From Rhodospirillaceae bacterium (GTDB lineage Bacteria > Pseudomonadota > Alphaproteobacteria > Reyranellales > Reyranellaceae): 64,000 nucleotides of DNA. Positions within the stretch are counted from its first letter, which is position 1, and every line of letters begins with the position of its first letter. Both the position numbers and the translations under genes were made by a program. The notes below the pieces were generated by a model. That model saw only the letters and a program-made list of their open reading frames with translations, was not told where the DNA came from and searched no databases. Where the stretch lies: assembly GCA_009772935.1 (NCBI GenBank), contig WOUR01000017.1, forward strand, positions 62,001-126,000, in the 5' to 3' direction. Shown here one piece after another: positions 1 to 64,000 of this stretch.

Positions 1-1
1 C

Positions 2-2269
2 GAGCAGGCGCTCGTCGAATACGATCCAGCGGTCGCGCGTCCCGAGCATTTGCTGCAAACCTTGCGCGACATCGGCTACACGATCTCCGATCCGCGCAAG
101 CTTCGCGCCTTCGAGGACGAAGAGCGCGATCTCGTGCACGAAGCGCGGCGGTTCGTGCTCGCGGTCGTTCTCAGTGTTGCGGCCATCCCTATCATCGCTG
201 ATCCAACGGTCGGCTGGATCGGCTTTCTGCCGGCACTGGTCTGCCTCAGTCTCGGTGGATTCGTGTTCCTCGTCCTTCGATCGACCGGTTTGTGGATCGC
301 GATCGGCGCAGCGACGGGCCTCACGGTCATGGCGCTGTCGCTGCTCTATCTCAATCTGGCAGGACACCTGACCCGCGCCGCGCCCTGGCTGGCTGGTGCG
401 TTGGCCGTCGTGCTGATCTTCGGAGTGGGCAGGCATATCCTGCACATGGCCGTCCAGGCGCTGCGGCGCGGCATCCTCAACCAGCACGTCCTGCTGGAGA
501 TCGGCGCCTTCGCCGGCATGGCGGGTGGTGTCATCGGATTGGTGCTGGATCGACCCGACTATCCGACCGCAGCTTTCTTTGCTGTCTCGGTGATGGTCGG
601 CACTTATCACATTTTCTCAGAGTGGCTCTCGCTCATCGTCAAGACGCGCAGTTCGCAGGCCGTGAAGCGTCTGCTTGATCTGCAGCCGGAAACGGCGCGG
701 GTCGTGCGCGCCGGCCTGGAGCTTGAAGTTCCGATCGAGGAAGTAGAGCTCGGCGAGCGCGTGCGAATTCGTCCAGGTGAACGCATCCCGGCCGACGGTA
801 CCGTGGTCAACGGACACTCCGGCGTCGACCAGTCTCTGGTAACCGGCGAGGTCGTTCCCGTCGAGAAGCGTGAGGGTGACGCGGTGATCGGTGGATCGAT
901 CAATGGCACTGGCACGCTGTTGGTAAGGATCACGGCTGTGGGGGAAGGCAGCTTTCTCCATCAGGTGATCCGCCACGTCGAGGACGCGCGGGCGCTAAAG
1001 CCCGGCATGCTCCATCTCATCGACCGCGTGCTGCGGGTCTATACGCCGGCGGTCCTGGTGATCGCGGCGTTGGCCGCCGTCGGATGGCTTGCCGGTTCGT
1101 GGCTCGCTACCGGGCAAGTCGACATCGAGCGCGCCATCTTTGCCGGCCTCAGCGTCCTGGTGATGGGTTATCCCTGCGCCGTGGGCATTTCCGCACCGCT
1201 GTCCATTGTGCGCGGCGCGGGTCAAGCCGCCGAACGGGGCATCCTCATGCGCACCGGCGAAGCGTTTCAGGGCTTCAGGCTCGTAAGGAAGATCATCCTC
1301 GACAAGACGGGTACGCTGACCGAAGGCCGCCCCACGGTTCGCGAGGTTGAAACGGCCGGAGGAAGCGAAGCCGAGCTCCTGGCCATTGCGGCCGCGGTGG
1401 AAGCGTCTTCCGAGCATCCGCTCGCCCAGGCCGTCGTCAAGGCAGCGTTCGAACGCGGTGTTACACCGCCCGAGGTGGCCTCGTTCCAGGCGTTCCCGGG
1501 ACAGGGCGTTGTCGCCCAAATCGGCCGCGGCGAGGCTATCGTCGGTAGCCCACGCTTCCTCACCGACCGGGCCGTCGACCTTTCGCTCCTTCAGAAGCGA
1601 ATGGAAATACTCGAGGCGGCGGGGCGGACCGTGATTGCCGTTGCGAACGAAGGGCGAGCGTTGGGCATCGTCGCTCTGGGGGACACGCTGCGGCCGGATG
1701 CGATCGAAGCCGTCGCCAGCCTGCGCAAGTCCGGCCTCTCGACCATCCTCGTCACCGGAGACAACGAACGCGCGGCGCAACGGGTGGGCCGCGAGGTGGG
1801 CGTCGATGAAGTCCATGCCGGCATATTGCCCCAGCGCAAAGCGGCCATCGTTCGGGAGCTTCAGGCGGATGCGCGAGTTGCCATGGTCGGCGACGGCATC
1901 AACGATGCCCCCGCCCTGATGCAGGCTGACATTGGCATCGCGATGGGCGGCGGCACCGATATCGCCATCGAGGCGGCCGACATCATTATACTATCCAACC
2001 GGCTCGGCGCCCTCCCCGAGGCGCGCGAGATCAGCCGCCGCAGCTACCGCAAGATGGTCCAGAACGTCGTACTGGCTTTTCTGTTCAATGGCGTTGGCAT
2101 CCCGCTCGCAGCGACCGGCCTGATCCACCCCGTATGGGCAATGGTGGCGATGGCCGTGAGCGTGACGGCGATCTTTATCAACTCGCTCTGGGGCAGCCCA
2201 CGGCTGTTTTTCGACACTATCCAAAGTGTCGGGCGACCCATCGCTCCCGTCTCGCTTCGGGTAGCCTGA
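2..2269 (+). CDS. Heavy-metal P1B-type ATPase, N-terminus cut by window edge
   Basis: ATP-driven metal efflux pump of the inner membrane. The frame is open from base 2 with no stop, so the true start lies outside the window; 755 residues are visible. The first ~20 residues look like the end of a metal-binding HMA domain. Family motifs follow in order: TGE of the actuator domain (near 842), the phosphorylated Asp in DKTGTLT (codon at 1301), SEHP of the nucleotide domain (near 1411) and GDGINDAP (near 1888). About six to eight membrane segments surround them. The TM6 metal-site motif reads Tyr-Pro-Cys (Tyr codon at 1169) instead of CPC, SPC or TPC, so the transported metal cannot be read from the sequence. 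The nearby ZntR-like regulator suggests a divalent metal such as Zn, Cd or Pb. The MFS gene starts 17 bases downstream. Confidence 0.93.
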   Translation, partial: EQALVEYDPAVARPEHLLQTLRDIGYTISDPRKLRAFEDEERDLVHEARRFVLAVVLSVAAIPIIADPTVGWIGFLPALVCLSLGGFVFLVLRSTGLWIAIGAATGLTVMALSLLYLNLAGHLTRAAPWLAGALAVVLIFGVGRHILHMAVQALRRGILNQHVLLEIGAFAGMAGGVIGLVLDRPDYPTAAFFAVSVMVGTYHIFSEWLSLIVKTRSSQAVKRLLDLQPETARVVRAGLELEVPIEEVELGERVRIRPGERIPADGTVVNGHSGVDQSLVTGEVVPVEKREGDAVIGGSINGTGTLLVRITAVGEGSFLHQVIRHVEDARALKPGMLHLIDRVLRVYTPAVLVIAALAAVGWLAGSWLATGQVDIERAIFAGLSVLVMGYPCAVGISAPLSIVRGAGQAAERGILMRTGEAFQGFRLVRKIILDKTGTLTEGRPTVREVETAGGSEAELLAIAAAVEASSEHPLAQAVVKAAFERGVTPPEVASFQAFPGQGVVAQIGRGEAIVGSPRFLTDRAVDLSLLQKRMEILEAAGRTVIAVANEGRALGIVALGDTLRPDAIEAVASLRKSGLSTILVTGDNERAAQRVGREVGVDEVHAGILPQRKAAIVRELQADARVAMVGDGINDAPALMQADIGIAMGGGTDIAIEAADIIILSNRLGALPEAREISRRSYRKMVQNVVLAFLFNGVGIPLAATGLIHPVWAMVAMAVSVTAIFINSLWGSPRLFFDTIQSVGRPIAPVSLRVA

Positions 2270-2286
2270 GTAAGGCGAGGAGGAAC

Positions 2287-3516
2287 ATGACCGGAGAACA
2301 GCGAAAGGAGGCGAGCGCGGTCAGCGGCCATCAGCGCGAGCGTCTCCTCAGGACGCTCGCTGCAGCGACGTTCATCATCTTCTTCCAAGCCTATATGGTG
2401 GCGCCGCTCATACCGGCGCTGTCTAACGCTTTCGGAACGTCGGTCGAGACGGTCGGACTTATCGTTCCCGCGTATCTGATTCCTTACGGAGTTGCGACCC
2501 TCGCATACGGCCTTCTGGCGGATCGGCTCGGCATTCACCGCATCATGTTTGCGTCCCTGGCGGCGTTTGCGGCGCTCACCGTCTTGACCGCTACGGCGCA
2601 ATCGGTTGAACAGCTCGCGCTGTGGCGAATGGTGACCGGAATCGGCGCGAGCGGCGTCGTTCCACTCGCCTTGGCACTGGTAGGCCGGCTCTATCCATAC
2701 GAACAGCGGGGCCGCCCGCTTGGCTGGTTGTTCGGCGCGATGGCCGGTGGCATGGCCTTCGGTTCGCCGTTAGGTGCACTGATTGTCCCGGTGGTTGGCT
2801 GGCAAGGTCTGTTTGTTGTGGTCGGCATCGCTGGTGCGGCGCTCCTGCTCGTCCTCCTGCCCTACAGAGCCATCATTGCTGCCGCGGCCCAGCCCGTGAC
2901 GGGGACCCTTGGGGATCTCTTCCGTGGCTACAAGGGTCTGCTGGGTACACCGCGCGGGCAGCGCACCTACGGCTATGTCTTCGCCAATTCGATGTTCCAT
3001 TCTGGCGTATTCACGTGGCTCGGCGTGTATTTCGAGCAGCGCTACGGCGTTGGACTCGTTGGCATTGGCTTGGCGCTTCTGGGCTATGGTGTGCCAGGCT
3101 TCTTGTTCGGGCCATTGATCGGCCGGGCAGCGGACCGCTTTGGTCGTGCTCGATTGTTGCCGATCGGCCTCGGACTGAGCGCCTTGGCTGCTGCACTCCT
3201 GATTCTCGATTTTCCCATACTCCTCGCGCCGATGATCGCGATGATCTTGTCCTTGGGTTACGACATGACCCAGCCGCTCTTCGCGGGGATCGTCACCTCG
3301 CTCGGCGGGAAGCGCGCCGGGCAGGCGATGGGCTTGAACGTCTTCACACTTTTCGTGGGCTTCGGGCTCGGCAGCCTCATCTTCGGCGAACTGCTTCGGC
3401 TTGGCTTCGGGACCGCCTTCGGGATATTCGCAGGCGTCGAGCTACTGCTAGCGGCGCTATCCATCGTCCTCTTTCGCTCCGAGGTCCCGTCTCGAACAGC
3501 GCCAACCGCACCTTGA
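2287..3516 (+). CDS. MFS transporter (DHA1-like)
   Basis: A 409-residue major facilitator superfamily protein with about 12 predicted membrane segments, in the inner membrane. It carries the family loop after TM2 (GLLADRLG) and the matching second-half loop (GRAADRFGR). The ATG at 2287 is chosen because a purine-rich AAGGCGAGGAGG stretch lies just upstream and because the signature hydrophobic region begins about 25 residues in. It follows the P-type ATPase by 17 bases and is probably cotranscribed with it. Substrate unknown; the neighbourhood suggests metal or toxicant efflux, but the sequence alone supports only a drug/H+ antiporter-like MFS. Confidence 0.88.
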   Translation: MTGEQRKEASAVSGHQRERLLRTLAAATFIIFFQAYMVAPLIPALSNAFGTSVETVGLIVPAYLIPYGVATLAYGLLADRLGIHRIMFASLAAFAALTVLTATAQSVEQLALWRMVTGIGASGVVPLALALVGRLYPYEQRGRPLGWLFGAMAGGMAFGSPLGALIVPVVGWQGLFVVVGIAGAALLLVLLPYRAIIAAAAQPVTGTLGDLFRGYKGLLGTPRGQRTYGYVFANSMFHSGVFTWLGVYFEQRYGVGLVGIGLALLGYGVPGFLFGPLIGRAADRFGRARLLPIGLGLSALAAALLILDFPILLAPMIAMILSLGYDMTQPLFAGIVTSLGGKRAGQAMGLNVFTLFVGFGLGSLIFGELLRLGFGTAFGIFAGVELLLAALSIVLFRSEVPSRTAPTAP

Positions 3517-3602
3517 TCAGACTGAGGCAGGTCGACCTTGTAGGCCCGAACTCAGTCGTTCCGAACCTGGCTCGCAGACCATTTGAACCGTTAATGCCAG
3601 GA

Positions 3603-3634
3603 TTGACCCTGGAGTATACTCCAAGGTCTAAAGT
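3603..3634 (+). promoter_or_regulatory. MerR-type promoter with long spacer and palindromic operator
   Basis: A TTGACC -35 (3603-3608) and a TAAAGT -10 (3629-3634) are separated by 20 bases. The spacer holds the perfect 14-base palindrome TGGAGTATACTCCA (3610-3623). An overlong spacer filled with a dyad is the signature of promoters that MerR-family activators bend and untwist. It lies 18 bases upstream of the merR-type ATG, so the regulator should control its own operon (3652-5026). The P-type ATPase and MFS genes lie upstream of this promoter and are not driven by it. Confidence 0.8.
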
Positions 3635-3651
3635 TGCCTTGGAGGGAACAA

Positions 3652-4065
3652 ATGTTGACGATTGGCAAGCTGGCTGCACTCGCGAAAACGAGCACGGATA
3701 CGCTGCGCTATTACGAACGTGAACGATTGATCGAGCCGGCTGACCGGACCGAGAGCGGCTATCGCCTCTACGACAAGGATTCGGCGCGGCGTATTCACTT
3801 CATCAAGCAGGCGCAGCATTGCGGCTTCACGCTGACCGAGATCCGCGACCTCCTCGTGTTGCGCAATCGCGATGCCGCCTGTTGCGGTGACGTACGCAAA
3901 CGCGCCATCGAGAAGAAGCTTCAGATCGAGCACAAGATCAAGGCCATGAAATCCATGTCCAAGGCGCTCGATCGCCTCATTGCCGATTGCGCCAACGAGG
4001 CGCATCCGGTCGAGGAATGCACCATCATTGCGGCATTGGAGCAAGCCGTTGGCCGGGTGCACTGA
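3652..4065 (+). CDS. MerR-family metal-responsive regulator, ZntR-like
   Basis: A 137-residue cytoplasmic dimeric transcription activator. It has the N-terminal winged helix typical of MerR (TIGKLA...TLRYYERERLI) and a dimerisation helix. The metal-binding C-terminus has Cys77-Cys78, Cys113, His118 and Cys123. This matches the Cys79, Cys114, His119, Cys124 ligand spacing of E. coli ZntR almost exactly, so Zn, Cd or Pb sensing is likely. The ATG at 3652 has GGAGGG just upstream; a TTG 18 bases earlier is not needed. The operator palindrome is directly upstream, and the thioredoxin-like gene follows after 3 bases. Confidence 0.92.
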   Translation: MLTIGKLAALAKTSTDTLRYYERERLIEPADRTESGYRLYDKDSARRIHFIKQAQHCGFTLTEIRDLLVLRNRDAACCGDVRKRAIEKKLQIEHKIKAMKSMSKALDRLIADCANEAHPVEECTIIAALEQAVGRVH

Positions 4066-4068
4066 GCC

Positions 4069-4329
4069 ATGAAGATCGAGCTGTTCCATGCTCCAGGATG
4101 CAGCCGCTGTGCCGCTGCGAGAGAGAGCCTCAAGGCCGCCGCGGAAACGGCAGTCACTGGCCTAGAGTGGCGCGAAGTCAATGTGCTCGACGAGATGGAC
4201 TACGCCGTCGAGCGCGGCGTGTTGTCGTTGCCGGCCGTCGTGATCGACGGCGAACTCGTGTTCTCCACCTTGCCGACGCCGCGGCAACTGCGAGCCGCCT
4301 TGATCGGCCGAAACCTCCGGGGGCATTGA
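4069..4329 (+). CDS. Thioredoxin-fold / glutaredoxin-like small protein (CSRC)
   Basis: An 86-residue protein with a redox CxxC motif (Cys11-Ser-Arg-Cys14) after the first beta strand and a probable cis-proline region (SLPAVV), typical of the Thioredoxin_3/glutaredoxin-like fold. No signal peptide is visible, so it is probably cytoplasmic. It sits between the ZntR-like regulator and a CcdA-like membrane protein, 3 bases after the former and 1 base before the latter. The likely role is thiol exchange with that membrane protein or metal-thiol chemistry under metal stress. The fold is clear; the partner is inferred from the operon. Confidence 0.85.
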   Translation: MKIELFHAPGCSRCAAARESLKAAAETAVTGLEWREVNVLDEMDYAVERGVLSLPAVVIDGELVFSTLPTPRQLRAALIGRNLRGH

Positions 4330-4330
4330 A

Positions 4331-5026
4331 GTGGCGCCTGACGCCCTTCAACAGGCCGTTGCCAATGCCGGCATTGCGGCCATTGGGCTCGGCTTCCTTG
4401 CCGGTCTTCTGTTCAGCTTCAATCCCGTCGCCATAGCTGCGATCCCGGTGTCGCTCGCCTATGTGACCAGGGCCCGCGAGAAGAAGCAGGCGATCCTGTT
4501 CGGCACGGTGTTTATCGTCGGCATGCTTGTCGTGCACACAGCGATGGGCTTCGTCGCCGGGCTCGGCGGTCAGTGGGTGGCCTCTCTGCTGGGACGGGAA
4601 TGGGGGCTGGTGGTCGGTCCGTTCCTCATCCTGCTGGGACTCATGTGGGCAGGCTGGGTCCGATTGCCGCTCCCGGCGTTTGCCCTGAAGGCCAGGCGGC
4701 CGTCGGCGATCTGGAGCGCGCTCCTTCTCGGAGCGGTATTCTCGGTTGCGATCTGCCCGGTGTGCACGCCGGCGCTCGTCGTCCTTCTCGGAGCAACTGT
4801 AGGACTTGGCTCGCCCTGGATGGGCGCCGCGCTGCTTCTTGCCTTCGCTGTCGGACGGGCGCTCCCCGTTGCCGTCGGCGCCATCAGCGTCGGCTGGCTC
4901 GAGAATTTGCGCGGCCTGGACCCGTATCGACGTGCCTTCGAGACAGTTGGCGGATTGATCCTGATTCTGTCCGGTCTCTATATGCTGAATGCATATTTCT
5001 TTTGGATTCCGGCGTTCGCAGGTTGA
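4331..5026 (+). CDS. CcdA/DsbD-like transmembrane protein with altered cysteine pattern
   Basis: A 231-residue inner-membrane protein with about six transmembrane segments, in the CcdA / DsbD transmembrane family that moves electrons across the membrane. The start is a GTG one base after the thioredoxin-like gene's stop, indicating translational coupling. Family members normally carry one redox Cys in TM1 (a PC motif) and one in TM4. Here the TM1 motif is Asn31-Pro32-Val33, with no Cys, while the later segment has two: Cys142-Pro-Val-Cys145. The canonical cysteine pair is therefore replaced by a CPVC pair within one helix. It may be an electron carrier with different chemistry, or a metal carrier. 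Confidence 0.85.
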   Translation: MAPDALQQAVANAGIAAIGLGFLAGLLFSFNPVAIAAIPVSLAYVTRAREKKQAILFGTVFIVGMLVVHTAMGFVAGLGGQWVASLLGREWGLVVGPFLILLGLMWAGWVRLPLPAFALKARRPSAIWSALLLGAVFSVAICPVCTPALVVLLGATVGLGSPWMGAALLLAFAVGRALPVAVGAISVGWLENLRGLDPYRRAFETVGGLILILSGLYMLNAYFFWIPAFAG

Positions 5027-5348
5027 GTTTCGCGGATCTTGACGGGCTGGCACTACGATCCGCTGACAGGCCCCTCTTGACCCTCTTGATTTCCCGGCCT
5101 CTCTCCTCTTCGCAGCGGCGATGTTGTTCACCGGGACTGAATTCCACAAACAGGGGTGGGACATAGCCGGTAGAACAGCCTGTGCGAGAGTCGGTGACTC
5201 TAGCGAAGAAAAGGGATGGTTGTGTCTGCACAAGCAGGCTGGAAAACGGATACCATGCGTCAAATCGGGACCATCAACGAATGTCGGTCTCGGTAGTTGC
5301 GGGCTCGCGCTTCGAGCCTAGGCGGCAGCCCGAAGAAGCAAGTAAAGC
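5027..5348. other. Intergenic stretch, no gene seen
   Basis: About 320 bases between the CcdA-like gene and the integration scar. No convincing coding frame, ribosome site or terminator is seen. Open frames here are short and lack family resemblance. At 5297-5320 there is a weak second likeness of the tRNA-end-like scar found at 5349-5380. Confidence 0.5.
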
Positions 5349-5380
5349 TGGTTGCGGGCCCCCGATTTGAACCTACGACC
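5349..5380 (-). other. tRNA 3'-end-like remnant, probable att scar (tRNA-fMet type)
   Basis: Read on the minus strand this segment has the tRNA end features GGTCGTAGGTTCAAATC and CCCGCAACCA, close to the T-arm and acceptor/CCA end of initiator tRNA-Met genes. The 3' half of the T-stem is not complementary (GGGG where CCTAC is expected), so it is not part of a working tRNA. No tRNA 5' half adjoins it. The P4-type integrase ends 41 bases away and points towards it, which is the usual arrangement at an attachment site. Confidence 0.45.
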
Positions 5381-5421
5381 GGGCTGGATGCGCGTCTGCC
5401 GCCGCCTGCGGTGCATACGAG

Positions 5422-6663
5422 CTAGGCTGCCATCCTGCGTTCCTTGCTCGCCAGCAAGGCGGTGACGAAGGCGTTCCACTTCTTCATGCCCTCGCGTTTC
5501 TCGGGCATGTACTGCCAGCGATCGTAGTGTTTCGAGGACACATCTTGCAGCGTGTGGTTCTGCAAGCGGTCGCGGATTTCCTTCGATACTCCTGCCTTGC
5601 CCGCAAGCGTTTTCCACGTGCGCCGCAAGTCTCGGTTGGTGACGACGGGGATCACGCCGCGGCCGCGCTGCCGCCACATGAAGGCATAGAGCGTGCCGGC
5701 CGAGACGGGCCTCGTCGGGTCCATCGCCGATGGGAAAAACCAGCCGTGCTCGTTTGGCTTGATGGACTCCAGTAGGTCGGCCGCGAGATCGGGGACGGGA
5801 AGCGAATGGGGCTTGCCATTCTTTGTCTTCGACCAGTCGAGGATGCGCTCTTCGGCGTCCCACTGATCGACATGGAGTCGGGCCATCTCCTCGACGCGTT
5901 GGCCGGTGAGCATGAGGATACGAACGGCGCGGAGGTAGGGAGGGTGTACCGGCACGTCCGGGCATTCGAGCCACTTGTAGAGTTGCGAGAACTCGTCCTC
6001 GTCGAGCCAGCGCGTGCCGCGCACCTTCGGCTCGGTCGGGATGCTTGCGGCGGGGTTGTACGCGAGGCGAAAGCGACGGGGCGAGGCAGTGCGGTAGTCG
6101 TGCTCGGACTTTATTCCCCAGCTGTATGCGGAGCGGATGTATGAGCGGACGTGATCGGCCATGGAGCGCTTGCCGCGATCGTAGATCGGGCGGAGCAATT
6201 CGATAACCTCATCGGGCTCGATCTCGCGCGCCTGCCGATGACGGCCAAGCGTGTCAGCGATCTTGTTGAGGCCCTTCTCCGCGTCTTCCCACGAGGGCTT
6301 CCCCGCTTCCTTGAGTGCCCTCACATAAGCCTCGAATAGGTCGCCCACGCTGCCGGGCCGGGTGTCTCCAGCGATCTTGATGCTGCGCCCCTTCTGGATG
6401 ACGTTGGCGTAGTCCCGCTGGAAAATTTCGCGTGCCTGGGCGAGCGAAATGGATGGGTATGAGCCGAGCTTCTTCTTGGTCCGTTTGCCATCGCGCCACT
6501 GCTGCGCCATCCAGTCGGCCGTCACGCGCGTCGGCATGGGTTTCAACACCAGCACAAGCCGGCCGGTGCCGCGGCCCTCGCCATCAACGAGGCTCTCCTG
6601 AGTGCTGTCCAACTCGACCCGCTTCATGGCCTGCCGGATCGCTGCATCGGTAAGACTTGCCAT
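5422..6663 (-). CDS. Tyrosine recombinase / P4-type integrase
   Basis: A 413-residue site-specific recombinase. The N-terminal part resembles the DUF4102/P4-integrase arm-binding domain, the middle a SAM-like core-binding domain, and the C-terminal half the catalytic domain. Catalytic positions visible: Arg in TGQRVEEM, Lys in SKTKNGK, Arg in DLRRT, His in QNHTL and the Tyr nucleophile in KHYDRW. The box II position that is usually His (HDLRRT) is Arg here (NRDLRRT). The start is the ATG at 6663; a TTG 7 codons upstream has no ribosome site. It points towards the tRNA-like scar at 5349-5380, so it probably catalysed that insertion. Confidence 0.9.
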   Translation of the reverse strand: MASLTDAAIRQAMKRVELDSTQESLVDGEGRGTGRLVLVLKPMPTRVTADWMAQQWRDGKRTKKKLGSYPSISLAQAREIFQRDYANVIQKGRSIKIAGDTRPGSVGDLFEAYVRALKEAGKPSWEDAEKGLNKIADTLGRHRQAREIEPDEVIELLRPIYDRGKRSMADHVRSYIRSAYSWGIKSEHDYRTASPRRFRLAYNPAASIPTEPKVRGTRWLDEDEFSQLYKWLECPDVPVHPPYLRAVRILMLTGQRVEEMARLHVDQWDAEERILDWSKTKNGKPHSLPVPDLAADLLESIKPNEHGWFFPSAMDPTRPVSAGTLYAFMWRQRGRGVIPVVTNRDLRRTWKTLAGKAGVSKEIRDRLQNHTLQDVSSKHYDRWQYMPEKREGMKKWNAFVTALLASKERRMAA

Positions 6664-6838
6664 CCTTCTCACCACCCTCACCAAACTGGGAGCGGCAACG
6701 AGGGTGCAGGGGTCGGCTACTGGGGGCGGTAGGCCCTCGCATCCCGCGAAAAACCGCTCCCATTTATGCCTCTAACCGACCCCAGTCGACAAGCGATAAG
6801 TTTCGTGTTTAAGCGGTTTCTAGCGTGATTGAGCGTGA

Positions 6839-7684
6839 TCAGTCGGGTCGAGTAGGGTGGTTGTGCACCAGGATCAGCGCCGCCGCATTCAATGCCAGCG
6901 CGCGCTTCACCACCTCTCGGGGGTAGACGGGCGTGTGGTCGATGGTGCCGCGCTGCTGGACCTCGTCGGCGATCAGCACGTTCTTGCGGTCGAGGAAGAG
7001 AATGCGGAACTGCTCGGTCTTCTCGTGGGCGAGGGCCGCGTGGCAATAGTCGAGGAGCTGCTGCCAGTTGGTCAGCACCGGCATGTCCTTGACCTTGCGC
7101 TCGGCCAGCCGCCGCCCGACCTCGCGCATCGCCTTGAAGTGGACCAGCGTGCGCTGGTCGATCTCGAATTCGCGCAGCTGCGCCGCCTCGGCGGCGAACA
7201 CGTCGCCCAGGGTGCCGAAGCGCTCCAGTAGCGCCTTGGCCATCGGCTTGGTGTCGATCCGCTCGATCGAATAGAAAAGAAGCAATTCCAGCAGCTCATA
7301 GTCGGCCAGCGCTTCTACGCCGGCCTTCAGCACGCGCTCGCGCACCCGGCCACGATGGCCGTGATAGTGCGGCTTGGGCGGCGCCGTTTCGCCACTGTTG
7401 TGGCCGGTCGAGGCCAACGGTGCCGCTTCCAGGGCGGCGGCCAGCCTGGTGGTCGGGTCCTCGCCCGCGAAATCCCAGCATTGGTCCAGCCGGTTCCACG
7501 TGCCGCCGGCCTCGCGCAGCAGGATACGGTGAGGGAGCGTGTTGCCGCTCACGCGCCAGAGATTATCGAAAGCCTGGAGACGAAGCCCCGCATCCAGCAG
7601 AGCCAGCAACGCGTCATCGTTCGGCGCGGCGGCAATCATTGCCGCCGGAACCGCCTCGACCGTGGTCCGCTTCGTCTTTCCCAT
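6839..7684 (-). pseudogene. radC: RadC-family JAMM protein, truncated at the metal site
   Basis: A 281-residue frame. Residues ~100-281 match RadC: a helix-hairpin-helix-like part (LLELLLFYSIERIDTK) followed by the JAMM/MPN domain (EVVKRALALNAAALILVHNHP). An N-terminal ~95-residue extension is typical of copies carried by plasmids and integrative elements. The protein stops four residues after His-Asn-His-Pro, so the downstream Ser and Asp ligands and the domain end are missing. The sequence between this point and the integrase start (6664-6838) shows no continuation in any frame, which points to a deletion junction. Probably non-functional debris of the same mobile element. Confidence 0.8.
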
Positions 7685-7901
7685 GGCACACGATCAAATG
7701 AAACCGCGGCAGAAACGCGGCAGGAAGCGGCTGAGCACGCAATTTGGGCTCGGTCTCATCTCACGCAACGGTAGCAACACCGACGGCGCACCGGCCACCG
7801 GGGCTCACGCGTATCGCGCTTGCAGTTGTAGTGCATCGGCGCGATCGATCGCCTATACTTCAGCCGGGTGTGAGTAGTTGTAAGAGTAGCGTCCCGCAAC
7901 A

Positions 7902-9053
7902 ATGGATGACACCAGACTGTACGACACGATCGGTACTCTCTACGACTGCGTGACCGATCCGGTTCGTTGGCCGGAGGCGCTGGCCAGCATCAGTGAGCTC
8001 ACTGAAAGCGTGATCGCCATGTTGGCGGTCATGGACATGTCCAAGAGGACAGCGCGCTTTTCTGCAGTTCATGGTGATCCGCACGTGCTGCAGCCACTGG
8101 TGACGACCTATGCGTCCCACGTGCCGTTCTTCCCGATCCTGCCCAGATTCGAAATCGATGTGCCACTCGACTTCGACGAGATGTGCAATCTTTACGGGCC
8201 GAGCGGCCGGGATGTCTGGCACGCAAGCCGCACCTATACCGAATGGATGCAGCCAAACCGGCTTCGCACCGGCTTCAATCTTGCGGTGATGAAGCGCGAC
8301 GTGTGCGTGGGTGCGCTCACCACCATCACGCATGAGGACAAGCCCACGACGCCCGAGCGGCAAGCACTTTTGTCCCGACTTGCCCCACATATCCGACGAT
8401 CAGTGTCGATCGCCGACCTGTTCGAGGCCGAGCAGCGCAGGACGGCCCTCCTCCAGGAGGTGATCGATAGTTTGGCCCATCCCGTGATGGTCGTGGCGAG
8501 TGACCTGCGTCTGCTCTACGCCAACTCGGCGGCGGAAGCGTTGCTGCGCGACCAGACATTCGTCCGCCAGACTGCGGGACGGCTGGCCCTGAATTACGTT
8601 CCCGCGCAGAGATCGGTGGGCGACGCGGTAGCACTCGGGCACCGTGATGAGGTGCTGCTCGGGACGATCGGGATCGGCGTGCCTCTGGCTAGGTCGGAGC
8701 GTCCCTCCATCGCCCACGTGCTGCCGTTGACAAGGCGGCCTGCAGCCTGGCTGGCGCAGGAGGCGGCGGCGGCGATCTTCATCGCCGCCCCGGGCACGAC
8801 TCCGCTTCCCGCCGTCGAAGCGATTGCGGCCCTGTTTGGGTTGACGGCCGCCGAAAGAAGGGTTGCGGCGCTCGCGGCCGGCGGTCTAACGCGCAGCGAG
8901 ATCGCTGTAGCGAGCGGCGTGTCCGACCAGACGGTAAAGAGCCAGCTCCGCGTCGTCTACGACAAGACCGGCACCCGCGACCAGCGGCAACTCCAACTCC
9001 TGATGCGCGAGCTGACGCCGCCGATCGGAACGACCCGACCGGAAAAAAGCTGA
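7902..9053 (+). CDS. LuxR-family transcriptional regulator with PAS-like domain
   Basis: A 383-residue cytoplasmic regulator. The C-terminal ~60 residues form a LuxR/GerE helix-turn-helix (LTAAERRVAALAAGG ... SGVSDQTVKSQL). A PAS-like segment lies around residues 195-290 (VIDSLAHPVMVVASDLRLLYAN). The N-terminal ~180 residues form a less conserved sensory region. No receiver domain, so it is not a classical response regulator. The ATG at 7902 is the first in-frame start; the ribosome site is weak. It is followed by the broken autotransporter gene in the same direction, 96 bases away, which it might have regulated (inferred from position only). Confidence 0.87.
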   Translation: MDDTRLYDTIGTLYDCVTDPVRWPEALASISELTESVIAMLAVMDMSKRTARFSAVHGDPHVLQPLVTTYASHVPFFPILPRFEIDVPLDFDEMCNLYGPSGRDVWHASRTYTEWMQPNRLRTGFNLAVMKRDVCVGALTTITHEDKPTTPERQALLSRLAPHIRRSVSIADLFEAEQRRTALLQEVIDSLAHPVMVVASDLRLLYANSAAEALLRDQTFVRQTAGRLALNYVPAQRSVGDAVALGHRDEVLLGTIGIGVPLARSERPSIAHVLPLTRRPAAWLAQEAAAAIFIAAPGTTPLPAVEAIAALFGLTAAERRVAALAAGGLTRSEIAVASGVSDQTVKSQLRVVYDKTGTRDQRQLQLLMRELTPPIGTTRPEKS

Positions 9054-9149
9054 GTCCAGGTTTCTCGCCGATTTCACCCCATAGGGTGATGCTGGCTCCC
9101 CGACCTTCACGATATTGCCACGCGCTGCAACAGCGTCGGGAGAGTGCAC

Positions 9150-11728
9150 GTGTCGGTCAATCGCTGGAGGCTCTGTCACTCGGTATCGGCATTGGCGCTC
9201 ATGGCCATGAGCGCTCCGGCCTCGGCGCAGACCGTGTGGACCGGCGCGATCGACGACGACTGGTTCAAGTCCGGGAACTGGATGCCGGCAATCCTCCCCA
9301 CCGGGCCTACATGGATCAATTCCAACACACCGGGTGCTGTCATGGACGGCGGGCCGGCGGTGGCTCTCACCGGGATCACGATGGTCGGCCGCAACGCGGG
9401 CGCGAACGGCAGTCTCGTGATTCGCAACGGTGCTTCGCTCACCAGCGAGTCCGCCTGGATCGCCTACATGCCCGGCTCGACCGGGGCGGTCACCGTGGAC
9501 GCCGGCAGCTGGGCCCTCGACACCAGCCTGGTCGTCGGCGGAGCTGCCAACGGAACGCTGACGATCCTGAACGGCGGCAGCGTTGCGACCGGCACCACCT
9601 TCGCGATCTCGGATCTGAGCAGTTCGAACAGTTCCGTGACCGTCGACGGAGCCGGATCGACCCTGACGGTCGGGCAGATTCTGGACGTCGGATGGATCGG
9701 CAACGGAACGCTCGATATCCGCAACGGCGGCGCTGTGGCGAGCGGGGACGGACGCATCGCCTCGGAGCAAGGTTCGTCCGGTCTCGTGACGATCGATGGT
9801 GCCGGCTCGGCCTGGAGCAGTACCGGAATCGTTCTGGTCGGCGATTTCGGCAACGGTATCGTGACGGTCCGCAATGGCGGGTCGATCTCCGCGGCAGGCG
9901 GTATCGGCATTGCCATGGACGCCCAGTCCACGAGCGCCCTCAACATCGGCGGCGCCGCAGGCGACGTGGCCGCGGCGCCCGGTACGGTGGCGGCGTCGAA
10001 CATCCTGTTCGGCGCGGGAGACGGCAGGATCGTCTTCAACCACACCAGCGCTTCCTACGCCTTTGCGCCGTCGTTGTCCGGTGACGGCAGAATTGACCAG
10101 ATTGCCGGCACAACCATCCTGGGCGGCGATTCCGGCGCTTTCACAGGACCGACCCGGGTCCATGGTGGTTAGCTCATCGTGAACGGTTCGCTGGCCGGCT
10201 CAAACGTGACGGTGGATGGTGGCGTGCTGGGCGGCGCCGGAATCCTGGGTGATGTTGGCATTCATCCCGGCGGAACTGTTGCACCCGGCCATGGATCGAT
10301 CGGGGCATTGACGGCCGCCAACTTCGGTCAGGCACCTGGCTCGACCTATCAGGTCGAGCTCGCTTCCAACGGCACCGGTGACCGAATCAACGTGATCGGC
10401 GTCACCGAGCTCGTCGATGCCCCGGCTTTGCAGATCATCAGGGCGGATGGCGGACCTTACGTACTCGGCACGCGCTACACGGTGCTGACGTCGGGCGGCG
10501 GTGTGACCGGCATCTATACGCTCACGGGGGATACGCAGATAACGGCGTTCCTGGGATTCTCCGCGGCCTACGATCCGAACAACGTCTACGTCGACGTGGC
10601 GCAGATTCGCTCCTTCTCGGCGGCCGCGCAGACCGCCAATCAGCTCGGCACGGCAAGCGGACTCGGGACCTTGCCGGCAACGGGTGCGCTTTCCGCTGCC
10701 ATTCTCAATCTGCCCAACGACGCCGCGGCGCAGCAGGCGTTCGATCAACTGTCGGGCGAGGTGCATGCTTCGGTCAGGAGCGTCCTGCTGTCCGACAGCC
10801 AGTTCGTGCGTGATGCTGCGTTGGCCCGTCTGCGGGGCACGTCCGGCAATTCAGCACCTGCCGTTGCCGAGGCCTGCGAGGCGTCAACCTCGTGTTCCGT
10901 TCTGGACGAGATGACCGTCTGGGCCCGCGGCTTCGGGTCGTGGGGCCGCTGGAACGGCGACGGCAATGCCTCGACGGTGCGGCGCAATACCGGCGGCATC
11001 CTCGTGGGCGCGGACGTTCAGGTGATGCAACGGGGGCGGGCGGGCCTTCTGGCCGGCTACAGCAACAGCTCGATCCAGGCGGCGAACGGAACTCGTCGGC
11101 CACCGTCGACAACTTTCACCTCGGCACCTATGGCGGGGCGCAATGGGGTGATCTCGCGTTGCGCGTCGGCTTCGCCTACACGTGGCATACGCTGTCCACT
11201 GTGCGTTCCATCGCTTTCCAGGGCTTCTCGGATACGGTCAAGGGACGCTACTCCGGAGGAACGGCACAGGCCTTTGGCGAGCTTGGGTATGGTCTGCAGG
11301 CAGGCGGCGCAACGATCGAGCCCTTTGCCAACGTCGCCTATGTCGGACTGAGAACGGACGGCTTCAGCGAGACCGGCGGCGCCGCCGCCCTGACGAGCGG
11401 GGGCTCGTTTGCGGATGCGCCCTTCACGACCCTGGGTGCGCGCGCTTCGACCGACTTCACCGTGGGCGGAGTCGTGGCGACGGCGAAAGGGAGCGCCGGC
11501 TGGCGACATGCTTTCGGCGACACGACGCCGGGTTCTACGTTGGCGTTTGCCGGTGGGGGCGCCTTTACGGTGCTGGGAGTGCCGATCGCGCAGGACTCCG
11601 CGGTGATCGATGCCGGTGTCGATGTCAGCCTCGCGCCCAGCGTCGACCTCGGCGTCTCCTATGGCGGCCAGTTCGGCGCCGGCGCGTCCGACCAATCCGT
11701 ACGCGGCACTCTCAACGTCAGGTTCTGA
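9150..11728 (+). pseudogene. Autotransporter (type Va) with T5SS-type repeats, broken by TAG and frameshift
   Basis: About 860 codons in total. A signal peptide (ends near ASAQ) is followed by a passenger of repeated beta-solenoid units of the type GNGTLxIxNGG ... VTVDGAGSxW (T5SS/PEP-CTERM-associated repeat). The C-terminal outer-membrane beta-barrel ends with the expected terminal Phe (LNVRF). Two lesions break it. An in-frame TAG at 10170-10172 interrupts continuous passenger sequence (HGG stop LIVNGSLAG). A one-base loss near 11088-11093 shifts the frame at the start of the barrel; adding one base restores NGNSSATVDNF. GTG 9150 is preferred because GGGAGA lies 6 bases upstream. Either a recently dead surface protein or two sequencing errors. 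Confidence 0.85.
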
Positions 11729-11781
11729 TCGAGGGGCTGTCGCGGAAGGAGCAAGCGGATGGGCAACTGCTCGTCGCCCAG

Positions 11782-12675
11782 CTAGCCTGGCGCGCAAACT
11801 TCCCGGACACACGACCGAAGCCAGCGATGCGCGGGATCGGAGTCCATCCGCGGGTGCCATAGCATGGAAAGGGCGAATTCCGTAGTCGGCATCGGAAGTG
11901 AGAAGCTGGTCATGCCGTGGCGCAGATTGGCGGTGTGGCGCTCTGGCACGGTCGCTATCAAATCGGTGTCGCGGGCCAGGGCAAGCGCTGCCGAAAAGTC
12001 GCTGACGATCGTACGGACACGCCGCTTGATGCCGGCGGGCAAGAAGGGCAGGTCGACGGCGCCAGTTTCCAGACCGCTTCTCGATACTACGACATGGGGA
12101 CTTTCCCGGTAGGCGGTCCGGGTCATGCCGCCAGCGTCAACCGCGTGACCCTTCCGCACGACACAGACCAACCGGTCTCTGAACAGCGCCTGGGCACGCA
12201 CCTCCGGCCCAAGGGCTTCCTCCACGACTCCGGTTTCCAGGTCGACCAGGCCCTCTCGCAAGGGGGTGCTGTCCTTGTTCGGCTTATGGATGAAGTTTAG
12301 TCGCACGCCAGGCGCCTCGGATTCCATCCGCGCGAGGAGACGAGCGCCGAAGTTTTCGATGAAGCCATCGCTCGTCCTGAGCGTGAAGGTTCGTTCGACT
12401 GCCGTCAGATCGATCGGTTCGTCCGGACGCAGCACGGACTCGACATCCTCGACCAGGCGGCGGACCCGTTCCTGGAGCGCGATGGCTTTGGGCGTCGCCA
12501 CCAAGCCCCGGCCTGCTCTGACCAGAAGCGGATCGCCGGTGGCTTGCCGCAGGCGCGACAGGGCTCGGCTGGTCGCCGAAGGGCTGAGCCGTAGCCGTCT
12601 GGCGGCGCCCGCGACGCTCCTTTCGGACAGGAGGACGTTCAGTGCGACAAGAAGATTGAAATTCACGATCCGCAT
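11782..12675 (-). CDS. LysR-family transcriptional regulator
   Basis: A 297-residue protein. The N-terminal winged helix-turn-helix (LNVLLSERSVAGAARRLRLSPSATSRALSRLR) is typical of LysR. It is followed by a two-lobed substrate-binding domain resembling the NodD/PnbR-like subgroup. The ATG at 12675 places the usual start about five residues before the LLVAL helix; an upstream ATG at 12732 would add an atypical Cys-rich tail. It is divergent from the cupin gene at 12801 with a shared 125-base intergenic region, so it most likely controls that gene and itself. The effector is unknown. Confidence 0.88.
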   Translation of the reverse strand: MRIVNFNLLVALNVLLSERSVAGAARRLRLSPSATSRALSRLRQATGDPLLVRAGRGLVATPKAIALQERVRRLVEDVESVLRPDEPIDLTAVERTFTLRTSDGFIENFGARLLARMESEAPGVRLNFIHKPNKDSTPLREGLVDLETGVVEEALGPEVRAQALFRDRLVCVVRKGHAVDAGGMTRTAYRESPHVVVSRSGLETGAVDLPFLPAGIKRRVRTIVSDFSAALALARDTDLIATVPERHTANLRHGMTSFSLPMPTTEFALSMLWHPRMDSDPAHRWLRSCVREVCAPG

Positions 12676-12800
12676 TTCCCGACTTGGACACGTCCGCAGA
12701 CATATAGCGTGAAACGCAATGATTGTGTGCATGTCGTGCGCCTTCCGCCTTGTCTGGCGCGCCCATACCCTTTGGTCGTCATCAACCTGGGAAAACGGCC

Positions 12801-13346
12801 ATGAGCGTCAATTCACGACAAGACTTCATCGAAGGTATGAGGGCCGCCTGGGGGCCGCTGACCAGTGAAGTGGTGGCTGCGTGCCGTGCCCTGGCCGAGC
12901 GCTTGGTGCAGGCGTCTCCTTCCGAGCCTTGGTTGGCGACGTTGCTGCGGAACCGTCCGGCGACCGAAGAGATTTACCGTGACCTCGACCATGGCTTCAT
13001 CCTGCTCGCCCATACCGAACACGCTGGTCTGTATCGGCCGCCGCACGATCACGGACGCAGTTGGGTGATCTACGCCGTTCAGAGCGGGGAGATGGAAATG
13101 CGCACGTATGCTCGGGTGGACGATCCGACCACCGGCGTGCGGCTGGTTCAGCGCGACAGCACCATCGTTCGAGCCGGTCAGGTCCAGGTCTATCTCCCGG
13201 GTGACATCCACGACACGCGTTGCATCACGGAACAGGCCGTGCAGTTCCGCTTCACCGAACGCGACCTGCGTGTCGAAGACCTCCAGGAGCATCGCCTGAC
13301 ACGCTACCAACAACGGAACGGTGTGTGGACGGTGGCAGCGAAATGA
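12801..13346 (+). CDS. Cupin protein, cysteine dioxygenase-like
   Basis: A 181-residue probable metal-dependent cupin. The central motif PPHDHGRSWVIYAVQSGEME and the later GDIHDT supply the two cupin motifs with His ligands, resembling cysteine-dioxygenase-type thiol dioxygenases. An all-helical N-terminal ~55 residues precedes the barrel. The ATG at 12801 is taken because the resemblance begins there and the upstream frame overlaps the divergent promoter region. It is transcribed away from the LysR gene, its probable regulator. The substrate cannot be read from the sequence. Confidence 0.75.
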   Translation: MSVNSRQDFIEGMRAAWGPLTSEVVAACRALAERLVQASPSEPWLATLLRNRPATEEIYRDLDHGFILLAHTEHAGLYRPPHDHGRSWVIYAVQSGEMEMRTYARVDDPTTGVRLVQRDSTIVRAGQVQVYLPGDIHDTRCITEQAVQFRFTERDLRVEDLQEHRLTRYQQRNGVWTVAAK

Positions 13347-13429
13347 TCGCGGCACGGGCGAGATTGCCCTGTCGGCGAGGTGAGCCCGGCAAAAAACAGG
13401 CCCGGCCGGCCTTGTGATACGATGCCGCC

Positions 13430-14860
13430 ATGTCCGACCCAGCGTACCCGGCGACCGTGCTCGCCGAGATCGACGCGGCCTGCGCCGCCTTTGCCGAACA
13501 GCAACGGATTCCGGGCCTTGCCGTCGGAATCGTGCAGGAGGGCCGCCTCGTCCATACGGTGACGATCGGCCTCGCCGGCCGGGAAGCCGGCCGTCATGTG
13601 GAGGCGGGGACCGCCTTCCGGATTGCCTCGATGACCAAGAACATGACGGCGCTGGGGATCCTGTCGCTGCGCGACCGGGGATGGCTGCAGCTCGACGCGC
13701 CGCTGGCCCATTACGTGCCGCAGTTCGCGGCGGTGAAGCCCGCCACGCGCGACAGTGCGCCGGTCACCGTGCGCCACCTGCTGACGCACACCGCGGGCTT
13801 CGTCACAGACGATCCCTGGGGCGATCGCGTGCTGGGCCTGTCGCCGGCCGAACTCGACGCGGTGATCGCTACCGGCCACCTGTTCGCGCGCCCGCCTGGT
13901 CTCGCCTTCGAGTACAGCAACCTGGGCTACGCGCTGCTGGGGCGCGTGCTGACGAACGTGAGCGGCGAGCCCTACCAGGCCTATCTGCGCCGCACCTTCC
14001 TGGAGCCGCTCGACATGGCACACACGACGTTCGATGCCCCGGCGGCGGCAGCGCGCGGGGACTATGCCTGGGGCTACCGGCTGGACGGCGAGATCTGGTC
14101 GCGCGAGCGCATCGAGCCGGACGGCGAGGTCGGTGCCATGGGCGGCCTGACCACCACCGTGCCGGACTATGCGCGCTACGTCTCCTTCCTGCTGAATGCG
14201 TGGCCGGCGCGTGACGAGCCCGAATCGGGTCCGGTGCGCCGTTCGAGCGTGCGCGAGATGGTGCTGTGGCACGCGCCCCCGTTCGTGCCTGATTCCGCAC
14301 CCGGTGCCCGCCCCGGACAGCCCAGCGCCTACGGCTATGGCCTCACCCATTCGACTGACACGCTGCTTGGCATGCGCATCCATCACGCCGGCGGCCTGCC
14401 GGGCTACGGCTCACACGTCCTGATGCTGCCGGAGCGCGGCTGGGGCGTCTTCGCCTTCGGCAACCGCACCTATGCCCCGATGTCGCGCCTCACGCTCGAC
14501 GTCGCGGAGAGGCTGCACGCCGCCGCGCCGCCGCCCGCCCTCGCGGACCCTTCGCCGCCGCTGCTGCGCGCGGTGAACGCGGTCGTGGCGGCCTATGCCT
14601 CGGGAAGCATCGCGAGCGGCGACCGGCCGTTCGCGGTGAACTTCCTCCTCGACATGCCGGCGCCCCTGCGCAATGCCGAACTCGCGGCGCTCAGGCAGGA
14701 ACTGGGCGAGGGGCGACTGGAGCGTATCGAGCCGATCCACGCGCTCGCCGGCCGCTTCGTACTGGCCTGCGCGAAGGGCCGGCTGAACGGCACGATCACG
14801 CTGTCGCCCGAAGCGGACTGCGGCATCCAGAAGCTGGTCCTCTCGGCCGCCAGCGCCTGA
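13430..14860 (+). CDS. Serine hydrolase, class C beta-lactamase/esterase family
   Basis: A 476-residue member of the beta-lactamase-related serine hydrolases. It shows the Ser-x-x-Lys catalytic motif (SMTK, about residue 67-70), the Tyr-x-Asn motif (YSN) and an HxGG-type third motif (HHAGGLPGYGS). No signal peptide is visible, so it is probably cytoplasmic and more likely an esterase or D-amino-peptidase than a drug-resistance enzyme. A C-terminal ~110-residue domain follows the catalytic fold. It converges on the multicopper oxidase gene, whose stop lies 7 bases away. The substrate is unknown. Confidence 0.87.
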   Translation: MSDPAYPATVLAEIDAACAAFAEQQRIPGLAVGIVQEGRLVHTVTIGLAGREAGRHVEAGTAFRIASMTKNMTALGILSLRDRGWLQLDAPLAHYVPQFAAVKPATRDSAPVTVRHLLTHTAGFVTDDPWGDRVLGLSPAELDAVIATGHLFARPPGLAFEYSNLGYALLGRVLTNVSGEPYQAYLRRTFLEPLDMAHTTFDAPAAAARGDYAWGYRLDGEIWSRERIEPDGEVGAMGGLTTTVPDYARYVSFLLNAWPARDEPESGPVRRSSVREMVLWHAPPFVPDSAPGARPGQPSAYGYGLTHSTDTLLGMRIHHAGGLPGYGSHVLMLPERGWGVFAFGNRTYAPMSRLTLDVAERLHAAAPPPALADPSPPLLRAVNAVVAAYASGSIASGDRPFAVNFLLDMPAPLRNAELAALRQELGEGRLERIEPIHALAGRFVLACAKGRLNGTITLSPEADCGIQKLVLSAASA

Positions 14861-14866
14861 CGGCGC

Positions 14867-17800
14867 TCAGTCGCCAACCAGCACCGCCGGCACGGTCCCG
14901 GCCACGCCCGCCGCGACGTCACCGAGCTTGACTGCCTCCAGCGTCGTGGCCTTCGGATCGGCGCGGACCAAGTCGTACTTCTGGACGATTGCCACGCCCT
15001 GGGCGGAGACACCGCTCACCAGGAGGTCTGCACCGGTCGTCGTGCTGGTCGCAGCCACGCGCACGCCGGCCGTGCCCTCGAAGGGCGTGAAGGCAGCGAT
15101 CTCGCGGAACGCCGCGCCGTGCCCGTGATGGACCGGGCTGTGCAGGTACATGGAAGGGCCGCCATCGAGCGCCGATCCGCTGGAATAGACCTTCACCTGC
15201 GCTTCGCCGGCCAGGCGACCGACGACGATGCGCTTGGCGCCGCCGAGAGTGCCGGTCAGCCAGCCGGTCGCCAGCGAGACGCCGCCGCGATAGTCCTCGC
15301 CGAATGGCTTGAAGCTGGCGGTCATTCCCGGCTGCGGCGACGTGATCGGTGAATCGCCGATCTGGTTCAGCAACGGGAAAACGAAGACCTTCACCTCGGC
15401 CGTGCTGCCGGGGCCGGGCGCCGCGACGATGCTGTTGCGGCCGGTCGAGAAATCGACGAAGCCGGTGGCGAGGCTGACACCCGAGGACTCGCCGGCATAG
15501 GGTGCGAACGAGGCGAAGAGCGGCGGGACCGTGCCGGGCCGGGGCAGCTTTGCGCCATAGACCTTGATTTCGCTGGCGATGCCGGGGCCGGAGCCGACGA
15601 TGATGTTGTCCGACGTCGCGCCGTCGATCTGCGCGGCGGCCACGCTGACGCCGCCGCGCGCATCGGCGCCGAAGGCCTGGAAGCGTGCCAACTCGGTGGA
15701 AAAGGCCGGCTTGCCGGGCTTCGCGGCGCCCGCGTAGGCGACGACTTCCGGTGCATGGTCCTTGCCGGCGCCGACCACGAGGTCGAGCGCCCCGTCGCCG
15801 TCGAGATCGCCCAGCGCGACGCTGACAGGCCCTTCATGGCCGGGAAACGGCGTGACGGTGGCGAGCAGCCTGTCGCCGTTGGCGTCGAGTACGCGCACGG
15901 TGGTGGGCTTGCCGCCCGCGCCCGGCACCACGACGGCATAGGCCGAGACGGCGGGGATCACGTTGACCAGTGCCATCAGCCCGTTGTCCTCGTGGTTGAG
16001 GCGGTGGCAGTGCATCACGTAAAGGCCGATGAAGTCGTCGAAGCGGGTGCGCATCGCCATGTAGCCCGGCTGCACGACGGTCTCGTCCGGCATCATGACG
16101 GGTGCGGGCACATTGGCATTGTCGACGAAAAACTTGTCGGGGCCGGTGCGCAGACCGGTGGTCGGGTCGTGATAGGCCGTCACCTGGAAATCGTTGACGT
16201 GCACGTGGATCGGGTGCTCGTCGTTGTTGTGGTTGATGAACTGCCACTCCTCGATCGAGCCGAGTCGCGGCTGCACCAGCGGCATGTTGGGAAAGGCGGC
16301 GGCGTCGAAGGCGTAGGTGAAGGATTTCGCGTCGGACTTGCTCACGAGATCGTTCAGGAAGCCGCCCTTGATGGTGATCTTGCGCGTGACGTCGGGCGTC
16401 GCGCGCGACAGGTCGACGAAGGGCGTCCGCCCGCGCAGGCGCTGGCCCCTGGGGAAGGGCACCGTCACGCCCGGGGCCGATCCCGGCGGCACCGTCGCGC
16501 GCGCCAGCACCTGGGTCGGGAACACGAAGAAGCCGTCGGCATAGCTGATCGCCGAGGGCAGTACGGTGAGGCTTCCCAGCACCGCCGGCGGCTTGTCGGT
16601 ACCGTCGTTGGTGTAGGCGATCCCGGGCATGGTCATGGTCCGGGCGCCGCCGCCGCGGTCCGGCATCTCCAGCACGAGATCGCCCCGGGCCGGCATCGTG
16701 ACGGCGATGGCGAAGCGGCTGGCGGGCGGGATCAGCAGCCGGGTGCCATCATGCGTCGGCGGATGCTCGACGGCCCCGTAGGGCTCGCCGTCCTGGCCGA
16801 CGATGGAGATCGGCGGATGCCGGCCGGTCGCCGTCTCGGTGAGCCGCACGTTGATGTAGGCGATGTCGCTCACGTTGGAGAGCACCCAGATCTCGGTCTG
16901 GCCGGGCTTGCTCCGGATCACCGGCTGGAACTGCCCGTTCACCGTGAATTGCATGTCGCGCTTGTCGTCCGGCAGGGCGGGATCGGCCGGCATGTCGAGG
17001 TCGGTCCGTCCATCCGCGGCCGTGAAGCTCATCAGGTTGGACGGAATGTACTGGAATGCGCCGCGCCGGTTGTTGATCGACAGCGGGCCGGCGTACCAGA
17101 CCGTCGCGTATCTCGTGCCCTTGCTGGTCTGGTCGAAATTGACCGGCGTCATGAGCGGCCGATAGGTGCCCCTGGCGAGTTCGCCGTCCTTGGGCGGCGT
17201 GATCGTGCTGACGAATTGCGGCCAATAGGGATTGTTGAGCTGGGCGCTGCCGCCGGCCCGGTCGAACACGTAATTATACTGCAGCATCATGTTGCGGACC
17301 GGGAGGCGCTTCTCGGCGACCACCGGCAGGCCGCCGTCGAGCCGGCCGACCGCCAGGAGGCCGACCATGCCGAAATAGACATGCGCGGTCGTCAGCATGT
17401 GCAGGTGACTGTGATACCAGTAGGCGCCTTGCGGATGCTCCTTCGGGATGTCGTAGGTGTAGGTGTTCGACGTGCCCGCAGGCATGTGCAGCATGACATT
17501 GTCGGCATTGCCCTTGGGGCTGACATGCAGGCCGTGCGTGTGCAGGTTGAGCGGCGATTCCCGGAGCTGCTCGGGATAGAGCGGCACCGTCTTCCCGATC
17601 GCGGTATAGGCCGGATCGTAGAAATCGCGGATGGTGAGGCCGCTCAGGCCGTTCTCGAAATGGACGATCAGCCGCTCGCCCGGGAACACCTGTAGGGTGG
17701 GCGCAGGATAGAGGTTCCTGCCTTCGCGGCGACCGTCGGATGCCGCACCCCGCACCAGCTGATAGTCGAGCAGCAGGAAATTCTTCACCGGCCTTGCCAC

Positions 17801-18013
17801 GGTGTCGAGCTTCACCTCGCCCTGGCGGGCGGTCAGCCGGACCTCGAGAACGCCGTCCTTCGAGGTGAGGGTGACCGGCTCGCGAAGCTCGGGCCGCGCT
17901 GGACGAGGGGCACCGGCCGCGGTCTGTGCCAGTGCGCCCCGGCCCGTTGCGCCCAGCATCGACACGGCCGCACCTGCGCCGACCAGAAGTCCGCGTCTCT
18001 TGAAGTTGTTCAT
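14867..18013 (-). CDS. TAT-exported multicopper oxidase fused to an FG-GAP-like beta-propeller
   Basis: A 1,048-residue periplasmic or surface protein. The N-terminus has a twin-arginine signal (KRRGLLVGAG) ending in GALAQ. Residues ~90-690 are a multicopper oxidase with all four copper-ligand blocks: HTHG (~158), HSH (~202), HPIHVH (~601) and HCHRLNHEDNG (~666). Residues ~700-1040 hold repeated FG-GAP-like blades (DLDGDGALDLVVGAG, then several GGVSxAxG units), as in calcium-binding integrin-type propellers. Bacterial multicopper oxidases are usually 450-650 residues with no propeller, so this is an unusual fusion. It oxidises an unknown substrate with O2; metal or phenolic oxidation is possible. 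Confidence 0.9.
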   Translation of the reverse strand: MNNFKRRGLLVGAGAAVSMLGATGRGALAQTAAGAPRPARPELREPVTLTSKDGVLEVRLTARQGEVKLDTVARPVKNFLLLDYQLVRGAASDGRREGRNLYPAPTLQVFPGERLIVHFENGLSGLTIRDFYDPAYTAIGKTVPLYPEQLRESPLNLHTHGLHVSPKGNADNVMLHMPAGTSNTYTYDIPKEHPQGAYWYHSHLHMLTTAHVYFGMVGLLAVGRLDGGLPVVAEKRLPVRNMMLQYNYVFDRAGGSAQLNNPYWPQFVSTITPPKDGELARGTYRPLMTPVNFDQTSKGTRYATVWYAGPLSINNRRGAFQYIPSNLMSFTAADGRTDLDMPADPALPDDKRDMQFTVNGQFQPVIRSKPGQTEIWVLSNVSDIAYINVRLTETATGRHPPISIVGQDGEPYGAVEHPPTHDGTRLLIPPASRFAIAVTMPARGDLVLEMPDRGGGARTMTMPGIAYTNDGTDKPPAVLGSLTVLPSAISYADGFFVFPTQVLARATVPPGSAPGVTVPFPRGQRLRGRTPFVDLSRATPDVTRKITIKGGFLNDLVSKSDAKSFTYAFDAAAFPNMPLVQPRLGSIEEWQFINHNNDEHPIHVHVNDFQVTAYHDPTTGLRTGPDKFFVDNANVPAPVMMPDETVVQPGYMAMRTRFDDFIGLYVMHCHRLNHEDNGLMALVNVIPAVSAYAVVVPGAGGKPTTVRVLDANGDRLLATVTPFPGHEGPVSVALGDLDGDGALDLVVGAGKDHAPEVVAYAGAAKPGKPAFSTELARFQAFGADARGGVSVAAAQIDGATSDNIIVGSGPGIASEIKVYGAKLPRPGTVPPLFASFAPYAGESSGVSLATGFVDFSTGRNSIVAAPGPGSTAEVKVFVFPLLNQIGDSPITSPQPGMTASFKPFGEDYRGGVSLATGWLTGTLGGAKRIVVGRLAGEAQVKVYSSGSALDGGPSMYLHSPVHHGHGAAFREIAAFTPFEGTAGVRVAATSTTTGADLLVSGVSAQGVAIVQKYDLVRADPKATTLEAVKLGDVAAGVAGTVPAVLVGD

Positions 18014-18080
18014 GAAGCCCCCTGGCGGGGATGCTAGGTCGCCCGACCGGGCCCGGCAATGAAAGGTGTCGGACGGTTCG

Positions 18081-18953
18081 TCAGGCCGGCGTCGCCTGCA
18101 GGGGCTTCGTCTCGGCCAGATCGTACGGCGGCTTGGCCAGTTCCCTGGGCGACAGCGTGAAGAACTCGACTCCGGTTTCGGTGATGCCGACCGAGTGCTC
18201 GAACTGGGCGGAGAGCTGCTTGTCGCGGGTCACCGCGGTCCAGCCGTCGCTCAGCACCTTCACTTGCCAGGTACCGGCATTCACCATCGGCTCGACGGTG
18301 AAGAACATGCCCGGCTTCAGCACCGGGCCCGTGCCCTTCTTGCCGTAATGCAGGATGTTCGGCGCATCGTGGAAGATGCGGCCGAGACCGTGTCCCGAGA
18401 AGTCCCGCACCACCGAGAAACGCTGCGCCTCGACATAGGACTGGATGGCGAAGCCGATGTCGCCGACATGGCCGCCGGGCCTGGCGGCTGCGATGCCGCG
18501 CATCATCGCCTCGTAGGTGACGTCGCACAGCCGCCGCGCCTTCACGCCGACATCGCCTGCGTAATACATGCGGCTGGTGTCGCCGTACCAGCCGTCGAGG
18601 ATGACGGTGACGTCGATGTTGACGATGTCACCGTTCTGCAGCCGCTTGTCCGACGGGATGCCGTGGCAGACCACGTGGTTGATCGAGGTGCAGATCGACT
18701 TCGGAAATCCGCGATAATTCAGCGGGGCCGGGATCGCCTTGTGATCGAGGATGAACTCGTGGCAGAGCCGGTCGAGTTCTTCCGTCGTCACGCCCGGCAG
18801 GACGTAAGGCGTGATGAAATCGAGCGTTTCGGCGGCCAGCCGGCCGGCTTTGCGCATGCCGGCGAAGCCTTCGGGTCCGTGCAGCTTGATGGTGCGCTCG
18901 TCGCGGCGCCAATAGTCGGCGCTGTCGTCGACGATCTCGCGTGAATTGGTCAT
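18081..18953 (-). CDS. map: Methionine aminopeptidase, type I
   Basis: A 290-residue cytoplasmic metallo-aminopeptidase that removes initiator Met. Metal-ligand motifs are present: NIDVTVILDGWYGDTS, GHGLGRIFH, EPMVN and the final QFEHSVGIT. The ATG at 18953 follows AAGGCGG, a strong ribosome site. The frame is open further upstream, but that part matches nothing and would overlap the divergent gene's control region. An N-terminal extension of ~30 residues precedes the catalytic fold, as in longer alphaproteobacterial copies. It is divergent from the CinA-N-domain gene at 19066. Confidence 0.95.
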   Translation of the reverse strand: MTNSREIVDDSADYWRRDERTIKLHGPEGFAGMRKAGRLAAETLDFITPYVLPGVTTEELDRLCHEFILDHKAIPAPLNYRGFPKSICTSINHVVCHGIPSDKRLQNGDIVNIDVTVILDGWYGDTSRMYYAGDVGVKARRLCDVTYEAMMRGIAAARPGGHVGDIGFAIQSYVEAQRFSVVRDFSGHGLGRIFHDAPNILHYGKKGTGPVLKPGMFFTVEPMVNAGTWQVKVLSDGWTAVTRDKQLSAQFEHSVGITETGVEFFTLSPRELAKPPYDLAETKPLQATPA

Positions 18954-19065
18954 CCGCCTTATTTGGCATGCGATACCGGCGGTAACAAGGGCGGGACCAC
19001 GGCTTGGCCCACCGGCCGGGGTCCGATAGGGTCCTGAAACCAAACGATAATTACGCAGGCCTTGC

Positions 19066-19827
19066 ATGTCAGATTCGGCAAAAATCGTCACCGCCTGCAT
19101 CCTCGTGATCGGCAATGAGATCCTGAGCGGCCGCACCCGCGATTCCAACATCCAGTATCTCGCCACCGAACTGGGCAAGCTCGGGGTCCGGGTCATGGAG
19201 GCCCGGGTCGTTCCCGACATCGAGGCGACCGTCGTGGCAACCCTGAACGAGGTGCGGGCCAGGTTCGACTACGTCTTCACCACCGGCGGGATCGGCCCGA
19301 CCCATGACGACATCACCGCCGACTGCATCGCCAAGGCTTTCGGTGTCGGTATTTCCGAGCATCCCGAGGCGGTGGCCCGCATGACCCGTCACTATGGCGA
19401 CCCCGCGCTGTTCACGCCGGCCCGGCGGCGCATGGCGCGCGTCCCGCATGGCGGCGTGCTGGTCGACAATCCGGTCTCGGTCGCACCCGGCTTCCAGATG
19501 GAGAACGTCTTCACCTTCGCCGGCATCCCCAAGGTCGCCGAGGCGATGTTCCAGTCGATGAAGCACCGGCTGGTCGGCGGCATCCCCGTCCTGTCACGCA
19601 CCGTGCGGACCAACCTCGCCGAAGGCATCATCGCCGAACCGCTGGGCGCGCTGCAGAAACGCTACGAGGATATCGACATCGGATCCTACCCGGCCTTCCG
19701 CAACGGCAAGCCCAGCGTCTCGCTGGTCCTGCGCGGCACGGATGATGCAAGGCTCGTTGCCGCGATGGCCGAGCTGATGGCGACCATCCGCGCCATGAAC
19801 GGCGAGGCCGAGGAGTTCCTGACCTGA
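19066..19827 (+). CDS. Molybdopterin-binding / CinA N-terminal domain protein
   Basis: A 253-residue cytoplasmic protein of the MoaB/MogA fold as found at the N-terminus of CinA. It carries the family signatures VIGNEILSGR near the start and TTGGIGPTHDD around residues 72-82. There is no C-terminal nicotinamide-nucleotide amidase domain, so it is the stand-alone version common in alphaproteobacteria. Its natural substrate is uncertain: pyrophosphatase activity on nucleotide cofactors is known for CinA relatives. It is divergent from map and followed by a large inverted repeat. Confidence 0.88.
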   Translation: MSDSAKIVTACILVIGNEILSGRTRDSNIQYLATELGKLGVRVMEARVVPDIEATVVATLNEVRARFDYVFTTGGIGPTHDDITADCIAKAFGVGISEHPEAVARMTRHYGDPALFTPARRRMARVPHGGVLVDNPVSVAPGFQMENVFTFAGIPKVAEAMFQSMKHRLVGGIPVLSRTVRTNLAEGIIAEPLGALQKRYEDIDIGSYPAFRNGKPSVSLVLRGTDDARLVAAMAELMATIRAMNGEAEEFLT

Positions 19828-19836
19828 AGATGACTC

Positions 19837-19935
19837 AAGGATCCTTCGCTGCGCTCAGGATGACACCGTTGTTGGGATTGGCGCGGTGCGTCGATGAAGA
19901 AAGCGGTGTCATCCTGAGCGCAGCGAAGGATCCTT
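19837..19935. repeat. Perfect 32-base inverted repeat (REP-like), ~35-base loop
   Basis: Left arm 19837-19868 and right arm 19904-19935 are perfect reverse complements (32 bases each). They contain the palindromic core AAGGATCCTT and the GCTGCGCTCAGGATGAC stretch common as a dispersed repeat in many bacterial genomes. The loop is 19869-19903. The transcript could fold into a long hairpin between two plus-strand genes. There is no T-run, so it is not a classical terminator. A third, single-arm copy lies at 41602-41636. Confidence 0.9.
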
Positions 19936-19954
19936 ATCGTTCTCCCAAGACGCG

Positions 19955-21028
19955 ATGTGTCGGGTGAAAGCCTTCACCCGACACCTCACCTCATGGTCTG
20001 CGCTGATCGTCCTCACCGTGCCGATGACGGCATTGTTGCTGTGGCTGCACGCACCGGCCGCACTGATGCTGGGGCCGCTGCTCGCCGGTGTGGCCTTCGC
20101 CTCCGGCGGCGGCAAGGTGACCTTTCCGGTGCCGGTCTTCGCCGTGGCGCAGGGCATCGTCGGCAGCATGATCGCAAAGATGGTGCCCCTCACGATCGTG
20201 GGTGACATCCTGGGACACTGGGCGCTGTTCACGGTCGGCGTGGTTTCGGTCGTCGCCGCCAGCAGCTGGGTCGGCTGGCAGATGACGCGCTGGCAGATGC
20301 TGCCCGGCACGACGGCGTTGTGGGGCGTGAGCCCGGGTGCCGCCTCCGTCATGACCTATATGGCGGAGGCCTATGGTGCCGACATGCGCATGGTGGCCTT
20401 CATGCAGTATCTGCGCGTCGTGATGGTGGCGGTCGTCGCGGCGGCCGTGGCCCGTTACTTCGGCGGAGCCTCCCAGCATGCGCCGGCCGCGATCGTGTGG
20501 TTCCCCGAGGTCGCCTGGCTGCCGCTGCTCGAGACCCTGGCGCTGGCCGGCGTGGGCTCCTGGCTGGCGCGGCGGCTCAGTATTCCGGCCGGGGCCTTCC
20601 TGGTGCCACTGGTCGGCGGCATCGTGCTCACGCACATGGGCTGGTTGCGGCTCGAGCTGCCGACCTGGCTGCTCGCCGGCTGCTACGCGCTGGTCGGCTG
20701 GAACGTCGGGCTGCGCTTTACGCGCGCGCTGCTGGTCCACGTGCTGCGCCAGCTTCCCGGTATTCTCCTCTGCATCTTCGCGATGCTGGCGCTGTGCGGC
20801 GGCGTCGCGGCCTTCATGGTGCTCGCCGCCGGCATCGATCCGCTGACCGCCTATCTTGCCACCAGCCCCGGCGGCGCCGACTCGATCGCCATCATCGCGG
20901 CCTCCACCGACGTCGACGTCTCGTTCGTGATGGCCATGCAGACGGTCCGCCTGCTCGTCGTGCTGTTCGTCGCGCCCTACCTGACCAGGATCATCGCGGA
21001 CCGGATCGGCGACCTCGGCAGGGGCTGA
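19955..21028 (+). CDS. AbrB-family membrane protein (PF05145)
   Basis: A 357-residue inner-membrane protein with about 10 hydrophobic segments in two repeated halves. The half-repeat motif is LPGTTALWGVSPGAASVMTYMA in the first half and TAYLATSPGGADSIAIIA in the second, the AbrB/Gate-type duplicated domain. Family members are sometimes misnamed ammonia monooxygenase; their substrate is not established. The ATG at 19955 lies 20 bases after the inverted repeat. It ends four bases before the convergent CNNM-type gene's stop. Confidence 0.85.
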   Translation: MCRVKAFTRHLTSWSALIVLTVPMTALLLWLHAPAALMLGPLLAGVAFASGGGKVTFPVPVFAVAQGIVGSMIAKMVPLTIVGDILGHWALFTVGVVSVVAASSWVGWQMTRWQMLPGTTALWGVSPGAASVMTYMAEAYGADMRMVAFMQYLRVVMVAVVAAAVARYFGGASQHAPAAIVWFPEVAWLPLLETLALAGVGSWLARRLSIPAGAFLVPLVGGIVLTHMGWLRLELPTWLLAGCYALVGWNVGLRFTRALLVHVLRQLPGILLCIFAMLALCGGVAAFMVLAAGIDPLTAYLATSPGGADSIAIIAASTDVDVSFVMAMQTVRLLVVLFVAPYLTRIIADRIGDLGRG

Positions 21029-21031
21029 GGG

Positions 21032-22339
21032 TCACGTATTCGCGGCCCGGTGCACCGTCGTCACGCGCGTCGCCAGCAGCTTGTCGATGCGGCGGCCGTC
21101 CATGTCGAGCACCTCGAACCGCCAGCCGCCGATGTTGACGAAATCGCCTTCCTTGGGCAGTCGGCGCATGGCGGCCAACACCATGCCGGCGACGGTATGG
21201 AAGTCGGCGGTGCGTTTGGCGGTGATGCCCAGCAGCTCGATGAGTTCGTCGGCCGGCATGCTGCCGGCCACCAGCCACGAGCCGTCGTCGCGTTCCGTCG
21301 CTGCGCGTTCGGCCGGGCCTTCGTCGGTCTGAAAGGCGCCGACGATGGCTTCGAGGATATCGGCGGTCGTGACGATGCCCAACAATTCCCCATACTCGTC
21401 CTGCACCAGGACCATGTGGGCGGGTGAGTTCTTGAGCGTGTCGAGCACGTCGAACCCGTCCATGGTGTCCGGGACGATGGGCGCGGGCCTGACGAGGGCG
21501 CGCGGATCGGCGGTGCCGTCGCGGATGAAGGCATCGAGAAGGTCGTTCTTGCGGACGACGCCGGCGGCGTGGTTCGCGGCGGGATCCCAGGCGAGCAGGC
21601 GGGAGTGGACGCTCGACTGGACGGTCTGCAACAGCGCCTGCGGCTCGAGCGACAGGTCGACGATGTCGAGGTCGTGTCGTGGCGTCATGATGGCCCGTGC
21701 GGGCCGGTCTCCCAGGCGCATGACGGCGCTGATCATGCCGCGTTCGCGCGGCTCGATGGCGCCCGAGGATTCGCCCTCGGCGATCAGCGCCTTGATCTCC
21801 TCGGCCGTCACAGCCGATTCGCCGCTCTGCCGTCCGCCCAGCAGGCGGAGAATCGCCTTGCCCGACACGTCGAGCAGCCACACGAGAGGCGCAGAAATGC
21901 GCGCCAGCATTGCCATGCCGGGCGCCACCGTTGCGGCCACGGCCTCGGCATTGCGCAGGGCGATCTGTTTCGGCACGAGTTCGCCCACGATCAGCGACAG
22001 ATAGGTGATGAGGGCGACCACGCCGCCATAGGCCAGCGGTTCGGCGAAGCGCAGCGGCACGCCCGTGTCGACCAGTACGGTCGTGAGGCGCGCGCCCAGG
22101 GTGGCGCCGGAGAAGGCGCCGGCCAGGATGCCGACCAGGGTGATGCCGATCTGGACCGTCGAGAGGAAGCGGCCGGGGTCGTCGGCCAGGCGCAGCGCCG
22201 CGATGGCGCCGCGCGAGCCGCCCTCGGCCATGGCCTTCAGCCGGCCCCGGCGCGCCGAGACGACGGCCAGTTCGGACATTGCGAGGACGCCGTTGATGAG
22301 GATGAGAACGACGGCGATCAGCAGCTCGATATAGACCAT
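21032..22339 (-). CDS. CNNM/CorC hemolysin-family protein (DUF21-CBS-CorC)
   Basis: A 435-residue inner-membrane protein. Residues 1-190 form the DUF21/CNNM membrane domain, beginning with four hydrophobic segments and including the conserved VGELVPKQIAL. A CBS pair spans about 205-330 (PRHDLDIVDL, VLVQDEYGELLGIVTTADILEA). The CorC/HlyC domain occupies the last ~90 residues. Relatives take part in Mg2+/Co2+ export or resistance. It stands alone, convergent with the AbrB-family gene. Confidence 0.92.
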   Translation of the reverse strand: MVYIELLIAVVLILINGVLAMSELAVVSARRGRLKAMAEGGSRGAIAALRLADDPGRFLSTVQIGITLVGILAGAFSGATLGARLTTVLVDTGVPLRFAEPLAYGGVVALITYLSLIVGELVPKQIALRNAEAVAATVAPGMAMLARISAPLVWLLDVSGKAILRLLGGRQSGESAVTAEEIKALIAEGESSGAIEPRERGMISAVMRLGDRPARAIMTPRHDLDIVDLSLEPQALLQTVQSSVHSRLLAWDPAANHAAGVVRKNDLLDAFIRDGTADPRALVRPAPIVPDTMDGFDVLDTLKNSPAHMVLVQDEYGELLGIVTTADILEAIVGAFQTDEGPAERAATERDDGSWLVAGSMPADELIELLGITAKRTADFHTVAGMVLAAMRRLPKEGDFVNIGGWRFEVLDMDGRRIDKLLATRVTTVHRAANT

Positions 22340-22402
22340 CGCTTCAGTCTATCTGCGATTCGGGTCCGAACGAAGGCGCCGCGATCGACGTGCGGGGATC
22401 GA

Positions 22403-23461
22403 TCAGCTTTCCCAAGCGGCCCGGCAAATCACTCGCGTCGCCAGTTCCTGATCGGCCAGCCCCCAGTTCGCGGGCTGGGTGGGAACAGGCCGTGCCCCCG
22501 CGGCCCATCGACTTGCGGGGCGCACGAAGTGACGTTCCACGGACGGTGCCAGCACGGACTTGATTTGCCGCTTGGGGTAGTCGAGCGTCATGCGCCCCTG
22601 GTGTGCGAGTTCCGCACCTCCGAAGCGGATCAGGAGTTCTTCGAGCTTGCGCTGCCAGGGGCGCCAGACGACGCCGGTCCGGGCATTGTTCAGATGGCCG
22701 TGCCGCGGCTTGAAGACCTTCGCTCCGTCGAGCCATCGGCATTCTCGAACGCCCAAGGCCACGGCCGCATGCATGATGAGCGAATCGCCGTCGAGGCTGA
22801 AGACCAGGTCGTCGGCGGGATGACCGTGGAGCGTATGCCACCAGCGCGACGCCATGAGCAGGAAGTCGCCGCTCGCGTTGGTATGCAGGTCTCTCACCCG
22901 CCAGTGGGCCTCCTGCTGGAGGAAATCGAGACGCTCGGCTGGTAACGTTTCCAGGGCGGCCAGGAAGGCACTGCCGTCCAAGCGCCACAGCTCGGGCGGT
23001 ACGACGACATCGTAGCGGTCGACGCGGTAGAGTGTGTCGGGATCGAGATCGCGCCGGGCCATCCGGTCGATCGTCTCCTGCGACAGATACGTATCGCTCG
23101 CCTTGGGCGTGACGTAGGCACCACGGGCGCGGCGAAGTCCGACGTTGATGGCCTCACCGTTGTGCATGCCGTGCTTGTCCGCCCCCTTGAAGACGGCGTG
23201 GTAGCGTGGGTCGCTCACCACGCCGCGTATGGCGACATGAGGCGAGTTGGCCGGCAGCTCGAGGATATCGACGAGGAGAGGCCGCTCGGGGGGCGGATTC
23301 CATTCCGATATGACGATCTCGGCATCGAGCGCCGCGGCCTCCAGTTGCCGCACGAGGCACACCAGCGCCCGCGCCATTCGCTCCGTATAGGAATCGGTAT
23401 AGCCGTCGTTGCGGCCCCAGGTGACGAAACTGACGTAGGGATGACGTTGCGGCTCTGGCAT
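22403..23461 (-). CDS. Glycosyltransferase-like protein, function unknown
   Basis: A 352-residue cytoplasmic protein. The N-terminal pattern (VSFVTWGRNDGYTDSYTERM, then DAEIVISEWNPP) and the placement of acidic residues resemble GT-A nucleotide-sugar transferases. The sequence FSLDGDSLIMHAAVALG near residue 225 could serve as the DxD-type metal site (DGD). No strong family assignment is possible by eye. It stands alone on the minus strand between the CNNM gene and the divergent amidase. Confidence 0.6.
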   Translation of the reverse strand: MPEPQRHPYVSFVTWGRNDGYTDSYTERMARALVCLVRQLEAAALDAEIVISEWNPPPERPLLVDILELPANSPHVAIRGVVSDPRYHAVFKGADKHGMHNGEAINVGLRRARGAYVTPKASDTYLSQETIDRMARRDLDPDTLYRVDRYDVVVPPELWRLDGSAFLAALETLPAERLDFLQQEAHWRVRDLHTNASGDFLLMASRWWHTLHGHPADDLVFSLDGDSLIMHAAVALGVRECRWLDGAKVFKPRHGHLNNARTGVVWRPWQRKLEELLIRFGGAELAHQGRMTLDYPKRQIKSVLAPSVERHFVRPASRWAAGARPVPTQPANWGLADQELATRVICRAAWES

Positions 23462-23723
23462 CTGCGGGTCGTGAACTCTGGACTATGGGCAAGGTGCGAG
23501 ATGCGGCCGGGATGACCCGTCATTCTCTCTCAGGACACCATGCCCGATGACTACACTACGCCCGTGGCAGGTTTCCTGGCACGCAAGACCACGATCGGCG
23601 GGGAACATCGTCTCCGGCAGCTTGCGGGTCAACAAATTACCTGCGAGCGACTGGGAGCGGATGCGTCGTTCCAACCCAGCGGGTTTAAGCGAACATGAAG
23701 CGGAATTCGTGTATTTTCACGCC

Positions 23724-25115
23724 ATGACCGCATTGCATGACATGACCGCCGGCGAGTTGCTCGCGGCCTACAAATCCAAGTCGCTGTCGCCCGTCGAGGC
23801 CACCGACGCCGTGATCGCCCGTATCGAGGCCTGGGAGCCAAAGCTGAAGGCGCTGTATGCGCCGGACTTCGAGGGCGCGCGCAAGGCCGCGAAGGTTTCC
23901 GAGGCGCGCTGGCAGAAGGGGGCGCCGCAGGGCGCGCTCGATGGCGTGCCCATCACCATCAAGGAGAACATCGCCACCAAGGGTGTGCCGATGCCGCTCG
24001 GCACGGCCGCGACCGAACTGGTGCCCGCCGCTGCCGACGCGCCCGCCTCGGCCCGTGTGCGAGAGGCGGGAGCGATCATCCTCTCCAAGACCACCATGCC
24101 CGACTACGGCATGCTCTCCTCGGGCCGCAGCTCCTTCCATCCGCTGACGCGCAACCCGTGGAACCTTGCCTGGAATCCCGGTGGCTCCAGCGCCGGTGCG
24201 GGCGCGGCGGCGGCGGCTGGATACGGCCCGCTGCATCTCGGCACCGACATCGGCGGCTCGGTCCGCCTGCCGGCGAGCTGGAACGGCATCTTCACCCTGA
24301 AGCCCAGCCTCGGTCGCGTCCCGGTCGACCCGCCGTTCTTCGGCCGCGCCATCGGGCCGATGACGCGCAGCGTCGCGGACTCCTGCCTGCTGATGGCCGA
24401 ACTCTCCAAGCCCGACTGGCGCGACCACATGAACCTGCCGCCGGCCGACATTGATTTTGGCGCCGGGCCGCTCGAACCGAAGGGCCTCCGGATCGGCCTG
24501 CACATGGACGCGGGCTGCGGCATGCCGGTCGAGCCGGAAACCAAGGCGGCGATCGAGGCGGCGGCGAAGCTGTTCGCGGCGGCCGGTGCGCATGTCGAAA
24601 TCGTCGCGCCTTTCATGACCCCCGCCATGCTCGACCTCCAGGACATCTTCTGGCGGGTGCGAAGCTGGGTCGATTTCTCGGCGCTGAGCCACGCACGCCA
24701 GGCGAAGGTGCTGCCCTTCATTGCCGACTGGTGCCGCGCCGGCGCCGATGTTTCGGGGCCCACGGTGATCCGCGGCGTGAACAACTACATGGCGACCCGC
24801 GCCGCCACCGTGAAGGCGACGCAGCCGTTCGACTACGTGCTGTCGCCGACGTCGCCGGTGCCCACCTTCCCGGCCGAATGGGAGATGCCCTCCAACGACG
24901 TGAACCGGGCGATGGACCACATCGGCTTCACCATGCCCTACAACATGAGCGAGCAGCCGGCCGCCTCGATCAACTGCGGCTACACCAAGGAAGGCAAGCC
25001 GATCGGCCTGCAGATCTCGGGCCGCCGCTTCGACGATTCTGGCGTGCTGCGCCTGTCGAAGTGGTTCGAGACAGTGCGGGGCGAGCAGAAGAAGTGGCCC
25101 GAGCCGCCGAAATAG
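23724..25115 (+). CDS. Amidase signature family hydrolase
   Basis: A 463-residue amidase with the full Ser-cisSer-Lys triad: Lys80 (TIKEN), Ser155 (GGSSAGAG) and Ser179 (DIGGSVRLPA). The 24-residue spacing between the serines is typical. The ATG at 23724 begins the conserved MTAxELLxAYxxKxLSPVE opening; the frame stays open upstream without family likeness. It hydrolyses an unknown amide. A FAD oxidoreductase follows after 13 bases and an Asp/Glu racemase-like gene overlaps that one, forming a probable catabolic operon opposite a TRAP transporter. Confidence 0.93.
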   Translation: MTALHDMTAGELLAAYKSKSLSPVEATDAVIARIEAWEPKLKALYAPDFEGARKAAKVSEARWQKGAPQGALDGVPITIKENIATKGVPMPLGTAATELVPAAADAPASARVREAGAIILSKTTMPDYGMLSSGRSSFHPLTRNPWNLAWNPGGSSAGAGAAAAAGYGPLHLGTDIGGSVRLPASWNGIFTLKPSLGRVPVDPPFFGRAIGPMTRSVADSCLLMAELSKPDWRDHMNLPPADIDFGAGPLEPKGLRIGLHMDAGCGMPVEPETKAAIEAAAKLFAAAGAHVEIVAPFMTPAMLDLQDIFWRVRSWVDFSALSHARQAKVLPFIADWCRAGADVSGPTVIRGVNNYMATRAATVKATQPFDYVLSPTSPVPTFPAEWEMPSNDVNRAMDHIGFTMPYNMSEQPAASINCGYTKEGKPIGLQISGRRFDDSGVLRLSKWFETVRGEQKKWPEPPK

Positions 25116-25128
25116 GGCGCCCGCACCG

Positions 25129-26715
25129 ATGGAGTACGACGTCATCGTGGTGGGCTCTGGCGCTGCCGGCCTGTCGGCGGCCCTGGCAGCCGCGCATGAT
25201 GGCGCAAGCGTGATCGTGCTCGAGAAGTCCCGCTGGCTCGGCGGCACGACGGCAATGTCGGGCGCGGGCACCTGGGTGCCGGGCAACCATCATATGATGG
25301 CGGCCGGCATCGAGGACTCGCCCGAGGAGACGATGCGCTACATCAAGGGCGCGGCGCCGCCCGGCTGGGAGGAGAGCGAGCAGGAGTTGTGGCAGGTGCT
25401 GGCCGAGCAATCGGCGCCGATGCTGCGCTTCCTGGAAGACGAGACGCCACTCCGCTTCGAGTTGGTCAACCATCCCGATCCCTATGCCGATCTGCCGGGC
25501 GGCAGGCCGTTCGGACGCATGGTCTCGACCACGCCCCTCAGCAAGTTCCTTCTCGGCCGCTGGTGGAACCGGGTGCGGGCTTCGGTGAAGACGCAGCTCT
25601 TCACCTATCGAGAGCTTGTCGATGGCGTCCTCAAGAACCCGGTGCGCGGCGCGCTCGGCATGGCGCCGACCCTGCTGTGGCGGCTGCTGACGGCGCGGGT
25701 CGGTGCGGGCAATGCGCTGGTGGTCGGACTGGTGCGGGGCTGTCTCGACAAGGGGTGCCGCATCGAACTCGACGCACCGGTTCATCGGCTGGTGATGGAC
25801 GGCGCTGCGGTGGCAGGCGTCGAGGCCACGGTCGGCGGCGAACGGCGCACCATCCGGGCCGCGCGCGGTGTCGTGCTGGCGACCGGCGGCTTCGACTGGA
25901 ACCGGGACCTCATGGCCAGATACTTCCCCGGCATCGACCTCACCGGCGCGCCCGATACCAATACCGGCGATGGGCAGCTGATGGCGGCCGAGGTCGGCGC
26001 CGAGCTCGCGCACATGGACCAGGCGCTGATCTCGCCCGCGACCTTCACGACCTACGAAGGCCGTCGCCATGCCCAGCCTTTGCTCGAGACCTACGCGCCG
26101 CACGTGATCCTGGTGAACCGCCACGCAAGGCGCTTCGTCAGCGAAGGCAGTCCGGCGCTCGGCGTCGCGGTCGACGAGCGGGGTCCCGACGGACATCACC
26201 TGCATCTGCCGGCTTGGCGGATCTTCGACGCGCGTTACGCCAAGGCGATGACGCTCTCGATGCACTTCGGCTCGAAGGAGAAGGGGTTCATCCGCAAGGC
26301 CGACACGATCGAGGCGCTGGCCGCCCAGATCGGGCTCGATCCGCCGGCGCTGCGTGCCACGGTCGACCGATTCAACGGCTGGTCGAAGGAAGGCGTCGAT
26401 CGCGATTTCCATCGCGGCGAGACGGTGTGGGAGCGCTTCTATACCAAGAACCGCGCGCTCGGCACGGTGGAGCAGGGGCCGTTCTACGCCGCGCCCTTCC
26501 TCTATGTGAGCCTCGGCACCAAGGGCGGCCCGCGCACCGACCGGTACTGCCGCGTGCTGCGGCCCGACCGCAGCGTGATCGGAGGGCTCTATTGCGCGGG
26601 GATCGCGATGGCCAGTCCGATCGGCACCAAGTCGGTCGGCGCGGGCACGACGATCGGGCCCTGCCTCACCTTCGGCTATGTCGCCGGCCGCGCGATCGCG
26701 AAGCGCAATGTCTGA
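25129..26715 (+). CDS. FAD-dependent oxidoreductase, fumarate reductase/KstD-like
   Basis: A 528-residue flavoprotein. The N-terminal dinucleotide-binding motif VVGSGAAGLSAALAAA ends in VLEK, and the C-terminus has the FAD-closing motif TKSVGAGTTIGPCLTFGYVAG. Overall it resembles the FAD_binding_2 group (fumarate reductase flavoprotein, 3-ketosteroid delta-1-dehydrogenase). There is no signal peptide, so it is cytoplasmic. It is second in the amidase operon and overlaps the racemase-like gene by 8 bases. The substrate is not identifiable; its neighbours hint at an amide- or carboxylate-containing compound. Confidence 0.9.
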   Translation: MEYDVIVVGSGAAGLSAALAAAHDGASVIVLEKSRWLGGTTAMSGAGTWVPGNHHMMAAGIEDSPEETMRYIKGAAPPGWEESEQELWQVLAEQSAPMLRFLEDETPLRFELVNHPDPYADLPGGRPFGRMVSTTPLSKFLLGRWWNRVRASVKTQLFTYRELVDGVLKNPVRGALGMAPTLLWRLLTARVGAGNALVVGLVRGCLDKGCRIELDAPVHRLVMDGAAVAGVEATVGGERRTIRAARGVVLATGGFDWNRDLMARYFPGIDLTGAPDTNTGDGQLMAAEVGAELAHMDQALISPATFTTYEGRRHAQPLLETYAPHVILVNRHARRFVSEGSPALGVAVDERGPDGHHLHLPAWRIFDARYAKAMTLSMHFGSKEKGFIRKADTIEALAAQIGLDPPALRATVDRFNGWSKEGVDRDFHRGETVWERFYTKNRALGTVEQGPFYAAPFLYVSLGTKGGPRTDRYCRVLRPDRSVIGGLYCAGIAMASPIGTKSVGAGTTIGPCLTFGYVAGRAIAKRNV

Positions 26716-27394
26716 TCGTCCGCCCCGTGATGCGTTGGGCATCCTGATGCTCGACACGCGGTTTCCGCGGATCGTGGGGGATGTGGGCAATGCGGCGTCC
26801 TACGACTTCCCGGTGATCTTCCGGCGCATGGAGGGCATCGGCTCGGCCGATGCGGTGGCGGCGCATCCCGACCGGCCGCGCGTGCTGGCGGCGCTGAAGG
26901 CGAATGCCGAGGCGTTGGCCGCAGAGGGCGCGGTCGGGCTTGGGACGAGCTGCGGCTTCCTGGCGCTGTATCAGGACGATCTTGCCGCGGTGTCGCCTGT
27001 GCCGGTGGCGACCTCGGCGCTGCTCCACATCCGGAAGCTCGCAGGTCGCAAGGCGGGTGTGATCACGGCGTCGGCGAAGAACCTCACGCCGGCGCATTTT
27101 GCGGCGGTGGGCGCGCCTGCGGATACGCCGGTGGCCGGACTGCCCGAGGACGGCTCCTTCGCCGCCACCTTCCTGCGCAACGGGCTGATGCTCGATCGCG
27201 CGGCGGTCGAGCGCGAGGTCGTCGCGGCGGGGTTCGATCTGGTGGCGCGGCATCCGGCGGTCGACACGGTGGTGCTCGAATGCACCAACCTGCCGCCTTA
27301 CAAGCAAGCGCTGGAGAAGGCGCTCGGCCTTCCCGTGCTCGACGTGCTCGACCTGCTGAACGACTTCTATCGCGAGGTCAGCGCGCGGCGTTGA
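26708..27394 (+). CDS. Aspartate/glutamate racemase-family protein
   Basis: A 228-residue member of the Asp/Glu racemase fold. Two catalytic-type cysteines are present, in GTSCGFLA (~residue 82) and LECTNLP (~residue 198). Related enzymes include hydantoin racemase and maleate isomerase, so the reaction could be racemisation or isomerisation of an amide- or acid-derived intermediate. The ATG at 26708 overlaps the oxidoreductase gene by 8 bases. Its 3' end overlaps the convergent TRAP DctM gene by 17 bases. Confidence 0.88.
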   Translation: MSDRPPRDALGILMLDTRFPRIVGDVGNAASYDFPVIFRRMEGIGSADAVAAHPDRPRVLAALKANAEALAAEGAVGLGTSCGFLALYQDDLAAVSPVPVATSALLHIRKLAGRKAGVITASAKNLTPAHFAAVGAPADTPVAGLPEDGSFAATFLRNGLMLDRAAVEREVVAAGFDLVARHPAVDTVVLECTNLPPYKQALEKALGLPVLDVLDLLNDFYREVSARR

Positions 27395-28697
27395 CCATCA
27401 TGTCGGGCAGGAAGCTCACGAGGCCCGGGAAGAAGTACAGCAGGAACAGGCACAGCACCATCGTCAGGAAGAACGGCAGGGACACCTTGCCGATCCAGAA
27501 GATCGACTTGCCGGTCATGCCCTGCAGCACGAACAGGTTGAAGCCGACCGGCGGCGTGATCTGCGCCATCTCGACGACGATGGTGATGAAGATGCCGAAC
27601 CAGATCTTGTCGATGCCAGCCTGTTCGATCATCGGCAGCACGATGGCGGCAGTCAGCACGATCATCGAGATGCCGTCGAGGAAGCAGCCGAGGATGATGT
27701 AGAGGACGGCCAGCACCAGGATCAGCATCCCGGGCGTCAGGCCCATCGCGGCAATGGTCTCGGCGAGGTGGCGCGGCAGGCCGGTGAAGCCCATCGCGAG
27801 CTTCAGGAACGAGGCGCCCGCCAGGATCAGCAGGATCATGGAGGTGAGGCGCGTGGCGCCCATCACGCTGTCCCAGAAGTTCCGGAGCGTCAGGCGCCGT
27901 TGCCAGAAGGCGATGGCGAAGGAGCCCAGTACGCCGAAGGCCGCCGATTCGGTCGCCGTGGCGACGCCGGCATAGATCGATCCCAGCACGAGCAGGATCA
28001 GCAGCACCACCGGGATCAGCGAACTCGATTCGCGCAGCTTTTCCCTGAGCGGCATCGCCGGATCCGGCGGTGGGATCTTCGACGGGTTGAGCAACGACCA
28101 GCCGCCGACATACGCCATCATGAGGCCGGCCAGCAGGACACCCGGAATGATGCCGGCCGCGAACAGCTTGGCGATCGAGACTTCGGCCTGCACGCCGTAC
28201 ACGATCATGATCAGCGAGGGCGGGATCAGCAGGCCGAGCGTGCCGGCGCCCGAGAGGCTGCCGATGGCGATGGCGTCCGGATAGCCGCGGCGGCGCAGCT
28301 CGGGCACGGTCATCTTGCCGATCGTGGCGCAGGTCGCGGCCGAGGAGCCCGAGACGGCGGCGAAGATCGTGCAGCCGATGATGTTGGTGTGGACCAGCCG
28401 CCCAGGCAGGCGGCGCATCCAGGGCGCGAGCCCGCGGAACATCTCCTCCGAGATGGCGGTGCGGAACAGCACCTCGCCCATCCAGATGAAGAGCGGCAGC
28501 GCCGTCAGCGTCCAGGACGACAGGTCGGAGAACACGACGGTCGCCATCGCGTCGCCGGCCGGCTTGGCGGGGGCGAACATCCACATGACGGCGATCGACA
28601 CGCCGATCATGCTCATGCCGATCCAGATGCCGGTGCCGAAGAGGAAGAAGAGGGCGCAGATGGCGAGGAGCGCGATCTGGGCGTCGATGCTGCCCAT
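27378..28697 (-). CDS. TRAP transporter large permease, DctM-like
   Basis: A 439-residue inner-membrane protein with about 12 hydrophobic segments, the DctM/large subunit of a tripartite Na+-coupled carboxylate uptake system. Motifs include SGSSAATCATIGKM and GLLIPPSLIMIVYG, and GCFLDGISMIVLT near the C-terminus. The ATG overlaps the DctQ stop by one base (TGATG), so the two are translationally coupled. Its end overlaps the convergent racemase gene. The substrate is probably an organic acid linked to the opposing catabolic operon. Confidence 0.95.
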   Translation of the reverse strand: MGSIDAQIALLAICALFFLFGTGIWIGMSMIGVSIAVMWMFAPAKPAGDAMATVVFSDLSSWTLTALPLFIWMGEVLFRTAISEEMFRGLAPWMRRLPGRLVHTNIIGCTIFAAVSGSSAATCATIGKMTVPELRRRGYPDAIAIGSLSGAGTLGLLIPPSLIMIVYGVQAEVSIAKLFAAGIIPGVLLAGLMMAYVGGWSLLNPSKIPPPDPAMPLREKLRESSSLIPVVLLILLVLGSIYAGVATATESAAFGVLGSFAIAFWQRRLTLRNFWDSVMGATRLTSMILLILAGASFLKLAMGFTGLPRHLAETIAAMGLTPGMLILVLAVLYIILGCFLDGISMIVLTAAIVLPMIEQAGIDKIWFGIFITIVVEMAQITPPVGFNLFVLQGMTGKSIFWIGKVSLPFFLTMVLCLFLLYFFPGLVSFLPDMMVNAAR

Positions 28698-29254
28698 CAG
28701 CGCTCCAGGTGGGCGGCTTCCTCGCCCGAAGGTTCTTCCATGAGGGGCCCCCCCGCCGCGACCACGACGAGCTGCTCGATGACGGCGATGCACAGGACGA
28801 CGGCGCCGACCGCCATGCCGACCTGCGGGATCCAGAGCGGGATGGCGATCAGCCCGGTCGAGACGTCGTTGATCTCGTAGGACAGCCAGCAGAGCTTGAT
28901 CGAGAACCAGGCGAGATAGCCGGTCAGAAGGCTGCCCAGCGACAGGCACCAGATCTCGGCCAGCCGCCGCGGCGTGCCCTGCAGGCGCTGCACGAACAGC
29001 GTGACCCTGATGTGCTCGCCGCGCCCGAAGGTCGAGGCGAGTGCCAGGAACGCCGACGCCAGCATGGCGTAGCCCGCGAACTCGTCGGCCGAGCGCGCCA
29101 CGTAATTGATCGGATTGGGCAAGCCCAGGGGCTGCTCCAGCCACAGGCCGACGCCCGGCCCGACCGAGTAGAGGACGAAGACCAGGAGCAGCACCATGAA
29201 GATGCCACCCAGGATCCCCGTCACCTCATAGAGTGTCTTCAGTGCGGACCGCAC
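28697..29254 (-). CDS. TRAP transporter small permease, DctQ-like
   Basis: A 185-residue membrane protein with four hydrophobic segments, the small DctQ subunit. The family hallmark is visible in GRGEHIRVTLFVQRL after TM2. It starts with GTG at 29254, 13 bases downstream of the dctP-like stop, and overlaps dctM by one base. It pairs with the large permease and is the docking partner for the binding protein. Confidence 0.9.
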   Translation of the reverse strand: MRSALKTLYEVTGILGGIFMVLLLVFVLYSVGPGVGLWLEQPLGLPNPINYVARSADEFAGYAMLASAFLALASTFGRGEHIRVTLFVQRLQGTPRRLAEIWCLSLGSLLTGYLAWFSIKLCWLSYEINDVSTGLIAIPLWIPQVGMAVGAVVLCIAVIEQLVVVAAGGPLMEEPSGEEAAHLER

Positions 29255-29267
29255 GGGAGCGGACGGA

Positions 29268-30236
29268 CTAGTTCTTGGTGTAGGCGTCGACCACGGCCTT
29301 GCCGTCGGTCCCGGCCTTCTCGAGCCACTCGGCCGTCAGCTTCTTGCCGAGCTCCTTGTACTCGCCGGCCAGCTTGGGCGAGGGCGGCTGCACCTTCATC
29401 CCGTTCTTGGCGAGCGTCTCCAGGAAGCCGGCGGAGAGCCGCTCGGCTTCGGCCCAGCCCAGAGCCTCGGCCTTCGCGGCCTCGGCCAGCACGACCTTCT
29501 GGGTCGCGGGGTCGAGCTTGTCGAAAGCGGCCTTGTTCATCAGCACGGCGTTCTTCGGCAGCCAGGCCTGGGTGTCGTAGAAGTGGGTGAGCTGCTCCCA
29601 AACCTTGGAGTCGACGCCGGTGGCGCCCGAGGAGATGAACGAGTCGACCTTGCCGGTCGCCAGCGCCTGGCTGAGCTCGGCGGCCTGGATGGTGATGGGC
29701 TGCGCGCCGGTCAGTTCGGCGATGCGCGAGGTGCCGCGATTGTAGGCGCGGAACTTCATGCCCTTCATGTCGGAAAGCTGGTTCACTTCCTTCTTGGCGT
29801 ACAGGCCCTGCGGCGGCCACGGCACGGCGAACAGGACCATCATGCCCTGGGCAGCCGCCTTCTTCTCCAGCACCGGCTTCTGCGCCGCCCACAACTTCTT
29901 GGCCTCGGGAAACGAACTCGCCAGGAACGGCACGACGTCGACGCCGTAGACCGGATCCTCGTTCTCGAAGTTGGAGACCAGGATCTCGCCGATCGGCGCC
30001 TGACCCGTCTGCACGGCGCGCTTGATCTCGGGGGCCTTGAACAGCGAGGCGCCGGGATGGACGACGATTTCGAGCTTGCCGCCCGAGCTCGCCTTCACGG
30101 CATCGGCGAATTTCTGGAGGTTGACCGAGTGGTAGTTGGTTGCCGGGTAGGCGGCCGGCAGGTCCCATTTGGTCTGGGCGAAGGCGGGCGCCGCGACGAG
30201 GGTCGCGACGGTGGCGAGTAGAAGTCTGCGCTTCAT
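29268..30236 (-). CDS. TRAP transporter substrate-binding protein, DctP-like
   Basis: A 322-residue periplasmic protein with a clear Sec signal peptide (ends in APAFA-Q). It has the DctP fold elements, including the ligand-binding region GMKFRAYNRGTSRIAELTGA, whose Arg normally salt-bridges the substrate carboxylate. It heads the dctP-Q-M operon. Its position opposite the amidase/oxidoreductase/racemase operon suggests transport of that pathway's acid substrate or product (inferred). Confidence 0.94.
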   Translation of the reverse strand: MKRRLLLATVATLVAAPAFAQTKWDLPAAYPATNYHSVNLQKFADAVKASSGGKLEIVVHPGASLFKAPEIKRAVQTGQAPIGEILVSNFENEDPVYGVDVVPFLASSFPEAKKLWAAQKPVLEKKAAAQGMMVLFAVPWPPQGLYAKKEVNQLSDMKGMKFRAYNRGTSRIAELTGAQPITIQAAELSQALATGKVDSFISSGATGVDSKVWEQLTHFYDTQAWLPKNAVLMNKAAFDKLDPATQKVVLAEAAKAEALGWAEAERLSAGFLETLAKNGMKVQPPSPKLAGEYKELGKKLTAEWLEKAGTDGKAVVDAYTKN

Positions 30237-30284
30237 GGTCAGGTCTCCCGGTAAATTCCCCTGGGCCGGATCGTTACAACGGCC

Positions 30285-31220
30285 TCAACGGGGCAGCAAG
30301 CGGCGGTAGAGCGGCTGCAGCAGCGCCGGGATGATGTAGATCGGGAACTGCACGGCGGCGATGAACAGGAAGATGTCGGGATCGGCCGTCGCCGGCAGGA
30401 CCGCCATGAGCAGCGCGTTGTGGCGCCCGCCCGAGCAGTAACCGACCGTGAGCGCGCTGCGGCGGTCGAGGAACGGCCAGGTCGCCACCGCCATCACCAG
30501 ATTGCACAGCAGCATCCCGGCGAAGGAACCGGCGATGAAGCCTCCGAGCTTTGCCGGTTCGGTGATCGCACGGGCCACCACGCCATCCATCAGAGGAATG
30601 GCGAAGACCATGAGCACCAAGACCGAGAAGCCGTCGAGGGTCGGGCCGGCCTCGACGAGGCGGGCCCCCAGCCAGCGGCGGATGACCAGGGCGCCGGCCA
30701 GCGCGAACGCCACGATCATCGCCAGCCTCATGCTGAGCTCGAACAGGCCGATCTTGAGGTCGAAACCGAGCAGCCACAATGCCAGCGGCGGCAGGGTGAA
30801 GGGCACCAGGAAATTGGTGAACAGCGAGAGCAGCAGCGCAAGCGATGAATCGAGGCGCAGGAAGGTGGCCGTCGTCGCGGCCGAGATGATGCCGGGCGCC
30901 ATGGCGCTGAGGCACAGCGCCGTGACGAGGCTCGGCCACAGACCCAGCCCCTGCCAGATCGGCCAGACGACGAGGGGCACCGCGATCAGGTTGAGGGCGG
31001 CCAGCAGCAGCGCGGGTCCCGGCCGGCGCAGCAGCGCCGAGAGGCGCCCCCAGTCCATGCGCGCCAATGCCAGCATCAGCAGGATGACGACCAGCGGCAG
31101 CAATAGCGGGCGGGCAGCTGCGGCCAGGTCCTGGAACAGCAGGCCCAGCAACAGCGAGAAGGGCAGCAGCGTCGTGGCGCGCCCTCCCATGCGCCGCAGG
31201 ACCGATACGAGCGGATTCAT
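30285..31220 (-). CDS. Bile acid:sodium symporter (BASS) family protein
   Basis: A 311-residue inner-membrane protein with nine or ten hydrophobic segments. It has BASS-type features, including the substrate-site sequence CLSAMAPGIISAATTATF around residue 100 and GYCSGGRHNALLMAV near residue 270. The ATG at 31220 is chosen because the first hydrophobic segment begins 17 residues later; the frame upstream overlaps the divergent gene. The substrate is unknown: bacterial members move organic anions. It lies upstream of the TRAP operon on the same strand with a 48-base gap. Confidence 0.82.
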   Translation of the reverse strand: MNPLVSVLRRMGGRATTLLPFSLLLGLLFQDLAAAARPLLLPLVVILLMLALARMDWGRLSALLRRPGPALLLAALNLIAVPLVVWPIWQGLGLWPSLVTALCLSAMAPGIISAATTATFLRLDSSLALLLSLFTNFLVPFTLPPLALWLLGFDLKIGLFELSMRLAMIVAFALAGALVIRRWLGARLVEAGPTLDGFSVLVLMVFAIPLMDGVVARAITEPAKLGGFIAGSFAGMLLCNLVMAVATWPFLDRRSALTVGYCSGGRHNALLMAVLPATADPDIFLFIAAVQFPIYIIPALLQPLYRRLLPR

Positions 31221-31254
31221 TGAAGCGACCGTAGCACGTGCTAGCCTGCGGCCG

Positions 31255-31809
31255 ATGAACACTCCGCACGGCGTCTGGCTGGACGACCTCACCCGGCAGG
31301 AAGCCGTTTCCCGTTTCCGCGGCGATGCCGTCGCCGTCATTCCCGTTGCCTCGGGAGGCCCGGATCTACCTCACCTGCCGCTCAAGACGGTGACGGTGAT
31401 CGCCCGTGCGCTCGGGCAGAAGCTGCTGGAGCGTCTTGCGGTCGTCGTGGCGACCGTGGTCGAGGCCGAGCCCCTCCCGCGGCGGGACGCACTGGAGCAC
31501 ATGCTGACGGCGCGCCTGGACGGGCTCCGGTCGCTTGGCGCGCGCCGCATTGCGATTCTCGACGTGGCTCCTTCGGGTGGTGCGCCTATCGACATTGCAG
31601 GCGATGTGCTCTTGCTGCGTGTCTGCGATCGGTCCGATGCGAACGAATACGTCACCTCCTGCATGATGGCGCTGGACCCGCGCAGCGTTCGCATGTCGCT
31701 TCTGCCGGCCGGCTCGCGCAGCGACGCCTTTGCCGGCGAGCGCGGCATGGCGGCTGAGGTCGACGCCATCGCCGCGGCCCTCGTTTCGAGGTGGAGCAAT
31801 CTTATTTGA
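31255..31809 (+). CDS. Small protein with degenerate creatininase-like N-terminus
   Basis: A 184-residue protein, probably cytoplasmic. Its first 50 residues (WLDDLTRQEAVSRFRGDAVAVIPVASG, then LPHLPLKT) resemble the creatininase family opening. The metal-binding Glu and the HGxHLP signature are degraded to PDLPHLP, and the length is about 70 residues below the family norm. It is probably non-catalytic, or a divergent member with another role. It is divergent from the BASS gene, 34 bases away. Confidence 0.5.
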   Translation: MNTPHGVWLDDLTRQEAVSRFRGDAVAVIPVASGGPDLPHLPLKTVTVIARALGQKLLERLAVVVATVVEAEPLPRRDALEHMLTARLDGLRSLGARRIAILDVAPSGGAPIDIAGDVLLLRVCDRSDANEYVTSCMMALDPRSVRMSLLPAGSRSDAFAGERGMAAEVDAIAAALVSRWSNLI

Positions 31810-31843
31810 CGGTACGGTACCTTACGCTATAGCGCTTCCAGCC

Positions 31844-32218
31844 ATGCCGCTGCACTGGACCGTCGACTCCAAGGAAAGACTCGTGATCGCGATCGCCGAA
31901 GGCGCCGTCACCCGTGCGGAAGTCGAGAATTATCTCACGGTGATGAACGGCGCCGGCACACTGTCCTACCGCAAGCTGTTCGACTGCAGTCGCAGCGATA
32001 CTGCGATGACCGCCGAGGACATGCTGGCGATCGGGGTGCAGATCCGCGCGCGACATGCCGTCGTCGGCACGCTGGGACCGCTCGCCATCGTCGTGCCGCC
32101 GGACAAATCCGAGCTGATCTCGCGTGTGCTGGGCATCCTCGCCGCGGCCGAGCGCCCTATGCGGGTCTTCTTCGACACCGAGCCGGCACGGCGCTGGATC
32201 GAGAGCCAGCCGAAGTAG
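31844..32218 (+). CDS. Hypothetical protein, SpoIIAA/STAS-like
   Basis: A 124-residue protein without signal or membrane segments. The opening pattern (MPLHWTVDSKERLVIAIAEGAVTRAEVENYL) and the following alternation of strands and helices resemble small STAS-like (SpoIIAA-like) proteins common in alphaproteobacteria, usually with no known function. The ATG at 31844 is 34 bases after the creatininase-like gene, so the two may be cotranscribed. Confidence 0.55.
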   Translation: MPLHWTVDSKERLVIAIAEGAVTRAEVENYLTVMNGAGTLSYRKLFDCSRSDTAMTAEDMLAIGVQIRARHAVVGTLGPLAIVVPPDKSELISRVLGILAAAERPMRVFFDTEPARRWIESQPK

Positions 32219-32276
32219 GCGGCGCGGCGCGCCGTTGTCGGCTATGCTCGCGGCTTGAGGGCCAGCAGGAGTTGTC

Positions 32277-32723
32277 ATGAGGTTGTTTGGACTGTGCGCC
32301 GCCGTTTCCGTGTCGCTGAGTGCCGCTGCCGCCGGTGCGCAGACGGCCATCCAGGCGGGTGAATGGGAGACGACGGAGAAGACCGTGATGGAAGGCGTGC
32401 AGCCGATGCCCGCGTCGTCGAAGAAGGTCTGTCTCAAGGCTGACGAGGCCCAGCTCGAGCGCCTGCTGTTCCCCACGCCGGACGAGATCAAGCAGCACGG
32501 TTGCAAGTATGAGCCCGGCGCGAAGAAGGCGGGTGTGCTCGCCGCGACCCTGACCTGCCCGCCGAACGACCAGACGCCGGGCGTGACCGCCAAGGCCGAG
32601 ATCACCTACACGCAAACCAGCTACCAAGGGGTCGGACAACTCGAGGCGGCCGACAAATCCGGCACGACGATCAAGGGCAAGAGCGAACTGAGCGGCAAGC
32701 GCCTCGGCGACTGTCCGAAGTAG
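32277..32723 (+). CDS. DUF3617-type periplasmic protein
   Basis: A 148-residue exported protein with a Sec signal peptide (ends in AAAGAQ). The mature part begins with the DUF3617 hallmark QAGEWETTEKTVMEG and contains three cysteines (KVCLKAD, HGCKYE, LTCPP), with a fourth near the end (LGDCPK), likely disulfide-bonded in pairs. The function of the family is unknown. Its stop lies 10 bases from the convergent LLM oxidoreductase stop. Confidence 0.75.
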   Translation: MRLFGLCAAVSVSLSAAAAGAQTAIQAGEWETTEKTVMEGVQPMPASSKKVCLKADEAQLERLLFPTPDEIKQHGCKYEPGAKKAGVLAATLTCPPNDQTPGVTAKAEITYTQTSYQGVGQLEAADKSGTTIKGKSELSGKRLGDCPK

Positions 32724-32732
32724 GCGCTCCCT

Positions 32733-33797
32733 TCATGCGAAGGCGGGCATGACCTGCTCGCCGAAGCGGCGCATCGAGGCGAGGTTCTGGGCATGGCTCA
32801 TAGCGCCGAAGCCGGTCTGGCAGAGCAGGTGGTGGACGCCGACGTCGTGTAGCTCGGCCACTTGTTCGCGCACGCGCTTCGCCGAACCGTAGAGACAGCC
32901 GGTGCCCAGCAGGAACGGCACTGCTTCGGAGTCCGGAACCTTGGGATCGGTCCACGCGTTCAGCGTGGCGGGCTCGGGTTCGAAGTCGGCGGGATTATGC
33001 GCCTCGCGCACGTGCATCATATGGGCGCGCGTCTCGACCAGCAGCGCGGCCAGCGCGTCCTCCGCCTCCGCATCCGATTCACCGACATAGACGTTGCGCC
33101 AGAGGGCGCTCTGGGCCAGCAGGCGCGCCTTGGTCGCGGCATCGTGGCCGCCTTCGTCGATGCCGGCGGCGTAGGTCGCCCAGCGTTCCTTGATTCGCTC
33201 GACTGGAAGGCGCGCGGTGAGGATCGGCATGCCGAGCCTGCCGCATTCCCGGAACGAGCCGGGCGAGATCACGCTGCGCCACAGGGGTGGGCCGGGCTGT
33301 TGCACCGGCCTGGGCCGGATCGCCGGCACGTGCAGCTTGTGGAAACGGCCGTCATAGTCGAGGGGCGATTCCGTCCAGGCACGCTGCAGGATGTCGACCG
33401 TCTCTTCCATCCGCTCCCGGCTGTCGGTGCTGCGCAGTCCATGTCCGACGAACTCATATTCATTGTAGGCGGTGCCCTTGCCGATCCCGACGTCGATGCG
33501 GCCCTTGCTGAGATTGTCGAGCAGCGCCAGCTGGACGGCGAGGCGCACCGGATGATGGAAGGGCGTCTGAACCACCGCGAATCCCAGCCGCACCTTGCTG
33601 GTCTTCATCGCCAGCGCCGCCGCGAACATCAGCGAATCGCAGTAGACGCTCTCGCCGGTGAAATAATGCTCGGTCAGCCAGACGTCGGAGAAGCCCAGCC
33701 GTTCGGCCTCGCAGGCCTGCGCCACGATCTCGTCGATTCGCGCGCCGTCCTCCTCGGGCGAGGGTGACATTGCGAGTGTAAGCCAGCCAAACTGCAT
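32733..33797 (-). CDS. LLM-class flavin-dependent oxidoreductase
   Basis: A 354-residue member of the luciferase-like monooxygenase superfamily, a TIM barrel using FMN or F420. Diagnostic pieces are DVWLTEHYF near residue 40, VRLGFAVVQTPFHHPVRLAVQLALLDNLSKGRIDVGIGKG around 68-107, and SPGSFRECGRLG. No partner flavin reductase gene is adjacent. The substrate is unknown. Confidence 0.92.
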   Translation of the reverse strand: MQFGWLTLAMSPSPEEDGARIDEIVAQACEAERLGFSDVWLTEHYFTGESVYCDSLMFAAALAMKTSKVRLGFAVVQTPFHHPVRLAVQLALLDNLSKGRIDVGIGKGTAYNEYEFVGHGLRSTDSRERMEETVDILQRAWTESPLDYDGRFHKLHVPAIRPRPVQQPGPPLWRSVISPGSFRECGRLGMPILTARLPVERIKERWATYAAGIDEGGHDAATKARLLAQSALWRNVYVGESDAEAEDALAALLVETRAHMMHVREAHNPADFEPEPATLNAWTDPKVPDSEAVPFLLGTGCLYGSAKRVREQVAELHDVGVHHLLCQTGFGAMSHAQNLASMRRFGEQVMPAFA

Positions 33798-33888
33798 TCC
33801 GCTCTCCGCGTGACGCCCTGCGATCTATAGCATGCCCGCATGACCGACCGTCTGGCATCATCCGGTCCGACATACTAACAAGTCGGCC

Positions 33889-35415
33889 GTGGCCTCCATT
33901 CTGAAGAATGCTCTCCTGATCCTGGTCTCCGTCGTGCTCTGCACCGCGGCGGCCGAGGCAATGGTCCGCTGGCTGGAGGCCCAGGAGCCGAGTGCCGCGT
34001 TGACGCACCTCGATGGGATCCGCCTGGCGGAGGGTGTGCAGCGCGCGTGGTTTGCCGAGGATCCGCCGCCACTGCCGAACCGGCGGACGGTATCGGCCGA
34101 TGCTGTCGAACTGGTGCGTCGGGTCGAGGCGAGCGGCGCGACCGACGGCACGCGCCGCGCCGACATGTTCAAGGCATGGAACAGCGTCTTCGTCGGTCCC
34201 GATCCCTGCGCGCATCCCTATCTCAAGGACGCGCCGGGCCAGATCTACGTCTATGATCCACCCGATGGCAGTCCGTGGCCGCGCTTCCGCTTCCTGCCCG
34301 ACACCACGACGCCGATCGGGCTGGTAACCAACGCCTACGGATTTCGCGGCGGTCCCGTTCCGGTCGCGCGTCAGCCGAAGACGATCCGCATCGCCTTCCT
34401 CGGCGCGTCGACGACGGTGGCCTCGCACCACTTCCCCTATTCCTATCCCGAGCATGTCGGCTACTGGCTCAATCGGTGGGCCGCCGCGAAGAAGCTCGAC
34501 CTTCGCTTCGAAGTCCTGAATGCCGGGCGCGAGAGCATCGGCTCGCCCGACATCGCGTCCATCATGAAGAACGAGGTGGCGCCGCTCGCGCCGGATCTCG
34601 TCGTCTACTACGAGGGAGCCAACCAGTTCTATCTCGAGCCGCTCGTGCCCGATCTTCCTCCGCGTCCCGCCAGGTTGCCGGTCGCGACGCCGCCCGCCGC
34701 CGGGCTGTTCGGACGCATCCTCGAGGATCTCAGCTACAGCTCCGCCCTCGCCAAGAGACTGAAGAACCTGCTCGCCGAGTACACGTCGTCCCGGGACTCC
34801 AAGCCGGCGCCGGGCGGCGGCGCGCCGGGCGCCGATGGGCGCGAGTGGCCCAAGCCCGACTACACGCTGGTGTGGCCGAAGGACGTCGATGAGAACGATC
34901 CCGACCTCGCGCGCAAGGACCTTCCGGTCACGCTGTCGGCCATCCTGGCCGATCTCGCGCGTATCGACGCGACGACCCAGGCGGTGGGCGGGGAACTGGC
35001 GCTCGCCTCGTTCAAGTGGCTCGTCGCGGACGGGATGGTGCTCGATCCGGTGCGCCACCGCTTCATCCTCGAATATCTCAATTACGGCTATGCGCCGTTC
35101 CGCTACCGGGACCTGGCGCGGCTGGCCAGGTTCCAGAACCGCGTGCTGGAGAAGTATGCGAAGGAACACCGGATCGACTTCCTCGACGTCGCCCGCCTGA
35201 TGCCCTCCGACCCGGACCTCTTCGTCGATGCAATCCACGGCACCCCCGAAGGCGTGCGGCTTCGAGCCTGGATCATGCTGCAGCTCCTCGTCCCCGTGAT
35301 CGACCGGCATTTGGCCGACGGCACCTGGCCCAAGAAGATCTTCCCGGCCGTGCCACCGCCGGCGCCCTACGCGCCGCGCGTGCTCACCTTCCGCTGCCAG
35401 CACAAGGCGGGGTAA
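33889..35415 (+). CDS. SGNH/GDSL hydrolase-like membrane-anchored protein
   Basis: A 508-residue protein with an N-terminal membrane anchor (residues 5-25) and a large extracytoplasmic part. SGNH landmarks are present: block I reads LGASTTVAS (GDS replaced by GAS, with Ser retained), block III is YEGANQF, and block V is DAIHGTPEG with the Asp and His of the catalytic dyad. This resembles the acyltransferase/esterase-type SGNH proteins used in polysaccharide O-acetylation. The GTG at 33889 is the first start in frame. Confidence 0.7.
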   Translation: MASILKNALLILVSVVLCTAAAEAMVRWLEAQEPSAALTHLDGIRLAEGVQRAWFAEDPPPLPNRRTVSADAVELVRRVEASGATDGTRRADMFKAWNSVFVGPDPCAHPYLKDAPGQIYVYDPPDGSPWPRFRFLPDTTTPIGLVTNAYGFRGGPVPVARQPKTIRIAFLGASTTVASHHFPYSYPEHVGYWLNRWAAAKKLDLRFEVLNAGRESIGSPDIASIMKNEVAPLAPDLVVYYEGANQFYLEPLVPDLPPRPARLPVATPPAAGLFGRILEDLSYSSALAKRLKNLLAEYTSSRDSKPAPGGGAPGADGREWPKPDYTLVWPKDVDENDPDLARKDLPVTLSAILADLARIDATTQAVGGELALASFKWLVADGMVLDPVRHRFILEYLNYGYAPFRYRDLARLARFQNRVLEKYAKEHRIDFLDVARLMPSDPDLFVDAIHGTPEGVRLRAWIMLQLLVPVIDRHLADGTWPKKIFPAVPPPAPYAPRVLTFRCQHKAG

Positions 35416-35479
35416 CCCGCAGAATGGTTGCAGTCTCAAGGAGATAATCCTAGGCTGCCTTGTTACTTGGGGGAGTGGA

Positions 35480-35890
35480 ATGAAGCTGGGATTGATGGCG
35501 ATGGCCGTGGTTGCCGTTGCGTGTGCGGATGCCCGTCCGGCGGTGGCGCAACAGACGACGCATGGCTGCGCCTGCCTTCACAACCAGACGCAGGCGCAGA
35601 TCAGCTATCGCTACAAGTGGGGAGAGGGCGAGTGGAAGACCATGCAGCTCAAGCCCGGCTACAAGAACTGGATCTGCTGGCAGTACCAGAACGGGCAAAA
35701 GAGCTCGCCGAACCTGCTCTTCCAGCTCGACGTCGACATGTCCAAGGGCAGCGCCTGGACGACCTACACCATCGCGCGCGTGCAGACCGTGGGCGCGAGC
35801 TGTGATGCGGTGGGAGCGGGCGGCCACTACAATGTCAGCTACCGGCCCAACACCAACAACACCTTCATCCAGGTGACGAAGCGTAATTGA
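35480..35890 (+). CDS. Secreted cysteine-containing protein of unknown function
   Basis: A 136-residue protein with a Sec signal peptide ending near PAVAQ. The mature ~110 residues contain four cysteines (GCACLHN, WICWQY, GASCDAV) and a beta-rich, aromatic composition (YRYKWGEGEWKTMQL). No family is recognised. The ATG at 35480 has GGGGGAG upstream. It stands between an SGNH-like gene and an amidohydrolase gene, with no clear operon link. Confidence 0.7.
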   Translation: MKLGLMAMAVVAVACADARPAVAQQTTHGCACLHNQTQAQISYRYKWGEGEWKTMQLKPGYKNWICWQYQNGQKSSPNLLFQLDVDMSKGSAWTTYTIARVQTVGASCDAVGAGGHYNVSYRPNTNNTFIQVTKRN

Positions 35891-35969
35891 GTTCTGCGCC
35901 GCGACGCGCTCGCGTTGACACGGCCCAGGGGACGCCCGCACGCTTCCGGCAAAACACCGGAGGAAACGA

Positions 35970-37667
35970 ATGGCGCGCTATGATCGCGTGATCCGCGGCG
36001 GGATGATCGTCGACGGCAGCCGGCTGCCGCGCTTTCGCGGCGACATCGGCATCAAGGACGGCCGCATCGCCGAGATCGGCCAGATCGCCGCCGGGGACGC
36101 CGACGAGGTCATCGATGCCGGCGGCCTGATCGTGGCGCCGGGTTTCGTCGACCTGCACACGCACTACGACGCCCAGCTCTTCTGGGATCCCTACTGCACG
36201 CTCTCGTCGTGGCACGGCATAACCTCGGTGGTGATCGGCAATTGCGGCTTCGGCTTCGCGCCGGTCCGTCCGGCCGAGCGCGAGCGTGCGATGATGTCGA
36301 TGACCCGGGTCGAGGCGATTCCGATGGCGTCGATGAAGGAGGGCATGCCGTGGAACTGGGTGACCTTCCCCGAATTCCTCGACAGCGTCGATGCCGCGCC
36401 CAAGGCGGTGAACGTCCTGCCCTATGTGCCGGTATCGCCGCTGCTGATCTGGGTGATGGGCTTCGAGGCCGCCAAGGCCGGGAAGATGCCGACGGCGGAA
36501 CAGCACGCGGAGATGAAGCGCCTGCTGGGCGAGGCGATGGATGCCGGCGCCTGCGGCTGGTCGGCCCAGCGCATGAAGCCGACCGGCCCGGCGGCGGTGC
36601 AGCGCGACTATGACGGCACGCCGATGCCGACCGACGTGATGCACGACGAGACCTGCCGCGAGTTCGCGCGGGTGCTGGCCGCGCGCAATGAGGGCTTCAT
36701 GCAGATGCTGCTGATCTCGGGCGACAATGCCGCCGACCGCGCCTTCTACGAGGAGCTGTCGACCTTGAGCGGCCGGCCCATGATCATGAACGTGATCCAG
36801 GCCTTCGATCACCGCCCGGAGATCCATCGCCGCGGGCTGGCCTGGCTGAAGAGCTGCCGCGAGCGCGGCATCAGGGTCGTCGGGCAGGGGCTCACGACCG
36901 ACGCCGGCTTCACCTTCACTTTCGAGGACTGGAACCTGTTCGACGATTCGCAGGCCTGGTGCGACGCCACGACCGGTACGCGCGAGGAGCGGCTGGCCAA
37001 GCTCGCCGATCCGGCGCGGCGTGCGAAGTTGCGCGAGAACCTGCCGATCACGGCGACGGGCCCGTTGCCGCAGATCGCCATCGTCGGGCCCAAGCTCGAA
37101 CGCAACAGGAAGTGGCTCGACCATACGCTGGCCCATGCCGGCGAGAAGATGGGCAAGCATCCGGTCGACGTCATGCTCGACATGGCGGTCGAGGAGAATC
37201 TCGAGACGGAGTTCTTCGCGGCACCGCCCAACGGCAGCATCGAGTACCTGAAGGAGCTGGTCGACGATCCCTACATCCTGTTCGGGGTCTCCGATGGCGG
37301 CGCTCACACCAAGTTCCTCACGGCCGGCCGTTATCCGACCGAGACGATCTGCAAGGTGGTGCGTCAGCACGGCATGCTGAGCCTCGAGGACGTGCACTGG
37401 CGGCTGTCGGCACTGCCGGCCGAGGTCGCGGGCTTCCGTGGGCGCGGCATGCTGAAGAAGGGCGCCCCGGCCGACATCGTGATCTACGACTATGACGGGC
37501 TGAAGGTCCTGCCCGACGAGATCGCGCACGACCTGCCGGGCGGCGAGTGGCGCCGCGTGCAACGGGCGTCAGGCTACAAGTACATCCTGGTCAACGGCCA
37601 GGTGACGATGCGCGACGACCGCCCGACGAACACCTATGCGGGGCGACTGCTACGGCACGGTGCGTGA
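35970..37667 (+). CDS. N-acyl-D-amino-acid deacylase-family amidohydrolase
   Basis: A 565-residue metal-dependent hydrolase. Near residue 60 it has the first metal motif GFVDLHTHYDAQ, preceded by an N-terminal composite beta domain. The C-terminal GAPADIVIYDYD returns to that domain. VSDGGAHTKF supplies the late Asp motif. This arrangement fits the D-aminoacylase/dihydroorotase-like group. The ATG at 35970 follows GGAGGAAACGA. It converges on a cupin gene whose stop lies 15 bases away. Confidence 0.92.
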   Translation: MARYDRVIRGGMIVDGSRLPRFRGDIGIKDGRIAEIGQIAAGDADEVIDAGGLIVAPGFVDLHTHYDAQLFWDPYCTLSSWHGITSVVIGNCGFGFAPVRPAERERAMMSMTRVEAIPMASMKEGMPWNWVTFPEFLDSVDAAPKAVNVLPYVPVSPLLIWVMGFEAAKAGKMPTAEQHAEMKRLLGEAMDAGACGWSAQRMKPTGPAAVQRDYDGTPMPTDVMHDETCREFARVLAARNEGFMQMLLISGDNAADRAFYEELSTLSGRPMIMNVIQAFDHRPEIHRRGLAWLKSCRERGIRVVGQGLTTDAGFTFTFEDWNLFDDSQAWCDATTGTREERLAKLADPARRAKLRENLPITATGPLPQIAIVGPKLERNRKWLDHTLAHAGEKMGKHPVDVMLDMAVEENLETEFFAAPPNGSIEYLKELVDDPYILFGVSDGGAHTKFLTAGRYPTETICKVVRQHGMLSLEDVHWRLSALPAEVAGFRGRGMLKKGAPADIVIYDYDGLKVLPDEIAHDLPGGEWRRVQRASGYKYILVNGQVTMRDDRPTNTYAGRLLRHGA

Positions 37668-37682
37668 GGGGGCGCTGGCTGG

Positions 37683-38123
37683 CTATTCCACCACCGTCGT
37701 CTCGAAGTCTGCCGGCATGGTGATCTCGATCAGCTCGAGATCGTCGCTGTGGTCGATCTCCTTGTGCTTCACGCCGGGCGGCTGATAGACGGTCGAGCCG
37801 GCGACCAGCTTGTGCTGACCATAGCCTTCGTACTCGAAGATCGCCCAGCCCTTCAGCACGTAGACGAACTGGAAGTCGAGCGCGTGGCTGTGGCGCGGCG
37901 CGTCGGGATGCTGTCCGGGCACGGCGCGGATGACGTGCGCGCCGACCCTGCCACCGGTCAGTTCCTTCAGCCCCAGCGGGCGATATTCGAAGAAGGGCCG
38001 GAGCCCGTCCTTCTGGAAGGAGTCGGGTCCGAGATGGTTCACGATGCCGGGGCCGCCGGTCGCAGTCGCTTCCTTGAGCTTGTCTTCCTCGGCTTCGCCG
38101 GTCGTCGGAAAGAGATCGGGCAT
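37683..38123 (-). CDS. Cupin-domain protein
   Basis: A 146-residue single-cupin protein. Motif 1 is PRHSHALDFQFVYVLKGWAIFEYEG and motif 2 is GSTVYQPPGVKHKEI, with three to four His/Glu metal ligands. The ATG at 38123 is preferred over one four codons upstream because GGAGG lies 7 bases before it. It may bind an acyl or sugar derivative; no catalytic assignment is possible. It is convergent with the amidohydrolase gene. Confidence 0.85.
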   Translation of the reverse strand: MPDLFPTTGEAEEDKLKEATATGGPGIVNHLGPDSFQKDGLRPFFEYRPLGLKELTGGRVGAHVIRAVPGQHPDAPRHSHALDFQFVYVLKGWAIFEYEGYGQHKLVAGSTVYQPPGVKHKEIDHSDDLELIEITMPADFETTVVE

Positions 38124-38175
38124 GCCATCCTCCATCTTGTGTTGGAGGCGAGCATGCCCTGTTACGCGCGCGCGG

Positions 38176-38520
38176 TCAGCAGCGTGTGACTTCGCGCATC
38201 TGCCAGCATTGCACGTCGCCTTCGATCGGCCGCCCCGAATTGCAGTAGTAGAGGTCCTTGTCCTTCTGCAGCCAAAGGCCGTTCGGCACCGCCGCCTTGA
38301 TCTCGTACCCGGCCCTGATGATGGTGATCGCCGATTGGCCCGGCATCGGCGTATACTGTGTAAGGCACGAGGGAGCCGGCGCTTGGGCTTGGGCCCGCGC
38401 CGGGCTCGGGATCTGTCCCTGGCCAGGCTTCGAACCGGTCGACTGCGAATAGGCGATGGTTCCAGCGGCGACGGCGGCCAGCGCGGCAAGCCCAACAGTG
38501 CCCGCGACGAGCATCTTCAT
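38176..38520 (-). CDS. Small exported protein of unknown function
   Basis: A 114-residue protein with a signal-like hydrophobic N-terminus (MKMLVAGTVGLAALAAVAAG), a Pro/Gln/Ala-rich linker and a C-terminal part with four cysteines (SCLTQY, YYCNSG, QCWQM, final Cys). Probably periplasmic with two disulfides. The ATG at 38520 follows GAGGAG. No family recognised. Confidence 0.65.
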   Translation of the reverse strand: MKMLVAGTVGLAALAAVAAGTIAYSQSTGSKPGQGQIPSPARAQAQAPAPSCLTQYTPMPGQSAITIIRAGYEIKAAVPNGLWLQKDKDLYYCNSGRPIEGDVQCWQMREVTRC

Positions 38521-38751
38521 GTCCAGCTCCTCGGTCAATTCCCCGATCTCGAACTGACGGGCCCGGCATCCCCACACCGGCCCACCCACACGGCGCGGAA
38601 GCTAGATATATTGCAGTAGCGGCGCAACCTTGAAAATTACGGCGCCGTTACCGAGATCGTCAGGGCACCCGGAAAGGAGCGTCGCGGGTCACCCGGGCAG
38701 ACAGTTCGCAACCCGCAGTTTATCGTCAGGGAAGACTGGAGGAGAACCACC

Positions 38752-39654
38752 CTGCCGAAGACCTTGTTCATCGATTCGACACCCGACATCGACCGCATGT
38801 GGAAACAGGTCCACCGGCCGACGGACATTCCGATCGACGTCGGCATGGGTCCCGTCTCCGAGGAGGACGTGCCCGGCAAGGTCGAGGGCTATGACACGGT
38901 CATCAACGATGCGACCTATTTCAGCGAGCCGACGCTGAAGCGCTGCACCGGGTTGAAGCACATCGTCTTTCTCGGCACGGGGGCCGCGAGCTTCGTCGAC
39001 CTCGCGGCGGCGGAACGGCTCGGCATCAAGGTCTCGACCATCGGGGGCTACGGCGACACCACGGTCGCCGAGCATGCGATGGGCCTGGTCTTCGCCGCGG
39101 CCCGCCACATCGCGACCATGCACGTCATCGTGCGCGGCGGTGGCTGGCGGCCGATGCAGGGCATGGAGCTCAAGGGCAAGACGCTGGGTGTTGTCGGGCT
39201 GGGCGGCATCGGCCGCGAGATGGCGCGCATTGCGCAAGGCGTCGGCCTGAAGGTGATCGCCTACAACCGCTCGCCCGTTCCGGGCGGCAGCGTGCCCATG
39301 GTGACGATCGACGAGCTGCTGGCGCAGTCCGACATCGTCAGCCTGCACCTCGCGCTGAACGAGGCCACGCGTGGCTTCCTGGATCGGGCGAAGCTGGGGA
39401 AGACCCGTCGGGGCGTCATCATCGTCAACACGGCGCGGGCCGGCGTCGTCGACGAGCCGGCGCTGGTCGACCTGCTGCGCTCGGGCCGCATCGGTCACTA
39501 CGCGACCGACGTCTTCGGCAAGGAGCCGACCCCGCCGGAGGAGCCGCTGCTCGAGCTCGACAACGTCACCCTGACGGCGCACGCGGGCTACAACACTCCG
39601 GAAGCTGCCATGACAATGTACCGCCGAGCCATCGACCTGGCGGCAATGGGATAG
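38752..39654 (+). CDS. D-2-hydroxyacid dehydrogenase, probable CTG start
   Basis: A ~300-residue NAD-dependent dehydrogenase. The nucleotide-binding motif GVVGLGGIGREMARIA lies mid-protein. The catalytic Arg is in NTARAGVVDE and the His in LTAHAGYNT. The frame has no ATG or GTG near its start. The CTG at 38752 sits 7 bases after GGAGGAG and gives the natural opening (M/L)PKTLFIDSTPD, while the TTG at 38764 would be too far from the ribosome site. The substrate is a 2-hydroxy or 2-oxo acid that cannot be specified. Confidence 0.88.
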   Translation: MPKTLFIDSTPDIDRMWKQVHRPTDIPIDVGMGPVSEEDVPGKVEGYDTVINDATYFSEPTLKRCTGLKHIVFLGTGAASFVDLAAAERLGIKVSTIGGYGDTTVAEHAMGLVFAAARHIATMHVIVRGGGWRPMQGMELKGKTLGVVGLGGIGREMARIAQGVGLKVIAYNRSPVPGGSVPMVTIDELLAQSDIVSLHLALNEATRGFLDRAKLGKTRRGVIIVNTARAGVVDEPALVDLLRSGRIGHYATDVFGKEPTPPEEPLLELDNVTLTAHAGYNTPEAAMTMYRRAIDLAAMG

Positions 39655-39809
39655 GCCGGGAGCGGCCTCGCTTTTGGCCGGATCTTCGGGCAATGTTCGG
39701 TGGCATGATGGAAGAGATTTGCACTTCTATCGGGCGGGACGGCGGGGCGGCAATGGTTGCCATGGCGTCGGCGTTGGCAGCCACCGATCTCCGAGGACCA
39801 TAGCAGGCA

Positions 39810-40175
39810 ATGAAGCGCAAGATCGTAATCCCCTCCTTGCTTCTTCAACCGATGCTCGTTGCAGCAGTCGCCAGCGTGGCGCGGGCCATAGTCTATGTTG
39901 TGAACCCCTTGGCGGAGAACGGCGACGCCTGGGTCGGTTGCCTCCTTGCCGGCGCGTTTGCCGGTTCCATCGCGACGGGGCTCATCGCCAGGGCCTGGCC
40001 GGAGACGGACGACACGAACCTGGATCGAGGCATTGCCTGGGGCGGATTCTCGGTCGAGTTTTCCGGTGGCGGTGGAGGCGATGTGCACGATCATGGCGAT
40101 GCGGGTAGTAGCGATGCCGGTATCGGCGATGCCGGTGGGGGCGATGGCGGCGGCGGTGGTGGTGGCGGCAAGTAG
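39810..40175 (+). CDS. Small membrane protein with Gly/Asp-rich tail
   Basis: A 121-residue protein with two hydrophobic segments (LLLQPMLVAAVASVARAIVYVV and GCLLAGAFAGSIATGLIA). The C-terminal ~40 residues are almost all Gly, Asp, Ala, Ser and His (VHDHGDAGSSDAG ... GGGGGGGK). Low-complexity GC-rich DNA encodes the tail. No known family; the two-segment hydrophobic part gives moderate support that it is a real gene. Confidence 0.5.
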   Translation: MKRKIVIPSLLLQPMLVAAVASVARAIVYVVNPLAENGDAWVGCLLAGAFAGSIATGLIARAWPETDDTNLDRGIAWGGFSVEFSGGGGGDVHDHGDAGSSDAGIGDAGGGDGGGGGGGGK

Positions 40176-40331
40176 CCGACGCGCTGGCCGCGGCTGAGGG
40201 GGCAGCCCCGCGTCACGGTCCGTGAACGTCCCGGCAGCGATGCCTCTGCAGGGGCGTCCCAGCGTCTTCCTTTGGTCATCCGGCCGCTGTAAGCTTCCTC
40301 GCTTTCCCGCTCCCGGAGGACCGGAAAGCAC

Positions 40332-41567
<1,236 letters not shown>

Positions 41568-41601
41568 CTCATTGGAGCGTGCCACTCCAGTGGCGCTCAA
41601 G

Positions 41602-41636
41602 CAAGGATCCTTCGCTGCGCTCAGGATGACACCGTT
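41602..41636 (+). repeat. Third copy of the REP-like repeat, single arm
   Basis: These 35 bases are identical to 19836-19870, the left arm of the inverted repeat there plus one base before it and two after it. No facing arm is present here. It sits in the short gap between the GTP cyclohydrolase-like gene and the DUF1688 gene, ending 15 bases before the latter's start, so it must be part of the cotranscript's leader. Confidence 0.9.
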
Positions 41637-41651
41637 ATGTGAGCACGCATC

Positions 41652-42800
41652 TTGAGAAGCGATCTCGCCTATCTGCGCACGCCCGTCGCCATCCGCGAAC
41701 GGGCAGCGAAGGTTCTGAAGTATGTCGTTGACGGGCAGTCGCAGTGGTTCCAGCTCGATCCGAACGGGCTGGAGACCGCCGTGCAGGCGACGCTCGCCGT
41801 CGCGCGCGAGCGCTTTCCCGATCCTGCGTCGATCCCGTTCCATTCGCGCTGGCGGCATTTCGAGGCCGGCGGACGCGATCGCTGGAGCGCGCTGGCCGAG
41901 CGGCTGAAGGGCCTGCCAGCCGAGGAGATCGCGCGGCGGCGCATGGATCTTGCGGTCGTGTCCGTCCTGCTCGATGCCGGCGCTGGTGCGGCCTGGAGTT
42001 ATCGCGAGCCCGGGACGGACGAGACTTACGCGCGCTCCGAGGGGCTGGGCGTGGCGAGCTTCCATATGTTCGCCAATGGTGCCTTCAGCCGCGACGCCAA
42101 GGGCGATCCTTTGAGGGTCGATGCCGAGCGGCTGGCGAAGCTCACGCCGATGGACATCGCCATGGGCTTCCAGGTGAAGGCGCACAATCCGCTGCTCGGC
42201 CTCGAGGGCCGTGCCGAACTGCTGCGCAGGTTGGGCGGCGTCGGGCTTGAGCGGCCGGGCGCTTTGTTCGACATCGTCGCGACGGGGATTGAGGTGAAGG
42301 CCGAGGCCATTCTGGCTGCCGTGCTCGACAGGCTGTCGCCCATCTGGCCGTCGCCGCAAGGCGACGTGTGGGAGCATCCGGTGCTCGGTCTGGTGCCCTT
42401 CCACAAGCTCTCGCAATGGATGAGCTATTCCCTGGTCGAGCCGATCGAGGGCGCCGGCCTGAAGGTCGTGGCGCTCGATGCGCTGACCGGCCTGCCCGAG
42501 TATCGCAACGGCGGCCTGCTGGTCGATGCCGGTGCGCTCCGGCCCAAGCAGCGTGCGCTGCTGGAGAGGAGCTTCGCGCCGGGCGACGAGGCGATCGTGG
42601 AATGGCGGGCGCTCACCGTGGCGCTGCTCGACCGGATCGCCGAGCATGTCCGCCTGCATCTGGGGATGGACGCGGCCCGACTGCCGCTGGTCAAGGTGCT
42701 CGAAGCCGGCACGTGGTTTGCGGGACGCCGGCTGGCCGCGGCGCGCCGGCCCGGCGGCGGCCCGCCGATCACCGTCGAGAGCGACGGCACGGTGTTCTAG
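41652..42800 (+). CDS. DUF1688 protein (URC4-type)
   Basis: A 382-residue protein with the DUF1688 opening ([19 protein letters not shown]) and a conserved middle ([22 protein letters not shown]). This family is URC4 in the yeast uracil-catabolism pathway; its exact reaction is not known. The frame is closed by a TGA at 41640-41642, so the start is the TTG at 41652, which has no clear ribosome site. It lies between the GTP cyclohydrolase-like gene and upp, probably cotranscribed. Confidence 0.88.
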
Positions 42801-42823
42801 AGTTTTTGGGGAGAATCAAGACG

Positions 42824-43462
42824 ATGTCATTGCCGCACTCGATCCATGTCGTGTCGCATCCGCTGGTCCAGCACAAGCTCACCAAGCTGCGCGACAAGGA
42901 GACGTCGAGCACTAACTTCCGCCGCCTGCTGCGCGAGATCGGGCTGCTCCTGGGATACGACGCCACGCGCGACCTGCCGACGGTGCAGTCCCGCATCGAG
43001 ACACCGATCGAGGCGATGGACGCGCCGCTGCTCGATGGCAAGAAGTTGGTGGTGGTGCCGATCCTGCGCGCCGGCCTCGGCCTCGCCGAAGGCGTCACCG
43101 ACCTCGTGCCGCTGGCGAGGGTCGGCCATGTCGGCCTTTATCGCGATCCGCGCACGCTGCAGGCGGTCGAATACTACCTCAAGATCCCGCAGGACATTTC
43201 CGACCGCGACGTCATCGTCTGCGATCCGATGCTCGCCACGGCCCATTCGGCGATCGCTGCTGTCGACCGGCTGAAGGAGTCGGGTGCCAAGCGCATCAAG
43301 TTCATCTGCGTGCTGGGCTCCGAACAGGGCGCGCGCGCCTTCGCCGAGGTCCATCCCGACGTGCCGGTGTTCGCGGCGGCAATCGATGCAAAGCTCAACG
43401 ATCACGGGTATATTGTGCCCGGGCTCGGCGATGCGGGCGACCGTCTCTTCGGGACCAAATAG
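42824..43462 (+). CDS. upp: Uracil phosphoribosyltransferase (URC6-type)
   Basis: A 212-residue enzyme converting uracil and PRPP to UMP. It opens with [21 protein letters not shown] and has the uracil-binding end [16 protein letters not shown]. The PRPP loop reads [10 protein letters not shown], where most Upp proteins have DPMLATGGS or DPMLATGNS. In this position, third after GTP cyclohydrolase-like and DUF1688 genes, it probably serves the URC uracil-degradation route as well as salvage. The ATG at 42824 follows GGGGAGAA. Confidence 0.95.
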
Positions 43463-43481
43463 CGACAACGGGAGAGCGCCG

Positions 43482-43877
43482 ATGTCTCCGGACCTGAAGT
43501 ACCTGCTTTTCTCCGTGATCCTGACGTTTGGGCAGATGCTGGTGGCGGCGATGGGCGCCAATCAGGCGGTGGGAATCAACACGCTCGCCGGCAATCGCGA
43601 GGGCCTGCCCGAGATCAAGGGCTGGGCCGGGCGCGCCAAGCGGGCCCACCTCAACATGGTCGAGAACATGGTGCTGTTCGCGGCGCTGGTCCTGGTCGCG
43701 GCGGTCGCGGGCAAGGCCAACGCCATGACCGCGATGGGCGCCGCGATCTTCTTCTGGGGCCGCGTGGCCTACGCCGTGATCTACGTTGCCGGCATCGCCT
43801 GGCTGCGCACGCTCGCCTGGTTCGTCTCGATCATCGGCATGGTCCTGATCGCGGTCGAGCTTCTGAAGGCGCTATAG
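43482..43877 (+). CDS. MAPEG-family membrane protein
   Basis: A 131-residue inner-membrane protein with four hydrophobic segments. The pattern GRAKRAHLNMVENMVLFAALVLVA is the MAPEG hallmark (glutathione-dependent membrane enzymes). The ATG follows GGGAGAG. It lies 19 bases after upp, but its role in that pathway is doubtful. Confidence 0.85.
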   Translation: MSPDLKYLLFSVILTFGQMLVAAMGANQAVGINTLAGNREGLPEIKGWAGRAKRAHLNMVENMVLFAALVLVAAVAGKANAMTAMGAAIFFWGRVAYAVIYVAGIAWLRTLAWFVSIIGMVLIAVELLKAL

Positions 43878-44027
43878 AAAAGTAGCTCCGTCTTTCAGGT
43901 AGCTCCGCTCAAGACGACGGGCTTTTGAATTCTTCCCGAGCCCGCGACCGTCGCGAAAGCAAACGGGGTGGAAGAGGGCAGCTGGTCGCCTTATCCTCGG
44001 CAAAAGTAGTCTCGGGGGAGAAAGCGT

Positions 44028-44453
44028 ATGGGCCGGAACGATACGCCGCGTGTGATCGCGGCTTTCCTGGACAGCGGAATCGGCTGGTTTGTGGCCAGGC
44101 TGGTGCTGACCTTCGTCTTCTGGAGCGCGGGCCTCGCGCACTTGTTCGGCTTCGAGCACAGCGTTGCCGAGTTGAAGACGCTCGGTCTGGAGCCGGCGGG
44201 AGTCCTGAATATCGTCCTCATTGCGACGCTATTGGTCGGCTCGTTGCTGATCCTGCTGGATCGCTGGCTGTGGCTGGGCTGCGGCATCCTGAGCGGCTTC
44301 CTGGTCGTGGCGATCGTGCTTGCCCATCCGTTCTGGACGATGCAGGAGCCGGCGCGCACCCCGCATTTCCGCGTCGCCATGGAGCACATCTCGCTGATCG
44401 GCGGCTTCATGGTGTGCGCGGTCGCGGGCCGGCTGCGTGAACTGAAGCGTTAG
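44028..44453 (+). CDS. DoxX-family membrane protein
   Basis: A 141-residue protein with four hydrophobic segments. The DoxX-like pattern is FWSAGLAHLFGFEHSVAELKTLGL, followed by AHPFW and HISLIGGFM. The ATG follows GGGGGAGAAAGCGT. Its function is not defined in the family. It is convergent with the NUDIX gene, 11 bases away. Confidence 0.82.
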   Translation: MGRNDTPRVIAAFLDSGIGWFVARLVLTFVFWSAGLAHLFGFEHSVAELKTLGLEPAGVLNIVLIATLLVGSLLILLDRWLWLGCGILSGFLVVAIVLAHPFWTMQEPARTPHFRVAMEHISLIGGFMVCAVAGRLRELKR

Positions 44454-44464
44454 CCAGCCCGCTC

Positions 44465-45061
44465 TCAATCCAGCAGCGCCGCGAGACGCTTGTCCCGGGT
44501 CCTGCGGGCATAGGCATCCAGCAGCCACAGCGCGCCGCCCTGGAAACCATGGAACGTGCGGCGGCCGTCGCGCATTTCCTCGAGAAATCGGGGGAGGGGT
44601 ACTTCGTGCGTCAGGATCACCTCACCCTCGTCGAGCCGGGGCTCGGCCGCCTTTCGCGCGTCGAGCGCCACGAAGCAGTGCACGCGATTGTTGAGGCGGG
44701 GCGCGTTGGCGAAGAAACTTCCCAGCGGGTGCCAGTCGTCGCTGGCGAAGCCGGTCTCCTCCAACAGTTCACGCTTGATCTGGTCGATCGGCTCGCCCGG
44801 GCCGTCGTGGATGCCGCTCGGCAGTTCCACCACCGTCTGTCGAGCGCCGTGCCGATATTCCTCGACCAGCACGATATTGCCGTCGCGCGTGATCGCGAGG
44901 GCGGTCACCCAGTCGGGTTGCTCGATGACATGGAAAGGCGTGAGCACGCGGCCGTTCGGCAGCTCGACGGTGTCGGAGCGCAGCGCCAGCCAGCGATCCC
45001 GATAATTGTACTTCGACTCCAGCACCTTCCAGGGCGCGACGGTCTTGCGGTCATCCGTCAC
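44465..45061 (-). CDS. NUDIX hydrolase, ADP-sugar pyrophosphatase-like
   Basis: A 198-residue cytoplasmic hydrolase. The Nudix box reads GEPIDQIKRELLEETGF, with the catalytic RE..EE..G core intact; upstream is YRHGARQTVVELPSG, as in ADP-ribose pyrophosphatases. Start: GTG at 45061, immediately after the SDR gene's stop (1-base gap), indicating coupling. The substrate is probably a nucleoside diphosphate sugar. Confidence 0.9.
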   Translation of the reverse strand: MTDDRKTVAPWKVLESKYNYRDRWLALRSDTVELPNGRVLTPFHVIEQPDWVTALAITRDGNIVLVEEYRHGARQTVVELPSGIHDGPGEPIDQIKRELLEETGFASDDWHPLGSFFANAPRLNNRVHCFVALDARKAAEPRLDEGEVILTHEVPLPRFLEEMRDGRRTFHGFQGGALWLLDAYARRTRDKRLAALLD

Positions 45062-45062
45062 G

Positions 45063-45821
45063 TCAGACCGCCGTCCAGCCACCGTCGACCACCAGCTCGG
45101 CGCCGGTGACGTAGGAGGACTCGTCAGAGGCCAGGAAAAGAATGGCATTGGCCACCTCGTCGACCTCTCCGGCGCGGCCGAGCGGTACGCCCTTCAGCGT
45201 CTCGGCGCGCTGCTCCGGATCGGCGGTGCGGCCCGAGGTGCGCATCGGCGGCATCAGGCCGGGATGCACCGAGTTGACCCGGATGCCCTCCTTGCCGTGC
45301 TGGGCGGCGGCGGCTTTGGTGATCAGTCGAACCGCGCCCTTGGACGCGTTGTAGCCGACATGGATGTAGGACTGGCCGACGATGCCCGAGATCGACGACA
45401 GGTTGATCACCGAACCCGGCCTGCCGGTCCTGCGGATGGCGGCGATGCCGTACTTCATGCCGAGGAAGACGCCGGTGGAGTTGATGTCCATCAGCCTGTG
45501 CCATAGCGCAGTGTCGTAAAGATCCTCGGCGGCCGACCCCGAGATGCCGGCATTGTTCACCAGCACGTTGAGGCCGCCGTGGGCCGCGACCGTGTGGTCG
45601 ATGGCGGCCTGCCATTCGTCTTCCTTTGTGACGTCGAGGTGCACATAGGTCGCCGTGCCGCCGGCCTTCGTGATCTCCGCCACGACTGCCTCGCCGTCCG
45701 TGTCGAGCACGTCGGCCACCACCACGGCCTTGGCGCCTTCGCGGGCAAAAAGACGCGCGGTGGCTGCACCCATGCCGCTCGCCGCGCCGCTCACCAGCGC
45801 GACCTTGTCCTTCATCCTCAT
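45063..45821 (-). CDS. Short-chain dehydrogenase/reductase
   Basis: A 252-residue NAD(P)-dependent SDR. The cofactor motif is SGAASGMGAATA, the NAG motif is NNAGISG, the catalytic Ser is in LSSISG, the Tyr-Lys pair is YNASK, and the C-terminal GGWTAV closes the fold. An Asp after beta-2 (VADVLD) suggests NAD preference. Start: ATG 45821, or 45815 two codons later. It lies between the SugE-like and NUDIX genes. Confidence 0.93.
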   Translation of the reverse strand: MRMKDKVALVSGAASGMGAATARLFAREGAKAVVVADVLDTDGEAVVAEITKAGGTATYVHLDVTKEDEWQAAIDHTVAAHGGLNVLVNNAGISGSAAEDLYDTALWHRLMDINSTGVFLGMKYGIAAIRRTGRPGSVINLSSISGIVGQSYIHVGYNASKGAVRLITKAAAAQHGKEGIRVNSVHPGLMPPMRTSGRTADPEQRAETLKGVPLGRAGEVDEVANAILFLASDESSYVTGAELVVDGGWTAV

Positions 45822-45832
45822 GGATTGAACCC

Positions 45833-46150
45833 TCAGGCCAGTTTGAGGCCGACGATGCCGGCCACGATGAGGCCGATCGAGACGATCCGGATCGCCGAGA
45901 CGGTATCGCCGAAGGCCAGGATGCCGACGGTGAAGGCACCGACGGCACCGATACCCGTCCAGATCGCATAGGCGGTGCCCATCGGGATGGTGCGCTGTGC
46001 CCACATTAGCAGCGCGCCGCTCACAACGATGGCAACCGCGGCGAAAAGCAGCCACCCCGGCCGGACGCCCTGATCCGTCCAGCCCAGTTTCAGCCCCACG
46101 GGCCAGCCGATCTCACAAAGTCCTGCGAGGAAAAGAGATATCCACGCCAT
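45833..46150 (-). CDS. SMR-family exporter, SugE/Gdx-like
   Basis: A 105-residue four-helix membrane protein. It matches the SugE/Gdx branch: the Glu-containing GLCEIGWPVGLK in TM1 and GTAYAIWTGIGAVGAF in TM3. Members export guanidinium or quaternary ammonium compounds. It starts the small minus-strand run with the SDR and NUDIX genes (11-base gap). No guanidine riboswitch motif is recognised upstream. Confidence 0.93.
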   Translation of the reverse strand: MAWISLFLAGLCEIGWPVGLKLGWTDQGVRPGWLLFAAVAIVVSGALLMWAQRTIPMGTAYAIWTGIGAVGAFTVGILAFGDTVSAIRIVSIGLIVAGIVGLKLA

Positions 46151-46280
46151 CCAGTGTCTCCCTCAGAGCAAGTGCTGTCATTGACGGCAGCTTCACAGCC
46201 TGTAACGATTGAGGATTGCACGCATCTTGCAGCATAGCGAGGGCGGCATTGGGATGGGCACCGATCTTGGGAGTATCGAA

Positions 46281-48071
46281 ATGAAGGAACGTGAACTGCG
46301 CGGCCTCATCGGGAAGGTGAAGGCGGGCAAGCTGTCGCGACGTGGTTTCGTGCAGGCGATGATGGCCGTGGGCATCGGCGCGCCGGCGGCGAGCCAGATC
46401 CTCCTGTCGTCGGGCGTGGCGATGGCACAGCCCGCCTCGACCTACAAGCCGACCAAGCGGGGCGGCGGCGGCCCCCTCAAGCTCCTGTGGTGGCAGGGCC
46501 CGACCCTGCTCAACCCGCATTTCGCGGTCGGCACCAAGGACCAGGACGGTTCGCGCCTGTTCTACGAGCCGCTGGCGGCGTGGGATCCCGAGGGCAACCT
46601 CAAGCCGAAGCTGGCTGCGGAAATCCCGACCAAGGAGAATGGCGGCCTTTCCGCCGACGGCCTGACGGTGACCTGGAAGCTGAAGCAGGGTGTCACGTGG
46701 CATGACGGCAAGCCGTTCACGGCCGACGACGTCGTGTTCAACTGGGAATATGCCAAGGACCCGGCGACGGCCGCCTATACGATCGCGTCCTACCAGGACG
46801 TCATCGTCGAGAAAGTCGACCAGTACACGGTCAAGGTGAAGTTCAAGAAGCCGACCCCGTTCTGGGCCGATGCCTTTGTCGGAACGCGCGGCATGCTGAT
46901 CCCCAAGCACCTGTTCGCCGACTATATCGGCGCGAAGTCGCGCGACGCACCCACCAACCTGAAGCCGGTCGGTACCGGGCCCTACATGTTCAAGGACTTC
47001 AAGCCGGGCGATCTGGTGACGGGCGTCATGAACCCGAACTACCACCAGGCCAACAAGCCGTATTTCGACACCGTCGAGATGAAGGGCGGCGGCGACGCCG
47101 TCTCGGCGGCGCGCGCGGTGCTGCAGACCGGCGAGTTCGATTTCGCCTGGAACCTGCAGGTCGAGGACGAGATCCTCACGCGCCTGGAAAAGGGGGGCAA
47201 GGGCAGGGTCTCGGTCACGCCGGGCGGCAATATCGAGTTCCTGCTCCTGAACACGACCGACCCGTGGACGGAGGTCGACGGCGAGCGGTCGAGCCTGAAG
47301 ACCAAGCACCCGACGCTCAGCGATCCGGAAGTGCGAAAGGCCCTGGCGCTTCTGGTCGACAACAAGTCGATCCAGGATCACATCTACGGCCGCACCGGCC
47401 CGGCGACACGCAACTTCCTCTACGGTCCGCCGCGCTTCGATTCGAAGAACAATCCCATCGAGTTCAACGTCGACAAGGCCAACGACATCCTCGAGAAGGC
47501 CGGCTGGAAGAAGGGCGCGGACGGGATTCGTGCCAAGGACGGCAAGAAGCTCAAGTTCGTCTACCAGACCTCGATCAACCAGCCGCGCCAGAAGACCCAG
47601 GCCATCATCAAGCAGGCGGCCCAGAAGGCCGGCATCGACATCGAACTCAAGTCGGTGACGGCGTCGGTGTTCTTCTCGTCGGACGTGGCCAACCCGGACA
47701 CCTATACGAAGTTCTACACCGACCTCGAGATGTACACGACGACCATGGGCCAGCCCGATCCGGGCACGCACATGCTCCAGTTCGTCTCGACGGAAGCCGC
47801 GACCAAGGCCAACAAGTGGCAGGGCCGTAACATCACCCGCTGGCAGAGCCCCGAGGCCGACAAGCTCTACGGCGAGACCGTAGCCGAACTAGATCCCGTC
47901 AAGCGCGCCGCTTCGTTCATCAAGTTGAACGATCTCGCCATCCAGAACCAGATCGTGATGGGCATCGTGCAGCGCCCGACGGTCTCGGCGCGGAATGCGA
48001 AGCTCAACTGCAACATCAGCGGCTGGGACAACAACACCTCGGACCTCAGCGACTGGTTCAAGGACGCCTGA
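46281..48071 (+). CDS. Peptide-type ABC transporter substrate-binding protein (family 5)
   Basis: A 596-residue periplasmic solute-binding protein. It has a twin-arginine signal (KLSRRGFVQAMMAVGIG ... AMAQ) and the SBP_bac_5 pattern (GVTWHDGKPFTADDVVFNWEY, then KVKFKKPTPFW). The ATG at 46281 is chosen because GGGAG lies 7 bases upstream; upstream in-frame starts are weaker. It is first of a five-gene operon with two permeases and two ATPases. It is followed by a hairpin terminator, which would make the binding protein more abundant than the rest. Confidence 0.93.
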   Translation: MKERELRGLIGKVKAGKLSRRGFVQAMMAVGIGAPAASQILLSSGVAMAQPASTYKPTKRGGGGPLKLLWWQGPTLLNPHFAVGTKDQDGSRLFYEPLAAWDPEGNLKPKLAAEIPTKENGGLSADGLTVTWKLKQGVTWHDGKPFTADDVVFNWEYAKDPATAAYTIASYQDVIVEKVDQYTVKVKFKKPTPFWADAFVGTRGMLIPKHLFADYIGAKSRDAPTNLKPVGTGPYMFKDFKPGDLVTGVMNPNYHQANKPYFDTVEMKGGGDAVSAARAVLQTGEFDFAWNLQVEDEILTRLEKGGKGRVSVTPGGNIEFLLLNTTDPWTEVDGERSSLKTKHPTLSDPEVRKALALLVDNKSIQDHIYGRTGPATRNFLYGPPRFDSKNNPIEFNVDKANDILEKAGWKKGADGIRAKDGKKLKFVYQTSINQPRQKTQAIIKQAAQKAGIDIELKSVTASVFFSSDVANPDTYTKFYTDLEMYTTTMGQPDPGTHMLQFVSTEAATKANKWQGRNITRWQSPEADKLYGETVAELDPVKRAASFIKLNDLAIQNQIVMGIVQRPTVSARNAKLNCNISGWDNNTSDLSDWFKDA

Positions 48072-48080
48072 GAGCGCTTC

Positions 48081-48115
48081 GCCCTCCCCGCCATGCGCGG
48101 GGAGGGCCTTCTTTT
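48081..48115 (+). terminator. Intrinsic terminator / attenuator inside the ABC operon
   Basis: A 10-base-pair GC-only-but-one stem (48081-48090 with 48098-48107) with a 7-base loop is followed by CTTCTTTTT. It sits between the binding-protein gene and the first permease gene, where partial termination is known to raise binding-protein levels over membrane components. Read-through must occur if the downstream genes have no promoter of their own; none is obvious in the 15 bases to the GTG at 48130. Confidence 0.85.
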
Positions 48116-48129
48116 TGCAGGTCCATCGC

Positions 48130-49092
48130 GTGAGCAGGCAGTACGTAATCCGGAAGCTCCTGATCATGATCCCGAGTCTGCTCGGGATCAGTGTCGTGCT
48201 TTTCTCTCTTCTGGCCCTGGCGCCGGGAGACCCTTTCGACGAACTGGCGACCAACCCGGCGGTGCCCCCGGAGGTGCGCGCGGCGCTGCGCGCCAAGTTC
48301 GGTCTCGATGATCCGGTCTGGATGCGCTACTGGCACTGGCTGATAGCGCTGCTGCAGGGCGACTGGGGTTTCTCCTTCGTCAGCCGCATGGACGTGAGCA
48401 CGCTGATCATGCAGCGCCTGCCGGTGACCCTGATCGTCATCGGCGCGTCGCAGATCCTGGCCATCGCGATCGCCATCCCGGTGGGCGTTCTGGCCGCGAC
48501 CCGGCCCTATTCGCTGTTCGACCAGGTCGCCAACACCTTCGCCTTCATCGGCTTCTCGCTGCCGACCTTCTTCACGGGCCTGGTGCTGATCCTGGTCTTT
48601 TCCATCCAGCTCGACTGGCTTCCCTTCGTCTACCGCGCGGACATCGCCGCGACCGGCTGGGCGTTCTACTGGGAGCACATCAAGCAGTCGATCATGCCGG
48701 TGACGGTGCTCGGCCTGTTCCAGGGTGCGGCGCTGGTGCGTTTCGTGCGGTCCTCGGTGCTCGACGTCATCCGCCTCGACTACGTCACCACGGCGCGGTC
48801 GAAGGGCATCGGCGAGCGCAAGGTCATCACCCGGCATGTCGTGCGCACCGCCCTGATCCCGGTGGTGACGCTCGTTGCGCTGCAGATGCCCATCGTGTTC
48901 AGCGGCGCCATCGTCACCGAGCAGATCTTCCGCGTGCCCGGCATCGGCTCGCTGCTGATCTCCTCGATGCTCGCCAACGATACCCCCGTCGTCATGGGTG
49001 TCACCTTCGTCTCGGCCTGCCTGGTCGTCATCTTCAACCTCATCGCAGATATCCTTTATGGCTGGCTCGACCCCCGCATCGCTTTCCGCTAG
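48130..49092 (+). CDS. Peptide-type ABC transporter permease 1 (DppB/OppB-like)
   Basis: A 320-residue inner-membrane permease with about six hydrophobic segments. The N-terminus resembles DppB (IRKLLIMIPSLLGISVVLFSLLALAPGDPFDE), and the cytoplasmic EAA-type loop is TTARSKGIGERKVITRHVVRTALIP. The start is a GTG 58 bases after the binding-protein stop. Its last 35 bases overlap the next permease gene. Confidence 0.93.
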   Translation: MSRQYVIRKLLIMIPSLLGISVVLFSLLALAPGDPFDELATNPAVPPEVRAALRAKFGLDDPVWMRYWHWLIALLQGDWGFSFVSRMDVSTLIMQRLPVTLIVIGASQILAIAIAIPVGVLAATRPYSLFDQVANTFAFIGFSLPTFFTGLVLILVFSIQLDWLPFVYRADIAATGWAFYWEHIKQSIMPVTVLGLFQGAALVRFVRSSVLDVIRLDYVTTARSKGIGERKVITRHVVRTALIPVVTLVALQMPIVFSGAIVTEQIFRVPGIGSLLISSMLANDTPVVMGVTFVSACLVVIFNLIADILYGWLDPRIAFR

Positions 49093-50005
49093 CGCTCCCG
49101 GCGGGACGCCCGCCGCGCGCAAGGCCCAAGGCTTCTCGCCCTGGCAGGAGGCCTGGCGGCGCTTCCGGCGGCACAGGATGGCGCTGGTCTCGGCCTTCGC
49201 CCTGGCCGTGATCCTGTTCGCCGTAGTGGCCGGTCCATTCATCTGGCGCGTGCCGATCAACGAGATCGACTTCGCCGCCAAGCTGCAGGGACCGTCCTGG
49301 ACCCATCCGCTGGGGACCGACGACCTCGGACAGGACCTGCTGTCACGATTGATCTACGGCGGCCGCATCTCGATCGCGGTCGGCTTCGCGGCGATGGTCG
49401 TCGCGATCTTCTTCGGCGTGCTGGTCGGCGCCATCGCCGGCATGTCGAGCGGCCGGGTCGACGCCGCGCTGATGTGGGTCACCGACCTCTTCCTGTCGCT
49501 GCCGCAGCTTCCGCTGCTGCTGCTGGTCATCTACCTGTTCCGTGAACCGGTGAAGGGCGTGCTGGGCGTCGAAGGCGGCGCCTTCGTGCTGATCGTGGCG
49601 GTCATCGGCGGCACGCGCTGGATGTCCGCCGCGCGGCTGGTGCGCGCCCAGTTTCTCTCCTTGCGCGAAAAGGAGTTCGTCGAGGCGGCCCGGGCGCTCG
49701 GCGCGTCGCGCCTGCGCCAGGTGACGCAGCATATCCTGCCCAATGCGCTGGGGCCGGTGATCGTGGTCGCGACCATCGACGTCGCCGCCGCCATCATCGC
49801 CGAGTCGACGCTGTCGTTCCTGGGCCTCGGCTTCCCGTCGGACGTGCCGACCTGGGGCAGCGTGCTGCGCGACGCCAAGGACTATCTCGACATCGCCCCG
49901 CACTGGGCCCTGTTCCCCGGCGCCCTCATCTTCATCACGGTGCTGGCGATCAACTTCATCGGCGACGGACTGCGCGACGCGCTCGATCCGCGACGCGTTC
50001 TCTAG
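49058..50005 (+). CDS. Peptide-type ABC transporter permease 2 (DppC/OppC-like)
   Basis: A 315-residue inner-membrane permease. It has an N-terminal OppC-type segment ([28 protein letters not shown]), the [20 protein letters not shown] region and the EAA loop [21 protein letters not shown]. The ATG at 49058 overlaps the first permease gene by 35 bases, tying their translation. It forms a heterodimer with that permease. Confidence 0.93.
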
Positions 50006-50017
50006 GGCTGGTGTAGC

Positions 50018-50985
50018 GTGGTCGAACCTCTGCTGGACATTCGCGGTCTCAAGACCTGGTTCAAGACCGACGACGGCATGGTGCGTGCCGTCGACGGCGT
50101 CGACCTGCACATCGACCGCGGCGAGACCCTGGGCGTCGTGGGCGAGTCGGGCTGCGGCAAGACCGTGACGGCCCGTTCGGTGCTGAAGCTGATCGACATG
50201 CCGCCCGGCCGCTTCGAGGCCGGGCAGATCCTGTGGCAGGGCAGGGACCTGATTCCGCTGTCCATGGACGAGATGGACAAGATTCGCGCCAAGGAGATCG
50301 CGATCATCTTCCAGGAGCCGATGACCTCGCTCAATCCGGTCTACACGGTGGGCGACCAGATCGCCGAGGTGATCGCCCTGCACCAGAAGCTGTCGCGCAA
50401 GCAGGCGATCGCCGGCGCCGCCGAGATGCTGCGGCTGGTCAACATTCCCAACCCCGAGCGCCGCGTGCACGACTATCCGCACCAGTTCTCCGGCGGCATG
50501 CGCCAGAGGGTGATGATCGCCATGGCGCTTTCCTGCCAGCCCAAGCTGCTGATCGCCGACGAGCCGACCACCGCCCTCGACGTCACCATCCAGGCGCAGA
50601 TCCTGGAGCTGATGCAGGAGATGAAGGAGCGGTTCGGCATGGCGATCATGCTGATCACCCACGCGATGGGCGTCGTCGCCGAGACCTGCCAGAGGGTGAC
50701 GGTGATGTACGCCGGCAACGTCGTCGAGGAGGCCTCGGTCGAGGCGCTGTTCGGCGATCCGCGGCATCCCTACACGCAGGGCCTGATCCGCTCCATCCCG
50801 CGCGTCGACCGCTCGGCCGAGAAGAAGCAGCGGCTGGAGGCCATTGCCGGCACCGTGCCGAACCTGCTCGAGCCGCCGCCCGGCTGCCGCTTCGCCGCGC
50901 GCTGCAAGTTCGCGATGGACGTCTGCACCCAGGGCCTGCCGCCGCTCAAGGAAGTCGGGCCCGGCCACTATGTGAGGTGCGTGCT

Positions 50986-50989
<4 letters not shown>
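50018..50989 (+). CDS. ABC transporter ATP-binding protein 1 (DppD/OppD-like)
   Basis: A 323-residue ATPase. Walker A is GESGCGKT, the signature is FSGGMRQR, Walker B is LLIADEP and the C-terminal oligopeptide-type cysteine motif is [15 protein letters not shown]. The start is a GTG 12 bases after the second permease. Its stop overlaps the next gene's GTG (GTGA). Pairs with the second ATPase at the membrane. Confidence 0.95.
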
Positions 50990-52002
<1,013 letters not shown>

Positions 52003-52066
52003 CGCTGGTCCCTTTCGTAGATGGGGGACGCCGGCTAGAAGTCTGGCCCCAACAGGCGAGGCTCCC

Positions 52067-52348
52067 ATGTCAGAGGACAGCAAGAAGGCCGCGAGTGCGA
52101 TCCTCACCGAGAACGAGGAAGCACTTTTCCAGATCATGAAGATCGTCATCGCGACCGTCGCGGCGGGCGATCCGGTCAAGGGCAAGCAGCTGGACGAGCA
52201 ACTCACCTATCTGAAGAACGCCTTCTACTCGAACGGAAAGAAGAAGGCGGCGATCATGACGGAATCGATCCGGATCGCGTCATTTGCCTCCAGCCGCGAT
52301 GCCGCCCGTCTGGCAGGCTTGCGGGGAAGCCCGAAGGCGACCCCGTAG
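52067..52348 (+). CDS. Small hypothetical protein
   Basis: A 93-residue cytoplasmic protein, mostly helical with charged residues (NEEALFQIMKIVIATVAAGDPVKGKQLDEQLTYLK cut across helices). No signal, membrane segment or cysteine. The family is not recognised. It ends 10 bases before the tRNA fragment that marks the edge of the prophage, so it is the last chromosomal gene on this side. Confidence 0.6.
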   Translation: MSEDSKKAASAILTENEEALFQIMKIVIATVAAGDPVKGKQLDEQLTYLKNAFYSNGKKKAAIMTESIRIASFASSRDAARLAGLRGSPKATP

Positions 52349-52358
52349 TACGCACCGT

Positions 52359-52378
52359 TGGTGCCCCCGGCCGGACTC
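52359..52378 (-). other. tRNA 3' end (tRNA-Leu-like), att site at element boundary
   Basis: On the minus strand this reads GAGTCCGGCCGGGGGCACCA. It divides exactly into the end of a T-loop (GAGT), the T-stem 3' half (CCGGC), the acceptor 3' strand (CGGGGGC), discriminator A and CCA. The GCCCCCG acceptor partner implied is common in tRNA-Leu. No tRNA 5' part adjoins it, so it is the core left at one end of an element inserted in a tRNA gene. The orientation predicts that the intact tRNA lies at the element's right end, beyond base 64000. Confidence 0.8.
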
Positions 52379-52403
52379 CAAAAAGCCAGTAAAAGCGAGG
52401 CTT

Positions 52404-52655
52404 TCAAGACGCCTTGCGTAAATTCTGGGGAGTGAGCAGCGCGTCGACGGCGCCGATCGGGATCAGGCCGCAGCCATTCAGCTTCAGTTTTCCGGCGGCG
52501 ACGTAGTTCCGCACGGTCTTGGGATGGACGCCAAGGATCTCGGCCGCCTGCTTCTGGGTGACCTGCGTCGGCCTGGGATGCGTCTCGGCGTAGAGCTGCA
52601 CGGCTCGAGCTGCGATCCTGAGTTCGCGGTCGTCGGTCACGTCATGCGCAGCCAT
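52404..52655 (-). CDS. MerR-like helix-turn-helix protein, excisionase-like
   Basis: An 83-residue DNA-binding protein with a helix-turn-helix of the excisionase/MerR type (TQKQAAEILGVHPKTVRNYVAAGKL). It is the last gene of the minus-strand run, 25 bases from the tRNA fragment, a usual position for an excision or directionality factor. A role in excision is inferred from fold and place only. Confidence 0.7.
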   Translation of the reverse strand: MAAHDVTDDRELRIAARAVQLYAETHPRPTQVTQKQAAEILGVHPKTVRNYVAAGKLKLNGCGLIPIGAVDALLTPQNLRKAS

Positions 52656-52658
52656 GGC

Positions 52659-52901
52659 TTAAGCCTCCTTCTCAAGTATATCCGAAAACGACCGCGCTTG
52701 CGGCGCCTGATCGGCCGGCCCGCGCGCGAACACGACGACGTCGCCCGGCGCGATCTCGCGCTGCGCCCGGAGGTCCCATCCGATGTGGATGAAGTCCGGC
52801 CGGCCAAAGACCCGCTGGGCGCGGACGTATTCGTCGCCGCGGAAGCCGACGAAGTGGAGGGCGGGACGGCAGCCCATGGCGAGCATCGTGGCGGCGATCA
52901 T
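52659..52901 (-). CDS. Small phage-type hypothetical protein
   Basis: An 80-residue protein without recognised family (HFVGFRGDEYVRAQRVFGRPDF ... ). It starts with an ATGA overlap with the previous gene and ends 3 bases before the helix-turn-helix gene, so it is translated as part of the run. Confidence 0.6.
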   Translation of the reverse strand: MIAATMLAMGCRPALHFVGFRGDEYVRAQRVFGRPDFIHIGWDLRAQREIAPGDVVVFARGPADQAPQARSFSDILEKEA

Positions 52902-53116
52902 GGCCGCTTCATCCTCGGGATCTCGACGATCCCCGCGCGGAGCAGCTCGTCCATGCCGCGCCGGAAGACATACGTCGCGGCGTCGGTGACGTTGTTCCCG
53001 TAGTTGCCGATGCAGACCAGCTGCTCGAGATGGCCGATGGTCTGGACGGAGACGGTCAGCGGGATGCGCGTCGTCTCGTTGTGGTTCTTGGGCAATTGCC
53101 GGCCTCCCTTGGTCAT
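52898..53116 (-). CDS. Small protein, ribbon-helix-helix-like
   Basis: A 72-residue protein. The pattern TRIPLTVSVQTIGHLEQLV followed by an amphipathic helix ending FRRGMDELL resembles Arc/CopG-type ribbon-helix-helix DNA-binding proteins. The start is the ATG at 53116, fixed by its ATGA overlap with the stop of the DUF1643 gene. A longer frame upstream lies within that gene. Confidence 0.6.
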   Translation of the reverse strand: MTKGGRQLPKNHNETTRIPLTVSVQTIGHLEQLVCIGNYGNNVTDAATYVFRRGMDELLRAGIVEIPRMKRP

Positions 53117-53640
53117 GCGTCGCGCCCCGCGTAGTCGAGCGGCTTGCAATTGCTCGGCAGATAGAGCGGATGTCGCGGCATTCCGCCCGCCGTCTCAGCC
53201 AGGCTCTTCGGGAAGATGTCCCACGCGCCCAGCAGTGCCATGACTTGCTTGTCGCGATCCCTGTGCCCGCCGTGCGCGCCCCAGGCCGCGATGACCATGC
53301 CGCCGCTGTTGTGGGCTTCCTCGGCGGCGCGCCGGATGTGGTCGTTGTTCTCGGGGCCGATGGGCTCTTTCTCGGCCAGCAGCACCTTCGGCTTGGTCGC
53401 CCGGAAGGCGAACAGGTTCACCACGATCAGCCTTCCAGCGGCGAGATTCCGCGCAAAGCCCTTGCAGCGCCGGATGGTCGGGTCGTCTTCGTGCGCGTCG
53501 GCGGTCGACGGGTTCAACATGATGAACGTGACGACCTTGTCGGCGCATCCAATCGTGCGGGTGAGCGTGTAGCGGTAGCGTCGGCAGTCCGAAATGATGG
53601 CGGTCGAGCCGAAGCCGGGCAGGGATGTGAAGAGCGTCAT
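53113..53640 (-). CDS. DUF1643 protein
   Basis: A 175-residue protein matching DUF1643: CRRYRYTLTR, then VTFIMLNPSTADAHEDDPTIRRC and IVVNLFAFRATKPK. The family is frequent in phages and near restriction or defence genes; its activity is unknown. It overlaps neighbours on both sides by four bases. Confidence 0.85.
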   Translation of the reverse strand: MTLFTSLPGFGSTAIISDCRRYRYTLTRTIGCADKVVTFIMLNPSTADAHEDDPTIRRCKGFARNLAAGRLIVVNLFAFRATKPKVLLAEKEPIGPENNDHIRRAAEEAHNSGGMVIAAWGAHGGHRDRDKQVMALLGAWDIFPKSLAETAGGMPRHPLYLPSNCKPLDYAGRDA

Positions 53641-54041
53641 GTCGCCCGCCGATCCCGCTCGTCGAGCGCCTTCGCGCAGGGCTCACACCCGGGCGCCGTG
53701 CCGGGCCACCATTCGCGGCCGCACTGGTCGCAGATGTAATACCTGCCATCCGGCGAAAGTCGCGGCGAGGACGGGTAGGTCGGCCCCCATTCATCCGGAT
53801 CCAGCCTGTCCCACGGCAGCAACGCCGCCTCCGCGCCGGCCCGCGTCAGGTAAAACAGCACGTCGCCCGGCGGCAGATACGGACTCTCCAGCCGCTTCGT
53901 CTGCCCAGCCGCGACCATGGCCTGCCAGTCGGCGTAATCGGGGTGGCCCGGCCCGGCGAGGAAGCGGTTGCGGTAGCTGACCAGGCAGCCGGACTTCAGA
54001 CCGAGCGCGTGGCGTGCGAGGGCGATCTGGCGCGGGGTCAT
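53637..54041 (-). CDS. Small zinc-ribbon phage protein
   Basis: A 134-residue protein. The N-terminal MTPRQIALARHALGL looks like a helix-turn-helix opener. The C-terminal YYICDQCGREWWPGTAPGCEPC supplies four cysteines as a zinc ribbon. The start at 54041 is fixed by the ATGA overlap with the DUF4326 gene. Function unknown. Confidence 0.7.
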   Translation of the reverse strand: MTPRQIALARHALGLKSGCLVSYRNRFLAGPGHPDYADWQAMVAAGQTKRLESPYLPPGDVLFYLTRAGAEAALLPWDRLDPDEWGPTYPSSPRLSPDGRYYICDQCGREWWPGTAPGCEPCAKALDERDRRAT

Positions 54042-54460
54042 CGGTTCGCGATCTCCAGCAGCACGTCGGCGTGGCAGGGCGCGCCTGGCTTGCACCAGCA
54101 GGCGAGGTTCTTGCCGCCAAGCGCGTTCTTGATCTCCTGTCGCGAGGGCGCCGCGCCGGCCTTGATGGCGGGTCCGAGGGCGAGCTCGCCGCCAGGGCCG
54201 ACCATCTTCGGCTGACGCTCCATCCTGACTGTCTGGCGGCCGTGGGGCGGGTCGATCCAATCGCGGAAGGCGCGGACCGATGCTTCCTGGCGGCCGGCGG
54301 GATCGGCGCGGCAGCCGAAGGACAGGGCGGCCCAGCAATAGTCGGACCTGCGAAAGTCGAACGGGTTGCCCCACTTGGTCGAGCGGTCGACCTTCACGGT
54401 CTCGGCAGGCATGCGCCAGCCCTTCGCGCGAGAGAGTTGGATGCGGGTCGGCGCGCTCAT
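54038..54460 (-). CDS. DUF4326 protein
   Basis: A 140-residue protein of the DUF4326 family: RIQLSRAKGWRMP, DRSTKWGNPFDF and the closing LACWCKPGAPCHADVLLE. The family is common in phages and mobile elements and has no proven activity; conserved Trp, Cys and His residues suggest an enzyme. Coupled by ATGA overlaps to both neighbours. Confidence 0.85.
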   Translation of the reverse strand: MSAPTRIQLSRAKGWRMPAETVKVDRSTKWGNPFDFRRSDYCWAALSFGCRADPAGRQEASVRAFRDWIDPPHGRQTVRMERQPKMVGPGGELALGPAIKAGAAPSRQEIKNALGGKNLACWCKPGAPCHADVLLEIANR

Positions 54461-54609
54461 CTCGGATGCTCCACATTGAACTGCTCGATCAGCCGGCAGA
54501 CGCGCTCATATTCGCGCGGGTCGCTGACGCTGAGGTGGTTGAGCTCGATCACGTTGGCGGCCCACCAGACGTCGAACTCGGCGCGGTTGGACCAGGGGCC
54601 CGCAATCAT
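54457..54609 (-). CDS. 50-residue phage protein
   Basis: A 50-residue ORF (MIAGPWSNRAEFDVWWAANV ... VEHPR), rich in Trp, Asn and acidic residues. It fits exactly between two genes with an ATGA overlap at each end, which supports it being real. No family recognised. Confidence 0.6.
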   Translation of the reverse strand: MIAGPWSNRAEFDVWWAANVIELNHLSVSDPREYERVCRLIEQFNVEHPR

Positions 54610-54887
54610 GGCAGCGGCCTCATCTCGACGACCTCGACGCGCGTCGTCTGCGGCTCGTCGATTGCCCGCCGCAGCCTTTCAAGTTCCCGTCGCAATGCCG
54701 CGTCCGTTGGATACTCGCCGAGCAGGCTGTCGATCGCTCGAATGGTGCTGAGCGAGTGCGTGCGGTGCAGCGCGTTGAAGATGCGCTCCCATGTCAGTGT
54801 GGCTTTGCGCGGCGGGCGGCCATGACGATCGATGAAGTCGAGCGCCAGCCGGCAGTTGAGATAGCGGATGTCGAGGCGGTCGCTCAT
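54606..54887 (-). CDS. Small helical phage protein
   Basis: A 93-residue, mainly helical and basic protein (MSDRLDIRYLNCRLALDFID ... RRELERLRRAIDEPQ). ATGA overlaps at both ends. No family recognised. Confidence 0.6.
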   Translation of the reverse strand: MSDRLDIRYLNCRLALDFIDRHGRPPRKATLTWERIFNALHRTHSLSTIRAIDSLLGEYPTDAALRRELERLRRAIDEPQTTRVEVVEMRPLP

Positions 54888-55069
54888 GTGCCGGCCCTCT
54901 CCACCTTCCGCCCCGACCCGCCGCACGCGATGCAGCGCAGGTTGGAGCACGAACAGTTGAAGCCGTGGTCGAATCCGGGCGGGACGCGCCAGCCCTTGCC
55001 GTCGCAGAGGGTGCAGGGCTCGGGCACCTTGCCGGCGCCGTTGCAGCGGGTGCAGATGAGGGCGGTCAC
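54884..55069 (-). CDS. DnaJ-type cysteine-rich zinc-finger protein
   Basis: A 61-residue protein with CxxCxGxG-type repeats (CTRCNGAGK, CTLCDGKGW, CIACGGSGRK), the pattern of the DnaJ central zinc-finger domain. It has no J domain itself; a J-domain protein is encoded two genes upstream in the same run. The GTG at 55069 is set by a GTGA overlap with the DUF5131 gene. Confidence 0.7.
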   Translation of the reverse strand: MTALICTRCNGAGKVPEPCTLCDGKGWRVPPGFDHGFNCSCSNLRCIACGGSGRKVERAGT

Positions 55070-56283
55070 GCCGGGAATTCCCGGTGCGGCTTGCCGTCGA
55101 GCATCGCACCGGCGCGCCTCTTCCCGATGCGATAGATATCGTCTCGGGGCTTGGCGTCCGGTTGCTCGGAGACGAGCCCAGTCCCGTCGAGCGGCGCCCA
55201 CTCTCCCCATTGCTTGAAGAAGAACGGCACGCCGGCCGCAGCGCATTGGTCGCGCAGCGCGCGGAACCAGTCGGGATGCGAGGCGCGGGCCTTCGGGCCG
55301 CTCTCGCCGCCGGCGATGACCCAGTCGAGGCGGGGCCATTGACGGGGCGACGTGGCGGTGAAGCCACCCATGTGATCGGGCGTCTGGAAGAAGGTGATGG
55401 ATGATCCGAAAGAGCCGACTGAATCGATCTGGGCTCCGCAGATCGAGCCATTGCCCGATCGCGGGCGGCCGCGTTCCTCTCGGACGATGATGGTGGGCAT
55501 GGCTTCCCTGATGGCTTCCAGGCAGCCGACCCTCTCAAGATCGATCGCCGCCAGCAGAGGCTCGGCCGAGATGAACCGCTTTGCGGCCGGCGTCGCCAGC
55601 AGGTGTGGGATGCGCTCGTCGGCGCGCGCCTGGTCCTCGGTCGAGACGCCCAGCCAGACATTAGGGAGGGGCCAGTCGAAGCGTGCAATCTTAAGCCGGC
55701 CCTTTTCGTCCCATTGCTCGTCGATATCGGGGTCAATCATCCCCCGTTGGTCCGCGATCTCGCGCAGCGCCTGTTCGATCTGGTGCCGTCGGCCCGTCTC
55801 GCCGCCGCGAGGACAATGCAGGATTTCACCGTCTGGCATTCTGATGTCCTGCGCCGGCGTGCCTTGCCAGCGCTCCTCGAACCACTCCCGCATCCGCGCC
55901 GCCCGCTTCGTCAGCACCATGAACGTCAGGTGCGGGCACAACGCCATCACCGCGAACGCTCGATCGATGACCTCGTCCGGCACATCCTCATGGAACATGT
56001 CGGCCATAGAATTGGCGAACACCCGGGCCGGCTTCTTCCAACCGAGCGGCGCGAGAAAGATGCTGTCAGCCGCGACCGCCACCTTGCCGGTCCAGACCGC
56101 GCCGGCCTTGGTCTTCATGGTGAGGCCGGCGTAGTGGTTCCGGCGACCGAGCGCGGCGTTCATGCCCTCGATCCGGTGCGCCATCTTCATCGCGTAGCAG
56201 TTGGTACAGCCCGGCGAGACGATGCTGCATCCCGCAATCGGGTTCCAAACCCTGTCGGCCCATTCGATGTTCGTGTCAGCCAT
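55066..56283 (-). CDS. DUF5131 (phage Gp37/Gp68) family protein
   Basis: A 405-residue protein matching the phage Gp37/Gp68 family. The opening IEWADRVWNPIAGCSIVSPGCTNCYA has a Cys-x6-Cys-x2-Cys cluster reminiscent of radical-SAM iron-sulfur sites, and HLTFMVLTKRAARM and NVWLGVSTEDQ follow. The C-terminal WVIAGGESGPKAR and FFFKQWGEW complete the family pattern. Activity is not established. It overlaps the neighbouring genes by 4 and 1 bases. Confidence 0.9.
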   Translation of the reverse strand: MADTNIEWADRVWNPIAGCSIVSPGCTNCYAMKMAHRIEGMNAALGRRNHYAGLTMKTKAGAVWTGKVAVAADSIFLAPLGWKKPARVFANSMADMFHEDVPDEVIDRAFAVMALCPHLTFMVLTKRAARMREWFEERWQGTPAQDIRMPDGEILHCPRGGETGRRHQIEQALREIADQRGMIDPDIDEQWDEKGRLKIARFDWPLPNVWLGVSTEDQARADERIPHLLATPAAKRFISAEPLLAAIDLERVGCLEAIREAMPTIIVREERGRPRSGNGSICGAQIDSVGSFGSSITFFQTPDHMGGFTATSPRQWPRLDWVIAGGESGPKARASHPDWFRALRDQCAAAGVPFFFKQWGEWAPLDGTGLVSEQPDAKPRDDIYRIGKRRAGAMLDGKPHREFPA

Positions 56284-56936
56284 CACCCGATCTCCTTCAG
56301 CGCTTCGTCGCGCGCGGTGTTGAGCATCGCCATGGCTTCGTGCGACCCGCCCTGCAGGTCCGGATGAAACCGCGCGGCCATCATCCGGTAGCGCGCCTGC
56401 AGGTCGGCCTTGGACGGCCGGGCGTCGTCGGCGTACTCGAACACCTTGCGCCACGGGATCTTGGCGACCGCACCCGGAGGCGGCAGCGCATCGTAGCCGG
56501 CGAAGGCCTGATCGAGCGTGCCGACGCCGTAGCGATCAATTCCGCGAATGCAGTCGATGTGGGCGGCGATGGCGGCGATGTTGCCGGCGACGGTCGTCCA
56601 GCTATCGCAGGCGAGGACACGATCCTTGCCGTTGATCCGGAAGTAGACCGCAGCGCCTGGATCGTCCGGAGGGCGACGGCCAGACCGTGGCTCCCCGTAG
56701 GTCGTTAGCTCGACGTTCGTCGACAGCAGGCAGTCGCGCGCGCCAAGCCGCTCAAGCTCAAGGTCGAGCCGCTTGCGGGCATCGGCGACAGTCAGCTCGC
56801 GAGACCGTCGATACGACCCGCCGCTCGAATAGGTGCCGTAGCTCGTCGCGCTGAAGCGGGACGCCTTGCGCTGGGCGGCTGGCGTGCGCTTCCAGCCGGT
56901 CGGCCACGACAGGGGATAGCGGGTCGCGTCGGTCAC
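56283..56936 (-). CDS. J-domain protein (phage-encoded)
   Basis: A 217-residue protein. The C-terminal ~55 residues are a J domain: LQARYRMMAARFHPDLQGG with the HPD motif that stimulates Hsp70 ATPase, then AMAMLNTARDEALKE. The N-terminal part is of unknown fold. The GTG at 56936 has AGGA 8-9 bases upstream; no ATG is nearby. It could recruit the host DnaK chaperone to phage replication or assembly (inferred). Confidence 0.75.
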   Translation of the reverse strand: MTDATRYPLSWPTGWKRTPAAQRKASRFSATSYGTYSSGGSYRRSRELTVADARKRLDLELERLGARDCLLSTNVELTTYGEPRSGRRPPDDPGAAVYFRINGKDRVLACDSWTTVAGNIAAIAAHIDCIRGIDRYGVGTLDQAFAGYDALPPPGAVAKIPWRKVFEYADDARPSKADLQARYRMMAARFHPDLQGGSHEAMAMLNTARDEALKEIG

Positions 56937-56950
56937 GGTGATGGTTCCTG

Positions 56951-57316
56951 CTACGCGGCCAGCGACTTCGCGAGGCTGCACACGGCATCGCGGTGCAGGG
57001 GCGACTTCAGCGCCCTGAAGTGCCGCGCCAGCGTGAGCATCCCGGGATCGACCTCGGGGGCGGCGACCTTCTTCGCGCGACCACCTTCCGGCAGGCCTTC
57101 GAAAAAGCTCGCGACCGGCACGCCGAGCGCCTGGGCGAACTGCCACATGCGGGATGCGCCGATGCGGTTTGAGCCCTTCTCGTACTTCTGGATCTGCTGA
57201 AAAGTGATCCCGACAGCCTGGCCGAGCTTCTCCTGGCTCATGCCGAGCAAGGTCCGCTGCTGGCGGATGCGACTGCCAACGTGCAGGTCGACGGGGTGCG
57301 GTGTGGTCTTCGGCAT
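56951..57316 (-). CDS. XRE-family transcriptional regulator
   Basis: A 121-residue regulator with a Cro/CI-type helix-turn-helix: GSRIRQQRTLLGMSQEKLGQAVGITFQQIQKYEKGSNRIGASRM (cut in pieces across helices 1-4). A linker and a short C-terminal helix follow. It lies in the middle of the early run and may act as a Cro-like repressor; the operators at 63903-63940 are possible targets (inference). Confidence 0.88.
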   Translation of the reverse strand: MPKTTPHPVDLHVGSRIRQQRTLLGMSQEKLGQAVGITFQQIQKYEKGSNRIGASRMWQFAQALGVPVASFFEGLPEGGRAKKVAAPEVDPGMLTLARHFRALKSPLHRDAVCSLAKSLAA

Positions 57317-57357
57317 GGTGGCGTTCCCTTTGGATTGTGTTCTGACGTCGCCTTCGA

Positions 57358-57639
57358 TCAGTGCAGCGCCGGATCGGCGGCGCCGCCTTTCAGCTTCCGC
57401 AGCTGCCCCAGTGTGTCGGCGAAGATCTTGTTGAAGGACTCGACCGTGGCGGCCTCCTCGGCGGACGGCAGGGCTTTTGCGCCTATGGCGATAGCCCCCA
57501 TCCTCGCAATGACGGCGAGGATCTCTGCCTCGCTGCCCGACGTGCCCACGAGATACTGAAGGGCGGATGTCGCGTTGCGGTAGATTCGCGCGTCGATGGC
57601 GTCGGCAGCCTCGGGGATCTTTGAAGTGGCCTGGCTCAT
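57358..57639 (-). CDS. Small hypothetical phage protein
   Basis: A 93-residue, mostly helical protein (RIYRNATSALQYLVGTSGSE ... ESFNKIFADTLGQLRKLKG). No family recognised. It has intergenic gaps of 41 and 53 bases on its two sides. Confidence 0.55.
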   Translation of the reverse strand: MSQATSKIPEAADAIDARIYRNATSALQYLVGTSGSEAEILAVIARMGAIAIGAKALPSAEEAATVESFNKIFADTLGQLRKLKGGAADPALH

Positions 57640-57692
57640 GATGGTCCTCTGGATTGATCGCCGGCCCGTTGAGCGAGCCGTCCGGGTGGTGG

Positions 57693-58616
57693 TTAAGCGT
57701 CCTGCAGCGCCTTCAGCTTCGCGGCGACGGCTTCATTGACCTCCTTGAACAGCTCCGGCCGCTTGTCCTTCAGCCAGGCCAGCTGCTTCGTCTCGGTCTC
57801 GCCGGCATGGGCATTGAGCAGCTCGGTTTCGTCGGCGGCCTTGTTGGCGGCGTCGATCAGGGCCTTGGCGGCGGCCGTCGCGCGGTCGACGACCTCGTCA
57901 CCGCGCGCCCACGCAGCCAGAGCAGCCCCGGCTTCCTCGGTGATGTGCTTGCCGTCGGGGAAGAACGCGAGATGCTGCTCCTGGATCTTGCAGGGCAGGT
58001 TGTGATTGACCCGGCCCGGCGCCTCATTGGACAGCGTGAGCATGGTCGTCAGTTCGAACATGAACCGGGAGTCGCCGATCGGCATCCAACCCTGCGATTC
58101 CGGCCGGCCGCCGGCGCCGACCTTCACTTTCTCCTCGGCGCGGAAACAGAACACGAGCGGGATGCGCCGTGTAAGGAACGACGAGATCATCGCCTTGTGC
58201 GCGCCCTTGGGCTTGATCCAGCCCTGCATGTTCTTCTTCGGATCGTCGCCCGCGATCTCGTCATGCCAGGACAGCACGCCGCCTTCGCCGGCCCATTCGT
58301 GCGTCATGGAGTCGATGACGCAGACCGCATAGCCAGCCCGCTCGGCATCCTCTGCGGCCTTCGCGAAAAGATGCGGGCGGAACGGCGGCACCAGATCAGC
58401 AACATCGAACTGAAACCGGTCGGAGTAGTGCGACATCCGACGCGCCTCGGTGTCGACGGCGGCGATCTTGCCGTTCGGTCCGGCGATCCCGCGAGCGATG
58501 CGCAGCGCGGAGAACGTCTTGCCGCTCCCGGTGCCGCCAGCGACGCCGACGAAGAGGCCGACGCCCTGGCGCTTGGCAGGGGCGAAGGTGAGGGGCTGGA
58601 TGTGGGTGTCGGGCAT
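57693..58616 (-). CDS. Phage AAA/Sak4-like ATP-binding recombination protein
   Basis: A 307-residue ATPase. Walker A is GGTGSGKTFSALRIARG and Walker B is AVCVIDSMTHEW. The size and pattern match AAA_24/Sak4-type single-strand annealing or strand-exchange proteins of phages. The gene next to it is a Rad50-like ATPase, and a RecE-like nuclease follows, making a recombination cassette. A helical C-terminal ~80 residues follows the core. Confidence 0.78.
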   Translation of the reverse strand: MPDTHIQPLTFAPAKRQGVGLFVGVAGGTGSGKTFSALRIARGIAGPNGKIAAVDTEARRMSHYSDRFQFDVADLVPPFRPHLFAKAAEDAERAGYAVCVIDSMTHEWAGEGGVLSWHDEIAGDDPKKNMQGWIKPKGAHKAMISSFLTRRIPLVFCFRAEEKVKVGAGGRPESQGWMPIGDSRFMFELTTMLTLSNEAPGRVNHNLPCKIQEQHLAFFPDGKHITEEAGAALAAWARGDEVVDRATAAAKALIDAANKAADETELLNAHAGETETKQLAWLKDKRPELFKEVNEAVAAKLKALQDA

Positions 58617-58619
58617 GGT

Positions 58620-60008
58620 CTACTCCGCCGCCTGAGCCATCGCGGCCCGGCTCTCCGGTGTGCTGGCGACGTGGCCATCCTCCAGCACGATGCCGACACG
58701 CCCGCTGCTGTCGACGGCCTCGACCCAGACCTGGCAGTCGTGGGCATCGGCCATCTCGCCGAGCAGCCGCATGCCGTCCTCGTCGAGCAGGGATCCGTCG
58801 CGGACCCGGATCACCCGCAGTTTCGGATTGGATGCCATGGCGATGGCGCATGAGGCCCGCAGCCGTTCGGCATCGGACGCCTGTTCGAACGGCAACCCGT
58901 ACAATGTGATCGCCTCGTCGCCGAAGCCCAGCCCGTCGATCGGCAGCTTCGCCGCGGCGATGGCCTCGACCTTGGCCTTGTCGCGGGCCTCGATCCGGGC
59001 GGTGAGGGCGTCGGCCTCCGCCTGGGCGGCCTTGGCCTGCTCCTGCAGCTGCGTCCGGCGCGTGGCCTGGTCGATCAGCGCGTTGGTCCGCTTCGCTTCC
59101 TCTAGGCGCCTCGTCACCTCGGCCGCGTCCTTCTTCTCCTCGAGCGGCGGGGCGTCGGCCAGCTTCTTCTCAAGCTCTTCGCGCGCTCGGTCGTAATCGC
59201 TGATCTCTTTCTGCAGGTGGTCGATCTTGGCCTGCAGCTCGGTGATCTCCTCGCGATTCTGCTGCGCATCCGCCAGCAGCCCCTTGATCGAGTTGGCGAC
59301 TTGCGTGCGCCGATCGGCCCGCAGGTCGATCTGGGCGTTGAAGTTTCCGACGTCAGCGATCTCGGCGACCAACGCTGAATCGTCGACACGCTCAGTCGGC
59401 AGCGCCTCCGGGATGGCAATCGCCTGCGCCTGGGCGTTCAATTCCTTGACACGCCGATTGATCGCCGTGCGCTTCTCGAAGTCCGCCCGGTTCAATCCCT
59501 CGATGTTGGCGAAGTCGATGCCGGGCACGAAGCCCTTGAGGGCGTCGAACTGCTCCTTGGGCTTCATCCGCGCGAAGGCCAGCGGATCGAAGGTCAGCGA
59601 GCCCAGCAGCTCGTCGAGCATGCGCTGCGGGGAGGGATACCGGGCGCCTTCACCGTTCTCCACCGCGATCGACGTCCGGAAGCTGCCGTCTTCCTGCTTC
59701 GTGAAGGTCCGGGTGACGATGAGGTCGCCGAGGTCCAGCTTCACCACGGCGCGTTCCTGACCCTTGCGGATCGGATCGGCCTGGATGTTCCCCGCGCCGG
59801 CCAGGGCCCACCAGATGGCATCGAGCACACTGGACTTGCCCTGGGCGTTCCGGCCCCTGATCTCGACGAGATTGCCGCGAGGATCGATCCGGACGGCCGT
59901 GAGCCGCTTCAGGTTCTCGGCCTGCAGCGAGATGATCTTCAAGCCCTTCGGGGCCGGCGACCCGCCGAGGTCGAGCTGTCCGTCGGCGGCCTTCGTGCTC
60001 TTTGCCAT
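58620..60008 (-). CDS. Rad50/SMC-like AAA ATPase
   Basis: A 462-residue ATPase. The N-terminal ISLQAENLKRLTAVRIDPRG and Walker A GRNAQGKSSVLDAIWWAL are typical of RecF/Rad50/SMC. A long coiled coil spans about residues 190-370 (EEITELQAKIDHLQKEI ...). The C-terminal LRVIRVRDGSLLDEDGM takes the place of Walker B. No zinc hook (CxxC) is seen. It starts at 60008 with the ATG of MAKSTK. Third part of the recombination cassette. Confidence 0.82.
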   Translation of the reverse strand: MAKSTKAADGQLDLGGSPAPKGLKIISLQAENLKRLTAVRIDPRGNLVEIRGRNAQGKSSVLDAIWWALAGAGNIQADPIRKGQERAVVKLDLGDLIVTRTFTKQEDGSFRTSIAVENGEGARYPSPQRMLDELLGSLTFDPLAFARMKPKEQFDALKGFVPGIDFANIEGLNRADFEKRTAINRRVKELNAQAQAIAIPEALPTERVDDSALVAEIADVGNFNAQIDLRADRRTQVANSIKGLLADAQQNREEITELQAKIDHLQKEISDYDRAREELEKKLADAPPLEEKKDAAEVTRRLEEAKRTNALIDQATRRTQLQEQAKAAQAEADALTARIEARDKAKVEAIAAAKLPIDGLGFGDEAITLYGLPFEQASDAERLRASCAIAMASNPKLRVIRVRDGSLLDEDGMRLLGEMADAHDCQVWVEAVDSSGRVGIVLEDGHVASTPESRAAMAQAAE

Positions 60009-60040
60009 AGTGCGTGCTTCCTTTGGTCGGGTGAGGGGGA

Positions 60041-61000
60041 TCAGGCGGCCTTGTCGGCATCGAGCGGGCGCTGCCAGTGTGAGATGCGGTTCTTCATCCG
60101 CATCCTGGCCAGTTCGCCGGCGGTGGAGCGCCATACCGGCGGATCGATGTCGACGATCTCGCCCTCGTAGAACGGCCAGTGCTCCAGTGCGGTGCCTCGC
60201 GCGAGGCATTGGCCCCAAGTCTCGATCGCCAGCGCGACGGACTCCTGCGCTTCCTCGCGGGTCTGGCCGCTGGACCGGCAGAGCTGCACGGCGCAGGGCT
60301 CGTCCTGCTCGATGACGACGAACACGAAGTCGATCGTTCGCGCCTCCGGGATCAGCTTCTTGATGCCGCGCCGATAGAGCGCGTCCTGAATGTCGCCGCC
60401 GAAGTCGAACATCGTGCGCGACCAATCTTCGGCCTTGGCGCTCTGTCCCGTCGTCTTGAGATCTAACACGGTGATGTGGCCGCCCTCGCGCGCGGCATGG
60501 GGCAGCCAATCGATCCGCATCTTGCACCAGACGCCGTTCGCCTCCTGCCAGATGCCGGTGACCTCGGCGTCGCCCTTGTCGGCACCGATCAGGTGAGCGA
60601 TCGGCGAATCGGCCAGACGGCGACGGGCCGCCTCGGCAATGACCTCGGCTCGGTCCATTTCCTTGCCGAGCAGGGGCGTCGCGCCTTCAGCGATGGCGGC
60701 GTCTCGCGCCGCCCGCGCCGCGTTCGTGCGGTAGTCATCGAAGTTGAGCACCTTCAGCGGCCGACCCTTGCCTAGGATCAGCTTGTGCACGGCCGTCCCC
60801 ATGCCCTGCGTCTTGGTCGACTGCTCGACCTCGAGCGCCTTGGACTTGTTGAGGTCAGGATGTCCCCACCAAGCATGCCCCGGCGACTGATTGATCAGCA
60901 CCTTGGTGATTGAAGACGAGAGTGGCGGCTTCGGGGTGAGCCCGGCGCCGTGATAGGCCTTCTCCGGGATGTCGAGATACAGGCCGGGTTTGTCGATCAT
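60041..61000 (-). CDS. RecE-like PD-(D/E)XK exonuclease (DUF3799)
   Basis: A 319-residue nuclease. The N-terminal LYLDIPEKAYHG ... LSSSITKVLINQSPGHAWWG is the DUF3799/RecE opening. The catalytic DLKTT (~residue 180) with an Asp in MRIDW upstream is the PD-(D/E)XK core. It makes 3' single-strand tails for recombination, with the annealing/strand-exchange ATPase encoded downstream. ATGA coupled with the small gene before it. Confidence 0.9.
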   Translation of the reverse strand: MIDKPGLYLDIPEKAYHGAGLTPKPPLSSSITKVLINQSPGHAWWGHPDLNKSKALEVEQSTKTQGMGTAVHKLILGKGRPLKVLNFDDYRTNAARAARDAAIAEGATPLLGKEMDRAEVIAEAARRRLADSPIAHLIGADKGDAEVTGIWQEANGVWCKMRIDWLPHAAREGGHITVLDLKTTGQSAKAEDWSRTMFDFGGDIQDALYRRGIKKLIPEARTIDFVFVVIEQDEPCAVQLCRSSGQTREEAQESVALAIETWGQCLARGTALEHWPFYEGEIVDIDPPVWRSTAGELARMRMKNRISHWQRPLDADKAA

Positions 61001-61176
61001 GCCGCTTCCTTCCGTTGAGTGAATCGATCTTGTCTCGCCACGATCTCGGCGCGGCCGACATGCGGGCAGGGTCGCAGGATCTCGCCCTCATGCCCTCGCG
61101 CACAGGCGGCCGCCTCGGCGTTGTCGCGGCATCGGCGATCGCAGACGCTGCAGCGCGGGGCTTCCGGATTCCTCAC
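60997..61176 (-). CDS. 59-residue cysteine-rich protein
   Basis: A 59-residue ORF from a GTG (VRNPEAPRCSVCDRRC ... HVGRAEIVARQDR). It has a CxxC followed by two more cysteines (likely zinc). It has a GTGA overlap with the upstream gene and an ATGA overlap with the nuclease gene, which strongly supports it. No family recognised. Confidence 0.6.
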   Translation of the reverse strand: MRNPEAPRCSVCDRRCRDNAEAAACARGHEGEILRPCPHVGRAEIVARQDRFTQRKEAA

Positions 61177-61388
61177 GCCGCCCTCCGCGCCGCCATGTCG
61201 GCATTCCAGTTCTTCGCGGCGCGCTCGGCGGTGATGGCGTTGACGCCCTTGGTTCCGCAGGCCTGGCAGATGTAGTGGACCAGAAAAGACCGACTGCCCC
61301 GGCGTCGCAGCGTCGGCAGCCGATCGGTCCCGCAGTGGCAGCGGTGCACCTGGACCGCCGTCGCCTGCGTGATGATGACGCCGCTCAC
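61173..61388 (-). CDS. Lar-like small zinc-ribbon protein
   Basis: A 71-residue protein. HRCHCGTDRLPTLR ... YICQACGTKGVNAITAERAAKNWN resembles restriction-alleviation (Lar) type phage proteins, with two CxC/CxxC pairs and the closing AxxxWN helix. The GTG at 61388 overlaps the preceding stop by four bases. An anti-restriction role is possible but not shown by sequence. Confidence 0.65.
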   Translation of the reverse strand: MSGVIITQATAVQVHRCHCGTDRLPTLRRRGSRSFLVHYICQACGTKGVNAITAERAAKNWNADMAARRAA

Positions 61389-61594
61389 GCCCGCACCTTC
61401 GGCGGCATCAGATCCTGGTACGGCAGCTTGCCGGGATGCTTGCCGTCGGCCTGATAGCGGACCACGTGGTCGGCGTCCTCGCGCCGCACGACGGCCACCA
61501 GCGGACCCGGATAGCCGACCAGATCGTCCGCGATGATGCGGTAGGGCCGCCGGGATGCGGTGAGGCCGGTGTCGCCGGTCTTCCATGCGATCAT
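61385..61594 (-). CDS. Small phage protein
   Basis: A 69-residue basic protein (MIAWKTGDTGLTASRRPYRI ... LPYQDLMPPKVRA). It overlaps both neighbours by four bases. No family recognised. Confidence 0.6.
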   Translation of the reverse strand: MIAWKTGDTGLTASRRPYRIIADDLVGYPGPLVAVVRREDADHVVRYQADGKHPGKLPYQDLMPPKVRA

Positions 61595-61794
61595 CGACGC
61601 TGCCTCCGCTCGATGATGGCCCAGAGCTTGGTGGCCGTTGCGTCATCCGCCCGGATGAACCAGCGGTGCGGGTCGCGCGTGAACGAGAGCCATGCGGCTG
61701 TGTCTTCTGGCTTGATGACGCCGGCCTCGACCAGCTCGTGCTTGTCGATACTGGTCAGTATCCGCAGGCAGTTGTGAAACTCGGCAAAGGTCAT
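61591..61794 (-). CDS. Small phage protein
   Basis: A 67-residue protein (MTFAEFHNCLRILTSIDKHE ... LWAIIERRQRR) with no recognised family. Four-base overlaps at both ends. Confidence 0.6.
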   Translation of the reverse strand: MTFAEFHNCLRILTSIDKHELVEAGVIKPEDTAAWLSFTRDPHRWFIRADDATATKLWAIIERRQRR

Positions 61795-61994
61795 GCTCCG
61801 TCCCCTCCATCACCCATCCGCCGCCGCTCCAGCGCGCCGAACAGCCGGCCGGCCTCGGTTGCGATTGCCGGGTTGTCCGACCGGCAGAGCGTCGGCAGGG
61901 CCTTGCGCAGCTCGTCCGTCGCGACCTGGTGGCGCACGATCTGGCGCGCCATGAAGAGCGCCCGCGTCTCCATCAGGAAGGTGTCGGTCGTCAT
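61791..61994 (-). CDS. Small phage protein
   Basis: A 67-residue helical protein (MTTDTFLMETRALFMARQIV ... LERRRMGDGGDGA). The start at 61994 is set by an ATGA overlap with the upstream gene. No family recognised. Confidence 0.58.
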   Translation of the reverse strand: MTTDTFLMETRALFMARQIVRHQVATDELRKALPTLCRSDNPAIATEAGRLFGALERRRMGDGGDGA

Positions 61995-62269
61995 GGTTTG
62001 GTGGCCTTCACCCGCTGGCAGGCGACACGGCTTCCCTTCGGCAGGACGTTCGCCTCGCTCGCGGCATCCAGCAGGCACGCGGTCTGGCCCTGCGGCTTGC
62101 CGCGCGGGCGGCACGACACGGCGCCGGTGCAGACCCACAACTGGTGCGTTGCCGGCGAGCGTCCGACGTCATCGGCGGCCCGTGCGCGCGGCGCGAACAC
62201 CGTGAAGACGATCACGCCGGCCAGCACCATCGCTGGGCCCAGGAGAAGCCAGGTGCGGGCGGGGGTCAT
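61991..62269 (-). CDS. Small membrane or exported phage protein
   Basis: A 92-residue protein with an N-terminal hydrophobic segment (WLLLGPAMVLAGVIVFTVFAP) followed by a signal-peptidase-like ARA site and a mature part with four cysteines (WVCTGAVSC, TACLL, VACQR). It may be a periplasmic or membrane-anchored protein. The ATG at 62269 is fixed by the ATGA overlap. Confidence 0.62.
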   Translation of the reverse strand: MTPARTWLLLGPAMVLAGVIVFTVFAPRARAADDVGRSPATHQLWVCTGAVSCRPRGKPQGQTACLLDAASEANVLPKGSRVACQRVKATKP

Positions 62270-62460
62270 ACGATCCCTCGCCAAATCTGCCGCAACACGC
62301 GCTGATCAAAGTCGGACGACACGAAGCCGACCGACGACCACATCCGCTGCCAAGCGGCGATGCGGAAGGCGAGGTATATCGCCCGGACGTGCCGGATGAT
62401 GGGCAGGCGCCATGGCCATGCGGCTGGGTAGACCAGTGGCTTGGTGTCGTCGGCGCTCAC
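62266..62460 (-). CDS. Small phage protein
   Basis: A 64-residue basic and aromatic protein (MSADDTKPLVYPAAWPWRLP ... VLRQIWRGIV). Four-base overlaps at both ends. No family recognised. Confidence 0.6.
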   Translation of the reverse strand: MSADDTKPLVYPAAWPWRLPIIRHVRAIYLAFRIAAWQRMWSSVGFVSSDFDQRVLRQIWRGIV

Positions 62461-62687
62461 CCTCCGGACTCCTCGTCATCGGAGTCGATCAAGCCGAGGT
62501 CGATGTAGCCCTCGCGCTCGTCGGCCTCTTCGTCGGCGCAGAACGCTTCGGCCTCCTCGGCCGTCATGCGGCGGAGGTCGCCCAGCGACGGCGACAGCTC
62601 GGCGATCAGATCGTCGACCACCTTGGCGACATCGAAGGATGCCGGGACTTCCTTCCCGATCATCGTGGTGCTGGGCACGACGCTCAT
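62457..62687 (-). CDS. Small acidic phage protein
   Basis: A 76-residue strongly acidic protein, especially its end (CADEEADEREGYIDLGLIDS, DDEESGG). Acidic small early proteins of phages often mimic DNA, but there is no sequence proof here. ATGA overlaps on both sides. Confidence 0.6.
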   Translation of the reverse strand: MSVVPSTTMIGKEVPASFDVAKVVDDLIAELSPSLGDLRRMTAEEAEAFCADEEADEREGYIDLGLIDSDDEESGG

Positions 62688-62731
62688 GCCTGGTCGTTCT
62701 TCATCAGGGCGCGGATGCGGACTTCGATCAT
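62684..62731 (-). CDS. 15-residue ORF in the coupled run
   Basis: A 16-codon frame (MIEVRIRALMKNDQA). Its ATG overlaps the previous gene's stop (ATGA at 62728-62731), and its TGA overlaps the next gene's ATG (62684-62687). It may be a remnant or a leader that links two larger genes by reinitiation. Confidence 0.4.
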   Translation of the reverse strand: MIEVRIRALMKNDQA

Positions 62732-63321
62732 GTCGAGGCTCCCGGCGTGCGCCTCCGCAGGAAGTCCGCGTAGAACGTCAATATCTCGCGAGACCGCTCC
62801 TGCGGGTATTCGGCAGATGGGTGTCGCGATTCGTGGACGCTCCAGAACTCGACGCCGATGTGCAGATGGCCGTCCGACCGAACCGTCAGATTGCCGGCCT
62901 CATCGCGACGGAGGCCCGCCGATCCCATGACGCGGATACGTTGGCTGGACATCAGGGCGCGCCAGCGCGCGGCGTCGGTGTAGTCAGTGCTGGCCGTGGA
63001 CAGAACTGCCCACTCCTCGAGGTCGAGCGGCACGCCGGCAACGCGGGCTTGTGCCATGTGGAAGCCGGCAATGACGAGGGCCGCGGCCTTGGTTGGCGCG
63101 TCGGTCAGGGCCTCGCTGTCGCCGTCCTTGGTGCGGCCGTATAGCGTCCAGAACTGGGCCTCATCGTCGGGGCACGCGACGCACTCGGTCTTATCGACGC
63201 CGGTCTGAGAGCGGAGATCGCGGACGCCGCTGATAGTGAGCGAGCGGAAGCGCGACCAGACCGGCTCGGCATTCTTGAGGCAGCAGTTGTAGAGGATGGC
63301 TGGGGTAAGGACGCCGCTCAT
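62728..63321 (-). CDS. Phage hypothetical protein
   Basis: A 197-residue protein of unknown family. Two Cys pairs (YNCCLKN and ECVACPDD) occur near the N-terminus, and a Trp/His-rich end (HIGVEFWSVHESRH) suggests a folded domain. ATGA overlap with both neighbours. No function assignable. Confidence 0.6.
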   Translation of the reverse strand: MSGVLTPAILYNCCLKNAEPVWSRFRSLTISGVRDLRSQTGVDKTECVACPDDEAQFWTLYGRTKDGDSEALTDAPTKAAALVIAGFHMAQARVAGVPLDLEEWAVLSTASTDYTDAARWRALMSSQRIRVMGSAGLRRDEAGNLTVRSDGHLHIGVEFWSVHESRHPSAEYPQERSREILTFYADFLRRRTPGAST

Positions 63322-63542
63322 GCCGCCACTCCCGCCGCCGCTACCGGCAGCATCTTGTCGGAAGCGTCGGCGGCCTCGTACAGCGCGTTCGCCATGGCGC
63401 GGGCTTCGGTGGCCGGCATGTCGAGGCTCGTCATCACGCCGCCGCTGATGTGCCCGATCGCCAAGGCGACGCGGTCCGCATGTGCCGGGAACGCGATGCC
63501 ATCGGTCCTGCCAATGGTGAACCGGAAGATCGGCTTGCTCAC
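63318..63542 (-). CDS. Small phage protein
   Basis: A 74-residue protein (MSKPIFRFTIGRTDGIAFPA, then a helical EARAMANALYEAADASDK). Overlaps both neighbours by four bases. No family recognised. Confidence 0.6.
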   Translation of the reverse strand: MSKPIFRFTIGRTDGIAFPAHADRVALAIGHISGGVMTSLDMPATEARAMANALYEAADASDKMLPVAAAGVAA

Positions 63543-63787
63543 GCCGCCGCCCCGTCGCGCGAGTACACCAGCCGCAGCCTCGGGTTCACCGGCAGCCGAA
63601 CCGCCATCGGCAGCGCCCGCTCGACGGACAGGTGCGCCACCCGCACCGGACGCGGACGGGCCTCGCCATCGAACTGGACGCTTGCCAGCGGGATGCCGCC
63701 GGCCTCGAGCAGCTCAAGCACCTTGCCGCGGCCGTAGCTGACCGGGCCGTGGTGGATGACGATGGTGCCCTTGGTGATATCGGACAT
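63539..63787 (-). CDS. First gene of the leftward run, hypothetical
   Basis: An 82-residue basic, beta-rich protein (MSDITKGTIVIHHGPVSYGR ... RLRLVYSRDGAAA). It is the first gene after the operator/promoter region and has GGGAGGG just upstream of its ATG. No family recognised; its position is that of an early leftward phage gene. Confidence 0.62.
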   Translation of the reverse strand: MSDITKGTIVIHHGPVSYGRGKVLELLEAGGIPLASVQFDGEARPRPVRVAHLSVERALPMAVRLPVNPRLRLVYSRDGAAA

Positions 63788-63897
63788 GCTGCCCTCCCGG
63801 AGCGGGGGACCGGCGCTGTGGGGCAGACGCCGGTCCGTGTGTCTCGCTCGCTCCGGGTGCGGCCCGGCCCGTGTCTGCGTGGTGCAGGACGGGTGGA

Positions 63898-63926
63898 AAC
63901 GTACGCAAAATGCGTTCGACGGTCAA
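63898..63926 (-). promoter_or_regulatory. Leftward early promoter
   Basis: Minus strand: TTGACC (-35, 63926-63921), 17-base spacer, TACGTT (-10, 63903-63898). It precedes the first gene of the leftward run. One operator-like copy lies inside the spacer and another just upstream of the -35 box, so a bound repressor would block polymerase. Confidence 0.75.
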
Positions 63927-63940
63927 ACGCAAAATGCGTT
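63903..63940. promoter_or_regulatory. Two identical 14-base operator-like sequences
   Basis: ACGCAAAATGCGTT occurs at 63903-63916 and again at 63927-63940, 24 bases apart. Each contains the inverted repeat ACGCA-AAA-TGCGT. Paired identical dyads over divergent promoters are the usual binding sites of phage CI/Cro repressors. Confidence 0.75.
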
Positions 63941-63951
63941 CCATGCGGCCC

Positions 63952-63957
63952 TATAGT
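63952..63957 (+). promoter_or_regulatory. Rightward -10 box (TATAGT)
   Basis: A TATAGT hexamer faces right, 17 bases before the ATG at 63974. The expected -35 zone (about 63929-63934) falls inside the second operator-like copy. No good -35 match is visible, so the promoter may depend on an activator. Confidence 0.45.
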
Positions 63958-63973
63958 TCGCGGGGAGGCTCCA

Positions 63974-64000
63974 ATGCGGATTTCTGCGACTGGTTTATTG
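63974..64000 (+). CDS. Start of a rightward gene, cut by window edge
   Basis: ATG 63974 with a strong GGGGAGG ribosome site (63962-63968). Nine codons are visible (MRISATGLL). Position suggests the divergent repressor or regulator gene of the element, but too little is present to identify it. Confidence 0.55.

Follow-up and report, generated by a model that had tools for sequence, protein, structure and literature searches.

A probable left operator with two sites in the lambdoid immunity region of an alphaproteobacterial prophage

In phage lambda, the gene of the S24-type repressor lies between two operator sets, with PL and PR as the early promoters, and the recombination genes are found to the left and the replication genes to the right. 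As a norm, Cro and the repressor share these operators. The two sets, which are about 2.3 kb apart, are joined by CI in a loop, according to a paper on lambda (PMC5880393). Among the closest described arrangements is also the immC region of Rhizobium phage 16-3 (DQ500118), where, as in the prophage described here, the annotated c repressor gene is situated between OL and OR with two operators each. At PL of 16-3, the -35 box (35641-35646) is adjoined by one operator (35646-35657), and the spacer between it and the -10 box (35618-35623) is taken up by the other (35629-35640); at PR, OR1 immediately precedes the -35 box and OR2 overlaps the -10 box. The 16-3 operators are of the ACAA...TTGT type and 12-14 bp long, with N4 at OL and N6 at OR, one end of OR1 reading TTGA. 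For these sites the names oL1, oL2, oR1 and oR2 are used in a 2025 paper on phiLM21-like prophages of Sinorhizobium, whose authors report that such prophages have no operators identical to the lambda or 16-3 ones and leave open which operators these prophages use (PMC12429752). Control sites of the family described below were not found in literature searches for such prophage operators, and the 13-mer ACGCAAAATGCGT occurred in none of the papers searched.

The segment 63898-63940 of the window, that is, of the whole analysed stretch of 64,000 nucleotides (C109:62001-126000), is highly likely to constitute OL and PL of a lambdoid prophage, with two repressor operators placed over a leftward early promoter. 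Features beyond the right end of the window are given in the frame of locus L005 (C109:124001-144000), in which position 2000 equals window position 64000. The elements read in and beside this segment are the following:

63898-63903, minus strand: presumed -10 box of PL, TACGTT, 17 bp from the -35 box, a weak match to the consensus
63902-63916, no strand: putative operator OL2, TACGCAAAATGCGTT, which fills the PL spacer and reaches into the -10 box, with an exact 14-mer
63921-63926, minus strand: presumed -35 box of PL, TTGACC, with TTGAC at the same place in 24 of the 24 PL twins compared
63926-63940, no strand: putative operator OL1, the palindrome AACGCAAAATGCGTT, which adjoins the -35 box of PL, an exact match whose position and geometry are kept in relatives
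63952-63957, plus strand: rightward -10-like TATAGT without a recognisable -35 box, the expected place of which falls inside OL1

The 14-mer ACGCAAAATGCGTT is present exactly at 63903-63916 and 63927-63940 (both plus strand), and each copy forms the core of a 15-bp palindrome AACGCA-N3-TGCGTT (AACGCA-AAA-TGCGTT), the first A of which is replaced by T in the left copy. The computed distance between the two operators, 24 bp from start to start, recurs in 20 of 24 PL twins. Hence, the two identical repeats that the preliminary description of this DNA had reported are confirmed as exact copies, and the elements of the leftward promoter, TTGACC and TACGTT at a distance of 17 bp, stand as it had placed them, with one repeat in the spacer and the other beside the -35 box. 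A consensus scan for sigma-70 promoters does not include PL in its list, the -10 box being poor, and the scores of PL and PR both fall below that listing. The rightward start given in the preliminary description fared less evenly: the TATAGT, a GGGGAGG ribosome site (63962-63968) and an ATG at 63974 exist, but the same scan lists no rightward promoter at 63952-63957.

What defines the segment as a left operator is a second pair of the same operator to the right of the window, on the far side of a repressor gene. Between the two pairs and directly beyond them lie:

63974-64000, plus strand, continuing to L005:2442 (L005:1974-2442): rightward ORF, with its frame broken at a six-G run at about L005:2056
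L005:2616-3581, minus strand: gene of a putative accessory protein of 321 aa, directly 3' of the repressor gene and codirectional with it; hydrophobic stretches are visible by eye
L005:3630-4331, minus strand, outside the window: probable repressor gene, encoding an N-terminal HTH and a C-terminal Peptidase_S24 domain
L005:4347-4385 (C109:128347-128385), outside the window: putative OR/PR operator pair, with the same 24-bp spacing as OL
L005:4396-4641, rightward: Cro-like HTH gene, the first gene right of OR

From start to start, the right pair is 2,445 bp away from the left one; it sits between the leftward repressor ORF and the rightward small HTH ORF, so that two pairs of one operator flank an S24 repressor gene, as the OL and OR sites do in lambda-type regions. 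On this arrangement, 63898-63940 is taken to be the left operator and not the cI/cro switch itself. The lysis-lysogeny switch that had been proposed for it is borne out insofar as the repeats are very probably paired phage operators of that circuit, but the cI/cro switch proper lies 2.4 kb to the right. The same order was encountered in the IMG/VR contigs 3300042386_001304 (L006) and 3300042510_001118 (L007), which were found by protein alone: their repressor is 72% identical, and one pair precedes and one follows its gene, with operators of the A type (see below) and 24-bp spacing. The OL-OR distance in these contigs is 805 bp, without accessory genes, as opposed to 2,445 bp in the source prophage.

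Leftward, the circuit would run from PL/OL through an early operon with recombination genes to an excisionase candidate, the members recognised in the window being:

63539-63787, minus strand: first ORF of the predicted PL operon, 82 aa, no Pfam or PHROGs match
60041-61000, minus strand: exonuclease VIII-like recombination gene, PL operon (PHROG_412, E 1.2e-54)
57693-58616, minus strand: AAA ATPase of a phage family of unknown function, PL operon (PHROG_1366, E 3.3e-58; Pfam AAA_24 just above cut-off)
56951-57316, minus strand: XRE/HTH_3 protein of 121 aa, PL operon (HTH_3, E 1e-13; no Peptidase_S24 match)
52404-52655, minus strand: small HTH_17/MerR-like gene near the left end of the prophage, excisionase candidate (HTH_17 above cut-off)

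Rightward from OL, it would comprise the two accessory genes, the minus-strand repressor gene, OR/PR, the Cro-like gene and the genes for replication, packaging and tail. Right of the Cro-like gene, the rightward genes include those of an HNH endonuclease, a DNA methyltransferase, a replication O-like protein, the terminase large subunit, a head protease, a tape measure and tail fibre J-like proteins; as predicted from these matches, the gene order is that of a lambda-like prophage. The product of 52404-52655 is regarded as an excisionase candidate since it is 73.6% identical to that of the gene preceding the integrase in L006 (PF00589, E 4.2e-18), and among PHROGs a MerR-like family ranks first, a terminase small subunit second and the excisionase PHROG_66 third (E 7.5e-06). 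Whereas the PF00589 integrase follows the excisionase candidate in L006, searches showed none next to the left end of the source prophage, so that its intactness is not certain. The source genome yields 11 tyrosine and 2 serine recombinase matches, one of which is located on the same contig at about 5554-6012 of the window, 46 kb left of the left end. At 52000-52410 of the window, the excisionase candidate adjoins what read as host transporter genes. A search of Rfam over L005:1400-5300 returned no family and only two sub-threshold matches.

Compared with the described systems, the source prophage shares with 16-3 the two-plus-two operators with one site in the promoter spacer, and the anatomy of PR is likewise the same in both. 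The operators themselves read ACGCA-N3-TGCGT and are thus not of the ACAA...TTGT type, and the former motif is not enriched in the 50 of 60 kb of 16-3 that were searched (29 found against 39 expected). Operator spacing in 16-3 amounts to 17 bp at OL and 26 bp at OR, in contrast to 24 bp at both in the source prophage, and the two repressors align in their S24 part alone (27% over 83 aa; hhalign probability 85%). Because the operators differ and only the S24 part aligns, the region would work like those of 16-3 and lambda without its repressor being a member of the 16-3 repressor family. Lambda differs by three sites per set, against two here, and by another operator sequence; since 16-3 also has two per set, the number of sites separates the source prophage from lambda but not from the wider kind. 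Taken together, there is good support for assigning the segment to a lambdoid immunity region of the two-plus-two kind as its left operator; the repressor and operator family of this region are newly assigned. Likely operators, promoters, a repressor and a Cro-like gene are thereby assigned for a prophage family, and the two-sided search for twin sites around a repressor gene could be tried on the phiLM21-like cases.

In the lysogen, each pair would be occupied at both sites by repressor dimers, which would block RNA polymerase, since one site abuts the -35 box while its partner covers the spacer and the margin of the -10 box. Upon DNA damage, LexA-like self-cleavage of the repressor would open PL and PR together, after which these operators would be bound by the Cro-like protein. 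Lying 2.4 kb apart, the OL and OR pairs would be suited to looping. A simpler view, that each pair acts only locally, by steric block of PL and PR and without any contact between OL and OR, comes close to an even chance. The operators overlap promoter elements, which could be enough for repression alone, and the distance from pair to pair varies between 727 and 4,047 bp across the 24 loci compared, which gives no hint of a constant loop length. It is by analogy that a loop is argued for, as the 2.4 kb between the pairs resemble the approximately 2.3 kb over which lambda CI loops its operator sets in the paper cited above (PMC5880393).

Under the OL/PL reading, the S24 gene L005:3630-4331 very probably encodes the repressor of both pairs. 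Its product matches HTH_31, HTH_3 and Peptidase_S24 of Pfam, all above their cut-offs, as well as the transcriptional repressor family PHROG_4 (E 3.2e-23), and its family profile aligns with LexA chains (E 1.8e-4 to 9.8e-4), which amounts to an HTH joined to a LexA/CI-type domain with predicted self-cleavage. The Ala-Gly in EVAAGQW, the serine in GNSM and the lysine in TAKR, which we take to be the catalytic residues of this self-cleavage, are shared by all 3 close repressors compared, of which two are near-identical. The structural model is of middling confidence (pLDDT 71.9, pTM 0.53); its top Foldseek matches are the 186 repressor (E 2.9e-05) and chains of the lambda repressor, at a TM of 0.27-0.35 of the query, and phmmer with the single repressor sequence matched no solved structure. 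Relatives at E <= 1e-12 are restricted to 1 of 75 family genomes, the source genome itself, none were confirmed in genome_contigs, and a 13-row profile finds matches in 13 of 76 genomes of the order. Moreover, 10 phage and 9 plasmid records contain relatives, all below 60% identity. The nearest repressors of named phages, the best of the 10 records, belong to the Synechococcus phages Ssp-JY40 and Yong-M3-232 (36% identical over 99%), where the homologues are annotated as HTH-XRE protein and repressor cI. Around a more distant S24 relative (33.6%) on a Methylobacterium currus plasmid, the operator site is not enriched.

The conservation of the twin operators was computed on viral contigs retrieved by protein. 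A search with an alignment of 13 repressors delivered the best 80 of 90 qualifying stretches (745,588 bases, mean 9.3 kb; the L006 and L007 contigs included), in which twins were defined by a spacing of 23-25 bp and up to 3 mismatches in zones from -200 to +30 and from +300 to +5000 relative to the repressor start. Twins on both sides were present in 23 of these 80 stretches, upstream only in 3, downstream only in 2 and on neither side in 52; no twin occurred in the 80 stretches outside the two zones and none in the reversed sequences, with L070 carrying one extra twin with 3 mismatches inside the downstream zone. Markov resampling gave 0 twins in 5 sets, compared with 52 real twins. The 23 two-sided loci include near-duplicates, and together with the source prophage the 24 loci comprise 21 distinct operator sets; the same contig was fetched repeatedly as L006, L014, L050 and L056, and likewise as L007, L020, L051 and L057. 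Given that 11 of the 13 alignment rows are repressors found through the operator, 23 of 80 is no free estimate of operator frequency, and the weight of the evidence lies with the second pair and with the difference between helix types, not with this share.

A strict twin pattern was in addition searched directly. In viral_contigs it retrieved 20 stretches, 16 with a repressor-like ORF and 14 with both pairs, against 4 stretches for the reversed pattern. In genome_contigs, 19 stretches were obtained, 6 of them with a repressor-like ORF and 2 more on the contigs of two of those, whereas the other 11 (including Clostridia, Streptomyces and Planctomyces) contain no repressor-like ORF in the stretch and look like chance or unrelated repeats. 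Among 385 genomes of the class, the source genome alone showed the pattern. Loci found by the operator are not independent evidence for it, in contrast to the 80 found by protein. Named members of the family are prophages of Methylobacterium, Lichenibacterium and Lichenifustis. In those of M. gnaphalii (L031) and M. fujisawaense (L032), an S24-like repressor gene is flanked on either side by twins with TTGAC between the operators, though the outer base pair of Methylobacterium operators is mostly T...A and not A...T as here.

The geometry is uniform throughout: among 48 twins, the spacing is 24 bp in 38, 23 bp in 9 and 25 bp in 1, and TTGAC lies between the twin operators at 24 of 24 PL and 23 of 24 PR sites, so that the operators overlap the predicted promoters, the -10 boxes of which are weak. 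The operator class, on the other hand, varies in its outer base pair, which is A...T in the source prophage and in L056/L057 and T...A in nearly all others. In the T-type viral loci, a third, weaker site resembling TTCGCANNNNGCGTT (1-3 mismatches) adjoins the OR pair at a fixed place upstream of it in 21 of 21, e.g. in L087, L091 and L065, but is missing at OR of L005, L056 and L057. The presence of the operator is furthermore linked to the recognition helix of the S24 repressor. Loci with the helix TYLGHENGD or TYLGYENGD (TYLG[HY]ENGD) have twins on both sides in 20 of 21 cases, those with TYADHENGH, the type of L056/L057 and the source prophage, in 2 of 2, and those with any other helix in 1 of 57, a group that includes the 3 of 80 loci without a readable helix motif. 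The overall contrast of 22/23 to 1/57 corresponds to a Fisher p of 2e-17, a value that ignores relatedness and comes from a test set up after the table was seen. L062 (TYLGHENGD), which lacks a twin, and L118 (TYLGHENGS), which has both, are the exceptions, and the 52 of 80 repressor homologues without an ACGCA operator on either side mostly possess other recognition helices.

A de novo search for twins was applied to the 74 of 80 loci with enough flank (22 two-sided and 52 others). It recovered 20 of the 22 and returned another matching twin on both sides in 8 of the 52, mostly TATGC-N5-GCATA with TTGAC between the operators, against 79 matches among 2652 in a cross-pairing control. Such twin classes other than ACGCA were noticed in L093, L106, L107, L112, L125, L132 and L133, and one with GATAC in L059; several of these loci are near-duplicates.

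A tentative reading of the helix types, on balance doubtful, is that within one immunity family the change from TYLGHENGD to TYADHENGH goes along with the swap from T...A to A...T and the loss of the third right site. Equally tentative is the view that this immunity family might be shared with phages of Methylobacterium and others. If true, the comparison of L058 (61% identical, T-type) with L005 and L006 (A-type) would be a natural record of a change of immunity class, and immunity groups would become readable from sequence. The link between helix and operator moreover leads to testable predictions as to which prophages share immunity.

The same link bears on the improbable alternative that the Cro-like protein is the main reader of the pairs and that the S24 protein has its targets elsewhere. 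In its favour, a comparable small ORF starts beside OR wherever its frame was called, and the model of the source protein is a five-helix HTH fold (pLDDT 90.4). The operator, however, tracks the helix of the S24 repressor (22/23 against 1/57; the helix on the Cro side was viewed in 18 selected rows), and operators common to Cro and repressor are what lambda would lead one to expect. By sequence, the Cro-like protein matches no Cro family, unlike lambda Cro, and no PHROGs entry, YdaS remaining under its cut-off (E 0.03). Xfaso 1 Cro and N15 Cro are among the PDB entries nearest to its model, none of which reaches E <= 0.001, and a VIA-align Z of up to 6.8 (HigA) reflects the common HTH arrangement only. 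The family alignment consists of 18 of 24 possible rows, leaving out the near-duplicates L057, L070 and L079 and the wrongly called frames of L066, L075 and L076; at E <= 0.01, YdaS is matched by 3 of these 18 members, Phage_CI_repr by 3 and P22_Cro by 2, with none for the source member. At L005:4385-4398 and the equivalent places, the start codon of the Cro-like gene is seen by eye to follow the presumed -10 box within a few nucleotides in most loci, which suggests a lytic mRNA that is leaderless or nearly so.

With the S24 protein as the repressor of the OL and OR pairs, the place between it and OL is left to accessory genes, as rexAB fills the corresponding place in lambda. These genes matched nothing in phages or viral_contigs: for the product of L005:2616-3581 no family, phage or viral-contig match was obtained, and its gene is found in 1 of 77 relative genomes, the source only. 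Judged by eye, the ORF at 63974 opens like a signal peptide. In Pfam nothing matched its first frame; its downstream frame reaches DUF6301 at E 0.022, under the family cut-off, and no PHROGs family, has no relative in viral_contigs or phages and is present in 3 of 77 relative genomes (the source and two of the same genus, distant). The frame break at the six-G run may be due to sequencing error, decay or phase variation. Since neither frame reaches a curated family, the gene looks like an accessory gene and not like a repressor.

The preliminary description had expected the repressor in this gene or in the XRE gene at 56951. Both choices are very probably wrong, the former owing to its broken frame and the lack of a DNA-binding family in either frame, the latter because of its place about 6.6 kb into the leftward operon, not near any operator of this type; it is thus very unlikely that the XRE protein represses these operators. 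Two findings had been named beforehand as speaking against the description, a divergent gene not encoding a DNA-binding protein, which is what Pfam and PHROGs searches indicate, and absence of the repeats from related prophages, which the twin-bearing viral contigs contradict. Accordingly little remains for a self-contained local switch, in which one of these two products would bind the pair: the pair does lie directly 5' of the 63974 gene with its good ribosome site, and 56951 encodes a genuine HTH protein, yet the former gene is broken, without a DNA-binding family and, in its downstream frame, without a viral_contigs relative; L006 and L007 keep the pair although only 40 bp separate the repressor stop from OL, a gap that leaves no room for the gene; and the XRE gene has no site nearby, whereas the second pair flanks the S24 repressor gene, so that this reading is scarcely tenable.

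Chance repeats were rejected on the exact counts in the genome, the relatives found by protein and the Markov resampling. In the 6.01-Mb source genome, the 14-mer has 3 exact copies, the third at C109:128372 outside the window, compared with 0 for its reversed control, and ACGCAAAAKGCGT occurs exactly at 4 sites, all of them in the two pairs; in view of these genome-wide counts, two exact copies at a distance of 24 bp are not attributable to chance. Looser criteria carry no such signal, as single sites of ACGCAAAAKGCGT with up to 2 mismatches number 133, little above the 103 of the reversed control, and copies of the 14-mer with up to 3 mismatches in the window, where 27091 (3 mismatches) is the sole other place, are at chance level (4 found against 3.45 expected).

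Finally, many of the PL leaders (e.g. in L066, L056 and L091; about 63790-63893 in the window) seem to start with a hairpin whose 3' arm contains the ribosome site. With assumed start points and related rows, 11 of 24 leaders fold below a z of -1.5, the mean z being -1.1.
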